Assembly (NCBI GenBank): GCA_937863685.1 | Contig: CALMGM010000005.1 | Span: 973,046-1,012,216 of the forward strand | Length of the DNA stretch: 39,171 nt | Source: an uncultured bacterium | GTDB taxonomy: Bacteria; Edwardsbacteria; AC1; EtOH8 | Direction: 5' to 3' | Part shown: positions 1 to 39,171 of the stretch, piece after piece | Layout: each line of letters begins with the position of its first letter | Numbering within the stretch: the stretch's first letter is position 1 | Translations under genes and position numbers: made by a program | Notes under the pieces: model-generated | The model's database searches: none | The model's input: only the letters and a program-made list of their open reading frames with translations | Told to the model about the DNA's origin: nothing

Positions 1-1
1 G

Positions 2-166
2 GCGGCCGAGGTGGACGACGAGGAGCTGTGGCAGCGAGCCACGCTGGGGATCGCGGTGGTGGCCAACGACGGGCAGTTCGCCGACCAGGTGCTGGCCAAG
101 GCCGTGGACCTGGTCCGGCGGCAAAATGATGTTGAATTGCTGGATTATCAGACGGAGGTAAGATAA
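2..166 (+). CDS. ylxP: DUF503 (YlxP-like) protein, C-terminal part
   Basis: This open frame enters from the left edge and stops at TAA 164-166, so only the last 54 residues are present. The stretch LWQRATLGIAVVANDGQFAD matches the conserved C-terminal half of the DUF503 family (B. subtilis YlxP), small proteins of about 90-100 residues. No biochemical role is established for the family. In many genomes ylxP sits between infB and rbfA in the nusA-infB translation operon, so the missing upstream DNA may hold infB, but rbfA does not follow here. A strong terminator lies directly after the stop, so this is the last gene of its operon. Confidence 0.8.
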   Translation, partial: AAEVDDEELWQRATLGIAVVANDGQFADQVLAKAVDLVRRQNDVELLDYQTEVR

Positions 167-169
167 ATA

Positions 170-205
170 AAAAGCTGACCCATCAACGGGTCAGCTTTTG
201 TTTCT
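170..205 (+). terminator. Rho-independent terminator after the DUF503 gene
   Basis: A perfect 12-bp stem (arms 170-181 and 188-199) with a 6-nt loop ends in TTTT and is followed by the T-rich stretch gtttcttt. It begins 4 nt after the DUF503 stop codon and separates that operon from the YcaQ-family gene at 221. Confidence 0.9.
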
Positions 206-220
206 TTGTGAATATCAAAT

Positions 221-1417
221 ATGAACAAGATATCATTACAACAAGCCAAGAAACTCATCCTTCACAAGCAGCTGTTGGATGATTCCGCCTCCCTGCAAGG
301 CAAGGACGGTACCTATCAGGCCATAGACCATTTGGGTTATGTTCAGATAGACACCATCAATATCATCGAACGGGCGCATCATGTGACTCTCAATGCCAGG
401 GTGGATGGTTACCGGCAGGAGCATCTCCATCAACTGCAGAAGCACGACAGGAAGATATTCGAATACTGGGCCCATGCCGCCAGCTACCTGCCTATCAAGG
501 ATTATCGCTATTATATATCTCACATGCAGGGCAGGCGCAGCAAGTACATTTCGTCCTGGATAAAAGGCAAGAAGCATATCATCGACCGGGTGAAGAAACG
601 GGTGACCGAAGAGGGTCCATTATCCGGCAGCGACTTCGAGGGACGGAACAAACGTAAAGGCGTTTGGTGGGATTGGAAACCGGAGAAGATGGCCCTGGAG
701 GTGCTGTTCCTGCGGGGCGAGCTGATGGTCAGCGAGAGAAGTAATTTCCAGAGGATCTACGACCTGACCGAGCGGGTGCTGCCCCAGGGACTGGACATCT
801 CCATTCCGACCGAAAGAGAGGAAAAAAGTTTTTTCATCAAAAGGGCCTTGGGCTCCATGGGCCCGGCCACCGAGGGAGACATCGACAGGTACATGCACAT
901 CACCGGCCGGATGAGCAAATGGCTGAAGGAACTGGAGGAGAGCGGGGAGATCTCCGAGGTGTCCATCGAGGGCTTGCCGAAGAAATATTATATTTTGAAA
1001 GAGGATCTGCCCGGGATCGACGGCATAGCAAAAGACGGCCAGCAAAAGGTGCATCTGCTGTCGCCTTTCGACAATCTGATCATCCTGCGGAACCGCATCA
1101 AAGAGATATTCGATTTCGACTACACCTTGGAATGCTATGTTCCGGCCGCCGAGCGGAAATACGGATATTTCAGCCTGCCGATATTATGGAAAGGCGACCT
1201 GGTGGGAAGGCTGGACCCCAAGGCCGACCGGAAGAACCAACAGCTGATCATCAATTCGCTGTTCATCGAGAAAAGAACGGCCAATGGCGACGAGTTCTTT
1301 GCGGCCCTGGGCAAGGGCCTGAAAGAATTTGCCACTTTCAATAAATGCGATGAAGTTTCGCTGATCAAAACCTATCCGGCAAAATACGGAAAGAACATCA
1401 AAAGGCATTTGAAATGA
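221..1417 (+). CDS. ycaQ: YcaQ-family DNA glycosylase (winged-helix, HTH_42)
   Basis: A 398-residue protein of the YcaQ/AlkZ family (DUF1006, HTH_42), whose characterised members are DNA glycosylases that unhook interstrand crosslinks or excise bulky alkylated bases. The catalytic signature Q-x-D is visible as VQID with Q42 and D44, which fits the YcaQ subgroup (QxD) rather than Streptomyces AlkZ (QxQ). The family motif WAHAASYLP follows near residue 83. Tandem winged-helix segments and a C-terminal beta barrel are expected; the length is typical. The ATG has no recognisable Shine-Dalgarno and lies 16 nt after the terminator T-tract, so it may be read from a very short leader. The last 4 nt overlap the exported hydrolase gene. 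The family assignment is sound; the exact lesion is unknown. Confidence 0.88.
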   Translation: MNKISLQQAKKLILHKQLLDDSASLQGKDGTYQAIDHLGYVQIDTINIIERAHHVTLNARVDGYRQEHLHQLQKHDRKIFEYWAHAASYLPIKDYRYYISHMQGRRSKYISSWIKGKKHIIDRVKKRVTEEGPLSGSDFEGRNKRKGVWWDWKPEKMALEVLFLRGELMVSERSNFQRIYDLTERVLPQGLDISIPTEREEKSFFIKRALGSMGPATEGDIDRYMHITGRMSKWLKELEESGEISEVSIEGLPKKYYILKEDLPGIDGIAKDGQQKVHLLSPFDNLIILRNRIKEIFDFDYTLECYVPAAERKYGYFSLPILWKGDLVGRLDPKADRKNQQLIINSLFIEKRTANGDEFFAALGKGLKEFATFNKCDEVSLIKTYPAKYGKNIKRHLK

Positions 1418-2043
1418 AAAAGTCCGGCATCGTTTTGGGAGCATCATGGCTGCTTTTTGCCCCTCTTTTGTTTGCCCAGCAGGATTTTTTCTATGCTCCC
1501 AAAGACATAAAAAAGCCCGCCCCGGCCCTGATCATCACCTCCTGCACCGGGGCCACCCAAAAGGACCTGGATTCCAACAAGGCCATTGCCGACAGGCTGG
1601 GCTGGGTAATATGCGCCTCGGCCAAAACAAAAAATCACCGCGATGCCTGGCAGAACGATGCGGATATCATGGCCACTTATAAAAAGCTGATCGCCGATTA
1701 TCCGGTGGACAGCAATAATATCTTCATATACGGCTTTTCCGGCCAGGCGGTGCAGGCCATGGTGGAGGTGTTCCTGCATCCCGACAGATTCAGGGGGGCG
1801 GTCTGCATCTGCGCCCACAACGGGGCCATGGGGCTGGCCAGGTGGGGATCTCTGTCCGGGCATTATTTTTACATGATATCGCGGGAGAAGGACTGGAACC
1901 TTGAAGCCACTAAAAGCATTCACCGTGAATTACTGTTGCAAAGCATCACCGATACCCTGATCGTCACCGAAGGACAACACGAGCCCAAGGACCGCCGGGA
2001 GCTTTACGACGGTTGCATGTGGCTGGATAAAATGATAAGATAA
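1414..2043 (+). CDS. Exported alpha/beta-hydrolase-like protein
   Basis: A 209-residue protein with an N-terminal signal peptide (about residues 1-21, ending FAQ) and one compact alpha/beta-hydrolase-like domain. The nucleophile elbow is GFSGQ with S109, after the strand NNIFIY. H189 (GQHEP) is a plausible catalytic histidine and D160 or D180 a plausible acid. It resembles poly(3-hydroxybutyrate) depolymerase or dienelactone-hydrolase-like esterases in layout but is short and lacks a lid domain. The start ATG overlaps the ycaQ stop (ATGA), so translation is coupled. The substrate cannot be inferred, and the pairing with a DNA glycosylase is probably only transcriptional. Confidence 0.7.
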   Translation: MKKSGIVLGASWLLFAPLLFAQQDFFYAPKDIKKPAPALIITSCTGATQKDLDSNKAIADRLGWVICASAKTKNHRDAWQNDADIMATYKKLIADYPVDSNNIFIYGFSGQAVQAMVEVFLHPDRFRGAVCICAHNGAMGLARWGSLSGHYFYMISREKDWNLEATKSIHRELLLQSITDTLIVTEGQHEPKDRRELYDGCMWLDKMIR

Positions 2044-2070
2044 GAACGATAGATAATATAGGAGACCTCA

Positions 2071-3597
2071 ATGTCCCAGATAAAAAAACTGACCGCCATC
2101 GGCCGAAAACTGGAGAAGCTATCCGCCCGGTATTCCCGGCTGGAATGGGTCCAATATACCACCGGATACGACCTCGGCTCGCAAAAGGCGTACCAGAAGA
2201 TGGTCAAGGTCTTTAAGGACAAGAAAAATTACCAAGCCATTCTGGACCATAAGGCCATGGACCTGGAGCCGCTGGATAAGCGGCGGGCGGAGATCCTGTA
2301 TAAGGCCTTCAAGCCCTATCACCTGTCCGACGAGCTGAACAAGCTGGAACTGGAGATCCAGAAACTGGCCACCGAGCTGTCCCAGGTGCTCAACAATCAC
2401 CGCTCCAGCTTGGACGGCCGGGAGATCCGCTCTACCGAGATCGCCCAGATCCTGCGCAGCGAGCCGGACCGGGAGAATAGAAAGAAGGCCTATCTGGCCC
2501 GGGCCCAGGTGAACCAGCCATTATTCGAGGCCGGGTTTGCCGAACTTATCGGTTTAAGAAAAGAATATGCCCGGCTCTACGGGGCTAAAAATTTTGTGGC
2601 CTACCAGCTGGAACAGCAGGAGCTGGATGTCAACATGTTCGACAGCTGGCCGGAACAGATAGCAAAATTACTGCCGGCCATGAAAAAGATCAAGGCCGAA
2701 TTCGGTGAAAAATTTATCGGCGACAGCGCCGTCAAGCCGTGGGACGATGCCTATATCAGCGCCCAGCTGGCCCCGGAGCTAAACCGTCGGGTTGACATGT
2801 CGACCTGTAATGAAGTGGTCCGGGATTTCTTTTTGAATTTCGGCTGGGACATCACCAAATACAACATCACTTACGACATTTTCCCCCGGCGCAATAAATC
2901 TGAGTGGGGGTACAATTTTTCCATCCAGACGGCGGTGGACTCCCGGATACTGGCCAACGTGGAGAATCGCTATCACGAATACGGCGTTCTGCTGCACGAG
3001 ACCGGCCACGCCCTGCATTCCTTCCTGCTTAAGCCCCGGGAGGTGCTGTTGAATATGGGGGGCAGCGGGATAATCTCCGAGGGATTCGCCAACCTGTTCC
3101 AGGATTTCCTGTACGAGGAGTCGTTCTTTAAGCAGTTCTTCGGCGACCAACAGGCCCAAGCGGCGGAGAACTTCGCCCATCTCAAGCGCTGGGAGCGGGC
3201 CACCAGGCTGGAGGCGGTGCCGGCCATAATGTTCGACCAGGCCCTGTACCGGGAGAATATAAAGACCATCGACGATGTCCATCACCTGTATTGGAAGATC
3301 TACCGGCAGATATTGGGCGAGGAGCCGTATTCCGGAGAGCCGCCCTGGGGATTTCGGATCCATCACACCACCCATCCCATCTACCTGCACAACTATTTCA
3401 TGGGTGACCTGACCTGCGACATGCTGAGGGAGGTGTTCAAAAAACGCCATAAAACAAATGACATCATGGCCCAGGCCAAAAAGTTCGGCAAGTTTTTGCT
3501 GGACGAGGTGATCAAGCCCTCCGGGACCTACACCTATCCCGAATTGTACCAGAGGGTGAGCGGGGAGGAATTTTCGCTGAAGTATTTGGCGGAATGA
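2071..3597 (+). CDS. M3-family zinc oligopeptidase
   Basis: A 508-residue metallopeptidase of the M3/M2 (thimet oligopeptidase, PepF-like) fold. The zinc motif is HETGH, with H309 and H313 as ligands and E310 as catalytic base; E337 in ISEGFA is the expected third ligand about 25 residues later. The region before it is mainly helical, as in M3 enzymes, and the C-terminal HHTTHPIYLHNYFMGD (about 430-445) matches the substrate-binding His/Tyr segment of the family. No signal peptide is present, so a cytoplasmic role in degrading short peptides is likely. A Shine-Dalgarno (AGGAGA at 2060-2065) precedes the ATG. The gene is 27 nt after the hydrolase stop and may be co-transcribed with it. It ends at the repeat-rich gap and its terminator. 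Confidence 0.88.
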   Translation: MSQIKKLTAIGRKLEKLSARYSRLEWVQYTTGYDLGSQKAYQKMVKVFKDKKNYQAILDHKAMDLEPLDKRRAEILYKAFKPYHLSDELNKLELEIQKLATELSQVLNNHRSSLDGREIRSTEIAQILRSEPDRENRKKAYLARAQVNQPLFEAGFAELIGLRKEYARLYGAKNFVAYQLEQQELDVNMFDSWPEQIAKLLPAMKKIKAEFGEKFIGDSAVKPWDDAYISAQLAPELNRRVDMSTCNEVVRDFFLNFGWDITKYNITYDIFPRRNKSEWGYNFSIQTAVDSRILANVENRYHEYGVLLHETGHALHSFLLKPREVLLNMGGSGIISEGFANLFQDFLYEESFFKQFFGDQQAQAAENFAHLKRWERATRLEAVPAIMFDQALYRENIKTIDDVHHLYWKIYRQILGEEPYSGEPPWGFRIHHTTHPIYLHNYFMGDLTCDMLREVFKKRHKTNDIMAQAKKFGKFLLDEVIKPSGTYTYPELYQRVSGEEFSLKYLAE

Positions 3598-3600
3598 AAT

Positions 3601-3649
3601 AACTCAACCCAACCCTTCTCTTGGCAAGAGAAGGGTGAAGGGATGAGTT
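3601..3649. repeat. Palindromic dispersed repeat (long hairpin)
   Basis: A near-perfect hairpin just after the M3 peptidase stop. The inner 11-bp arms are 3612-3622 and 3626-3636, extended by AACTCA (3601-3606) and TGAGTT (3644-3649). Its TTCTCTTGGCAAGAGAA core belongs to the CCCTCTCC-type repeats seen elsewhere in the window. Confidence 0.6.
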
Positions 3650-3661
3650 CGATAAATAAGA

Positions 3662-3697
3662 CAGCCCCCGCCATAGGCGGGGGCTGGGTGTTTTATT
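3662..3697 (+). terminator. Terminator after the M3 peptidase
   Basis: An 11-bp GC-rich stem (3662-3672 with 3676-3686, 3-nt loop) followed by ggtgttttatt. It is the first hairpin after the M3 gene with a T-run and is the likely end of the ycaQ-hydrolase-peptidase transcript. Confidence 0.7.
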
Positions 3698-3775
3698 AGG
3701 GGATAGTTTCAAACCATCCCCTACAATTATTATTGGCGGACCGGTTCCTGGATTCCCGATTTCTCGGGAATGACA
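3698..3775. repeat. Two palindromic repeats in the 3598-4004 gap
   Basis: 3698-3722 is an AGGGGATAGTTT / AAACCATCCCCT hairpin with one mismatch and a 1-nt centre. 3750-3775 is a copy of the GTCATTCC family (read on the minus strand), a hairpin around CCCGAGAAATCGGG. Related copies lie at 5540, 14884 and 36541. No gene is visible anywhere in 3598-4004. Confidence 0.65.
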
Positions 3776-3855
3776 CCTAACCCCTACCCCTTCCCGATGC
3801 GGGAAGGGAAATACAATGGCCCCCTCCACATTGGAGGGGGATTAAGGGGGCGGTC
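3776..3855. repeat. Composite C-rich repeat, copy A
   Basis: An 80-bp element: CCTAACCCC, hairpin CTTCCCGATGCGGGAAG, hairpin CCCCCTCC-GGAGGGGG, then GGGGGCGGTC. It is nearly collinear with 5371-5456. A 7-bp inverted repeat CGGACCG (3737-3743) / CGGTCCG (3851-3857) encloses this copy together with the neighbouring GTCATTCC element, so the two families are nested. Confidence 0.7.
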
Positions 3856-3872
3856 CGGAAATGATAAACCGG

Positions 3873-3914
3873 GATTGCTTCGTTAGAAAAACATCGAAGC
3901 CCTCTCGCAATGAC
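3873..3914 (-). repeat. GTCATTGCGAG-type dispersed repeat
   Basis: Read on the minus strand this begins AGTCATTGCGAGAGGG and ends ACGAAGCAATC, the two halves of a short interspersed repeat common in many bacterial genomes. A fragment beginning GTCATTGCGAG also occurs at 14795. It is followed at about 3930-3950 by a small TCTCCCC-AGGGGAGA hairpin. Confidence 0.6.
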
Positions 3915-3957
3915 TGTGCCCAGGACACCCCTCTATATCTCCCCTTATTAGGGGAGA

Positions 3958-3992
3958 CTAAAAACCCCTCTCCAAATTTACTTGGAGAGGGG
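3958..3992 (-). terminator. Repeat-derived terminator of the Nudix-recO operon
   Basis: An 11-bp stem (3965-3975 with 3982-3992) lies 13 nt after the recO stop. On the minus strand it is followed by TTTTTAG. The stem is itself a CCCCTCTCC/GGAGAGGGG member of the dispersed repeats, so a mobile-type repeat appears to serve as the terminator. Confidence 0.75.
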
Positions 3993-4004
3993 TTTGGGGT
4001 GAGG

Positions 4005-4733
4005 TCAGTCCAGATATTTCACGCAGATCAGCTTGCTACGGCCGGAGATATGGTGGTTGACGAAGGCGGTCAGGGTCTCGATCAGCCCTTTGCAGTCATG
4101 GCTGGTGATGTGGCACAGTTCCCCGGCGGAGTGCCAGCCATACAGGGCCGCCGACTGGGCCGGCTTCAGGAGAATGCATTCCCCCTCCGGGGCGTGGCAG
4201 CGGGGGCAGAGGAAGCCGCCCTCGGTCACCGAGAAGACCGGGGCCCCGCTTTTAAGCTCGCGGCGGCATTTGACGCAGGAATCCAGCCGGGGGGAGTGCC
4301 CCAGGTTGTTGAGGGCCGACAGGAAGAATCCCAGCAATTGGCTGTGGTTTTCACCGGAGGAGGGCAGGGATTTTAAAAATCCCGAGAGATTCCTGTAAAA
4401 GGCCATATTGGGCGATTCCAAGGCGGTGAGCTTGTAGCCCATCTCCAGGGCCACCGCCGCCGGGTTCATCCGGCCATCCTCGGCCAGGGCCGAAGGGTCC
4501 CAGACCACGTCGGTCTCGGTGACGGTGTGCAGTTCGGAGTGGCGGCTGCGGTAGAAGACGATCTGGGAGACCCCGCCGGGCTGGAATGAAGCCCCGAACC
4601 TGCTTTTAGGCTTGCGGGCGCCCTTGGCCATGAACTTCATCCGGCCGAACTGCCGGGTGAAGGCGCTGACGATGCGGCTGGTCTCGGAAAAATTCTGGGT
4701 CTTTAAAATTATGGCTTCGGTGCGTTCGATCAT
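4005..4733 (-). CDS. recO: DNA repair protein RecO
   Basis: A 242-residue RecO, which loads RecA on SSB-coated single-stranded DNA with RecR in the RecF pathway. The N-terminal OB fold begins ERTEAIILKTQNFSETSRIV, with the family-typical GRMKFMAKGARKPKSRFG near 30-47. The middle is helical. A zinc-ribbon module is complete: C153 and C156 (CVKC) and C176 and C179 (CPRC). Length is normal. The gene starts 3 nt after the Nudix stop with no Shine-Dalgarno of its own, so translation is probably coupled. A terminator with a minus-strand T-run follows 13 nt downstream. Confidence 0.95.
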   Translation of the reverse strand: MIERTEAIILKTQNFSETSRIVSAFTRQFGRMKFMAKGARKPKSRFGASFQPGGVSQIVFYRSRHSELHTVTETDVVWDPSALAEDGRMNPAAVALEMGYKLTALESPNMAFYRNLSGFLKSLPSSGENHSQLLGFFLSALNNLGHSPRLDSCVKCRRELKSGAPVFSVTEGGFLCPRCHAPEGECILLKPAQSAALYGWHSAGELCHITSHDCKGLIETLTAFVNHHISGRSKLICVKYLD

Positions 4734-4736
4734 GGG

Positions 4737-5291
4737 TTATGGCTTTATTTCTTTCAAATATTCGAGGGCGTAAAACAATGCCGAAACATGCAAGGTCTGT
4801 TGTATTCGATTACTTTTCAGTAAAGATATTACTTCGGGCAATGGTATTTTTTGAATTTCTATTTGCTCAGTAGGGTCTAAATTTTGTTTTGAATTTTTTA
4901 TGGCATTCCGGGCCAGAAAACAATGTGTGGTATTGGTGTGGTTTGCCGGGTTCGGTGATAATTTGCAAAGTTCGATGAGATCATCCGATGAATAGCCGGT
5001 CTCTTCCAAAAGCTCCCTTTTTGCGGCATCAGCCGGAGAATTGTCGGAAGGCTCAATCGCCCCGCAGGGTATTTCTAAAATAGTCTGCTTGATGCCGTGC
5101 CGGTATTGTTTGGTAAAAATCACCTCGTTGTCCGGCGTTAACGGGACGATATTTATCCAATCCGGATATTCCAAAACGTAATAAGGCTCGATGATTTTTC
5201 CGTCGGGCATGATGCAGGAATCAGCCCTTAGAGATATCCATTTATCCTGTAGGATATACTTTGTGGATCTGGTTTTCCAATTCAGTTTCAT
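4737..5291 (-). CDS. Nudix hydrolase (ADP-ribose pyrophosphatase type)
   Basis: About 184 residues with the start at the ATG at 5291 (MKLNWKTRS); a longer GTG-started frame reaches 5354 but its extra 21 residues look unlike the family. The Nudix box is visible as GAIEPSDN...AAKRELLEETGY, one residue longer than the canonical spacing between the Gly and the RE. The preceding strand pattern (YYVLEYPDWINIVPLT) and the QYRHG segment are typical of ADP-ribose or nucleoside-diphosphate-sugar pyrophosphatases, which clear reactive nucleotides in the cytoplasm. The substrate is not determinable. The gene is AT-richer than its neighbours, a possible sign of transfer. It precedes recO by 3 nt in the same operon. 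Confidence 0.87.
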   Translation of the reverse strand: MKLNWKTRSTKYILQDKWISLRADSCIMPDGKIIEPYYVLEYPDWINIVPLTPDNEVIFTKQYRHGIKQTILEIPCGAIEPSDNSPADAAKRELLEETGYSSDDLIELCKLSPNPANHTNTTHCFLARNAIKNSKQNLDPTEQIEIQKIPLPEVISLLKSNRIQQTLHVSALFYALEYLKEIKP

Positions 5292-5370
5292 TTTATATTT
5301 TCCACTAATCGGTTTTTTACCATAATTGTTACTTTCTTGTGACCAATGCTCCACTGAAGGCGGGAACCGA

Positions 5371-5456
5371 CCTAACCCCTACCCCCTACCCCTTCCCGAT
5401 GCGGGAAGGGAAGATTGCTTCCCCCTCCTTGCGGGAGGGGGATTGAGGGGGCGGTC
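5371..5456. repeat. Composite C-rich repeat, copy B
   Basis: The second copy of the 3776-3855 element, in the same order: CCTAACCCC(T), CTTCCCGATGCGGGAAG hairpin, CCCCCTCCTTGCGGGAGGGGG hairpin, GGGGGCGGTC. Compared with copy A it has an extra ACCCCCT unit and a different spacer between hairpins. No gene is visible in 5292-5655; it holds this element and the 5540-5597 repeat. Confidence 0.75.
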
Positions 5457-5539
5457 GGGTCGCATCAGCGACAATTTTTCTTTTTTACACCGGCAATTAT
5501 ATAGGTGAATAACCGTCTCCGTTTTTGGTACGTCCTTGT

Positions 5540-5597
5540 TGTCATGCCCGTGAAAACGGGCATCCAGGCCTGGATTCCAGCCTGGGCTGGAATGACA
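5540..5597. repeat. Double GTCATTCC-type hairpin
   Basis: Begins TGTCATGCCCGTGAAAACGG and ends GGCTGGAATGACA. It consists of a GCCCGTGAAAACGGGC hairpin followed by a TTCCAGCCTGGGCTGGAA hairpin. Its two ends are inverted relative to each other (TGTCAT...ATGACA), as in the 14884-14970 copy. Confidence 0.65.
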
Positions 5598-5655
5598 GGG
5601 GCAGGAATGACACAATGTGCTATTTATTTGCCGAGGTAATATTTTGAGCCGTTTA

Positions 5656-6021
5656 TTATTTTACATTTTCCACCAATTGGATATTCACCCCGTCCGGGTC
5701 GAGGATGTACAGGAATTTGATATGCGGGTTGGGCTGGAACGGCCCGGAGTGGATGGGAATGTTCTTGGCCTTTAACACCTCGCTGAATTTTTCCAAAGAA
5801 TCCACCTCGAAGCCCAGGGAGATGTCCTGGCCGGCGACAATGTCGCCGGCTTTTTTATTGCAGGTAAGCTCCACCTGCGTTTCCCCGGAGCCCAGGAAGA
5901 TTATCTCCATATCGGGGCTGGGGTTCATTTTGCGTTTTATCTCCAGGCCCAGCAGGTCCCGGTAAAAGGACAGGGACCGCTCCATGAACGATACGTTTAT
6001 GGTCACCCAGCAGAATTTCAT
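5656..6021 (-). CDS. VOC (glyoxalase/dioxygenase) superfamily protein
   Basis: A 121-residue protein of the vicinal-oxygen-chelate fold, made of two beta-alpha-beta-beta-beta modules. Typical features are FYRDLLGLEIKRK (about 20-32) and the C-terminal FLYILDPDGVNIQLVE with the usual metal-ligand glutamate at the end. The first module may supply an E or H ligand (for example E52, TQVELT), but the N-terminal His ligand of true glyoxalase I is not obvious. Members include glyoxalase I, methylmalonyl-CoA epimerase, dioxygenases and antibiotic-binding proteins, so function is open. A good Shine-Dalgarno (AAAGGAG, 7 nt before ATG) supports the start. It stands alone between repeats and a lipoprotein gene. 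Confidence 0.85.
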   Translation of the reverse strand: MKFCWVTINVSFMERSLSFYRDLLGLEIKRKMNPSPDMEIIFLGSGETQVELTCNKKAGDIVAGQDISLGFEVDSLEKFSEVLKAKNIPIHSGPFQPNPHIKFLYILDPDGVNIQLVENVK

Positions 6022-6085
6022 TGATGGCTCCTTTACTGATTAACGTGACGCAAACCCGTTTGTTAGGCAACATAAACAAAGGCAT

Positions 6086-6721
6086 CTACTTTGAAATTGC
6101 GATTGTCAGTTCATTCATAAATTTATCGGTTTCCGTTTCACCGTAAGATGCATCTTTAGGATAAAAGAATATCACTTTTATAAAGATGCTATTGTACACA
6201 GTAATAAAACCGTAACAAAGATATTGATTATTCGCTGCATCGGGGGGTGTTATAAAGTGTATCTTATAGAATGGAATGCCATTAAAGATAACTTTTATTT
6301 CATTCCCCTTTTCAACCGCACCATGTTGAAGGGTCTTTTGCTCGTTATGTAATTCTGCTAAGGCTTCTTCGTTTAACCCATTAACCTTGGTTTCTTGATC
6401 ACGGCTGTACAAATAAATGTTACCAGAACCTTTCTTCCCTTCTTTCAAATCATAAAACACTCCATAGCCCATATCTATGCCAATGATAAACCTTTTAGTA
6501 TAATCTACAACTTTGAATAACTCCATGTTGCCAATTCTTTTTGGCAATTTCCTGCTTATCTCTGCTTTCTTTGTATTTTGAGAGGAAACAACCTCAAGTG
6601 TGCTAACTATATCCGCCGTTGGATTTTCGATTATAGAACGGCTTTGGCAGCCGCTGAAGAAAAGATTACAGAAAACAAATATGATTGGAAAAGCGAATAA
6701 TTTCCTTAATAATTGAGGCAT
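6086..6721 (-). CDS. Putative lipoprotein of unknown function
   Basis: About 211 residues from the ATG at 6721, chosen because AAAGGA lies 9 nt upstream; a frame opening at 6766 would add 15 residues without a ribosome site. The N-terminus has a basic start, a hydrophobic stretch (about 8-21) and a lipobox-like FFSGC with C25, so lipidation and envelope location are likely. The mature part is mixed alpha/beta (MELFKVVDYTKRFIIGIDMGYGVFYDLKEG...). I recognise no family. It is clearly AT-richer than the flanking genes, suggesting horizontal origin. A possible promoter (TTGAGA at 6795-6800, 16-bp spacer, TAAACT at 6773-6778, minus strand) lies upstream. Confidence 0.65.
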   Translation of the reverse strand: MPQLLRKLFAFPIIFVFCNLFFSGCQSRSIIENPTADIVSTLEVVSSQNTKKAEISRKLPKRIGNMELFKVVDYTKRFIIGIDMGYGVFYDLKEGKKGSGNIYLYSRDQETKVNGLNEEALAELHNEQKTLQHGAVEKGNEIKVIFNGIPFYKIHFITPPDAANNQYLCYGFITVYNSIFIKVIFFYPKDASYGETETDKFMNELTIAISK

Positions 6722-6852
6722 TACTTTTTTCCTTTGGCTAAATTTACGCAACTTGTATGTTGTCACACATTCAGTTTACCGGGCAAGCAAGTCTTCTCAA
6801 TGTGACAGGGGTAATCCCTAAAATCTATAATCTAAACACTCTTATCTATCGC

Positions 6853-8337
6853 TCACTCCATCGCCGCCAGCAGATCGTCCAGCGGCACGGTGGCAAAGTT
6901 GCTGGCATAGTCGCTCATGGCGTAAGGTATCACCAGCTCCCGGCCGTGCAGCAGGGCGCCGCAGGTGTACACCACATTGGGCACGTAGCCCTCGCGCTCG
7001 TCCTCATTTGGCGACAACAGCGGCCGGCGCAGGCGGCCGATCACCCGCGAGGGGTCATTAAGGTCCAGCAGAAAGGCCCCCAGGCAGTACTTCCGCATGG
7101 GGCCGACCCCGTGGCTCAGCACCAGCCAGCCGGCCTCGGTCTCGATGGGTGAGCCGCAGGTGCCGATCTTTACCATCTCCCAGGGCTGGGCCGGCTGCAG
7201 CAGCAGCCGGGGCGTCTGCCAAAAGTGGATATTGTCGGAGTACATCAATAATATATTCTCGTCGTCCTGGCGCGACAGCATGGCGTAAAGTCCGTCGATC
7301 TTGCGCGGGAACAGGGCCATGCCTTTGTTCTGAACGGCCGGGCCGTTGAGGGTAAGGAACTTGAAATGGAGAAAGTCGGTGGTCTCCAGCAGCTGGGGCA
7401 GGGTGATCTTGCCATCGTAGGCGGTGTAGGTGGCGTAATAGGTGATGCTGCCGTCGTCGTCCCGGAACCGGACGAACCGGGCGTCCTCGATGCCGTTGCT
7501 CTGGCTGGGCACCGATGGAAAGAGGATCCGCTGGGACAGCTGGCTGCCGGGATCGAACTGAACCTGGTAGTTGGATTCGGCCAGCAGCAGGATCCCCTGG
7601 GATGCCCGGTCGGCCAGAGCGTCGACCGGAGTCATTTTCCGCCGCTCCTCTTTCAGCATCCGGCGCAGGTCGTCCAAAACGAATTCCTCGGGAAGCTGGG
7701 CCACCACCCGCCGGCAGAAGTTGCTGTGCAGTCCGGCCTCCTGAAGCTTGCGGGCAAAGAGATCCTTCTGATATACCGCATTGGCCAGGGGCTCCGGCTC
7801 GGTGACAAAGGGCACCGGCGGCGTCAGCTGGATGCGGTGCTGCGAATCCACCGTGCCGGTGCGGAAGGTGATGGAGGAGATGTGCCCCTCGCCGGTGGCC
7901 CGCAGGCTCAACACAAAACGCAGCGAGCCCCCGGGAAGCTTGCTCTGGTCGGGGTGCGGCACGATGGACGGATTGAACAGGGCCGCCGACTCCGGGGAAT
8001 ACTCATGAGAAAAATATGAACCGATCAACATCTGTTTCTCCGGGGTGGTCTCCTTCCGGTCCTTCAGATACAGCTGCACCTGCCTGAAGCGGTTGAGAAA
8101 GGTCTGCTTGACATTCAGGTGCCGGTCCTGAAACTCGTTCAGCACCGAGGCCAGCAGCTGGGCCGCCGCTTCATCGCTAAGGGCCGTCACCCAGGCCACG
8201 ATCCTCCGGGCGATGTCCTTCCGGACGGGATAGAAGGGCCGCAGCAGCACCCGGGTGCGGTCCGGGGTGATCGCCGGACCGATGCGTTTGGCCTGCAGGT
8301 CCGGAATAGTTTTGGCGGGGGAGATCGTTTTATTCAT
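6853..8337 (-). CDS. GH130-family glycoside phosphorylase/hydrolase
   Basis: A 494-residue protein of glycoside hydrolase family 130, five-bladed propeller enzymes that phosphorolyse or hydrolyse beta-mannosidic linkages. Diagnostic segments are FNPSIV (121-126), SLRATGEGHISSITFRTG (144-161), GIEDARF (282-288) with the conserved acidic pair E284/D285, and GSPIETEAGWLVLSHGV near 403-419. The family's usual general-acid Asp lies in the ED motif. There is no signal peptide, so it acts in the cytoplasm. About 100 N-terminal residues precede the propeller, as in the longer GH130 members. Its ATG overlaps the stop of the glycosyltransferase gene by 4 nt, so both are made together. A manno-oligosaccharide-like substrate is inferred from the family only. 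Confidence 0.87.
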   Translation of the reverse strand: MNKTISPAKTIPDLQAKRIGPAITPDRTRVLLRPFYPVRKDIARRIVAWVTALSDEAAAQLLASVLNEFQDRHLNVKQTFLNRFRQVQLYLKDRKETTPEKQMLIGSYFSHEYSPESAALFNPSIVPHPDQSKLPGGSLRFVLSLRATGEGHISSITFRTGTVDSQHRIQLTPPVPFVTEPEPLANAVYQKDLFARKLQEAGLHSNFCRRVVAQLPEEFVLDDLRRMLKEERRKMTPVDALADRASQGILLLAESNYQVQFDPGSQLSQRILFPSVPSQSNGIEDARFVRFRDDDGSITYYATYTAYDGKITLPQLLETTDFLHFKFLTLNGPAVQNKGMALFPRKIDGLYAMLSRQDDENILLMYSDNIHFWQTPRLLLQPAQPWEMVKIGTCGSPIETEAGWLVLSHGVGPMRKYCLGAFLLDLNDPSRVIGRLRRPLLSPNEDEREGYVPNVVYTCGALLHGRELVIPYAMSDYASNFATVPLDDLLAAME

Positions 8338-10622
8338 CGCTGTTCATCCGACGACCCGTTGAAGCTGGTGAGGGTGCTCTGGAGGGTTTGCATCTCCGCC
8401 AGGGCCAGCAGGAAGGCCAGGGTTGACTCGGCCCCCTGGTTTTGGCTGACCCGGTCGACGTGCAGGCCGTCGCGGCAGCCCCCGGTGCCGGAATCGTACA
8501 GGGCCAGGCCCAGATCGTTCCGTCCCAGGAACCATTCGAAGGCCCGGCGGGCTTCGGCCACCCAGTGCATGTCGCTGGTGGCCGAATAAGCCTCGATGCA
8601 GGCCGATACCGTGGCCTGGGCCTCTATGGGCTGCTGATCAAACATTGCCCTAACCTGACCTTTGGGGAAGAATCCGTTGGAGCCGACCGGCCGGAAGGAG
8701 CCGGTATCGGAGGTCTGGACCTTGACCAGCCAGCGCAGCGTTTTAAGGCCGGTCTCCAGCATCTTGGCGTTGTTCATGCTGCGTCCGCTTAAGATCAAAG
8801 CGTGCGGCAGTTTGGCATTGGTGTAGGAGACCATATCCTCGAACCATTGCCAGTCTTCGCTGGCGGCGTCGGCGTAGCGCTGCATCAGCTTGGCGGTCAG
8901 CGATTCCCGGATCTGGCCGGCCCGGCGGTCGCCGCTCAAGCGCCGCAGGTATTCATCTATTCCGATCAAGGCGAAAGCCCAGGCCCGGGGCGAGGTCAGC
9001 CCGGGGGCGACCGGCAGGGCCTGTTCGAAAAGCTCCGCCGCCAGCATGTGGAAACTGCCGTGTCCGGCATGGCTCATGCAAAGCCCCAGGGCCCAAAGGG
9101 CGTGGCCGTGGCAATCCTCCGAGCCGACATCCTCCAGCCAGCGGCGATCGAAGCTCATAAAATTGCGGAAGCGGCGGGTCTTGCGGACGAAGGCATGGTT
9201 CAGAAAGGCGGCATAGGTGGCGGCCAGTTCGTTGCTGTGCGGGGTGCTGTGCCCCGCTTGCTGGAGCATCAGGGTCAGCAGCAGGGCCCGGGCGTTGTCG
9301 TCGGTGCAGTAGCCCTCGGCAAAATTGGGGACCGTAAAGCTGGCATGCTGGAATATCCCGGTCGAGTCGCTCAGGCGGTACAGGTGGTCCAGCTTAAGAT
9401 CCGGCAGCTGGTCGGGCTGCTCGTCAAGGGTCTTGATGGGCGAGGATTTTCGCCCCACAAAGCTGTGCTCCTGGCCGGCCCGGCGGAAGGAGTCCACGTA
9501 AAGATGGGCCACCCGGTTCCACACCATGCCCCGCCCCAGCTGGTAGGCGTTCTTGCGCATCGAGTGGCGCAGCGGCGCGTCGTGCAGCAGGCCGATGACG
9601 GCCCCGGCGATGGCCTCCGAGTCGCGGAAGGGCACCAGTTTGCCGCGCTCCTCGGTCAGCAGCTCCTGGGCGTGCCAGTAGGGGGTGGATACCACCGCGT
9701 TGCCGGCCCCGAAGGCGTAGGCCAGGGTGCCCGAGGTTATCTGCGATTCGGTCAGGTAGGGGGTGAGGTAGATATCGGTGGCGCCGATGAACCGGGTCAG
9801 CTCCTCCAGTTCGACGAAGCGGTTGAAGAACACCACGTGCTTCTGGACCCCCAGCTCCTTGGCCATCCGCTCCAGACTCAACCGGTAGGATTCGCCCTCG
9901 TCTCGCAGAAGGTTGGGGTGGGTCTGACCCACCACGATGTAGACCGTGTTGGGAAACTCGGCGATGATGGCCGGCAGGGCCTTCAGGGCGTACTCGATGC
10001 CTTTGTTGGGCGACAGCAGCCCGAAGGTGAGCAACACCTGCTTGCCGGCCACCCCGAACTCGTCCTTGAAATAATTGGGATCGGCGAAGGGCATCTCGGG
10101 GATGCCGTGGGGAATGAGGTCTATCTTATCGGCCGGTGCCTGGTAGATATCCAGCAGGAATTCCCGCCCCTTTTCGGACATCACCACCAGCCGGGTGGAG
10201 AGCCGGATCAATTCGCGCATCACCCGCCGCTGGTCGGGGTTGGGTTCGCGCAGGATGGTGTGGAGCGTGGTCACGATGGGCATCCGCAGTTTGTGCAGCA
10301 GGGCCAGCAGGTGGCTGCCGGCCGCCCCGCCGTAGATGCCGAACTCGTGCTGGACGCAGAGAACGTCCACGTTGGTGATGTTGAGGAAATCGGCCGCCCG
10401 TAGGTAGGACGGCAGGTCCTGCTCCGTGATCTCGAACCGCACCTCCGGCGGATAATCGTAGCCGCCCTCGATGTCATTGACCGGGACCACCAGGCACTGG
10501 GTGGCGGGGAACTCCGCCGCCACCGCGGTGCGCAGATCGGTGGTGAAGGTTGCGATGCCGCACTTTCTGGGGAGATAATCGCCCAGGAAGGCGATCTTAT
10601 GGATATCGGATGATTTGGGCAT
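8334..10622 (-). CDS. GT4 glycosyltransferase fused to an (alpha/alpha)6-barrel domain
   Basis: A 762-residue, two-domain protein. Residues 1-390 form a GT-B glycosyltransferase of family 4: KCGIATFTTDL near 20-30 (N-terminal donor/acceptor domain), QHEFGIYGG (91-99), FGLLSPNKGIE (200-210) and an EX7E-like region TESQITSGTLAYAFGAGNAV (291-310). Residues 410-750 are all helical with repeated aromatic/Gly segments (YCTDDNARALLL, EDCHGHALWALGL, QPIEAQATVSACIEAY), typical of an (alpha/alpha)6 toroid as in glycosidase or epimerase-like domains. A nucleotide-sugar-dependent synthesis role is expected for the first half; the second may trim or bind the product. It overlaps the GH130 gene by 4 nt. 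The ATG at 10622 has only a weak ribosome site. Confidence 0.85.
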   Translation of the reverse strand: MPKSSDIHKIAFLGDYLPRKCGIATFTTDLRTAVAAEFPATQCLVVPVNDIEGGYDYPPEVRFEITEQDLPSYLRAADFLNITNVDVLCVQHEFGIYGGAAGSHLLALLHKLRMPIVTTLHTILREPNPDQRRVMRELIRLSTRLVVMSEKGREFLLDIYQAPADKIDLIPHGIPEMPFADPNYFKDEFGVAGKQVLLTFGLLSPNKGIEYALKALPAIIAEFPNTVYIVVGQTHPNLLRDEGESYRLSLERMAKELGVQKHVVFFNRFVELEELTRFIGATDIYLTPYLTESQITSGTLAYAFGAGNAVVSTPYWHAQELLTEERGKLVPFRDSEAIAGAVIGLLHDAPLRHSMRKNAYQLGRGMVWNRVAHLYVDSFRRAGQEHSFVGRKSSPIKTLDEQPDQLPDLKLDHLYRLSDSTGIFQHASFTVPNFAEGYCTDDNARALLLTLMLQQAGHSTPHSNELAATYAAFLNHAFVRKTRRFRNFMSFDRRWLEDVGSEDCHGHALWALGLCMSHAGHGSFHMLAAELFEQALPVAPGLTSPRAWAFALIGIDEYLRRLSGDRRAGQIRESLTAKLMQRYADAASEDWQWFEDMVSYTNAKLPHALILSGRSMNNAKMLETGLKTLRWLVKVQTSDTGSFRPVGSNGFFPKGQVRAMFDQQPIEAQATVSACIEAYSATSDMHWVAEARRAFEWFLGRNDLGLALYDSGTGGCRDGLHVDRVSQNQGAESTLAFLLALAEMQTLQSTLTSFNGSSDEQR

Positions 10623-10729
10623 AAACCCTGTCTTTCCGGGTGGGCCAGATTCACCCCCATGGCCTTTGGCTGATTGGCTTGGTAGTCGAGTTTGTTATTT
10701 CGTTCAGCTTGCTGGGTAATTAAGGCATC

Positions 10730-11356
10730 TCAGGGTGACAAGTACTTTGCGTCGTTCCGTATCATTTTTACGATCTCCGGGAACTCGGGAACCTTGAAGT
10801 GTCCATTCTTGCTGGCATAAATTATTATATTAGCCTTTTTAAATTTTGCGGCGTATTTAGTGGCGTGGGATACCGGGACGACATTATCATCCCGGGAAAA
10901 CAGCAGGGAAAGGTTCTTGGCATTCTTTTCGATCAAAGAAAGATCATGTTTAAGCTTAAAGCCACCGACCAGATTCTCTTCGGGCAGGGTGTCGTCAAAC
11001 GGCGGGCAGATCAAATAGACCGACAATATCTTTTGGAGAAATTTATTTTCCGACAGATATTTGGCCAGAAAGATGCCGCCCAGGGAAGTGCCTATCAGGA
11101 TTAGATCATTCCTTAAAAAAGGAAAGAATCTCTCGAAATGGACCTTCCAGTCAGCGTACCGGGCATTCTCCTTCAGCGGCATGGCCGGCCGGATGATCTC
11201 AAAATCCCGCCCCAATCTGCTATCCAGATATCCTTCGCTCCAGCGCATCCGCTTTTCTATGGAGACCGGCCGGGTTTTCAAGAAGCGCCGATAATCCTTT
11301 TGGTTCTTAAAAGTGGTCCCGCCGTGGATGAGCAATATTTGGGTTTTCTTTTTCAT
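10730..11356 (-). CDS. Small alpha/beta hydrolase (YdeN/RBBP9-like)
   Basis: A 208-residue single-domain alpha/beta hydrolase. It opens with strand and oxyanion-region QILLIHGGTT (6-15), has the nucleophile elbow GTSLGG with S91, an Asp in SRDDNVVP (about 153-160) and a His in KNGHFK (about 184-189), giving a complete Ser-Asp-His triad. It resembles the RBBP9/YdeN serine hydrolases, whose substrates are poorly known. No signal peptide is present. The ATG has no Shine-Dalgarno, but a good promoter ends 8 nt upstream, predicting a leaderless mRNA. It is a single-gene unit between the glycosyltransferase pair and the methyltransferase operon. Confidence 0.83.
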   Translation of the reverse strand: MKKKTQILLIHGGTTFKNQKDYRRFLKTRPVSIEKRMRWSEGYLDSRLGRDFEIIRPAMPLKENARYADWKVHFERFFPFLRNDLILIGTSLGGIFLAKYLSENKFLQKILSVYLICPPFDDTLPEENLVGGFKLKHDLSLIEKNAKNLSLLFSRDDNVVPVSHATKYAAKFKKANIIIYASKNGHFKVPEFPEIVKMIRNDAKYLSP

Positions 11357-11364
11357 GCAGATAT

Positions 11365-11393
11365 ATTTTACAGTCTCTGATATTTTACGTCAA
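11365..11393 (-). promoter_or_regulatory. Promoter of the 10730-11356 hydrolase gene
   Basis: On the minus strand: -35 TTGACG (11388-11393), 17-bp spacer, -10 TAAAAT (11365-11370), then 8 nt to the ATG at 11356. The predicted transcription start falls at or within about 2 nt of the start codon. Confidence 0.6.
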
Positions 11394-11430
11394 TTCCAGC
11401 TTCCGGCCCTTCTCTAACAACCCAATAGCT

Positions 11431-12207
11431 TTACTGTCGGTTGCTGCGAAAAACAAGAAAGTCTATTTTTTCGTATACCGGCTTGGTTTGATCCATTTGA
11501 CGCCCCGCCTTTTCCATATTCGTAATGCCTTGGGCAAATTCCTCGTCGGTCAACAATTCTAAAGTTGAAATACCTCTTTTACGCAGTCGCTCTATATGAT
11601 CGTCGAAACATTTGTCTATGGTTTGATCTAAAATGTCATGGGCCACAAGAGAGAAACCGTGTTTGTCAAAAACATTTACCAGATATGATACATCGGGCAA
11701 TCGTTGGCTATCAATTTCCAGAGCCCGGGGGAAATATTGGTACATGCAAATATTGCCCAGGCTGCTTTTGAAGGCATTGCGTATGAAGATCAAGCCATTA
11801 CTTGCCAAAACGCGGGATAACTCTGCGGCACACTCGTCAGTATTTTGCACATGATGGATCACCATTGAAAGCCAGGCATAGGAAAAGGCCCCGTCTGACG
11901 CAGGGATATGGCCGGAGTCCCCGGGTAAAAAACGGATGTTGGGATCAACCATCGTTTTTTCGGCGATTTCGCGCATCTTGTCCGATGGTTCGATCCCGGT
12001 CACCTGGCAATTGAACCGATCGGCGATCAACTTGGAAAAACGACCGGTACCGGAACCCAGATCAAGTAAATTAAAAGGAGGAGGCTCGGAAACATAACGC
12101 GCCAGGTGATCCATCCACATCCGGTTTGCCTCATCTGGCAATTGGCGGGACTGTCGATAAACCCGGTGGAGGGTTTCGTTGTAATCTGTTTTTAAAGAGG
12201 CTTTCAT
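11431..12207 (-). CDS. SAM-dependent methyltransferase (class I)
   Basis: A 258-residue class I methyltransferase. Motif I is LLDLGSGTGRF (47-57); the acidic ribose-binding residue is in VTGIEPSDKM; motif IV-like is FSYAWLSMVIHHVQN, where the IHHV segment recalls UbiE/type-11 methyltransferases acting on small molecules or lipids. The C-terminal half is helical and probably forms the substrate lid. Its ATG is only 3 nt after the stop of the DUF4037 gene and has no Shine-Dalgarno, so translation depends on the upstream gene. The coupling suggests one pathway, but the acceptor cannot be deduced. Confidence 0.85.
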   Translation of the reverse strand: MKASLKTDYNETLHRVYRQSRQLPDEANRMWMDHLARYVSEPPPFNLLDLGSGTGRFSKLIADRFNCQVTGIEPSDKMREIAEKTMVDPNIRFLPGDSGHIPASDGAFSYAWLSMVIHHVQNTDECAAELSRVLASNGLIFIRNAFKSSLGNICMYQYFPRALEIDSQRLPDVSYLVNVFDKHGFSLVAHDILDQTIDKCFDDHIERLRKRGISTLELLTDEEFAQGITNMEKAGRQMDQTKPVYEKIDFLVFRSNRQ

Positions 12208-12210
12208 TGT

Positions 12211-13296
12211 TCAGCGGTACAGCACTTTCAATCGCTTAAGCATCGTATTATTATCCAGAAGATCGACGGTATTTGTAAGCTGGTTGACCGAGCCGATATC
12301 GGCCGGTAGTTTTTTGACGGCCGGGTCTTTGATCTTCTTCTTGATCGCGATGGCAAAGATTTCCCCGTGGATCACCAAATAAGGCCGGTTGTGAAAGGCC
12401 GAAACAGCTGTCGGCAAAGGCCGGGTGATCTTAAGGTCGTTATGCATTCGGGCAACGATTTCGTATGCTCGAGACAGATGTTTTTCGCGCTGCCGCCAGG
12501 TTTCCGAGGTCAGGACTCTGTTTAGGATCGGAGAAAGTTTTTTGGCGCAATTAAGCCGCGAAAAAGCCGTGCCACACCACTTGCTGTACGGGGCGTATTC
12601 CTTCTCCATTAAAAAGCAGAGTTTCGTGATGCATTGCACCAGCCGCGCGGCAATGACCTTTGATCCCAGTTCGTCATTCACCTCGCCGCAGCGTCCGACA
12701 AAGGGCTCCTCCTGGGCTATCTTCGACCATTCGGAAGCCAAAAGATATAGCCAGATATCTTTGGGATAATAATGAAGTCTGTTTTTAATTTGCTTCAGGC
12801 CCAGTTGGTCGTGAAATATTTTGCCGCTTCGGATGGTCCGGAGTCTCTGCTCCGACAGGATCAGCCAATCTTCGGCGGTCAAGTTATTTTCGATATCTAT
12901 TCTCAGATAATCATTGAAAAATGAACCAATGGTTTGGATCTCGACGCGGTGGTTTATGTGTTGCCCTGCTTTTGCTGTGACCAGAAGTCTAACGCCGATT
13001 TGGTCGGGATCGCCGAAATGTGTTGAGTATCCTCGGAAGGCCGGAGGCAGATTTCTGCCGAGAAAGTCAGTGATCTGTTTTTTCAGCCGGAGGTCTTTTT
13101 GGGAAATAAAAAACAGAACCCGCGGCCCCCAATGATGGTCAGTCGAAAGTTCCGTGTCGAAGCCCAGTACCTCCGAACCGTAGTCAATAAGCCCGGCGGA
13201 ATATTTGAGGCCGGGAAACTTTGTTTTGATGAGCGGGTTTACGACTTCTTGGAAGAACCGTTCGGACAATTTTAAGCCAGGTATAAATTTTGGCAT
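12211..13296 (-). CDS. DUF4037 nucleotidyltransferase-like protein
   Basis: A 361-residue protein of the DUF4037 family. The signature GSEVLGFDTELSTDHHWGPR (40-59) is diagnostic and resembles the G-S...D-x-[DE] active site of polymerase-beta-type nucleotidyltransferases, with D47 and E49 or D53 as possible metal ligands. The C-terminal two thirds are helical. No member is biochemically characterised to my knowledge; a minimal nucleotidyltransferase acting on a small molecule or RNA is inferred. It heads an operon with a methyltransferase 3 nt downstream. The ATG lacks a Shine-Dalgarno; a TATCTT hexamer lies 6 nt before it, but I see no convincing -35, and the corC terminator is just upstream. 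Confidence 0.85.
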   Translation of the reverse strand: MPKFIPGLKLSERFFQEVVNPLIKTKFPGLKYSAGLIDYGSEVLGFDTELSTDHHWGPRVLFFISQKDLRLKKQITDFLGRNLPPAFRGYSTHFGDPDQIGVRLLVTAKAGQHINHRVEIQTIGSFFNDYLRIDIENNLTAEDWLILSEQRLRTIRSGKIFHDQLGLKQIKNRLHYYPKDIWLYLLASEWSKIAQEEPFVGRCGEVNDELGSKVIAARLVQCITKLCFLMEKEYAPYSKWCGTAFSRLNCAKKLSPILNRVLTSETWRQREKHLSRAYEIVARMHNDLKITRPLPTAVSAFHNRPYLVIHGEIFAIAIKKKIKDPAVKKLPADIGSVNQLTNTVDLLDNNTMLKRLKVLYR

Positions 13297-13318
13297 ATAT
13301 TTAAGATAATTGATGATG

Positions 13319-13354
13319 ATAAAATTCCCTCTCCTAATGCTTTAGGGGAGGGAA
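13319..13354 (-). terminator. Repeat-derived terminator of the phoH-corC operon
   Basis: A 13-bp stem with one mismatch (13325-13337 with 13342-13354), followed on the minus strand by TTTTATC. It starts 12 nt past the corC stop. The arms are the CCCTCTCC/GGGGAGGG dispersed repeat, a second case of a repeat in terminator position. Confidence 0.7.
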
Positions 13355-13366
13355 GGGTGGGATCAA

Positions 13367-14716
13367 TTATTCCTTGGGCGCTGTCGGTACCTTGGCCAAC
13401 GCCTTGCCCAGCCGCTTGGCCCGCACCGAAATGATCCTCCGGCGGCTGATGTTCTCCACCAAGAACTCCCAGGCCGGCTCGGCCAGCGGCCAGCGCAGCT
13501 TGTCGCCAGCCGTGGGCACCTTCCCGGCGATGTCGTAGATGAACCCCCCGAAGGTCTCGTAGCCCTCGGTGGGGAAGCTGGTGCCCAGGGCCTGATTCAA
13601 TTCCTCGATGTCCATCCGGGCGTCTATCCGGCAGGTGCGGTCGTCTATCCTCTTATAATGAGGGGCCTCGGTGTCGAACTCGTCCCGGATGTCGCCCACG
13701 ATCTCCTCCACCACGTCGTCCAGGGTCACCATCCCGGCGGTGCCGCCGTACTCATCCACCACGATGGCGCCGTGGGTCTTCCACTTTTTGAAATCCTCCA
13801 GCAGGCTGTCCAGCTTCTTGGAGTCTGGCACGAAGTGGGCCGGGCGGATGATATCGGTGATGGGGGCGGAGCGCTCCTTGGTCTTTAAGGCCCGGTTGAC
13901 ATCCTCGTCGTGCACGAAGCCCACGATGTTGTCCACCGTCTCGTGGAACACCGGTATCCGGGAATGGCCGGACTGATCCATCAGCCGTAAAATCTTTCCC
14001 AGGGTCAGGTTGTCCTCGGCGCTGACCATGTCTATCCGGGGCACCATGATCTCCTTGGCGGTGGTCTGGCCCAGCTCGAAGATGCCGTGGATCATCTCGG
14101 TCTCGGAGCGGTCCAGCAGCCCCTGCTCGTGCCCGGCCCGCAGCAGGGCCCGGATCTCGTCCTCGGTCACCAGCTGGTTGTTCTGGACCTTCTTGATGCC
14201 GAACATGGAAAGCACCAGGTCGCTGGACTTGGCCAGCAGCCAGATCAGGGGCTTGGCGCCCTTGGCCATCAGGTTAAGCGGATCGGCCACCATCAGGGCC
14301 AGGGTCTCGGCATGTTTGAGGGCGATGTTCTTGGGGGCCAGCTCGCCGAAGATCAAAGTCACCAGGGAGACGATCACCGTCACCAGAGCCACGGCGATGG
14401 GCTGGCTGTTGGAGCTGATGAACCAGACGGGAAAACGGGAGATCCAGTCGGCCAGTATCTTGTAGGTGCTGACCGCGGCGATGGCCGAGGCCAGAAAGCC
14501 TACGAAGGTGACGCCGATCTGGATGGTGGCGAACAGACGGGAGGGGTCCTCCAGGATATTCAGGATGATGCCGGCCTTGCGGCTGCCGTTCTGGGCCAGC
14601 TCCTTCAGGCGGGATTTGCGGACCGAGATCAGGGCGATCTCGGCGGCGGAGAAAAAGCCGTTCAATAAAATCAGCAGAATGATGAAAAGGATCTCAAACC
14701 ATAGATTGCTATCCAA
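13367..14716 (-). CDS. corC: HlyC/CorC (CNNM) family transporter
   Basis: A 449-residue membrane protein with a DUF21/CNNM N-terminal domain (four hydrophobic segments within about 1-150: LWFEILFIILLILLNGFFSA, VGFLASAIAAV, PIAVALVTVIVSLVTLIFG and a following stretch), a CBS pair (about 205-335, starting MVPRIDMVSAEDNLTLG) and a C-terminal CorC_HlyC transporter-associated domain (DEYGGTAGMVTLDDVVEEIVGDI, then TCRIDARMDIEELNQALG). Such proteins are linked to Mg2+/Co2+ export or homeostasis. The start is TTG at 14716, fixed by an AAGGAG site 7 nt upstream. It is the last gene of the phoH-pgpH-ybeY cluster, matching the ybeX position in E. coli, and a terminator follows. Confidence 0.9.
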   Translation of the reverse strand: MDSNLWFEILFIILLILLNGFFSAAEIALISVRKSRLKELAQNGSRKAGIILNILEDPSRLFATIQIGVTFVGFLASAIAAVSTYKILADWISRFPVWFISSNSQPIAVALVTVIVSLVTLIFGELAPKNIALKHAETLALMVADPLNLMAKGAKPLIWLLAKSSDLVLSMFGIKKVQNNQLVTEDEIRALLRAGHEQGLLDRSETEMIHGIFELGQTTAKEIMVPRIDMVSAEDNLTLGKILRLMDQSGHSRIPVFHETVDNIVGFVHDEDVNRALKTKERSAPITDIIRPAHFVPDSKKLDSLLEDFKKWKTHGAIVVDEYGGTAGMVTLDDVVEEIVGDIRDEFDTEAPHYKRIDDRTCRIDARMDIEELNQALGTSFPTEGYETFGGFIYDIAGKVPTAGDKLRWPLAEPAWEFLVENISRRRIISVRAKRLGKALAKVPTAPKE

Positions 14717-14723
14717 AAAAGGA

Positions 14724-14729
14724 CTCCTT
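14724..14729 (-). promoter_or_regulatory. Ribosome binding site deciding a TTG start
   Basis: AAGGAG on the minus strand, 7 nt before TTG 14716. No ATG with comparable spacing occurs near the N-terminus, so the corC frame very likely starts at TTG. Confidence 0.7.
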
Positions 14730-14794
14730 GTATTGGGTTATTGTTTAGCCACAAAGGCTCAAAGGCGCTAAGGGTTTCGATTTTATTCTAAATG

Positions 14795-14970
14795 GTCATT
14801 GCGAGATGCCTCTTTGCCTGACAAGAGCCTGCACTGAGGGCGGCACCTTACTCTGCTTTCGAAGTGAAGCAAACCACAATGATTGTCATTCCCGAGAAGT
14901 CGGGAATCCACAAAAAAATCCAGGATTCCTGCAACCCGCCTCAGCGATGATTGGTCTCACAGGAATGACA
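14795..14970. repeat. Dispersed repeats in the ybeY-corC gap
   Basis: 14795-14805 is a GTCATTGCGAG repeat start. 14884-14910 is a GTCATTCC hairpin (CCCGAGAAGTCGGG core) and 14923-14970 begins GGATTCCTGCAA and ends CAGGAATGACA, an inverted partner. The gap 14717-14982 otherwise shows no gene. It splits ybeY from corC, so the two may not always share a transcript. Confidence 0.6.
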
Positions 14971-14982
14971 AATAACCAACAA

Positions 14983-15411
14983 CTAATAACCGATGTAGAT
15001 CTCTTCCTTCTGCCGCATCTTTTTTGCCTGGCCGGGCCTGATGTGATCATATCCGATCAAATGCAGCAGGCCGTGGATCACCAGCCGTTTGAGCTCCTCC
15101 TCAAAGCTTACCTTGTACTGCCGGGCCTGTCTCCTGGTGCGGGGCAGGGAGATGTAGATGTCGCCCAGATTGGCGTCAGCCACCGGCGGGGCGTCGCCCT
15201 CCAGCATGGCGAAGGAGATGACATCGGTGACCTGGTCGATGTTGCGGTATCTTTTATTGAGCCGCCGCAGGCAGGCGCTGTCGGCCAGGACCAGGGTCAG
15301 GTCGTAATCGGCGTAGCCCTCGGCCCGGAGAATATTGCAGATACAGCGTTTCAACCCGGCATCCTTGACCGGTGATGACTGGTCCAGGCATTCGATAAAA
15401 ACGGTCATCAT
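14983..15411 (-). CDS. ybeY: Endoribonuclease YbeY (rRNA maturation)
   Basis: A 142-residue YbeY, a zinc-dependent endoribonuclease needed for 16S rRNA 3-prime processing and 70S quality control. The zinc motif HGLLHLIGYDH is intact (H113, H117, H123). The conserved LNKRYRNIDQVTDVISFAM (51-69) and NLGDIYISLP (81-90) segments are present. Length is typical. It starts 23 nt after the pgpH stop without a clear Shine-Dalgarno. The phoH-pgpH-ybeY order is widespread in bacteria and supports the call. Confidence 0.95.
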   Translation of the reverse strand: MMTVFIECLDQSSPVKDAGLKRCICNILRAEGYADYDLTLVLADSACLRRLNKRYRNIDQVTDVISFAMLEGDAPPVADANLGDIYISLPRTRRQARQYKVSFEEELKRLVIHGLLHLIGYDHIRPGQAKKMRQKEEIYIGY

Positions 15412-15434
15412 GTTATCAGTAAATCATTATGCTG

Positions 15435-17681
15435 TTAAGCCGGGGTTTGGCTGTTCTTGGGTTCTGTCCCGTTCTTGGCCTCCGGGTATTCTATCCGGGG
15501 ATGGAACAGGGCCAGCAGAACCGGCAGAAAGGCCTCCCCGGCCAGGTGCAGGTCGTGCAGGGTCAGGCTGGACTCGTCCAGCTCCAGTTCGTTGGCCTTG
15601 TCGGCGATGGTGGCCTTGACCATCCGGCGGACCCGCTTGGGATCACGGTCCTTCAATGACCGGACCGAGGCCTCCACCACGTCGGCCAGCATCACCAGCC
15701 CGATCTCCTTGGACTGGGGCTTGGGTCCCGGGTAGCGGAAATCCCCCTCCAGCAATTTGCCCTCGGAGGAAAGATTGGCCTTATGGTAGAAATACTTGGC
15801 CAGGGTGGTGCCGTGGTGCTGGGCGATGGCGTCCTTGATGGGCTGTGGCAGGCGGTGCTTCTTGGCCAGTTCCAGCCCCTCCTTGACATGGGAGGCCACC
15901 ACCAGGAAGCTCATCTTGGGGGCCAGGCTGTCGTGGCGGTTGGCCGCCCCGCCCTGGTTCTCTATGAAGTAATCCGGCTTGGCCAGCTTGCCGATATCGT
16001 GGTAATAACCCATGATCCGGGCCTGGAGGCTGTTGGCTCCGATGGCCTTGGCCCCCACCTCGGCCAGGTTGCCCACCAGCAGGCTGTGCTGGAAGGTCCC
16101 GGTGGCCTCGATGGACAGCCGCTTCAGGAGCGGCTGGTCGGGGTCGGCCATCTCCAGCAGGCTGTAGTCGGTGGTGGTGTTGAATACCGCCTCCAGCACC
16201 GGCAGCAGCAGCAGGGTCAGCACTATCGACAAAAAGGCGCTGGCCGGGGCCATCAGCAGCGACTGCTGGATCTGCTGGAAGCTGGAAAGCTTGAGATATT
16301 CCACCGCGGCGATGGCCAGCCCGCTGGCCACGGTCAGGGCGATAAAACTGGTGATGATGAACTGGAAGCGGCTGCGCAGCCCTTTGACCAGGAAGGAGGC
16401 CACCGAGCCCGAGGCCAGGGCCACCACGGTGATGGGCAGGCTCAGCTCGGTGACCACCCCGAACAGCAGGCTGGAGGTGACGGCCATCACCGCTCCCAGC
16501 GGGATGTCGAACATCAGGCTGGTCAGGATCGGCCCCAGGGCGGCCGGGAGCATGTAGGGCGGGAAATCCGGGCGGGACAGCACCAGCCAGCCGGCCAGCA
16601 CGCTGAGCAGTATTATCGAGGCCAGGATCAGCAACGAGTGGAAGCTGCGGAAGATCTCCGGCCGGAACCGGATAAGATAAAAGGTCAGGATGCCCAGGAA
16701 GAAGCCCAGGGCCAGTAGCCGGGAAAGCAGGGTCAGCACATAGTTCCAGCCGCTGCGCCGGTTGACCACCGAGGCCTCCTCCAGCTTAAGCTGCAGCGAG
16801 TTCAGCTTCAGCAGGACCGTCTGGTCCACCTTCTGGTAGGCGGCGATGATCTTCTCGCCCTTGGCCACCTGGCCGGTGTACCGGGGCACCGACTCCCGGG
16901 CCCGGGTCCGGGCCGCCGCCACCTCGGCGGTGTCCACCGCCAGATTGGGCTCCAGCAATTTGGCGGCCACTTCGGCCAGGGCCTTGGCCATGGGCTCGGA
17001 ATTTGGGAAGGCCGCCTGGCTCTTGGCCCTGATCAGCAGGGGCAGGGATTCCATGGTGAAGAACCGGGAGACGGCGGTCCGCCGGAGCTCCTGGTCCTGG
17101 CGCAGCACCACCTCGGGGCCCAGCATCCGGGCTTGGCCGTCGCTCAAGGGAAGCACTCCCGGCTCCAGCAGGGAGTGGGCCATGTCCTTGAGCCCCTGCT
17201 GAAAGGAGTACAGGCCGGGCACGGTCAGCAGCAGATCGGAGGTGCCGCGGCTCAGGTTCAGCTTCCAGGACTGGATGGTCTTTTGCTTATAGGAGAGATA
17301 CTCGTCCTCCTGGCGGAGGTTGGAAAGCCTTATCAGGAAGAGCTCCACGTCGCTGTAAAGCTTCCGGTCAAACTCGGGGTTGCGGTAGACGATGGCCAGC
17401 ACCTGGGAGGCGGCGCTGTCCTGCTGGGCCCTGAGCAGGGCCGGATCCTTGACCAGCGGGAAATCGAACGGGGCGTGGATGTCCCGGGGGGAGACCGAGC
17501 CGATCTTTAGCTTGATGTCGTCGTTGCGGGCCGGGGAGAACAGGTTGGCGATCACCAGCAGCAGGATGCCGGCCAGGCCCACCCGTTTTATCCAGTAGAT
17601 CTGGAATTTCCGGGACTGGGGGGCCAGCGGCCACAGGCCCTTGGCCAGGGAGAATATTTTTTGGATGAATATCTTTTTCAT
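15435..17681 (-). CDS. pgpH: 7TM-HD phosphohydrolase (PgpH-like)
   Basis: About 748 residues from ATG 17681; an in-frame extension to 17792 overlaps phoH and is rejected. The architecture matches the 7TMR-HD family: an N-terminal membrane helix (about 27-46), a long extracytoplasmic domain (about 50-320) with SVSPRDIHAPFDFPLVKD, a cluster of membrane helices (about 330-500) and a C-terminal HD domain. HD residues visible are QHSLLVGNLAE and YYHDIGK with H561/D562. Listeria PgpH degrades cyclic-di-AMP, so a similar phosphodiesterase role is likely here but not proven. It starts 7 nt after the phoH stop. Confidence 0.9.
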   Translation of the reverse strand: MKKIFIQKIFSLAKGLWPLAPQSRKFQIYWIKRVGLAGILLLVIANLFSPARNDDIKLKIGSVSPRDIHAPFDFPLVKDPALLRAQQDSAASQVLAIVYRNPEFDRKLYSDVELFLIRLSNLRQEDEYLSYKQKTIQSWKLNLSRGTSDLLLTVPGLYSFQQGLKDMAHSLLEPGVLPLSDGQARMLGPEVVLRQDQELRRTAVSRFFTMESLPLLIRAKSQAAFPNSEPMAKALAEVAAKLLEPNLAVDTAEVAAARTRARESVPRYTGQVAKGEKIIAAYQKVDQTVLLKLNSLQLKLEEASVVNRRSGWNYVLTLLSRLLALGFFLGILTFYLIRFRPEIFRSFHSLLILASIILLSVLAGWLVLSRPDFPPYMLPAALGPILTSLMFDIPLGAVMAVTSSLLFGVVTELSLPITVVALASGSVASFLVKGLRSRFQFIITSFIALTVASGLAIAAVEYLKLSSFQQIQQSLLMAPASAFLSIVLTLLLLPVLEAVFNTTTDYSLLEMADPDQPLLKRLSIEATGTFQHSLLVGNLAEVGAKAIGANSLQARIMGYYHDIGKLAKPDYFIENQGGAANRHDSLAPKMSFLVVASHVKEGLELAKKHRLPQPIKDAIAQHHGTTLAKYFYHKANLSSEGKLLEGDFRYPGPKPQSKEIGLVMLADVVEASVRSLKDRDPKRVRRMVKATIADKANELELDESSLTLHDLHLAGEAFLPVLLALFHPRIEYPEAKNGTEPKNSQTPA

Positions 17682-17688
17682 AATCCGG

Positions 17689-18711
17689 TCAGTCGGCCGG
17701 ACCTCCTTCGGCCCCGGGGGTCGCCCCTCCGTTGCCGGAATAATTCTGGTAGGCCTGGATGATGCGGTGCACCAGGCGGTGTCGCACCACATCCCGCTCC
17801 CCCAGGGCCGCGAAGCGGATGCCCTCCACTCCCTGCAGGATGTTGCTGGCCTCGATCAGTCCGGAGCTGTCGCTGCGGGCCAGGTCTATCTGGGTGATGT
17901 CCCCGGTGATGACGGCCCGGGAGTTGAAGCCCAGCCGGGTCAGGAACATCTTCATCTGGGTCTTGGTGGCGTTCTGGGCCTCGTCCAGGATCACGAAGGA
18001 ATTGTTCAGGGTCCGGCCCCGCATGTAAGCCAGGGGGACGATCTCGATGATATCGTTGGCCAGAAAGCGGTTGACCTTCTCCGGGGACATCATGTCGTAC
18101 AGGGCGTCGTACAGCGGCCGCATGTAGGGGTCGATCTTCTCCTTGAGGTCGCCCGGCAGAAAGCCCAGCGATTCCCCGGCCTCCACCGCCGGACGGCACA
18201 GGACCACCCGCTCCACCTGCCGCTCGTTGAGGGCCGCCACCGCGGCCGCCACCGCCAGGTAGGTTTTGCCGGTCCCGGCCGGGCCGATGGCGATCACCAG
18301 GTCGCTGCCTTGCATGGCCTCCAGGTAATTCTCCTGGCCGGGCGATTTGGCCTTGATCAGCTTTTTCAGCGACGAGATCCCGGCCGGCCGCTCCCGGGAG
18401 GGCCCGGAGCCGGGCTGGTTCCGGATGTCGTCTATGGCGTAGCCGATGTCCCGCTCGGTGAGTACCGCACCGGATTCCACCTTCTCCCGCAGGCGCAGGA
18501 TCAGGCTGGTCAGCATCTCCAGCTCCCGGGGCTGGCCCTTGATGATGACCTCGTCGCCCCGGGCAACCAGCTTGGAGCCGAAGGAATGCTGGATCAGCTT
18601 GAGGTTGGCGTCACCGGCCCCCAGCAGGTTGGCGGCGTCTATTCCCGCCAGGGAGATGCGTTCGGTTATTTCGGTTGTTTCTCTGGTCATGCTTTTATTA
18701 TGGGCTTCCAT
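17689..18711 (-). CDS. phoH: PhoH-family ATPase (YbeZ)
   Basis: A 340-residue PhoH-like protein. It has an N-terminal KH-like segment (about 35-75), Walker A GPAGTGKT (143-150) and Walker B-type ILDEAQNATKTQMKMFLTR (241-259), then SRAVITGDITQIDL, all close to YbeZ. PhoH/YbeZ is an RNA-associated P-loop ATPase that works with YbeY in rRNA processing. It heads the phoH-pgpH-ybeY cluster. The annotated ATG has no Shine-Dalgarno; an alternative ATG lies 21 nt inside the frame (18690) and is not better placed. Upstream is an AT-rich divergent gap shared with the exported-protein operon. Confidence 0.92.
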   Translation of the reverse strand: MEAHNKSMTRETTEITERISLAGIDAANLLGAGDANLKLIQHSFGSKLVARGDEVIIKGQPRELEMLTSLILRLREKVESGAVLTERDIGYAIDDIRNQPGSGPSRERPAGISSLKKLIKAKSPGQENYLEAMQGSDLVIAIGPAGTGKTYLAVAAAVAALNERQVERVVLCRPAVEAGESLGFLPGDLKEKIDPYMRPLYDALYDMMSPEKVNRFLANDIIEIVPLAYMRGRTLNNSFVILDEAQNATKTQMKMFLTRLGFNSRAVITGDITQIDLARSDSSGLIEASNILQGVEGIRFAALGERDVVRHRLVHRIIQAYQNYSGNGGATPGAEGGPAD

Positions 18712-18743
18712 TTAAGTTTGCGTTTTTTAAGGTGCCGATATGG

Positions 18744-18794
18744 TTGGTCGGCTAATGCTCAAAACACAGCTGTCAGGACTGCTTTCCCGACCAA
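18744..18794. repeat. Inverted repeat in the phoH upstream gap
   Basis: TTGGTCGG (18744-18751) and CCGACCAA (18787-18794) form an 8-bp inverted repeat with a 35-nt interval that contains CAGCTG. It lies 33-83 nt upstream of phoH. It could be an operator pair or an old hairpin. Confidence 0.3.
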
Positions 18795-18815
18795 TTAATA
18801 TAACATACCGCAACC

Positions 18816-18845
18816 GTTTGCGCAAGGGAAAAGCAAGGCAAAAAA
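18816..18845 (+). promoter_or_regulatory. Shared upstream element with TTGCGCAA core, copy 1
   Basis: GTTTGCGCAAGGGAAAA followed by GCAAGGCAAAAA. The 8-bp TTGCGCAA palindrome is at 18818-18825, 34 nt upstream of the -35 of the exported-protein operon. An almost identical element is at 22720-22748, before rfaE1. Position and conservation suggest a regulator site. Confidence 0.5.
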
Positions 18846-18859
18846 TATGTAATATGTCC

Positions 18860-18889
18860 TTGACAAAGTTGTGTCTAAGAGCCTATAGT
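18860..18889 (+). promoter_or_regulatory. Sigma70-type promoter of the exported-protein operon
   Basis: -35 TTGACA (18860-18865), 18-bp spacer, -10 TATAGT (18884-18889). The predicted start near 18896 gives a leader of about 25 nt, which contains GGGAG just before ATG 18921. Confidence 0.7.
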
Positions 18890-18920
18890 ATACAACAATA
18901 AACAGAACGGGAGTAAAATC

Positions 18921-20636
18921 ATGAAAAAATGTCTATTAATATATTTATTGCTGCAGGCGCTGCCCTGTTTTGCCCAGCCCATTATCCAAAACGATCCCAC
19001 CGAGCCCTGCGGGCCTCCCCGTCCGGACTACTGGCTCGGCAGGCATGACCGCCTCTCTCCGATGCGGGGAGAGGTTGGAGAGGGGTCTAAACCCCGGCAG
19101 GCAGCCAAAAGCTTTACCGCCGCTGCCCTTGACTCCTATTCCTTTTTCTCCAACATCCGTGTAAACGACAACCCGCCCGGCAGCAGCTTCGAAACACCTT
19201 ACAGCTCCGGCTCTCACGCCATGGCCGCCCGGGGGGATACGGTATATTTGGTTTGGCGCTCCGACCGGAACACCAACAGCACAATATACTTTGACAAAAG
19301 CACCGACGGGGGCAATACCTGGGGCACGGATGTAAGAATAACCGACAGCGACAGCGCGGCTATCATGCCTGCCTTGGCAGTGGGCCAGGACGGAACCATA
19401 TACGTAAGCTGGACTGACTTCAGGGATTATTATGCCACTGATCGGCACATATATTTTGCCAAAAGCATAAACGGGGGAACAAGCTTTTTGCCCAGCGTGC
19501 GAGTGTGCAACGACCATGAAGCTTACCAGGCATTCAGTAGCATAGCTGTTAACGATAGCGGGTTAATATTTGTGGCTTGGGAGGATGGAAGAAATAGCGC
19601 CACTCAAAAACTGGATGTATACTGCGCCAGAAGCGTTGATGGTGGTGCAAGCTTTTTATCAAGCGTACGGGTAGATGACACTGGGACTGACAGCAGCGGT
19701 CAGGGGGGGGGTATAGCGGTGAAAGACAGTTGCGTTTTCATTGCATTTAATGATTACAGATATGATTATAATTATAGGAACATTTATTTTGCGAAAAGTA
19801 CTAACAATGGACAAAGTTTCGATACGAATATCCTTGTAAATGATACCACTGGCCAGGTAAATCGTACACAGCGGTATCCGAGCATATGTGTTGATATGTT
19901 GGGTATATACATGGCTTGGGCAGATGACCGCAATGGTGATTTTGATATCTATTTTACCAAAAGCACAGACGGGGGGCTGACATTTACATCACCAAATATA
20001 AATTTAATAGACGCAGCAGGCGAAAGTTACGCTCAAGGCTACCCCAGCCTGGCCTGCGATGACAGCGGCGGGGTGTATTGCGCCTGGGAGGATAGGAGAA
20101 ACGGGTTGACATACCCTTGGTTAATTTATTTTAATTACAGTAAAAACCACGGAGATGCATTTGCCACCAATAATATGCATGTGGATGATAGAACACTGAG
20201 TGAAGACGTACGATTATGGAACGTTACAATATGTGCCAATAACAAAGGTAAAGTATTTGCAGCATGGTCTGATGACCGTAATGGTGGCGATTATGATATC
20301 TATACTACAGCAGGCAATTTTACCGGGGTTGAGGGCGAACCCCCTCAAAGCATATCGGTGGGGGCAGCCAGTATAAAATGCTATCCCAATCCATTTAAAA
20401 GTAGAATCACTATGAGCTATACGTTAAAGGATAGGTCTCCAATATCTGTGACGGTATATAACATTAAAGGCGAATTAGTCAAAACGATTGATAAAAGATT
20501 CCAAGCAGCAGGACAGTATAAATTAACCTGGGATGGGAGAAACGAAACCGGGGCCATAGTATCCGGGGGTATTTATTTTATTCAGTTAAGCACGGACAAT
20601 AAAATCCAAACACAAAAAATAATATACATAAAGTGA
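18921..20636 (+). CDS. Exported BNR/sialidase-like beta-propeller with C-terminal sorting-type domain
   Basis: A 571-residue exported protein. Residues 1-19 are a signal peptide (ending CFAQ). About residues 70-470 hold repeated blades with sialidase-type Asp-box motifs (STDGGNTW, SINGGTSF, SVDGGASF, STNNGQSF, STDGGLTF), each followed by a hydrophobic strand and VAWEDGRN-like turns. Residues 485-571 form an FlgD-like Ig/type IX-type sorting domain starting CYPNPF and ending GGIYFIQL...KIIYIK. Sialidase catalytic arginines are not evident, so a binding or structural surface role is as likely as catalysis. Residues 44-57 are encoded by a dispersed palindromic repeat. The later part is AT-richer. 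A GGGAG ribosome site supports the start. Confidence 0.8.
   Translation: MKKCLLIYLLLQALPCFAQPIIQNDPTEPCGPPRPDYWLGRHDRLSPMRGEVGEGSKPRQAAKSFTAAALDSYSFFSNIRVNDNPPGSSFETPYSSGSHAMAARGDTVYLVWRSDRNTNSTIYFDKSTDGGNTWGTDVRITDSDSAAIMPALAVGQDGTIYVSWTDFRDYYATDRHIYFAKSINGGTSFLPSVRVCNDHEAYQAFSSIAVNDSGLIFVAWEDGRNSATQKLDVYCARSVDGGASFLSSVRVDDTGTDSSGQGGGIAVKDSCVFIAFNDYRYDYNYRNIYFAKSTNNGQSFDTNILVNDTTGQVNRTQRYPSICVDMLGIYMAWADDRNGDFDIYFTKSTDGGLTFTSPNINLIDAAGESYAQGYPSLACDDSGGVYCAWEDRRNGLTYPWLIYFNYSKNHGDAFATNNMHVDDRTLSEDVRLWNVTICANNKGKVFAAWSDDRNGGDYDIYTTAGNFTGVEGEPPQSISVGAASIKCYPNPFKSRITMSYTLKDRSPISVTVYNIKGELVKTIDKRFQAAGQYKLTWDGRNETGAIVSGGIYFIQLSTDNKIQTQKIIYIK
19048..19088. repeat. Dispersed palindromic repeat inside a coding sequence
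   Basis: A CCTCTCTCC-GATGC-GGGGAGAGG hairpin followed by TTGGAGAGGGGTC, of the same family as 3965-3992 and 13325-13354. It is read in frame as about LSPMRGEVGEGSK, directly between the signal peptide region and the propeller. Confidence 0.7.
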
Positions 20637-20643
20637 GAAGTGC

Positions 20644-22704
20644 ATGAAAAGAATGTTGGTTATACTATTGTTGCTTGGATTAATATTGCAAGCAATGCCT
20701 GTATTGGCGCAGGATAGCTTCTTCCCCATCGGCGCCCTGTTGGGTCGCACGCGCCTGCAAGGACCGGACGGAACCGAACCCAGTTGTTCGCCCCTTTCCA
20801 TGGTGGACAGCGCCCAAAAGTGCGGCTTTAACCTGGTAAGCGTAGGCGGCATGTATGACGGCCCGGGCGGTCATGATATGCTTTCCGATGCTTTGGATTA
20901 TCTAAAAGCCGGCGGTATGAAATGTTTGCTGGCGCAGGCGCCAAAGCTTTCCGCCAGCGGCGCAACCGCCTGGCTTGATACCAAGTACAATATCGAACGT
21001 TTTGCCTCCGGGGTATACAGCCGTTTTCAGGCCGAAGACCATCCGTATTTTATTCATCCGGACGGCGGATATAATAACGGCGCCGCTTGGGTGTGTGATC
21101 CCGGCATAGCGGGTACCGTCCTTTACCGTGATCTTACTCCCGGCAAGCCGTATTGGGAGCACAACTGCTGGGATGCCTGGATGCCGTTTGTGGATACGCT
21201 GTTCAACACCCAATGGCAGCACTATGGCCGAACGGAATACCGGATAACTTTCAGTCTTAAGTATCAGAACGAAGATTCGCTGGACACCACAACACCAGGT
21301 ATTCCGGTTTCCTTGTGTCGCATAGCCATTGATACCTTGAATAGTGTGGACTGGGCGCAATTTTCGATGGTTGATTGCGACACCATAACCACGGCCGACT
21401 TTGCCGGGCCTAATGTCTGGAAGACCTTTACCCTTAAGTTTACCAGGCTGGCCGGGCAGACCAGGTTTTTGGATTTTCCGGTTTACACCTTCGGTAACAA
21501 GCGGTTGTTCATTGACTACGTTGAAATGCATGATGCAGTGTTTGATTCGCTGGCAAATCAGGAATATGATCCATATATTCACAATACGCAACTAACTGGT
21601 ATAGCTGATTATTATTCCGGCCCAGCCTCGGCATATAAAGATGTCGTCTATCGTTATTACATGTACGACGAACCGATGCGCAGCCAGCTTAGCGCATTCG
21701 ATCTTGTTAATCGACAGCTTAAAAACGTAAATGCCAATGTTCCCGGCCTGACCTTTGTCTGCCCAAAATATCCCACCAGCTTTGGCGCTATCGGAGCCAC
21801 CGACCAAGCGGATACAAATTTCTACAGCGAATTTGTCAACACCACAAATCCCGCTCAATTGGCCGTGGATATCCTGCCCCTGTTTGGCGATTTGGGCAAG
21901 GAGGTTGATGCGCCGTATACCGGTAACGGCTATAAAACTCCGGAAGACTCGGGCTTCTATTTCCAACAACAAATGGATGTGTTCAGCAAATATTGCCGCG
22001 CCGCCCAGCGGGCTACCAGCAGCTCCGGAATACCTTGGTTCGTTCAAATACAAAGCTTTGGGGATTATCCCGACCCCGAAAACATCAACCTTTCAGGGCG
22101 CTGGCGGCTTCCAACCCCCAGGGAACTGAAATGCATGGCTTATCTTGGATTGTCCCATGGCGCCAGAGGTTTGTTTTATTATCTGTTTTCCCATGGATTG
22201 GTCAGTTATGATGGATATAAAGGACCATCAGGCGGATCGATAGATCAGTATGCAATGGTAGACACCCTCGGGAATGTCCGGGATACGGCATTTTATAATG
22301 CTGCCAAACAGATAAACGAAAATATTGCGATTTGGTCAACTACCCTGCTTAACCTGGTCTGTGACCAAACATTCAGAACTGACATCCCTGCCGTATCTTT
22401 TATCACCGGGGTGTCAGATTCATTTGTCCAAATAGGTTTATTCCATAGCAATACCAACATAAATGACAAATACTTCATGCTGGTCAACCGCCACTGCCTG
22501 CCTTCGGATACGCTTACTGTTACTGTCAACATCAGCAGTGCCTCAACTTTCTTCATTTCGGATATGCTTACCGGCCAGCCGGCCACGGGACAATTGGCAG
22601 CAGGGAGTGCCGTTCCCTTCAGCTATAAACTACAGCCGGGAGAGGGAAGGCTGTTCCGGGTAGTGCCGTTTACGGCGCAAATCAAAAATAAACCAAAATA
22701 TTGA
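20644..22704 (+). CDS. Exported protein of unknown family, possibly a TIM-barrel glycosidase
   Basis: A 686-residue exported protein with a signal peptide (about 1-22, ending VLAQ). The remainder has a glycoside-hydrolase feel: KCGFNLVSVGGMYDGPGG near 59-76 (barrel start), a beta-rich insertion (about 180-300) that could be a carbohydrate-binding module, YRYYMYDEP near 337-345 with an acidic pair, then PWFVQIQSFGDYPDPENI, RELKCMAYLGLSHGARGLFYYLF, and a C-terminal beta-sandwich (about 590-680). Acidic residues at strand ends fit retaining clan GH-A enzymes, but I cannot assign a family. It starts 7 nt after the propeller stop, so the two are co-expressed, perhaps acting on the same polysaccharide outside the cell. 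Confidence 0.6.
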   Translation: MKRMLVILLLLGLILQAMPVLAQDSFFPIGALLGRTRLQGPDGTEPSCSPLSMVDSAQKCGFNLVSVGGMYDGPGGHDMLSDALDYLKAGGMKCLLAQAPKLSASGATAWLDTKYNIERFASGVYSRFQAEDHPYFIHPDGGYNNGAAWVCDPGIAGTVLYRDLTPGKPYWEHNCWDAWMPFVDTLFNTQWQHYGRTEYRITFSLKYQNEDSLDTTTPGIPVSLCRIAIDTLNSVDWAQFSMVDCDTITTADFAGPNVWKTFTLKFTRLAGQTRFLDFPVYTFGNKRLFIDYVEMHDAVFDSLANQEYDPYIHNTQLTGIADYYSGPASAYKDVVYRYYMYDEPMRSQLSAFDLVNRQLKNVNANVPGLTFVCPKYPTSFGAIGATDQADTNFYSEFVNTTNPAQLAVDILPLFGDLGKEVDAPYTGNGYKTPEDSGFYFQQQMDVFSKYCRAAQRATSSSGIPWFVQIQSFGDYPDPENINLSGRWRLPTPRELKCMAYLGLSHGARGLFYYLFSHGLVSYDGYKGPSGGSIDQYAMVDTLGNVRDTAFYNAAKQINENIAIWSTTLLNLVCDQTFRTDIPAVSFITGVSDSFVQIGLFHSNTNINDKYFMLVNRHCLPSDTLTVTVNISSASTFFISDMLTGQPATGQLAAGSAVPFSYKLQPGEGRLFRVVPFTAQIKNKPKY

Positions 22705-22719
22705 TCAGGCTGATATTAT

Positions 22720-22748
22720 GTTTGCGCAAGGGAAAACACTGGCAAAAA
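22720..22748 (+). promoter_or_regulatory. Shared upstream element with TTGCGCAA core, copy 2
   Basis: GTTTGCGCAAGGGAAAA followed by CACTGGCAAAAA. The TTGCGCAA core is at 22722-22729, 25 nt before the -35 of rfaE1. It differs from copy 1 at only a few positions; the core-to-promoter distance differs by 9 bp, close to one helical turn. Confidence 0.5.
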
Positions 22749-22754
22749 TTATCA

Positions 22755-22783
22755 TTGACATTATCCGCCAAGTGTTTTAAGAT
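22755..22783 (+). promoter_or_regulatory. Promoter of rfaE1-waaA
   Basis: -35 TTGACA (22755-22760), 17-bp spacer, -10 TAAGAT (22778-22783). A second TTGACA at 22785-22790 lacks a well-spaced -10. A TATATT (22814-22819) ending 8 nt before the ATG could drive a leaderless start, but its -35 is poor. Confidence 0.5.
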
Positions 22784-22827
22784 ATTGACACTTACGGTCA
22801 ACATCAGATAACGTATATTGGCGAATC

Positions 22828-23820
22828 ATGCAGTTCAAACTGGATAAAAAACGATCCGACGCCCTGATCAACAGTTTCCGCCACAAGACCATCCTGGTGC
22901 TGGGCGACCTGATGCTGGACGAATATCTGTTCGGCCAGGTCAGCCGGATATCGCCCGAGGCCCCGGTGCCGGTGGTGGAGGTCAGCGAGGAGAAATATCT
23001 GCTGGGCGGCGCGGCCAACGTGGCCTGGAACATCGCCAGCCTGGGAGCCAAGGTAGTCCCGGTGGGGGTGGTCGGCCGGGACCGCCCACGCCAGACCATC
23101 TTGAAAGAGTTCCAGAAGCGGAAGATATCCAAAAGCGGGCTGGTGGAGGATCCCTCCCGCCACACCACCATCAAGACCAGGATCGTGGCCCATCACCAGC
23201 AGGTGGTGCGGGTGGACCGGGAGCACCGCCAGGACATCTCGCCGTCCTCGGAGGCCCGGGTCATCGCCCGGCTGAAAAAACTTGTTCCTGCGGCCGATGC
23301 GGTGCTGATAGAGGATTACAACAAGGGCCTGATAACCGGCAAGGTGCTCAAGGCCGCCCTGGAGCTGTGCCGCAGGCATAGGAAGATAGTCACGGTGGAT
23401 CCCAAGTTCAATCATTTCCTGGATTTCAAGGGGGTGACCCTGTTCAAGCCCAATGTGCTGGAGACCGAACGGGCCTTGGGGATCAAGATCGCCGGGCCTC
23501 AGGACATGCTGAAGGCCGGAAAAATGCTGATGGCCAGGCTCAAGACCAGTGCGGTGCTGATAACCGCCGGCGACCGGGGAATGTATCTGGTGACAGGTGG
23601 CAACAAGTCAGAGCACATCCCCACCATGGCCCGGGAGGTCTACGATGTCTCGGGGGCCGGTGACACGGTGATAGCGGTGCTGACGCTTTCATTGGCGGCC
23701 GGAGCCAGTTTCCTGGAGGCGGCCATCATAGCCAATCATGCGGCCGGGGTGGAGGTCTCCAAATTCGGGGTGGCGGCGGTCTCGGTGAACGAATTAAAGG
23801 AGGCGTTGAAGAGCTGGTAA
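22828..23820 (+). CDS. rfaE1: D-glycero-beta-D-manno-heptose-7-phosphate kinase
   Basis: A 330-residue PfkB-family sugar kinase of the RfaE1/HldE-N group, which phosphorylates heptose 7-phosphate at C1 in ADP-heptose synthesis for the LPS inner core. Visible features are VLGDLMLDEYLFGQVSRISP (24-43), GGAANVAWNIASLGA (60-74) and the ATP/anion-hole motif DVSGAGDTV with catalytic D279. It ends at the kinase domain: the C-terminal cytidylyltransferase of bifunctional HldE is absent, so rfaE2 must be elsewhere. The ATG has no Shine-Dalgarno. Its stop overlaps the waaA start by 1 nt (TAATG). The upstream TTGCGCAA element links its control to the exported-protein operon. Confidence 0.92.
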   Translation: MQFKLDKKRSDALINSFRHKTILVLGDLMLDEYLFGQVSRISPEAPVPVVEVSEEKYLLGGAANVAWNIASLGAKVVPVGVVGRDRPRQTILKEFQKRKISKSGLVEDPSRHTTIKTRIVAHHQQVVRVDREHRQDISPSSEARVIARLKKLVPAADAVLIEDYNKGLITGKVLKAALELCRRHRKIVTVDPKFNHFLDFKGVTLFKPNVLETERALGIKIAGPQDMLKAGKMLMARLKTSAVLITAGDRGMYLVTGGNKSEHIPTMAREVYDVSGAGDTVIAVLTLSLAAGASFLEAAIIANHAAGVEVSKFGVAAVSVNELKEALKSW

Positions 23821-25088
23821 TGCACCTTTTAACAGGGCTTATTTTATATAATATCGTATTAACGATGGCCTTCCTGCTGGGTTGGCCATATTTGTTGCTT
23901 GCCGGTTTTGTCCCGGGCAATAAAAAATGGCGCCAGAGATGCGGACTGGTTCCAAAAATACAGGGCAACCCCGTCTGGTTTCATGCCGCTTCCATGGGCG
24001 AAGCGGCGCTGGTCCCGCCCCTGATCGAAGCCCTGAATAAAAAGAACGCCGGTCATAAAACAGTGATCTCCACCATGACCCAGACCGGCCAGGACCGGTC
24101 CGCCAGGATCAACCAGGGAGCGGTCACTTTCTTCCTGCCTTTGGATTTCCTGTTTCCGGTATTTTTGTCGCTGGGCAGAATAAGGCCTTCGGCCCTGGTG
24201 CTGATGGAGACCGAACTGTGGCCCAACCTGATGTGGCTTTGTAATGTCCGGAAGATACCGGTGTTCATTGTCAATGCCCGTCTTTCGGACCGGTCTCTGC
24301 CATATTATCGTTTCTTCGGGTTCCTGTTCCGGCCCCTGCTGAACCGGGTGGAATGCATTGCCTGCCAGAGCATCCGGGACGCGGAAAGATACAAGTCATT
24401 GGGAGTTGCCCCCCAAAAAATAATCGATGCCGGGAACATCAAGTACGATACCATCAGCAAGCCGGTCAGCCGGGAGCAAAAAATGAAACTCAGGGAAGGT
24501 CTTGGTTTTTCCCCGGAGGATCTGATACTGGTGGCGGGCAGCACCAGGGAAGGCGAAGAGGAGATGATACTGGACGCCTGGGCCGGGCTGCCGGACAAGA
24601 TAAAATTGATAATAGCCCCCCGGCACCCGGAAAGGTTCCCCGTAGTGGAGCAGATCCTGTCCAGCCGGGGGCTGGCATTTTCTCGGCGCAGCAAGATACA
24701 GGGCCAAAAAAGATCCCAGAATATCCTGCTGCTCGACAGCATGGGGGAGCTGATAGACGCCTACGCGGCCGGCGACATCGCCTTTATCGGCGGCAGCCTG
24801 GTCCCGGTGGGCGGGCACAACCCCCTGGAGCCGGCGGCTCTGGGCCTGCCGGTCATCTTCGGACCACATATGTCCAACGCCCGGGAGAGCGCCCAAAGCT
24901 TGCTGACTGCCAAAGGGGCCCTGCAGGTCTCCGATGCCGGGGAGCTGCAAACGGCTCTTGAAAAGTTGACCGGCGACAGAGAATCGATCCGCCGCTTAGG
25001 GAACAATGCCCTGAGAGTAGTGGAGGAGAAGCGGGGCGCATCGGAAAAGATATCCCTGATCATTTTAAACTATATAAATAAGCCTTGA
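23820..25088 (+). CDS. waaA: 3-deoxy-D-manno-octulosonic acid transferase
   Basis: A 422-residue Kdo transferase (GT30) that attaches Kdo from CMP-Kdo to the lipid A precursor at the inner membrane. An N-terminal membrane anchor (about 4-30) is followed by a GT-B fold. FHAASMGEA holds the catalytic base E61; METELWPNLM (about 130), STREGEEE (about 240) and GGHNPLEPAALGLPVIFGPHM (about 321-341) are hallmark segments for CMP binding. Length is typical. It is coupled to rfaE1 by a 1-nt overlap. The promoter of the next gene overlaps its stop codon. Confidence 0.95.
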   Translation: MHLLTGLILYNIVLTMAFLLGWPYLLLAGFVPGNKKWRQRCGLVPKIQGNPVWFHAASMGEAALVPPLIEALNKKNAGHKTVISTMTQTGQDRSARINQGAVTFFLPLDFLFPVFLSLGRIRPSALVLMETELWPNLMWLCNVRKIPVFIVNARLSDRSLPYYRFFGFLFRPLLNRVECIACQSIRDAERYKSLGVAPQKIIDAGNIKYDTISKPVSREQKMKLREGLGFSPEDLILVAGSTREGEEEMILDAWAGLPDKIKLIIAPRHPERFPVVEQILSSRGLAFSRRSKIQGQKRSQNILLLDSMGELIDAYAAGDIAFIGGSLVPVGGHNPLEPAALGLPVIFGPHMSNARESAQSLLTAKGALQVSDAGELQTALEKLTGDRESIRRLGNNALRVVEEKRGASEKISLIILNYINKP

Positions 25089-25113
25089 AATCACTTCCCA
25101 AAAAATGTAAAAT
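25085..25113 (+). promoter_or_regulatory. Promoter of the HAMP receptor gene
   Basis: -35 TTGAAA (25085-25090, overlapping the waaA stop), 17-bp spacer, -10 TAAAAT (25108-25113). The predicted start near 25120 leaves a leader of about 29 nt ending in GAGGTGG before ATG 25149. Confidence 0.65.
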
Positions 25114-25148
25114 GTACAAATATCAGCATTATCAACCGAGGTGGCAAT

Positions 25149-25976
25149 ATGAAAAAAATCTTTCACAGTCTCAAGACCAAACTGACCCTGAGCTTTGTGC
25201 TGCTTATTTTACTGATATCGGGAATGGCATTCCTGTACACATTCAATGAGACCAAGAAGGCCCTCAAGGAACAGATGAGGACCGAACTGATGTCGGTGGC
25301 CTCGGCCATTGCGGTAAGCATCGACGGCGATGTTCACGCCAAGATCAAACCGGGCGACGAAGGGACCCCGGCCTTCAAGATCATCGGCCAGGCCCTGCTC
25401 AAGGTCCAAGAGGCCAACGACCACATCACCTATATCTACACCATGCGCAAGACCGAAGAGGGCGCGGTGTTCGTGGTGGACCCCGACGACGAGGAACCGG
25501 CCAAGATAGGCGAACTTTACGAGGAGACCAACGACGAGATGCTGGCCGGTTTTGAAAAACCCAGCGCCGACAACGAATATGTCACCGATCAGTGGGGGAC
25601 CTTCCTTTCGGGCTACGCCCCCATCCGGGATTCGCTGGGCAATTCGGTGGGGCTGGTGGGAGTGGACATGAGCAGCAAGGATGTGATCGCCAAGCAGAGG
25701 TTCATAGGCAACACCATCTACCTGATCATCGGCATTGCGGTGTTGTTCGCCGGAATCATCATCCTGCTGTTCTCGGGGACCATCATCAAGGACGTCAACC
25801 GCCTCAACCGGATCGCCAATAAGATCAGCATGGGCGACATGGAGGTGAAGATGGACGTCAGGCGTCATGACGAGATCGGCGACCTGGCGGATTCCTTCGG
25901 ACGGATGGTGGCCAGCCTGAAGATCATGATGATGGAGCATAAGGAAACCGAAGGCAAACAGGAGCAGGAGAAATGA
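25149..25976 (+). CDS. Cache-HAMP membrane receptor without an output domain
   Basis: A 275-residue membrane protein: transmembrane helix 1 (about 12-32), an extracytoplasmic Cache/PDC-like sensor domain (about 33-188, with YIYTMRKTEEGAVFVVD and WGTFLSGYAPIRDSLGNSVGLVGVDMS), helix 2 (about 189-210), then a HAMP domain (about 208-261, with MGDMEVKMDVRRHDEIGDLADSFGRM). After HAMP only a short charged tail remains: no kinase, cyclase, phosphatase or methyl-accepting domain follows. Full-length receptors of this kind end in an output domain, so it must act through a partner or is a truncated derivative. The next gene overlaps or abuts its stop and could be that partner. It has its own promoter and a GAGG ribosome site. 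Confidence 0.85.
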   Translation: MKKIFHSLKTKLTLSFVLLILLISGMAFLYTFNETKKALKEQMRTELMSVASAIAVSIDGDVHAKIKPGDEGTPAFKIIGQALLKVQEANDHITYIYTMRKTEEGAVFVVDPDDEEPAKIGELYEETNDEMLAGFEKPSADNEYVTDQWGTFLSGYAPIRDSLGNSVGLVGVDMSSKDVIAKQRFIGNTIYLIIGIAVLFAGIIILLFSGTIIKDVNRLNRIANKISMGDMEVKMDVRRHDEIGDLADSFGRMVASLKIMMMEHKETEGKQEQEK

Positions 25977-25978
25977 CC

Positions 25979-26209
25979 ATGACCGATCTTGCCCAGAAAG
26001 TATTGAGTATTTCAACTGCCTATCTGGGCCCGGCGGCCAAGATGTTTCTGGCCAGGCAGACGAAATACCATCTACAGGGGCTGGAGTATGAGCAGCTGCA
26101 GAAAGAGCATCTGTCCGAATTGTCGAAATGGCTTTTCATCTCCGGATCCCTGGTGATAGAGAAGGACAAGGCCCAGGAGCTGTCGCAGCTGGTGGCCAAG
26201 CTGGTCTGA
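25979..26209 (+). CDS. Small helical protein co-translated with the HAMP receptor
   Basis: A 76-residue protein from ATG 25979, chosen because AGGAG (25966-25970) is 8 nt upstream; an ATG at 25973, overlapping the receptor stop, is only 2 nt from that site. It is predicted all alpha, with a YLGPAAKMFLARQ helix and a second amphipathic helix HLSELSKWLFISGSL. The first part vaguely resembles short helical modules (GPIA-x-x-L-x-R type) found at the ends of some bacterial signalling proteins, but I cannot name a family firmly. No signal peptide or membrane segment is present, so it would face the cytoplasmic HAMP domain. A terminator closes this two-gene unit. Confidence 0.65.
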   Translation: MTDLAQKVLSISTAYLGPAAKMFLARQTKYHLQGLEYEQLQKEHLSELSKWLFISGSLVIEKDKAQELSQLVAKLV

Positions 26210-26236
26210 TGCCTTCGGTCTTCCGGCTCATCCTAA

Positions 26237-26270
26237 AAAATGCCGCCCCATGAACGGGCGGCATTTTGCA
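26237..26270 (+). terminator. Terminator after the HAMP receptor unit
   Basis: A perfect 12-bp stem (26237-26248 with 26256-26267) with a 7-nt loop, ending in TTTT. It separates the receptor unit from lpxK, so lpxK needs its own promoter. Confidence 0.9.
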
Positions 26271-26278
26271 TAAAATTG

Positions 26279-26307
26279 TTGTAATTTCATCCCGGATGGG
26301 TTATCCT
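26279..26307 (+). promoter_or_regulatory. Possible promoter of lpxK-nadA
   Basis: -35 TTGTAA (26279-26284), 17-bp spacer, -10 TATCCT (26302-26307), then 9 nt to ATG 26317. Both hexamers match the consensus at 4 of 6 positions. Its position right after a terminator makes it credible. Confidence 0.4.
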
Positions 26308-26316
26308 AATGGCATC

Positions 26317-27387
26317 ATGAAAATATCGGCATCTGAAATAACATTCGTCCTGTTGTTTTGGCCGTTCTCCCTCCTGTACTTTTTCATCTATCAACTGAGG
26401 AGAATGGGATACCGGATGGGACTTTTCAGGACCCATAAAAGCCGGCTTCCGGTGATCTGCGTTGGAAACCTTACCACCGGAGGCACCGGCAAGAGTCCTT
26501 TCTGCATGATGCTGGCCGGGGAACTGTCAGCGGCGGGCTTCAAGCCGGCCATTCTGTCCCGGGGCTATAGGAGATCTGCCGGGAAAGGATCGAAAATCCT
26601 GGCTGTCAGCGACTGGGAAAAGCTCCTGTCCGGCCCCGCCCAGTCTGGCGATGAGCCATTCTTGATGGCTCGGAAGCTGTTGGGCCGGGCCATCGTTATT
26701 GTAGGGAAAAGGCGAGATCGGGCCTCGGAACTTGCGGAAACGGCCGGGGCCGATGTGATTATCATGGACGACGGCTTTCAGCACTGGCGTATGGCCCGGG
26801 ACCTGGATATCGTTCTGCTGGACGGCAAGCGGCCGCTGGGCAACGGCTGGCTGCTGCCGGCCGGGCGCCTGCGGGAGCCGGTCTCCGCCCTGAAGCGGGC
26901 CGGCGTCATCATCGCCACCAGATGCGGTGACGGCACCGGCTGTCAGCCCATAGAAAGGATGGGGAAAGCATATCGTCTGATCCAGCCAGTCTTTTATTGC
27001 GGCCATCGGGTTGTTAAATTAAAATCGCTGGATGATCAATCAGCAAATCAAACCATCAAACTGACCGCTGACAGCAAACTGCTTTTATTCTCCGGCATCG
27101 CCCGGCCGGATTCATTCCGAAACAGCGTCAAGGAGCTGGGGTACGAAATCTCGGATCATATCGTCTTCGGCGACCATCATTCCTATGATCGGGCCGACCT
27201 GGAAAGGATCGCCCGGGCAGCCGGCGGCTGCGAGGCCGTGATCACTACCCAGAAGGACGCAGTAAAGCTGCCGGTGGGATGGAGTCCGGGGAAACCGCTC
27301 TTGGCGCTGGAGATAGAGATCTCCTTTAGGCCGGAGACAGGGAAAGAAGAATTACTTGAAATCATAAAAGGGGCGTTAAAGCCATGA
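26317..27387 (+). CDS. lpxK: Tetraacyldisaccharide 4'-kinase LpxK
   Basis: About 356 residues from ATG 26317. The frame opens at a TTG (26266) inside the upstream terminator, which is implausible, and the ATG at 26296 is a less likely alternative. LpxK phosphorylates the 4' position of the tetraacyl-disaccharide to make lipid IVA. An N-terminal membrane anchor (about 8-26) precedes the P-loop GNLTTGGTGKSP (50-61). The catalytic region MDDGFQHWRMARDLDIVLLDG and LLPAGRLREPVSAL are typical. The C-terminal HHSYDRADLERI and TTQKDAVKL segments complete the family pattern. No Shine-Dalgarno is visible. It overlaps nadA by 4 nt. Confidence 0.93.
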   Translation: MKISASEITFVLLFWPFSLLYFFIYQLRRMGYRMGLFRTHKSRLPVICVGNLTTGGTGKSPFCMMLAGELSAAGFKPAILSRGYRRSAGKGSKILAVSDWEKLLSGPAQSGDEPFLMARKLLGRAIVIVGKRRDRASELAETAGADVIIMDDGFQHWRMARDLDIVLLDGKRPLGNGWLLPAGRLREPVSALKRAGVIIATRCGDGTGCQPIERMGKAYRLIQPVFYCGHRVVKLKSLDDQSANQTIKLTADSKLLLFSGIARPDSFRNSVKELGYEISDHIVFGDHHSYDRADLERIARAAGGCEAVITTQKDAVKLPVGWSPGKPLLALEIEISFRPETGKEELLEIIKGALKP

Positions 27388-28337
27388 CCCTGGAAGAATA
27401 TCAGAGATTATCCGACGACGAGTTGTATAAAAAAATATCCCGTCTTAAAGAAGAGCGGGACGCGGTCTTTCTGGTGCACAACTACCAGGTGCTGCCGGTC
27501 CAAAGGCTGGCCGATTTCATCGGCGACTCCTTGGCCCTGGCCCAGGCGGCGGTAAAGGTCAAGGCCAAAACCATCATCTTTTGCGGGGTGCACTTCATGG
27601 CCGAGAGCGCCAAACTGCTCAACCCCGAAAAAACCGTCCTACTGCCGGACACTGGCGCCGGATGCCCCATGGCCGATATGGTCACGCCGGAGGCATTGCG
27701 CCAGGCCAGGGAAAAATATAACAACCCGATCGTGGTCACCTACGTTAACAGCTCGGCGGCGGTCAAGGCCGAGAGCGACATCTGCTGCACCTCGTCCAAT
27801 GCGGTGGAAATAATCAACTCGCTTCCGGCGGACAGGGAGATCCTGTTCGTGCCGGATAAAAATTTGGGATCTTACGTTGCCAAAAAGACCGGACGAAAGC
27901 TGATCCTGTGGCCGGGCTATTGCTACGTACACAACCGTTTCACGGTCCAGGATATCTTAAGTGCCAGAGAAGAACATCCCGGGGCCACCATCATCGTCCA
28001 TCCGGAATGTCCGCCGGAGGTGATCGAGCGGGCCGACATGGCGACCTCCACCTCGGGCATGGTGCAGGCGGTAAAGGAACATCCGGAGGTCGAGGAGTGG
28101 GTGATCGGGACCGAGCAGGGATTGGTGGATCAATTGTCGGCCACCTACCCCCAGAAGGGCATATATCCCTTGGCGAACAGCGCGATATGCCGGAACATGA
28201 AGATGATCACCCTGGCCAAGGCGGCCTGGGCTTTGGAGAATCAGAAATATGAGATCATGGTTCCGGACCAGGTGGCTACAAAGGCCAGACTGGCGCTGGA
28301 GCGGATGCTGGAAGTTTCGAGAAGAGCTCTCCTATAA
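27384..28337 (+). CDS. nadA: Quinolinate synthase NadA
   Basis: A 317-residue NadA, the [4Fe-4S] enzyme that condenses iminoaspartate with dihydroxyacetone phosphate to quinolinate in NAD synthesis. The three cluster cysteines are C94 (GAGCPMAD), C209 (HPECPPEV) and C269 (AICRNMKM). Substrate-binding segments VHNYQ (31-35), GDSLALAQAA (47-56) and TYVNSSAAVKAESDICCTSSNA (119-140) are intact. The size fits the shorter NadA form without the long C-terminal extension of E. coli NadA. Its ATG overlaps the lpxK stop by 4 nt, so NAD and lipid A genes are co-translated by location rather than pathway. Confidence 0.96.
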   Translation: MTLEEYQRLSDDELYKKISRLKEERDAVFLVHNYQVLPVQRLADFIGDSLALAQAAVKVKAKTIIFCGVHFMAESAKLLNPEKTVLLPDTGAGCPMADMVTPEALRQAREKYNNPIVVTYVNSSAAVKAESDICCTSSNAVEIINSLPADREILFVPDKNLGSYVAKKTGRKLILWPGYCYVHNRFTVQDILSAREEHPGATIIVHPECPPEVIERADMATSTSGMVQAVKEHPEVEEWVIGTEQGLVDQLSATYPQKGIYPLANSAICRNMKMITLAKAAWALENQKYEIMVPDQVATKARLALERMLEVSRRALL

Positions 28338-28391
28338 ATCTTACCTAAAAAATTAGGGTGAAGGGTGAGGTCATGCGGTAAAAAATCCTGC

Positions 28392-28420
28392 TTGACGAAA
28401 CCATTGGTTTGTGATATCTT
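28392..28420 (+). promoter_or_regulatory. Promoter of the Cys-motif/TPR operon
   Basis: -35 TTGACG (28392-28397), 17-bp spacer, extended -10 TGATATCTT (TG at 28412-28413, hexamer 28415-28420). AGGAG (28437-28441) then lies 6 nt before ATG 28448. Confidence 0.7.
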
Positions 28421-28447
28421 TTACAGATTGAATATTAGGAGTTTACA

Positions 28448-29950
28448 ATGAATAAATGCCCCTTTCTGTCAGCTCATAAAATCATTAAAGAAATTCGGTA
28501 TGATGCCGAGGGGAAGATAACCGAGGAGAAGGAAACTCCCCAGGTGGAACTCAAGGACTGCCTTGAAGCCCAGTGCGAGATCTTCGACAGCACGTCCGGC
28601 AAATGCTCCCTGCCGACCATTGACAGCAAGATCCAGCCGGCGGGCGGAGGTTCTTCCGGCAACGAGGAACAACTTGCAGTACTCAAATCCATTCTGGCCG
28701 AGGCCAAGGAGACACGGGAGAATACCGCCGCTTCACAGCTGCATGTGCTGAAAAGGGCCGAGGCTGCAAACGAGCTGCTTCACGGCTTGAAGGAAAAAAT
28801 GTCCTCGTTCGGAGGGGTGGACCTGGGGCCGGTGCAGAGCAGCCTGGCCGATCTGAGATCTTCGCTGGACCAGAACCAGACAAAGTTCACCGATATCCTG
28901 GAGCTGATACTGGAGGACCAGCAGAACCGGGCCGCCCAGGGGGGGCTCAAGGAAAATCTGTCCCCGCTGCTGCAGAATATGGCCGAGATCAAAGAGGGTC
29001 TTTCTGCCAGCCGGGCCAAATTCACCGACATCATGGAACTGATGCTGGCGGAACAGCAGAAGCGGTCTTCGGAAGGCGGCCTGAAGGAGAACCTGTCACC
29101 GCTGTTGCAGAGCGTTTCCGATATCAAGGAAGCTTTGGTGCTTAACCAGAACAAGTTCGGCGATATCCTGGAGCTGATACTGGAGGACCAGCAGAACCGG
29201 GCCGCCCAAAACGGCCGGGAGATCGAACTGCTGGCCGAGATATCCCAAAAGCAGGAGAGAATGGTCGAGGCCCTGGGCAAGGGCCTGAATGCCGACAGCT
29301 TAAATGAGGGCCTGGCCAAGATGATGGACAAGTCCGGCGAATACTTGAAATCTTTGAGCGAAGCCGACGCGGTCAGGCAGTCCCGCCTGGAGGAGATGGA
29401 GAAACAGCTGATCAAGCTGCAGCAGACCATGCAGGAGCTTTTAGAGGGCCAGCGCAACGAACAGCGGGACGTCAGCAACGAAAGAAGGCGGCAGCGGGCC
29501 AACGAGTATAACGACCGGGGGGTGATGCTGTTCCACCGCCGGGAGCTGGCGGCGGCCGAGGTCGAGTTCCGCAGGGCCCTGGACGTCCGGCCGGATTTTG
29601 CCGAGGCCTACAACAATCTGGGGCTGACCCTGAGCGATCTGGGCAAAAAGGAGGAATCGGTGGAGGCCTTTAAAAAGGCCATAGACCTGTCGCCCGACGC
29701 CCCGGAGGCCTACAACAACCTGGGCTGCCTGTACCGGATCAAGAAGGACTACCAGCAGGCGGTGGAACTGTTCAACCAGGCCATCGCCAAGCGGGAGGAC
29801 TATTCCCTGGCCTATTTCAATCTGGGTGTGGCCTACGAGGAGTTGGAGAAGTTCGAACTGGCCATCAAGGCCTGGGAGAAGGTGCTCAACCTGCAGCCCA
29901 CCCACGAGGAGGCCCGGAGAAAACTGGCCTCCTACCGGGCCCGGAGGTAG
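28448..29950 (+). CDS. Cys-motif, tandem-repeat coiled coil and TPR protein
   Basis: A 500-residue cytoplasmic protein with three parts. Residues 1-55 carry four cysteines (C4, C38, C43, C53) in the pattern NKCPFL...DCLEAQC...GKC, suggesting a small zinc or Fe-S site. Residues 75-345 are a long helical, probably coiled-coil region with three 45-residue tandem repeats (132-176, 177-221, 222-266), each built on KFTDILELILEDQQNRAA. Residues 352-490 hold about four TPR units (AYNNLGLTLSDLGKKEESVEAFKKAIDLSP type). No signal peptide or membrane helix is present. The layout suggests a scaffold that oligomerises through the coil and binds partners with the TPRs. The disordered gene 29957-30427 follows with its ribosome site inside this gene's end. 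I recognise no named family. Confidence 0.75.
   Translation: MNKCPFLSAHKIIKEIRYDAEGKITEEKETPQVELKDCLEAQCEIFDSTSGKCSLPTIDSKIQPAGGGSSGNEEQLAVLKSILAEAKETRENTAASQLHVLKRAEAANELLHGLKEKMSSFGGVDLGPVQSSLADLRSSLDQNQTKFTDILELILEDQQNRAAQGGLKENLSPLLQNMAEIKEGLSASRAKFTDIMELMLAEQQKRSSEGGLKENLSPLLQSVSDIKEALVLNQNKFGDILELILEDQQNRAAQNGREIELLAEISQKQERMVEALGKGLNADSLNEGLAKMMDKSGEYLKSLSEADAVRQSRLEEMEKQLIKLQQTMQELLEGQRNEQRDVSNERRRQRANEYNDRGVMLFHRRELAAAEVEFRRALDVRPDFAEAYNNLGLTLSDLGKKEESVEAFKKAIDLSPDAPEAYNNLGCLYRIKKDYQQAVELFNQAIAKREDYSLAYFNLGVAYEELEKFELAIKAWEKVLNLQPTHEEARRKLASYRARR
28841..29245 (+). repeat. Three 135-bp tandem repeats within the TPR gene
   Basis: Units at 28841-28975, 28976-29110 and 29111-29245. The 48 nt at 28891-28938 and 29161-29208 are identical and exactly two units (270 bp) apart, while the middle unit has diverged. 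This implies recent duplication or gene conversion. Confidence 0.8.
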
Positions 29951-29956
29951 CTTTTG

Positions 29957-30427
29957 ATGGACGAAGCCCTGCACAAAATAGAGAAGATACTGGCCGAACA
30001 GCGGCAGCCCTCCCGGATAGATCCCATCCTGCCCAGGAAGACCGCCGTCCCCAAGACCGATGCGGCCATTGACATCGCCCATTACGGCAAGGTCTCAGCC
30101 GGAGAACAGCCGCCGGTGCCGGTCAAGGGAGAAATGATGGTTGAAAAGCCGGCTCCCAAGCCGAAGCCCGAGTACGTGGATCCGGCGGCCAAGATCGGGG
30201 TGGGCGCCAGGGAGTTCAATCTGGAAGAGCTGTCATCCGAGGCCATGGGCGGAGATGTCGATTCCGAAGTGGCTTCCAAGATCGGCACCGGAGGACGGGT
30301 GTTCAAACTGGACGATCTGGGGGCAGAGAATGCGAACTACGATCCGCTGATGGGCAACATGCTAAAACCATCCAACAGCCGGGAACTGAGCCTGGACGAG
30401 CTGTCCTCGGAGTCCGACGAAAAATAA
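29957..30427 (+). CDS. Disordered protein with a triplicated LEELSSE-type motif
   Basis: A 156-residue protein. The ATG at 29957 is preceded by GGAGG (29943-29947) at 9 nt, inside the last codons of the TPR gene, so translation is coupled. A short N-terminal helix (MDEALHKIEKILAEQ) is followed by Pro/Lys/Glu-rich, low-complexity sequence predicted to be disordered. One motif occurs three times: REFNLEELSSE (85-95), RVFKLDDLGAE (114-124) and RELSLDELSSE (142-152); the first two are preceded by A-[AS]-KIG-x-G. Such repeated short amphipathic motifs usually bind a partner domain; the TPRs encoded just upstream are the obvious candidate. No known family is recognised. Confidence 0.7.
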   Translation: MDEALHKIEKILAEQRQPSRIDPILPRKTAVPKTDAAIDIAHYGKVSAGEQPPVPVKGEMMVEKPAPKPKPEYVDPAAKIGVGAREFNLEELSSEAMGGDVDSEVASKIGTGGRVFKLDDLGAENANYDPLMGNMLKPSNSRELSLDELSSESDEK

Positions 30428-30440
30428 TTATGATAAACCA

Positions 30441-30471
30441 AAGCCCCTCCTTTCGGAGGGGCTTCTTTATT
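30441..30471 (+). terminator. Terminator after the TPR operon (probably bidirectional)
   Basis: A 10-bp stem AAGCCCCTCC / GGAGGGGCTT (30441-30450, 30455-30464), TTTC loop, followed by CTTTATT. It sits between two convergent genes (30427 on plus, 30482 on minus). Confidence 0.85.
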
Positions 30472-30481
30472 ATCGAACAAC

Positions 30482-31840
30482 CTATTGCTTTTCTATCTTC
30501 AAGCCGGGGATATCCAGTCTGGTCTGAGTGGTGTCGGTGACCATCGCCAGCAGGAAATTGTCCGGCTTCAGGTATTTTATGGCGGCGGCCATCACGTCAT
30601 CCTTGGTCACGGCCAGGGTCTTCTCCATGTCCTGCCGGAAATAATCCCGGCCCAGTCCGTAGAGCTCGACATACAAGAACTGTCTGGCGGTCTGGCCGTT
30701 GGTCTCGAAGCGGAAAGGATAGCTGCCCCGGATGTAATCCTTGGCCTCCTTAAGTTCCTCGTCGCTGACCGGCTCCTGCTGGATCCGTCTCATTTCCGCG
30801 ATCAGGCTCTTGACGGCGGTGTCGGCCGAGGCGCATTTGGTCTGCACCGAAAGGGCATATGGGCCGAAATCGGTCCGGGGATCGTAATTGGAATCCACAT
30901 CATAGGCCAGGCCCTGGATCATCCGGATATTCTTGACCAGCCGGGAAACGAAGCCGCCGCCGCCCAGAATGTAATTCATCACCCGGATGGCCTGGTAACC
31001 GGGGTCGTTCCTTTTGGGTCCCAGAAAGCCCAGATTGATGTAAGCCTGGTTGATCTGGCGGTTTATCAGCAAAGCCCTGGGCTGTCCGATGGCCGGGATC
31101 TCCGGAAGGATCAATTTGGGAATATTCCGGGAGGGCCAATTCTCTAAATTCTGTTCCAGTATTTTCTTGATCTGGGAACTTTTAAAATCTCCCACCACTG
31201 CGATGATGCAGTTGTTGGGAGCGTAGTGTCTCTGATGGTGCCCGGCCAGATCCTGCCGGGATATGCGGGAGACGCTTTCGGCGTCGCCCATCTCGGGATG
31301 GGCGTAGGGGTGCAGCCCGTAAAGCATCCGGTTCAGGGCCTCGTCCGACTGGGTGTTGGGCCGGTCTCCCTTGGCCTCGATGGCCGAGAGCAATTCCGCT
31401 TTCAGCCTTCCGGTCTCCAGGGAGTCAAAAGCCGGTTTGGTCAGCAGGTCGAACAAAACCGGCACGGTCCGGTTGAAATCTTTCGCCAGGGCGGTCAAAG
31501 AGATGAATACCGCGTCGTAGTCGCATTTGACCGAGAACTGGGCTCCCACAAAATCGAAATTATCGGCGATATCAAACGCACTGCGGGAAAAGGTTCCCTT
31601 GGCCAGCATCTCGGTAGTAAAGTTGGCCAGACCGGCATACCCAGCCGGATCGGTGATGCTCCCGGCCTTGATCATGACATCCACCGACACCACCGGTAAT
31701 TGATGATTTTCCAAAAGCAAAACGGTCAAGCCGTTCTTGAGAACGATTTTTTTGGGCTGGGGAGGGGTCCAGATATTTTGGGCGGCCGCCAGGACGGTCA
31801 TGGATAAAAGCAATGCCAGGCTGAAAGCAGTCTTTCTCAT
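30482..31840 (-). CDS. M16-family peptidase subunit lacking the zinc motif
   Basis: A 452-residue exported protein (signal peptide about 1-20, ending AAAQ) with two M16 (insulinase/MPP-like) halves. At the position of HxxEH it has ANFTTEMLAKG (N73 to E77), so both zinc histidines are lost and it cannot be the catalytic subunit. The C-terminal half keeps the arginine/tyrosine-rich pattern (YPFRFETNGQTARQFLYVELYGLG) that completes the active site in M16B heterodimers such as the mitochondrial processing peptidase alpha/beta pair. It overlaps the active M16 gene by 4 nt, so a heterodimer in the periplasm is inferred. Confidence 0.9.
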   Translation of the reverse strand: MRKTAFSLALLLSMTVLAAAQNIWTPPQPKKIVLKNGLTVLLLENHQLPVVSVDVMIKAGSITDPAGYAGLANFTTEMLAKGTFSRSAFDIADNFDFVGAQFSVKCDYDAVFISLTALAKDFNRTVPVLFDLLTKPAFDSLETGRLKAELLSAIEAKGDRPNTQSDEALNRMLYGLHPYAHPEMGDAESVSRISRQDLAGHHQRHYAPNNCIIAVVGDFKSSQIKKILEQNLENWPSRNIPKLILPEIPAIGQPRALLINRQINQAYINLGFLGPKRNDPGYQAIRVMNYILGGGGFVSRLVKNIRMIQGLAYDVDSNYDPRTDFGPYALSVQTKCASADTAVKSLIAEMRRIQQEPVSDEELKEAKDYIRGSYPFRFETNGQTARQFLYVELYGLGRDYFRQDMEKTLAVTKDDVMAAAIKYLKPDNFLLAMVTDTTQTRLDIPGLKIEKQ

Positions 31841-33171
31841 CGGACCTCTCCTTTACTTTGGGGTTCGTTGGCGGGAACCAGGGTGGCCACGGTCTTGTTC
31901 TGGTCGATGAAATATTTATTGGCCACGCAGATTAAATCCTGGTTGGTCACCGACCTGATATTCTTGAGATAGCTGTTGAGATAGCGCCAGTCAAGTCTGG
32001 TCTGGGCCGAGCCTATCTGAACGGCCAGTCCGTTGTTCCGCTGCTGCTGGAAGACGAATTCGGCTTCCAGCTGGTTCTGGCTCTTCTGCAGCTCCCTCTG
32101 GGTAACGCCCTGCTTTTTGATCTTTTCCAGCTCCCCGGCTATGGCCTGCTCCAGTTCTTCCGTATTATGGCCCTTGAGCGGCGCCGAGTAAAAGATGAAA
32201 AGGGTTGGGTCGGTCTGGGTGTCGTTATATCCGCCGGCGAACAGGGCCAGCTGCTTTTCGTAGACCAGGCTGCGGTAGAGCCGGGAGCTCTCGCCGTTGC
32301 TGAGGATGTTGGAGAGCAATTCCAGGGGGTAGGTGTCCGGTTGGCCAATTTCAGGCGTATGATAGGCTATGGCCACCAGCGGCATCCTGGTATCCTTCAT
32401 GACTTTGATCCGGCGCTCTCCCGTTTGGGGAGGTTCCACGGTGGTGACCTTGGGGGGCTTCCTGACTCCGGCCGGGATCTTTTCGAAGTATCTGGCCACC
32501 ATGGCCAGGGCATCCTTTCTTTTGACATCGCCCACGATCACACAGGTGGCATTGTTGGGGGCGTAATAGGTACGGTAATAATCGCGCAGATCCTGATTGG
32601 TGACCGACTCCAGGTCGGTCATCCAGCCCAGTATCGGCCAGCCGTAGGGATGGGCGGTATAGGCGGCGGCATTCATCTCTTCGAACAGCCGGCCGTAAGG
32701 GGAGTTCTCCCTGAGGCGGCGCTCCTCCTTGACCACGTTGCGCTCCGGATCGAATTCTTTGGGATCCAGCTTCAGGTTGGCCATCCGGTCCGACTCCAGC
32801 TCCATGGCCACCGACAGGAACTCGGTGGAGATGTTCTCGTAATAGGCGGTGTAGTCTTCGCTGGTGAAGGCATTGCTGTGGCCGCCGTATTTCTGGACGA
32901 TCTTGGAGAATTCCTCGGGGCCGGTCTTGTCCGTTCCCTTGAACATCATATGTTCCAGCAGGTGGGAGATCCCGGTGATGCCGGGACGCTCGTTGCGGGA
33001 GCCCACCCGGTACCATACCTGGAAACTGACCAGGGGCAGGCCGGGCTTCTCCACGGTCAGAACTTTTAGGCCGTTGGCCAGGCTGTCCTGATAGACCGCC
33101 AAGGTGTCGGCGGCCCCGGCCCCGGAAACGGTCAGTATCAGGCAGGATGCCGTCAGAATCAATTTTTTCAT
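31837..33171 (-). CDS. M16-family zinc peptidase, catalytic subunit
   Basis: About 444 residues from the ATG at 33171 (MKKLIL), chosen because AAAGGATG lies 8 nt upstream; an ATG at 33183 lies directly on that site. A signal peptide (about 1-20) marks export. The inverted zinc motif is HLLEH (H70, E73, H74), and RNVVKEERRLRENSPYGR supplies the third ligand E149/E150. GGHSNAFTSEDYTAYY (96-111) is typical. The peptidase probably clears peptides in the periplasm. It starts 15 nt after the pspC stop and overlaps its inactive partner by 4 nt, forming pspC-pspC-M16-M16. Confidence 0.92.
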   Translation of the reverse strand: MKKLILTASCLILTVSGAGAADTLAVYQDSLANGLKVLTVEKPGLPLVSFQVWYRVGSRNERPGITGISHLLEHMMFKGTDKTGPEEFSKIVQKYGGHSNAFTSEDYTAYYENISTEFLSVAMELESDRMANLKLDPKEFDPERNVVKEERRLRENSPYGRLFEEMNAAAYTAHPYGWPILGWMTDLESVTNQDLRDYYRTYYAPNNATCVIVGDVKRKDALAMVARYFEKIPAGVRKPPKVTTVEPPQTGERRIKVMKDTRMPLVAIAYHTPEIGQPDTYPLELLSNILSNGESSRLYRSLVYEKQLALFAGGYNDTQTDPTLFIFYSAPLKGHNTEELEQAIAGELEKIKKQGVTQRELQKSQNQLEAEFVFQQQRNNGLAVQIGSAQTRLDWRYLNSYLKNIRSVTNQDLICVANKYFIDQNKTVATLVPANEPQSKGEVR

Positions 33172-33186
33172 GCTTTTTACCATCCT

Positions 33187-33588
33187 TTATTTATTATCCT
33201 TGATCAGCAGCCTGACACCGATGGCGATCAGGATCAGCGGCCAGACCAGGCTGAATTTGAAATGGAACAGGCCGTAATTATGCAATAAAATACCGATCCC
33301 CAGGATGATGACCAGTATCCCGAACACCGCGCCGGACGGATCGCGTTTCATGGCCGGATTCCTTTCTTCGGTATTTGACGGAGTTTCGTCTTGGCCCGAG
33401 GAACGGGTTTGCCGGGGAATGATCAACCAGGCCGCCAGGTACAGCATGATCCCCAGCCCGCCGGCCAGGGCCAGTATTATAAAGATGATGCGGGCCAGGA
33501 GCGGATCGATGTCAAAATAATCTGCCAGGCCCCCGCAGACCCCGGCCACCATCCGACCCTTATCGGAGAGATACAAACTTTTGGGCAT
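33187..33588 (-). CDS. PspC-domain protein with C-terminal membrane domain
   Basis: A 133-residue membrane protein. The PspC domain (about 1-58: YLSDKGRMVAGVCGGLADYFDIDPLLARIIFIILAL...YLAAWLIIP) is followed by a charged linker and a second pair of helices (GAVFGILVIILGIGILL, SLVWPLILIAIGVRLLI) like the LiaF/DUF5668 N-terminal segment. PspC proteins take part in envelope-stress sensing. It directly follows another, shorter PspC gene; its ATG has no Shine-Dalgarno and lies 9 nt after that stop, so translation is likely coupled. Confidence 0.88.
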   Translation of the reverse strand: MPKSLYLSDKGRMVAGVCGGLADYFDIDPLLARIIFIILALAGGLGIMLYLAAWLIIPRQTRSSGQDETPSNTEERNPAMKRDPSGAVFGILVIILGIGILLHNYGLFHFKFSLVWPLILIAIGVRLLIKDNK

Positions 33589-33597
33589 TTATTTCAC

Positions 33598-33789
33598 TTA
33601 CAAAACAGCCGGTTGGTCGGGGATGATGATCCAGGCGATTATGTAGGCCAGTATCCCGGCTCCGGACAGGGCAAATACCACCGCCACCAGCCGGACGATA
33701 GTGGGATCGACGTCAAAATATTCTCCCAGACCCCCGCAGACGCCGCCCAACATCCGGTCCCTGGACGAACGGTAAATTCTTTTAGCCAT
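33598..33789 (-). CDS. Small PspC-domain protein
   Basis: 63 residues, almost entirely one PspC domain ([37 protein letters not shown]...[10 protein letters not shown]) with two membrane helices. It heads the pspC-pspC-M16-M16 operon. A strong AGGAGAAGG ribosome site precedes the ATG, and a well-formed promoter with an upstream palindrome lies in the short gap before it. The two tandem PspC copies differ clearly in sequence, so duplication is not recent. Confidence 0.9.
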
Positions 33790-33817
33790 GGTCCTTCTCC
33801 TAACTATTGACTATACA

Positions 33818-33846
33818 ATTATAAACCCCAAAAGGCAAAACTTCAA
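33818..33846 (-). promoter_or_regulatory. Promoter of the pspC-M16 operon
   Basis: On the minus strand: -35 TTGAAG (33841-33846), 17-bp spacer, consensus -10 TATAAT (33818-33823). The leader is about 20 nt and contains AGGAGAAGG. Confidence 0.75.
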
Positions 33847-33851
33847 GGGCA

Positions 33852-33865
33852 GATAAGATCTTATC
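33852..33865. promoter_or_regulatory. Perfect 14-bp palindrome upstream of the pspC promoter
   Basis: GATAAGATCTTATC is perfectly self-complementary. Its centre lies about 47 bp upstream of the predicted transcription start, just outside the -35, where an activator dimer would bind. A weak hairpin-only role is possible. Confidence 0.5.
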
Positions 33866-33876
33866 CGTGATTTGTA

Positions 33877-33912
33877 AAACGGCCTTGAGGGGCACTGACC
33901 CCAAGGCCGTTT
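33877..33912 (-). terminator. Terminator of the sigma-anti-sigma-bactofilin operon
   Basis: AAACGGCCTTG...CAAGGCCGTTT-type stem (outer 10 bp perfect, GGGG/CCCC inside one bulge), followed on the minus strand by TTTTACAAAT. It lies 21 nt after the bactofilin-like gene's stop. Confidence 0.75.
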
Positions 33913-33932
33913 ACATTCCAAAGATTTATTTT

Positions 33933-35186
33933 TTAATCGGTCGCTGCCGTCTTCTGCGCTTTGGGCTGTCTGGGCGGGGCTTGATCCCTAGTCCCCAGTC
34001 GGGTGGTCCATACCGCGCCCATGCCCACGGTCACCCCGCACCACAGGACAATAAAGTTGATGATGAAGAATATCACGCCCAAAGCGCTCAGCGGGCTGCC
34101 GGCGATATTGATCAGGCTGCCCAGCAGGAACAGGGAGTGGAGCAGCACAAAGCCCAGCACCACCGCCGGCAGGGTGTTCATGGGCGGCTTATTGAAGGCG
34201 TGCAGGAATTTCTGGTTGATGATCACCCCGAAGCTGGCGATGCTCATCAGGATTCCGGCCACCACCAGCAGGACCGCCAGCGGTATCAGGGGGATGCCCA
34301 GGATGGAGACCGCCATGAATACCAGGGCCGGGGCCAGGGATATCTGCACCAGGAATCCGATGCCGGCCGACTTCCAGAAATCGGTCTCGATTATATGGGT
34401 AATGCGCTCGATGGGCCTGGAGAAGAACACTCCCAGCAACGTCACCAAAATGCCCAGCCCGGCCAGCATGAAGAAGGTGATGAAAAATTTTATGGCCCGT
34501 CCGGCGGCCGGTTTTTTGTGGGTAATGTGAGCCGTGCCGATCAAGCTGGGAATGAACTGGTTAAGCATTCCTAAATCCACGTTCTTTATCTCCCCGCTGA
34601 CCTGGGCGCCATCGGCCCTATCCACCTGGCCGCCTACTATGGCAATATCGCCGCCCACCGAGGAAGTCGGCCCCAGCCTGACCATCCCGCCGAAGGATGC
34701 CAGCTCGCCGCCCACCGTTCCGTCTATGGAGACCGGGCCGCCGAAGGTGGCCACATCGCCCTTGACCGTCCCGGAGACTGTGGTGCCCCCGCCGAAAGTG
34801 GCCACGTCGTGCATTACCGTGCCGTTGACCGTCACGCCGCCGCCGAATGTCACGCAGTCGCCGTTGACCATGCCGTCCACGGTGATCGAGCCGCCCTTGG
34901 TGACCACATCATCGTTAATGGTATCGGCCGGGCCGACGTAGATATCACCCACCTTGGCATCCTTGGCGTCGATCTGAACTTCTTTGTCGCCGATCTTGAA
35001 CTTGTAAGTGGTGTCGGAATCACCTTCGCCGATCCCCTGGATTCTGATGGTGGTCTTCTTGTCCAGCAGCTTGGTCCCCACCACTTTTTCCTCGGCCAGA
35101 CCGGTAGTTACCGCCGCAACCAGGGCGATCACCGTCAGCAGGACAAGCCAGCCGGGCTTTGAGGTATGCCTGTTTAATTTGAACAT
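33933..35186 (-). CDS. Bactofilin-like beta-solenoid membrane protein
   Basis: A 417-residue protein. Residues 1-31 are a signal peptide or anchor. Residues 35-92 form a small domain. Residues about 97-200 are a right-handed solenoid with 17-residue rungs (FGGGVTVNGTVMHDVAT, FGGGTTVSGTVKGDVAT, FGGPVSIDGTVGGELAS), as in bactofilin (polymer-forming cytoskeletal, DUF583) proteins. Residues 230-395 contain four or five membrane helices. Bactofilins polymerise as envelope-associated scaffolds; here the solenoid would face outside the cytoplasm if the signal is cleaved, which is unlike classical bactofilins. An AAAGGAG site supports the ATG. It is the third gene of the ECF sigma operon, hence a likely target of that regulator. 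Confidence 0.82.
   Translation of the reverse strand: MFKLNRHTSKPGWLVLLTVIALVAAVTTGLAEEKVVGTKLLDKKTTIRIQGIGEGDSDTTYKFKIGDKEVQIDAKDAKVGDIYVGPADTINDDVVTKGGSITVDGMVNGDCVTFGGGVTVNGTVMHDVATFGGGTTVSGTVKGDVATFGGPVSIDGTVGGELASFGGMVRLGPTSSVGGDIAIVGGQVDRADGAQVSGEIKNVDLGMLNQFIPSLIGTAHITHKKPAAGRAIKFFITFFMLAGLGILVTLLGVFFSRPIERITHIIETDFWKSAGIGFLVQISLAPALVFMAVSILGIPLIPLAVLLVVAGILMSIASFGVIINQKFLHAFNKPPMNTLPAVVLGFVLLHSLFLLGSLINIAGSPLSALGVIFFIINFIVLWCGVTVGMGAVWTTRLGTRDQAPPRQPKAQKTAATD
34587..34898 (-). repeat. 51-bp repeats encoding solenoid rungs
   Basis: About six imperfect units of 51-54 bp in the bactofilin-like gene, corresponding to residues 97-200. They are coding repeats of the beta-solenoid, not an independent element. 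Confidence 0.7.
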
Positions 35187-35206
35187 GATCGTGCTCCTTT
35201 CGGGAA

Positions 35207-35779
35207 TTATATTTTTGAATTTATATAAATTCTTTTGGAGGTGACGGCGATGATGGCAAAGGCCGCGATGCTGGCGATGGCTATTTGAGCCGGCAGATTC
35301 GATCCTTTAAGCAGGGTGACGGCCACCTGTCCCAGCAGGTCCATCATATCGGCCAGCCGCAGCCCGGCCTTGACCATGATCACCTGCAGGTTGGGCAATG
35401 CCTTTACAAAACCCTTGGCCAGGGAGAATGTTTTGAAAGGATCCAGCTTGTTCAGACCGAAAGTCAATCCCAGGCCGAATATCACCAGCCACAGGGAGCT
35501 AACCGATACCACGGCTCCGGTGGCCCATTTGATCAACGGGTTTAAATGCGGTGCCTTATATTCCAACCCCAGGGCATTGAAAATGCTGGCATTGAACTCG
35601 GGGCCGACATTGGGCAGCGGCATGGTTTTGACCGATTCGGCCACCAAATTGAGCAAGCGGTAGTCGGCAGCGCAGGAACGACAGATCCTCAGGTGGGTCT
35701 TGACTGTTATAACCTCCTGGTTTTCAAGGGAATTGTCTATCAGCTCCTGAAGCCTGTTTTTTATCTCTTTGCATTCCAT
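35207..35779 (-). CDS. Anti-sigma factor with zinc-finger domain (zf-HC2)
   Basis: A 190-residue membrane protein. The N-terminal zf-HC2/ASD motif is visible as C3, H29-x3-C33-x2-C36 (HLRICRSC). Two hydrophobic segments follow (about 85-108 and 163-182). The cytoplasmic zinc domain would hold the adjacent ECF sigma factor inactive at the membrane; the region between the helices may sense the signal. It begins 81 nt after the sigma stop, with GGAG 8 nt before the ATG, and is followed 20 nt later by the bactofilin-like gene. Confidence 0.88.
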   Translation of the reverse strand: MECKEIKNRLQELIDNSLENQEVITVKTHLRICRSCAADYRLLNLVAESVKTMPLPNVGPEFNASIFNALGLEYKAPHLNPLIKWATGAVVSVSSLWLVIFGLGLTFGLNKLDPFKTFSLAKGFVKALPNLQVIMVKAGLRLADMMDLLGQVAVTLLKGSNLPAQIAIASIAAFAIIAVTSKRIYINSKI

Positions 35780-35860
35780 GATATTTTCTCCGTTCTGGTA
35801 GTAATACGATCAAGTGCGGGCAAATGTTTCATTCTATCCAAGGTATTTGATGATAATGGG

Positions 35861-36421
35861 TTATCCATAGCCCAATTTGAACAGTTTTTGTTTCATTATA
35901 TCCCTGGCCCTAAAGAGCCGGACCTTGACCGTGCCCACCGGGATATCCAGCGACTGCGATATCTCCTCGTAAGAAAGCTCCTGCTGGTGCCTTAAAATCA
36001 GTACTTCGCGGTAGAGGGGCGGCAGGGTGCCCAGCACCTTGTCAATCAGTTCCTGCTGGGAGGCGGCTTCGATCTTTTCCTCCAGGGATATCTGGGTGTC
36101 CTCGATATCCACCGGGTTTTCCTCGTCGTGGATGGAGAGCGAGTCGGGTTTCTGGGCCCGCAGGAAATCGATGGCCGAGTTGTGGGCGATCTTGAACAGC
36201 CAGGTAAGAAAAGGATAGGACGGGTCGTAGCTGGCGAAGCTTTTATAGGCCTTGATAAAGGTCTCTTGGGCGATATCCTCGGCATCGCTCTGGTTGTGGA
36301 CCAGGCGGAAAATGAGGGCGAACACCTGCCGTTTATAGCGGTTGATCAGATCGTTGAAGGCCCGGCTGTCGCCGGCCAGACAGCGGTCTATCAGTATCTG
36401 GTCTTGGTTTTCGGAAGCCAT
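35861..36421 (-). CDS. ECF (RpoE-type) RNA polymerase sigma factor
   Basis: About 186 residues from ATG 36421 (MASENQDQILIDRCLAG). The open frame runs to 36499, but the first 26 codons overlap a promoter and operator and do not fit the family. Region 2 is DLINRYKRQVFALIFRL and DAEDIAQETFIKAYKSF; region 4 is LPPLYREVLILRHQQELSYEEISQSLDIPVGTVKVRLFRAR. Spacing is that of group 4 sigma factors. The gene heads the sigma-anti-sigma-bactofilin operon. The -10 of its promoter ends 6 nt before the ATG and there is no Shine-Dalgarno, so the mRNA should be leaderless. The promoter is sigma70-like, not an ECF-type promoter, so simple autoactivation is not indicated. Confidence 0.93.
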   Translation of the reverse strand: MASENQDQILIDRCLAGDSRAFNDLINRYKRQVFALIFRLVHNQSDAEDIAQETFIKAYKSFASYDPSYPFLTWLFKIAHNSAIDFLRAQKPDSLSIHDEENPVDIEDTQISLEEKIEAASQQELIDKVLGTLPPLYREVLILRHQQELSYEEISQSLDIPVGTVKVRLFRARDIMKQKLFKLGYG

Positions 36422-36427
36422 GGAGTT

Positions 36428-36460
36428 AGTATAGCATTTAGATTTGACCGGTGTCAAATC
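36428..36460 (-). promoter_or_regulatory. Sigma-factor promoter with an operator-like inverted repeat
   Basis: Minus strand: -35 TTGACA (36452-36457), 18-bp spacer, -10 TATACT (36428-36433), then AACTCC and ATG. A perfect 8-bp inverted repeat with a 4-nt centre, GATTTGACACCGGTCAAATC (36441-36460), covers the -35, where a bound protein would block RNA polymerase. Confidence 0.7.
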
Positions 36461-36489
36461 CAAAATATGTCCTGTTATTGCGGCGGCTT

Positions 36490-36519
36490 TTGAAGGCATG
36501 ATGCGTAAGAATGTATTAT
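36490..36519 (+). promoter_or_regulatory. Possible plus-strand promoter into the structured gap
   Basis: -35 TTGAAG (36490-36495), 18-bp spacer, -10 TATTAT (36514-36519). It points into 36530-36850, where no convincing gene is present. It could serve an untranslated RNA or be fortuitous in AT-rich DNA. Confidence 0.35.
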
Positions 36520-36540
36520 TATATTAAAAGAAAACCGTTA

Positions 36541-36810
36541 TGTCATTCCCATGAAGATGGGAATCCAGACTACATTTTCGACAGATAATATTCTGGAGAC
36601 CTTCTTTTCGTTGCCGAACGAAAAGAAGCAAAAGAACTCTTGGGGTGTGGGGCCTTCGTTTATCGAACTGAAAACGACAATCAATGCATTATCAGGAATA
36701 ATCTAAGCTTCTATTCGGCCTTCGCTTCCGCTTCCGGCCATGCGACATATCGCTACCACACCCCAAACCCCGCAACGTCTGATCTACCGGATTGACCGGC
36801 CGATCAGACG
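36541..36810. repeat. Structured gene-free region with several hairpins
   Basis: 36541-36568 is a GTCATTCC-type repeat. 36601-36628 is a perfect 12-bp inverted repeat CTTCTTTTCGTT / AACGAAAAGAAG with a 4-nt loop. An 11-bp inverted repeat TTGGGGTGTGG (36640-36650) / CCACACCCCAA (36756-36766) encloses 105 nt. CGTCTGATC (36776-36784) / GATCAGACG (36802-36810) is a third. The stretch 36422-36916 contains no convincing gene; it may be a composite repeat element or a structured RNA. Confidence 0.5.
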
Positions 36811-36850
36811 CAATGGTGAGCTTTTCGCCTGGGAAAAAGCCCCATAGCTA

Positions 36851-36878
36851 AAAAGCCGGAAATTTTCCGGCTTCTTTT
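36851..36878 (-). terminator. Terminator of the 30-residue membrane ORF
   Basis: AAGCCGG / CCGGCTT stem (about 36853-36859 with 36867-36873, A/T-rich inner pairs). On the minus strand it is followed by TTTTTAGC, on the plus strand by CTTTTCT, so it may work both ways. It begins about 40 nt after the small ORF's stop. Confidence 0.65.
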
Positions 36879-36916
36879 CTGGAGGTAGTTTATGGGGTAT
36901 ATGTGGTTTGGTATCT

Positions 36917-37009
36917 TTACATTATGGATATCAGTAACAGGGCCAGCAGTGTTCCGATGGGGATCAAACCACCCCAATCTACGCTCTTGAGGTCTACAAT
37001 CTGTTTCAT
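36917..37009 (-). CDS. 30-residue single-span membrane peptide
   Basis: A 30-codon ORF from ATG 37009 to TAA 36917. It begins MKQIVDLKSVDWGGLIPIG and continues with a hydrophobic stretch (about residues 15-30, rich in Leu/Ile) ending in SIM, so it is a single-pass membrane peptide with a short N-terminal polar part. A near-perfect Shine-Dalgarno AAAAGGAG lies 6 nt upstream, and a terminator with a minus-strand T-run follows the stop. These signals are stronger than for many longer genes here. I recognise no family; small subunits of respiratory or transport complexes and stress peptides of this size exist, but no such partner gene is adjacent. Confidence 0.55.
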   Translation of the reverse strand: MKQIVDLKSVDWGGLIPIGTLLALLLISIM

Positions 37010-37117
37010 GGCTGTCTCCTTTTATTTGGAAAGTTTAATTTTTCTCGTTTCATGGGATACTACGCAAGGCCGGGGGGATATGTTACATAAAAAGTAAAAT
37101 ATTTATTTGAATAACGA

Positions 37118-37147
37118 AACTCCGCACTGCCAGGGCAGTGCGGAGTT
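37118..37147 (-). terminator. Hairpin terminator after the zincin-like gene
   Basis: A 14-bp perfect inverted repeat (37118-37131 with 37134-37147), AACTCCGCACTGCC type, 17 nt after the stop of the metallopeptidase-like gene. The T-run that follows on the minus strand is weak (TCGTTATTC). Confidence 0.6.
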
Positions 37148-37164
37148 AATAAAACTGTAGTTGA

Positions 37165-37539
37165 TCAAATATCCTGCAATCTTTCCAGATCCTCTTCGCT
37201 TAGCCCGAAATAATGCCCCACCTCGTGTATTATCGTCTCCTTAACCTGCTCTACAATCTCATGCGGTGTGCGGCAGATGGATTCGATGTTCTTCTGGTAC
37301 AGCTCTATCCGGTCGGGCAGTTTCCCCGAGATATGGTAGGCCGGCCGCTTGTTGTAGGGAATGCCGATGTACACCCCCAGCAGGGAATGCTTGCCGGCCC
37401 GGTCCTCCAGAGACCGCAGCACCGCCGAAGAGGGATACTCCTCCACCGTAATGGCGATGTTCTCCAACTTGTCCTGAAAATCCTGCGGCAGATCGTCCAC
37501 TGCCTGCTCCACCAATTTAATGAATTCTGCGCTGTCCAT
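37165..37539 (-). CDS. Zincin-like metallopeptidase family protein (DUF1025 type)
   Basis: A 124-residue protein of the small zincin-like family (PF06262). The motif HEVGHYFGLSEEDL near the C-terminus has H105, E106 and H109, a minimal HExxH zinc site. The upstream segment LGVYIGIPYNKRP and the RIELYQKNIE strand are typical. No signal peptide is present. Members are widespread but uncharacterised; peptidase activity is presumed from the motif. It begins directly after the stop of the TauE/SafE gene, so the two form one operon. The ribosome site is weak. Confidence 0.88.
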   Translation of the reverse strand: MDSAEFIKLVEQAVDDLPQDFQDKLENIAITVEEYPSSAVLRSLEDRAGKHSLLGVYIGIPYNKRPAYHISGKLPDRIELYQKNIESICRTPHEIVEQVKETIIHEVGHYFGLSEEDLERLQDI

Positions 37540-38322
37540 CTACCGCCCCGTTATCATGTCATAACCTATCTTGGACAGCAGCAACAGCAGAACGAAGATG
37601 AATATCGGCCGGATGATCTTGGCGCCCTTGGTCATCACCATTCTGGCGCCCAAAAGATTCCCGGCGATGCCGCAGACCGCAGCCGGGATGCCCAGGGCGT
37701 AAAGCACCTTGCCGTGGGCCATGAAGGTCATCACCGCCGCCACGTTGGAGGCCAGGTTGACCACCTTGGTGTTGGCGTTGGCAGTGACAAAATCGTATTT
37801 GAGTATCAAGGTATAAAAGAGTATCAAAAAAGCCCCGGTGCCCGGTCCGAAGAAACCGTCGTAAAAACCTATCACGGTAGAGGCAATTGCAGCCAGAATG
37901 AATTTGGTCTTCACCTCGGTCTGATGGGAATTATTGTGGGCGCCCAGGTTCTTATTCAGCAAAGTAAAGATAGTGACCACCGGGACCAACACTATCAGAA
38001 CATACCGCAGGAATCCGGGGTCCATCAGCAGCACCGCCCGGGTGCCCAGAAAGGAACCGGCCAGAGCGAAGCAGGCGCTGAGCATGGCCACCTTCAGATC
38101 TATCAATCCTCCATGGTAATAACGCAGGGTGGCCACCAGGGTGCCGAAGCTCGAGGAAAACTTGTTGTTGCCCAGCACGAAATGGGGCGGCAAACCGGCG
38201 GCCATATAGGCCGGAAGCGAGATCAGGCCGCCACCGCCGGCGATGGAGTCCACCAGCCCGGCAAAGAACACCAGCGGCATGACCATCAGATAGGTATGCC
38301 AGGAAAGCATAGGATCAGGCAT
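37540..38322 (-). CDS. TauE/SafE-family anion exporter
   Basis: About 260 residues from ATG 38322 (MPDPMLSW); a TTG at 38379 would add 19 residues and lies only about 10 nt after the predicted transcription start, so the start is uncertain. The protein has about eight membrane helices in two repeated halves, with the family hallmarks AGLVDSIAGGGGLISLPAYMAAGLPP (first repeat) and GFYDGFFGPGTGAFLILFY (second repeat). TauE/SafE proteins export sulfite, sulfoacetate or related organic anions. No sulfur-metabolism gene is nearby, so the substrate is open. Confidence 0.9.
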   Translation of the reverse strand: MPDPMLSWHTYLMVMPLVFFAGLVDSIAGGGGLISLPAYMAAGLPPHFVLGNNKFSSSFGTLVATLRYYHGGLIDLKVAMLSACFALAGSFLGTRAVLLMDPGFLRYVLIVLVPVVTIFTLLNKNLGAHNNSHQTEVKTKFILAAIASTVIGFYDGFFGPGTGAFLILFYTLILKYDFVTANANTKVVNLASNVAAVMTFMAHGKVLYALGIPAAVCGIAGNLLGARMVMTKGAKIIRPIFIFVLLLLLSKIGYDMITGR

Positions 38323-38394
38323 TTTAGTTAAGAATGTATTTTCATAAGGATAAGCGAAGGGGTTTTTAAAGTCAACCAATATTTTCTCTACCCA

Positions 38395-38423
38395 ATAATA
38401 CCTTATCCCACTGAGCCTGGCAA
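38395..38423 (-). promoter_or_regulatory. Promoter of the TauE/SafE operon
   Basis: Minus strand: -35 TTGCCA (38418-38423), 17-bp spacer, -10 TATTAT (38395-38400). Each hexamer matches the consensus at 5 of 6 positions. Confidence 0.6.
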
Positions 38424-38453
38424 CTTGCCCATCAAATCGAATGGGTGGCGGCC

Positions 38454-38539
38454 GTCATCCTGAGAGTAACTTTTATGTTAACCGCCGAAGGATCCAGATT
38501 CTTCGATAGCCTGGCGCGTTTGCCGAACTCAGAATGACC
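38454..38539. repeat. GTCATCCTGAG-type dispersed repeat
   Basis: Starts GTCATCCTGAG, contains GAAGGATCCAGATTCTTCG, and ends GAACTCAGAATGACC, i.e. inverted ends. It is a common bacterial intergenic repeat layout and is a different family from the GTCATTCC copies. Confidence 0.6.
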
Positions 38540-38550
38540 GTGGATTTTAT

Positions 38551-38579
38551 TTGAAATTCTCACGCCTTTGGATTATACT
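38551..38579 (+). promoter_or_regulatory. Promoter of the inositol monophosphatase gene (leaderless)
   Basis: -35 TTGAAA (38551-38556), 17-bp spacer, -10 TATACT (38574-38579), then 6 nt (TGCCTT) and ATG 38586. The transcript is predicted to begin at the A of the ATG. Confidence 0.7.
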
Positions 38580-38585
38580 TGCCTT

Positions 38586-39171
38586 ATGCATGAAAAAGAA
38601 TTAAAAACCGCCGTAGCGGCGGCCCAAAAAGCCGGGGCCCTGCTGATGAAAATGTCTCGGGAGAAAGTTTCGGTAAGATTCAAAAGCTCCATCGATCTGG
38701 TCACCGGGGCCGACCAGGCCTCCGAGGCGCTGGTGATCTCCATCATTAGAAAAGGTTTCCCAAAGGACGACATCATGACCGAGGAGAGCCATGACCAGCG
38801 CACCGCATCCCAGCGGCGCTGGATTATTGACCCGCTGGACGGCACCACCAATTTTGCCCACGGCTTTCCGGTGTGGTGCGTATCCATCGCTTTCGAGGAA
38901 AAGGGTCTGGTGAAGGCCGGGGCGGTCTACAATCCCAATCTGGGCGAATTGTTCACCGCGGCAAAGGGACGGGGGGCTTATTTGAACGGAAAAAGGATCG
39001 TGGTTTCGGCGGAAAAGGATCTGATCAAAGGTCTGCTGGCCACCGGGTTTCCCTATGATGTCCACACCAGCCCGGAAAACAACCTGGCAAATTTCCAAAA
39101 ATTCATCAAGCGGGCCCAGGCGGTCCGGCGGCCCGGCTCGGCGGCCATCGATATGGCCTACCTGGCCTGCG
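38586..39171 (+). CDS. suhB: Inositol monophosphatase family protein (SuhB-like), N-terminal part
   Basis: The frame starts at ATG 38586 and remains open to the right edge; 195 residues are present and about 60-70 are missing. It is a Mg2+-dependent phosphatase of the IMPase family. Metal-site motifs are MTEES (E66/E67) and IDPLDGTTNF (D82, D85, G86, T87), followed by AHGFPVWCVSIAF and the start of the second acidic site RRPGSAAIDMAYLAC (D189). Likely substrates are myo-inositol phosphate or similar sugar phosphates; SuhB of E. coli also acts in rRNA transcription. There is no Shine-Dalgarno, but a promoter ends 6 nt before the ATG. Confidence 0.9.
   Translation, partial: MHEKELKTAVAAAQKAGALLMKMSREKVSVRFKSSIDLVTGADQASEALVISIIRKGFPKDDIMTEESHDQRTASQRRWIIDPLDGTTNFAHGFPVWCVSIAFEEKGLVKAGAVYNPNLGELFTAAKGRGAYLNGKRIVVSAEKDLIKGLLATGFPYDVHTSPENNLANFQKFIKRAQAVRRPGSAAIDMAYLAC

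Follow-up and report, generated by a model that had tools for sequence, protein, structure and literature searches.

The described systems that come closest to the locus presented here are TPR proteins of several kinds: (i) LapB (YciM), an FtsH adaptor made of TPRs and a rubredoxin-type metal knuckle; (ii) MamA, the TPR scaffold of the magnetosome (NF040959; PDB 3vty), whose TPR domain oligomerises; (iii) eukaryotic TPR adaptors of the Hop/OGT type, in which a TPR superhelix is able to hold extended peptides; and (iv) PEP-CTERM PrsT (TIGR02917), a giant TPR protein. In Hop, a co-chaperone of Hsp70/Hsp90, the carboxylate clamp is formed by K5 and N9 in TPR1, N6 in TPR2, and K2 and R6 in TPR3.

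The DNA under study (from now on, the window) is a stretch of 39,171 nucleotides from an uncultured member of the Edwardsbacteria. It contains two adjoining genes on the forward strand, A and B, which the original prediction presented as a possible module of two genes that it could place in no known family. Indeed, no curated family contains either protein: beyond generic TPR, neither A nor B fits a sequence family of Pfam, NCBIfam, PADLOC or PDB. Residues 1-61 of A had no Pfam or NCBIfam family at E<=1 and, by profile search, no PDB chain at E<=10, and B gave no confident match against Pfam, NCBIfam or PDB. PADLOC indicated no defence family (the third protein considered below, T, had only a weak generic TPR match), and no description of the A-B pair was found in the literature.

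Gene A (28448..29950), defined by its open reading frame, its homologues and its dN/dS values, encodes a protein of 500 aa with the three parts that had been predicted for it. The N-terminal Cys4 knuckle (residues 1-58; 28448..28621), a putative metal site, bears its four cysteines at the residues claimed, i.e. C4, C38, C43 and C53 (codons 28457-28459, 28559-28561, 28574-28576 and 28604-28606); a hairpin (3-18/24-37) is predicted here with block pLDDT values of 55-78, C4 and C38 lying at its two ends. The coiled-coil region (residues 73-345; 28664..29482), which appears in the AlphaFold model as helices at low pLDDT, includes a 135-nt (45-aa) unit present in three in-register copies that start at 28874, 29009 and 29144 (cores 28874-28938, 29009-29073 and 29144-29208), the other two copies sharing 74% and 94% identity with the reference copy. 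Tandem Repeats Finder did not report these units, though a separate repeat search found them. Finally, the four-TPR domain (residues 352-499; 29501..29944) is recognised by a family-specific TPR profile and by Pfam TPR_1, the latter in four stretches over residues ~352-499 (E=1.6e-31, 107 bits vs a gathering threshold of 27.8), and its blocks (351-490) are modelled at a mean pLDDT of ~96-97. Upstream of A lies a promoter-like site, TTGACG-17-TATCTT (28392..28420, forward strand); two such sites, both of them consensus matches only, were found before A vs 0.8 expected by chance.

Gene B (29957..30427, forward strand) encodes an acidic protein of 156 aa, supported by homologues, modelling and dN/dS. 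As anticipated, its ribosome-binding site is located within the end of A: a GGAGG (29943..29947) in the last codons of A, 9 nt ahead of the ATG of B. Homologues begin at the ATG at 29957 (MDEAL...), which makes the TTG at 29954 an improbable start for B. The claim that B is disordered agrees with its model (mean pLDDT 61, pTM 0.16), in which an N-terminal helix (residues 2-14, MDEALxxI...; 29960..29998) is the only ordered element. Residues M1, D2, E3, A4, L5, I8 and L12 are invariant in the family, as are I40, H42 and K45 of a conserved I-x-H-x2-K element (IDIAHYGK, residues 38-45; 30068..30091). The C-terminal half of B carries a motif with the consensus K-I-x2-G-x-R-x-F-x-L-D-E-L, of which there are two good copies, KIGVGAREFNLEEL (residues 79-92; 30191..30232) and KIGTGGRVFKLDDL (residues 108-121; 30278..30319), both detected by repeat search and shuffle test, and a diverged one, LKPSNSRELSLDEL (residues 136-149; 30362..30403), detected by the shuffle test, which retains only R-x-(L/F)-x-L-D-E-L. 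The internal repeat score of B (53) exceeds those of all 500 shuffles (maximum 51), and motif columns are 83% conserved vs 56% for the linkers. Hence, the predicted motif is conserved and repeated above chance, but its description as triple does not extend to the family: B has two or three copies among the Edwardsbacteria and a single one in G111, a genome of another phylum. Among four congeneric species, A has a dN/dS of 0.06-0.12 and B one of 0.08-0.15; both reading frames behave as real genes under purifying selection. A terminator-like hairpin after B (30441..30464), common to the convergent M16 gene, has a stem of 10 pairs (11 if read on the opposite strand) and, after it, a T-rich tail.

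Within the Edwardsbacteria, A and B were both found, adjoining, in 10 of 10 genomes, B lying 1-6 nt after A. Neighbourhood in relatives, a check that had been proposed for the pair, thus gave a positive outcome in these ten genomes and in G111. The four cysteines of A, whose variation would have counted against the prediction, are unchanged in all ten. Coil units in A vary from two to five, their number shows no visible correlation with that of the motif copies in B, and the unit was not recognised in other families. In one genome (G006), A has lost a segment the size of one TPR repeat. In another (G001), two coil units of A (L042) are identical in protein sequence, which suggests a recent tandem duplication. 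A search of the window genome with full-length A returned 48 matches, nearly all of them TPR; informative queries are therefore confined to residues 1-340 or the Cys4 profile. A single-sequence scan of genome contigs matched only a MAG of the same genus, Candidatus Edwardsbacteria isolate DeMMO3_1.

For the remaining lineages, 386 genomes were searched with two separate profiles, one for the Cys4 region (A1) and one for B (A2). Matches outside the Edwardsbacteria were weak; three of them proved real on reading, namely Cys4-coil-TPR proteins in G114 and G113, and B in G111. A sharper Cys4 profile added G368 and then three more genomes of its phylum. In total, A-family proteins were found in seven further GTDB families, amounting to 21 sequences with the Edwardsbacteria included: 20 full ones (seven GTDB families) plus that of G186, truncated by its contig end. 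They share the signature C-P-[FLI]-x(10-31)-C-x4-C-x9-C at the N-terminus, then a coil, then C-terminal TPRs, and the window A fits it. Over the 20 full sequences, the distance from the first cysteine to the second varies and the C-x4-C-x9-C spacing is exact in every case (C-x3-C-x9-C in G186); this spacing is fixed despite an overall identity of 20-30%. On the evidence of profile scores, the TPRs of A are a distinct subfamily: those of the other families score 97-145 bits against a profile built from Edwardsbacteria only, whereas no single match of an unrelated TPR protein exceeds 73 bits, although the many repeats of one long repetitive TPR protein add up to a higher sum. Other candidates were rejected: an EgtB-like protein (L062) matched the A1 and A4 profiles weakly and by chance; L061, L075, L089, L092, L094, L097 and L098 were chance matches, read-through or antisense; and L074 was a weak chance match of B. 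No plasmid in the plasmid search carries A.

Apart from B, A has a partner that the original prediction missed and that is more constant. This partner, T, is an all-TPR protein of ~1250-1310 aa encoded outside the window, and it was found in every A-containing genome tested for it. T (1264-1295 aa) lies directly upstream of A in G111 and in four of four A-positive genomes of the G368 phylum, and an alignment of the T proteins of G111 and G368 spans the greater part of both (E=1e-39, 962 columns). The same arrangement occurs in five GTDB families, i.e. f103 (G111), f93 (the four G368-phylum genomes), f116 (G124 and G261), f258 (G388) and f31 (G186); in G186, the stop of T and the start of A overlap as ATGA, A being the copy cut by the contig end. 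In the Edwardsbacteria, G113 and G114, T is not adjacent to A. A T profile based on G111 and G368 recovered one near-full-length T in five of five Edwardsbacteria tested (E ~1e-115 to 1e-119), that of the window genome lying ~136 kb from A (C5:1138075-1141626). G114 was also positive with the T profile from other phyla, and G113 with a wider profile. Four A-negative genomes of the G368 phylum were all T-negative.

The wider T profile, run over the 386 genomes, gave 16 at E<=1e-25, of which the eleven with an open frame of 1248-1313 aa were counted as T-positive and the other five (longer or shorter TPR frames) were left out. A is present in 10 of these eleven. All six genomes that are A-positive by the Cys4 profile fall among them, and A genes missed by that profile came to light as the next gene after T in G124, G261 and G388 and, in the truncated form described above, in G186. 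In the eleventh genome, G250, T is present and no recognisable A was found. A membrane protein with a double zinc ribbon and Yip1 (L132 10853-12001) follows T there in place of A; one metal-knuckle partner may have replaced another. Since part of the T profile derives from loci next to A, the independent evidence for the A-T association comes from the Edwardsbacteria, G114 and G113, where the genes are not adjacent, and from the joint absence of both in four G368-phylum genomes. In consequence, the idea of a two-gene module stands in that the A-B pair is kept, and falls short in that it overlooked T and in that several lineages showed no B next to A.

Regarding B outside the Edwardsbacteria, the G111 protein was found by the B profile alone and is encoded 5 nt downstream of a Cys4-coil-TPR gene, which independently confirms the A-B pair. 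It scores above 1000 of 1000 shuffles against the B profile, and its I-x-H-x2-K element appears as DITHYGR. In the G368 phylum, an acidic ORF of 106-109 aa occupies the position of B, 3 nt after A; three of these ORFs end in a similar FAEL(D/E)(D/E)V. They do not exceed shuffles against the B profile, and hence they are counted as positional analogues only and not as homologues. Where some gene occupies the B position (15 genomes), 1-6 nt separate it from A, and in the other families read no B-like gene was found beside A. By homology, B is proven in the Edwardsbacteria and in one other phylum (G111) only.

The neighbours of A and T point to no single process. An era/ybeY cluster (both genes named by reading their sequence) accompanies the A locus in G124, G261 and G388, where a gene for a ClpA-like ATPase of 726-730 aa (L133, L134 and L137) directly follows A; the G261 protein is similar to ClpA over nearly its full length and far below the ClpA cut-off. 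In G114, hpf-hprK-ptsH-like genes (also named by reading) lie beside T. Upstream of A in the window (22828-28337, forward strand) are genes for a PfkB kinase, a Kdo transferase, a HAMP protein, LpxK and NadA, which suggest a host with an LPS-type outer membrane. Convergent to A-B are two M16 peptidase genes (30482-33183, reverse strand), one with HxxEH and one without, as would suit an active/inactive-type pair; such a convergent pair also lies downstream of A-B in G006, G008 and G009, and in G111 after a receptor gene. Beyond it (33187-36499, reverse strand), a possible envelope-stress cluster comprises genes for a PspC/LiaF-like membrane protein, a protein of 417 aa that matches nothing in Pfam, a zf-HC2 protein (anti-sigma-type) and an ECF-type sigma factor.

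The best explanation, to which we assign a probability of roughly 0.5, is that A (with B) and T constitute an undescribed cytosolic scaffold, in which B would act as a motif-bearing ligand in some lineages. The near-constant company of T makes it probable that A belongs to an intracellular scaffold not described before; the scaffold is likely to be cytosolic, since no segment of A, B or T reaches typical transmembrane hydropathy (the highest 19-residue mean is 1.55, in T). The core of the scaffold would be formed by A and the giant TPR solenoid T. From the fixed spacing of the cysteines it is argued that A has a single metal site: metal binding is likely, the metal would more probably be zinc than an Fe-S cluster, and the knuckle may form a small docking module. 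The variable length of the coil argues for an oligomerising spacer that would also set the reach of A. Partner peptides would be bound by the four-TPR groove of A and by the solenoid of T; physical contact between A and T is given even odds. B, translationally coupled and disordered, would serve in the Edwardsbacteria and at least one other phylum as an assembly linker or a tethered ligand, offering A or T one to three F-x-L-D-[ED]-L motifs; its contact with A is put forward tentatively, at less than even odds. A more ambitious version, in which metal-capped rods of coiled coil and TPR dock with a giant TPR solenoid (and with B in some lineages) to make up an unrecognised intracellular machine, inherited across several uncultured phyla and important enough to have a place in the era/ybeY housekeeping cluster of some of them, is doubtful. 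Against the scaffold count the unlinked T of the Edwardsbacteria, G113 and G114, the T of G250 with no recognisable A, the families in which no B was found beside A, the G368-phylum ORFs that resemble B in position only, the independence of motif number and coil unit number, and the low to moderate confidence at which coil and Cys4 are modelled.

Other readings have to be weighed against the scaffold. A and B could be an ordinary lineage-specific pair, that is to say, a generic TPR protein and an unrelated acidic protein kept together by operon inertia. The abundance of TPR proteins in the window genome and the loci where A stands without B fit such a view, which is nevertheless unlikely given the subfamily signature of A, its linkage to T across families, the coupling of A and B retained in a second phylum, and the constraint on B. 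Alternatively, A might serve in proteolysis or as a chaperone adaptor in the manner of LapB or the Clp adaptors: Cys4 and coil would attach it to an AAA+ enzyme, substrates would gather in the TPR groove, and B would be a regulator or a substrate. TPRs plus a four-cysteine metal site are the ground plan of LapB, A is immediately preceded by the lpxK-nadA pair in Edwardsbacteria genera g1 and g3, and three genomes have the ClpA/ClpB-like ATPase gene right after A. Yet this Clp neighbour is confined to one gene-order group, and A departs from LapB in several respects (see below), which makes an adaptor of this sort quite unlikely. The four invariant cysteines, with their fixed spacing and non-zinc-ribbon geometry, could also belong to a sensor of redox state, oxygen or metal, in which loss of a labile Fe-S cluster or of zinc would alter the coil and be relayed through TPR, T or B. 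However, A has no consistent link to an output domain, a regulator or a redox gene, and we know of no Fe-S motif with the C-x4-C-x9-C spacing; a sensor thus appears decidedly improbable.

TPR scaffolds are common; the A family can nonetheless be defined by its Cys4 signature, its own TPR subfamily and a genome-linked T whose length is near-constant from phylum to phylum. The signature gives annotators a naming rule for proteins now called only "TPR repeat protein", the A-T association provides poorly studied phyla with a concrete, testable candidate complex, and the B of the Edwardsbacteria offers a short-motif ligand with a directly testable candidate binding site.

As for the known systems, MamA, LapB, PilW, PrsT and others match via their TPRs only and far under the curated cut-offs. 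MamA is the best NCBIfam match of A (97.3 bits vs an equivalog cut-off of 200; Foldseek TM 0.78 to the target), but it has neither Cys4, long coil, T nor B. LapB shares with A the joining of a TPR array to a four-cysteine metal-type module, as well as LPS genes near A in two genera; in A, however, the cysteine site is N-terminal and of the C-x4-C-x9-C type instead of the rubredoxin CxxC...CxxC, the coil is long, there is no N-terminal TM helix (the maximum 19-residue hydropathy of the window A is 0.52), and the NCBIfam scores are 33.6 bits vs 363 for the A of the L133 locus and 16.5 vs 474 for that of the window. Eukaryotic adaptors of the Hop/OGT type match in fold (Foldseek 5a01, 4gyw and others), but by eye A lacks the clamp residues of Hop at the corresponding positions (N5/V9 in TPR1, E2/N6 in TPR3); an F-x-L-D-E-L ligand, if bound by the TPRs of A, would hence use another mode. 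PrsT, the best NCBIfam match of T (112 bits vs a cut-off of 312), is likewise a giant TPR protein, but T has no clear membrane anchor and belongs with A. Since known families match via TPR only, Cys4 is unmatched, B has no confident match, and no paper on the pair was found, the A-based module, judged by its sequences, is a new and definable form of TPR scaffold.

Follow-up and report, generated by a model that had tools for sequence, protein, structure and literature searches.

The site upstream of an ECF sigma factor gene is best explained as a housekeeping promoter, which serves an envelope-stress operon of Candidatus Edwardsbacteria with genes for an ECF sigma factor, a zinc-finger anti-sigma factor and a PspC protein. 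The leaderless sigma70 reading of this promoter is well supported, to judge from the spacing and conservation of its elements. An inverted repeat overlaps the –35 element, and its interpretation as a repressor site is plausible in one genus only, where we would give it about an even chance; this is the weak point of the whole account. A palindrome-bearing leaderless promoter of a stress sigma factor is neat in design but not very unusual, and a microprotein gene with a SigW-like promoter, half a kilobase upstream, is a better lead than the dyad. The window referred to below is the whole stretch of DNA analysed, 39,171 nucleotides in length.

The sigma operon and its promoter

The order of genes in the operon is ECF sigma, zinc-finger anti-sigma, a 417-aa protein, a PspC protein and two M16 peptidases. 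The relevant features are:

36441..36460, minus strand: inverted repeat GATTTGAC-ACCG-GTCAAATC, operator candidate, 8+8-bp arms, core conserved in the genus
36452..36457, minus strand: –35 element TTGACA, with TTTGAC conserved in seven orthologous promoters
36428..36436, minus strand: extended –10 element TGC-TATACT, with TGnTATACT in seven orthologous promoters
35861..36421, minus strand: ECF sigma factor gene, 186 aa, predicted to be leaderless from ATG 36421 (Pfam Sigma70_r2, Sigma70_r4_2)
35207..35779, minus strand: anti-sigma factor, zinc finger (HxxxCxxC, motif read in the sequence) plus membrane part (Pfam zf-HC2)
33933..35186, minus strand: 417-aa protein, conserved in the operon, no Pfam match
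33187..33588, minus strand: PspC-domain membrane protein (Pfam-type domain match)

The sigma protein is assigned to the ECF type by its content of Sigma70_r2 (7e-21) and Sigma70_r4_2 (1e-17) and no other regions. SigW is the nearest NCBIfam model, but the protein fails its equivalog test (NF007223, 158.5 bits against 209 required). The neighbouring protein, which would hold the activity of the sigma factor, matches zf-HC2 with 23.7 bits (cut-off 22.2), and the adjacency of the two genes is preserved in all seven other genomes compared.

The promoter region reads GGATTTGACACCGGTCAAATCTAAATGCTATACTAACTCCATGGCTTCC on the minus strand. Direct reading bears out the initial annotation in that TATACT (36433–36428) ends six bases, AACTCC, before the sigma ATG (36421–36419), and in that the promoter is sigma70-like: it has the form TTGACA-N18-TATACT, TG precedes the –10 element to make it an extended one, and 11 of 12 consensus positions are matched. 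With its –10 element at 6–8 nt from the start and no Shine–Dalgarno sequence, the gene has the properties taken here to indicate leaderless expression. The sigma70 polymerase would begin transcription on the A of the ATG or on a neighbouring base, as the conserved spacing suggests, giving a leaderless sigma mRNA.

Ten genomes of the family (G000–G009) were examined, several of them drafts. Orthologues of the sigma gene are present in nine; the ECF genes of the tenth, G009, are all more distant. In seven of the nine promoters TTTGAC and TGnTATACT are conserved and the ATG follows after exactly six bases; four of these promoters belong to the window's genus (g1), two to g2 and one to g3, and their –35 and –10 elements are separated by 18 nt in g1 and by 17 nt in g2 and g3. 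In the fourth genus, g4 (G006 and G008), a search near the sigma start gave no sigma70-like promoter. The leaderless sigma70 geometry, shared by seven of nine orthologues in three of four genera, is thus ancient, and the –10-N6-ATG spacing that the initial annotation had noticed is a conserved one.

It could be supposed that translation begins instead at an in-frame ATG at 36499, 78 nt before 36421, which would place the dyad inside an N-terminal extension. Consistent with this, the intervening stretch has neither stops nor indels in all four genomes of the genus. However, the sequence before 36499 contains no Shine–Dalgarno motif (nor does that before 36421), synonymous sites are frozen within the promoter core, and the equivalent of 36421 is the start in orthologues from other genera. 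The proportions of synonymous and non-synonymous change are alike in the G000–G001 pair (0.11 and 0.13), although synonymous change is the higher in the other five pairs (0.26–0.32 against 0.08–0.19). The start at 36421 is predicted with the better support because the shared N-terminus of the family orthologues begins there, no Shine–Dalgarno motif distinguishes either ATG and the stretch between them carries no purifying protein signal; a start at 36499 is very improbable.

Further upstream, at about 36540–36570, lies a GGGAATGACA stretch that resembles the end of a dispersed repeat and is common to all four genomes of the genus. A second promoter, ATGACA-N17-TATAAT (36546–36518), was considered and treated as likely to be a chance match, because, of the aligned sequences, G003 alone shares its –10 element and because its –35 element lies inside the common GGGAATGACA stretch.

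The inverted repeat over the –35 element

The initial annotation described a perfect inverted repeat covering TTGACA. The overlap is as stated, and both 8-bp arms pair fully, but the four-nucleotide centre, ACCG, is not symmetric. A dyad search gave one match in the whole window and none in 100 shuffles. The annotation had also proposed a search for the same palindrome before orthologous genes and regarded its absence there as evidence against the proposal. It is indeed present in all four genomes of the genus, where the arms pair at 8/8 positions in two and 7/8 in the other two and the TTTGAC-N4-GTCAAA core is intact in 4/4; outside the genus, however, it is absent from all five orthologous promoters.

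The reading that we favour, though we hold it to be no surer than the toss of a coin, is that the dyad is a candidate genus-specific repressor site with a single target. In g1 only, the –35 element and spacer would have become an 8+8-bp dyad, most likely bound by a dimeric repressor that blocks recognition of the –35 element. Such a repressor would serve the one sigma promoter and be encoded elsewhere. Each of the four g1 genomes contains a single copy of the exact core and the six others contain none; the core therefore defines no regulon. With up to one mismatch the four genomes, when pooled, are close to the level of the reversed control (29 and 23 sites), although the window's own genome taken by itself has 11 and 3. 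Apart from the sigma site, TTGACN4GTCAA occurs 12 times in the genus; the 11 sites inspected (the G000:C12 site had no locus) all lie inside long open frames. A global regulator was rejected on the single-copy core and on this location of the other sites, so that a global repressor is unlikely and a dedicated, unlinked one possible. The repressor-type site of the initial annotation thus stands as an operator-like dyad kept throughout one genus, without the linked repressor that the annotation had proposed to look for: no DNA-binding regulator was found among 38 proteins scanned around the sigma operon, a set that covers only some of the window genes at distances of at least 13 kb. Beyond this neighbourhood the survey of regulators covered the Crp HTH family.

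That family is of interest since Crp/Fnr half-sites are TTGAC/T, similar to those of the dyad, and one Crp-type HTH protein scores above the cut-off in each of the four genomes of the genus. Similar HTH matches, however, occur in all the other genera examined, which are without the dyad, and the location of the other 11 TTGACN4GTCAA sites within long frames indicates that there is no Crp/Fnr regulon. Binding by a regulator of this type accordingly seems highly unlikely. In MerR operators the dyad is centred in the promoter spacer; an operator of this type was rejected on geometry, as the present dyad covers the –35 element.

The main rival to the operator reading is that there is no operator, and that the –35 flank and the spacer came to mirror each other by chance in a conserved leaderless sigma70 promoter. 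The chance dyad would have become fixed in the common ancestor of the genus and would have persisted owing to the shortness of the spacer and the close relationship of the species. We consider this a serious contender, somewhat short of an even chance. The promoter geometry predates the dyad, being kept without it in G004, G005 and G007, and there is neither a second copy of the dyad nor a linked regulator. When the sigma promoter was shuffled around fixed hexamers, arms of at least 8 bp arose in 422 of 100,000 trials (0.4%); this is rare per promoter, yet about one or more would be expected per genome with hundreds of promoters, and taken by itself the dyad provides no strong evidence.

What tells against chance is the near-complete freezing of the spacer beside a freely varying flank, at a dS of 0.43–0.90 for the sigma gene among the four g1 genomes. 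From TTTGAC to TATACT, 1 of 31 columns varies, compared with 18 of 41 in the adjoining upstream stretch (Fisher p = 8e-5), and in the spacer alone 1 of 19 varies against the same flank (p = 0.003), in four genomes that are closely related and not independent. Even so, other promoters of the genus are just as frozen. In six other leaderless-type groups the variable spacer columns number 0/19 (two genomes), 1/18, 2/18, 6/18 (three genomes), 6/19 and 7/19 (two genomes), in groups that were drawn from exact-hexamer matches and so lean towards conserved promoters. The frozen spacer of the sigma promoter is therefore not unique. This comparison used 7 of 11 orthologue groups; four were dropped for an ATG without a clear shared long frame, and one (RNEGF) was retained although its frame stops early too.

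Operator-like dyads do occur in the promoters of these genomes, as indicated by 9-bp-arm dyads in 2 of 52 other promoters, compared with 0.25% (arms of at least 8 bp) in shuffles; of the 57 loci given, a promoter was found for 54, of which 52 were distinct. Both dyads lie in promoters with a leaderless-type gap and are operator candidates for other genes: that of L181 (G004:C27:550-589) overlaps the –10 element, and that of L134 (G003:C5:13527-13567) lies over the spacer and –35 element. Separately, a palindrome, CCGGCCGG, was seen in a leaderless-type promoter of the four genus genomes (G002:C4:580638-580675, G001:C14, G003:C52 and G000:C5:915733), in which 1 of 18 spacer columns varies; the change, in G001, falls in the palindrome.

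The microprotein gene and its SigW-like promoter

Upstream of the sigma gene the following features were recognised:

36853..36873, minus strand: terminator separating the microprotein and sigma genes, in the form of a stem-loop with T-run; palindromic, listed on the plus strand, with the T-run on the minus strand
36917..37009, minus strand: 30-aa hydrophobic microprotein MKQIVDLKSVDWGGLIPIGTLLALLLISIM with ribosome-binding site
37056..37087, minus strand: SigW-like ECF promoter TGTAAC-N17-CGTAGTATC before the microprotein

The microprotein precedes the sigma gene in all nine genomes that have the orthologue, with two copies there in G007. It has no Pfam match and, among 41 genomes searched, was found only in the family (by score in 7 of the 10 family genomes and in 0 of 31 others), the g4 copies being recognised by motif or by eye only. 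It is a single helix, typically with (D/E)W(G/D)GLIP, and further copies occur elsewhere in G007 and G005; the loci besides that of the window are L162, L163, L164, L165, L166, L037, L044 and L010.

A near match to TGAAAC-N16/17-CGTAnTnTC stands ahead of 9 of 10 microprotein ORFs; in G004 TGAAAC is kept, together with CGTCCGCAC. The Bacillus subtilis SigW consensus is given as TGAAAC-N16,17-CGTA in PMC2375139. Across the ten genomes, GAAAC-N15-18-CGTAnTnTC has 19 matches against 8 for the reversed control; seven lie before the microprotein, six before envelope-type genes (two DUF2807, two Sensor, one signal peptidase and one outer-membrane efflux protein) and six without a convincing gene. The window's own DUF2807 gene has no such motif in the preceding 120 bases.

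These promoters suggest what the sigma factor recognises. The proposal that they are its targets is made because promoter and microprotein adjoin the sigma gene in all nine genomes, and it is from this adjacency that we infer that the sigma factor, rather than a paralogue, reads them. Its own promoter type (TGAAAC-N16/17-CGTA) would then be found not at the sigma gene but upstream of the microprotein gene, and the two together supply a candidate motif for the targets of a sigma factor from a phylum without cultured members. A more elaborate scheme, which we regard as unlikely and which would so far be confined to Edwardsbacteria, is a two-promoter stress switch: the leaderless sigma70 promoter, with its own dedicated repressor in one genus, would supply the sigma factor, which would drive the 30-residue membrane microprotein; this might exert feedback on PspC or on the anti-sigma factor in the membrane, with read-through of the terminator leading to autoregulation. 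A literature search for Edwardsbacteria with sigma factor found no papers.

Leaderless expression and known systems

The initial annotation treated the leaderless arrangement as something special, but it is a common mode in the family. Over the ten genomes, a gap of 6–8 nt between –10 element and start gives 105 matches and a gap of 13–15 nt gives 31, with 0 and 3, respectively, for the reversed-pattern controls. In G002, the one genome for which a gap histogram was made, TTGAC-N17-19-TATAMT followed by ATG has 52 matches, 15 with a gap of 6–10 nt, 3 with 11–19, 31 with 20–33 and 3 with 3–4. Leaderless sigma70 promoters are thus indicated to be in wide use in Candidatus Edwardsbacteria, the sigma gene being a concrete conserved regulatory example.

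The dyad resembles the textbook repressor operator at a –35 element in that its 8-bp arms cover this element; it differs in that the candidate site is single-copy and confined to one genus and in that its repressor was not found nearby. With SigW-type systems the operon shares a sigma factor of regions 2 and 4 only, an adjacent zinc-finger membrane anti-sigma factor and a target-like promoter, TGAAAC-N16/17-CGTA (the SigW consensus as cited by PMC2375139). In contrast to SigW, the sigma protein is below the model cut-off (158 versus 209 bits), and its own gene has a sigma70-like promoter, the ECF-type promoter being placed before the upstream microprotein gene. In the leaderless genes of Deinococcus radiodurans the –10 motif lies about 6–7 bp before the ORF (PMC12340547), and in a survey of bacteria at large (PMC3160421) such signals stand about 10–12 bp ahead of the start codon in many of them. 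The sigma gene shares with the Deinococcus-Thermus genes both this –10 distance and the lack of a ribosome-binding site; it differs in that its promoter, whose start is a predicted one, has a near-consensus –35 element, an extended –10 element and an overlapping dyad.
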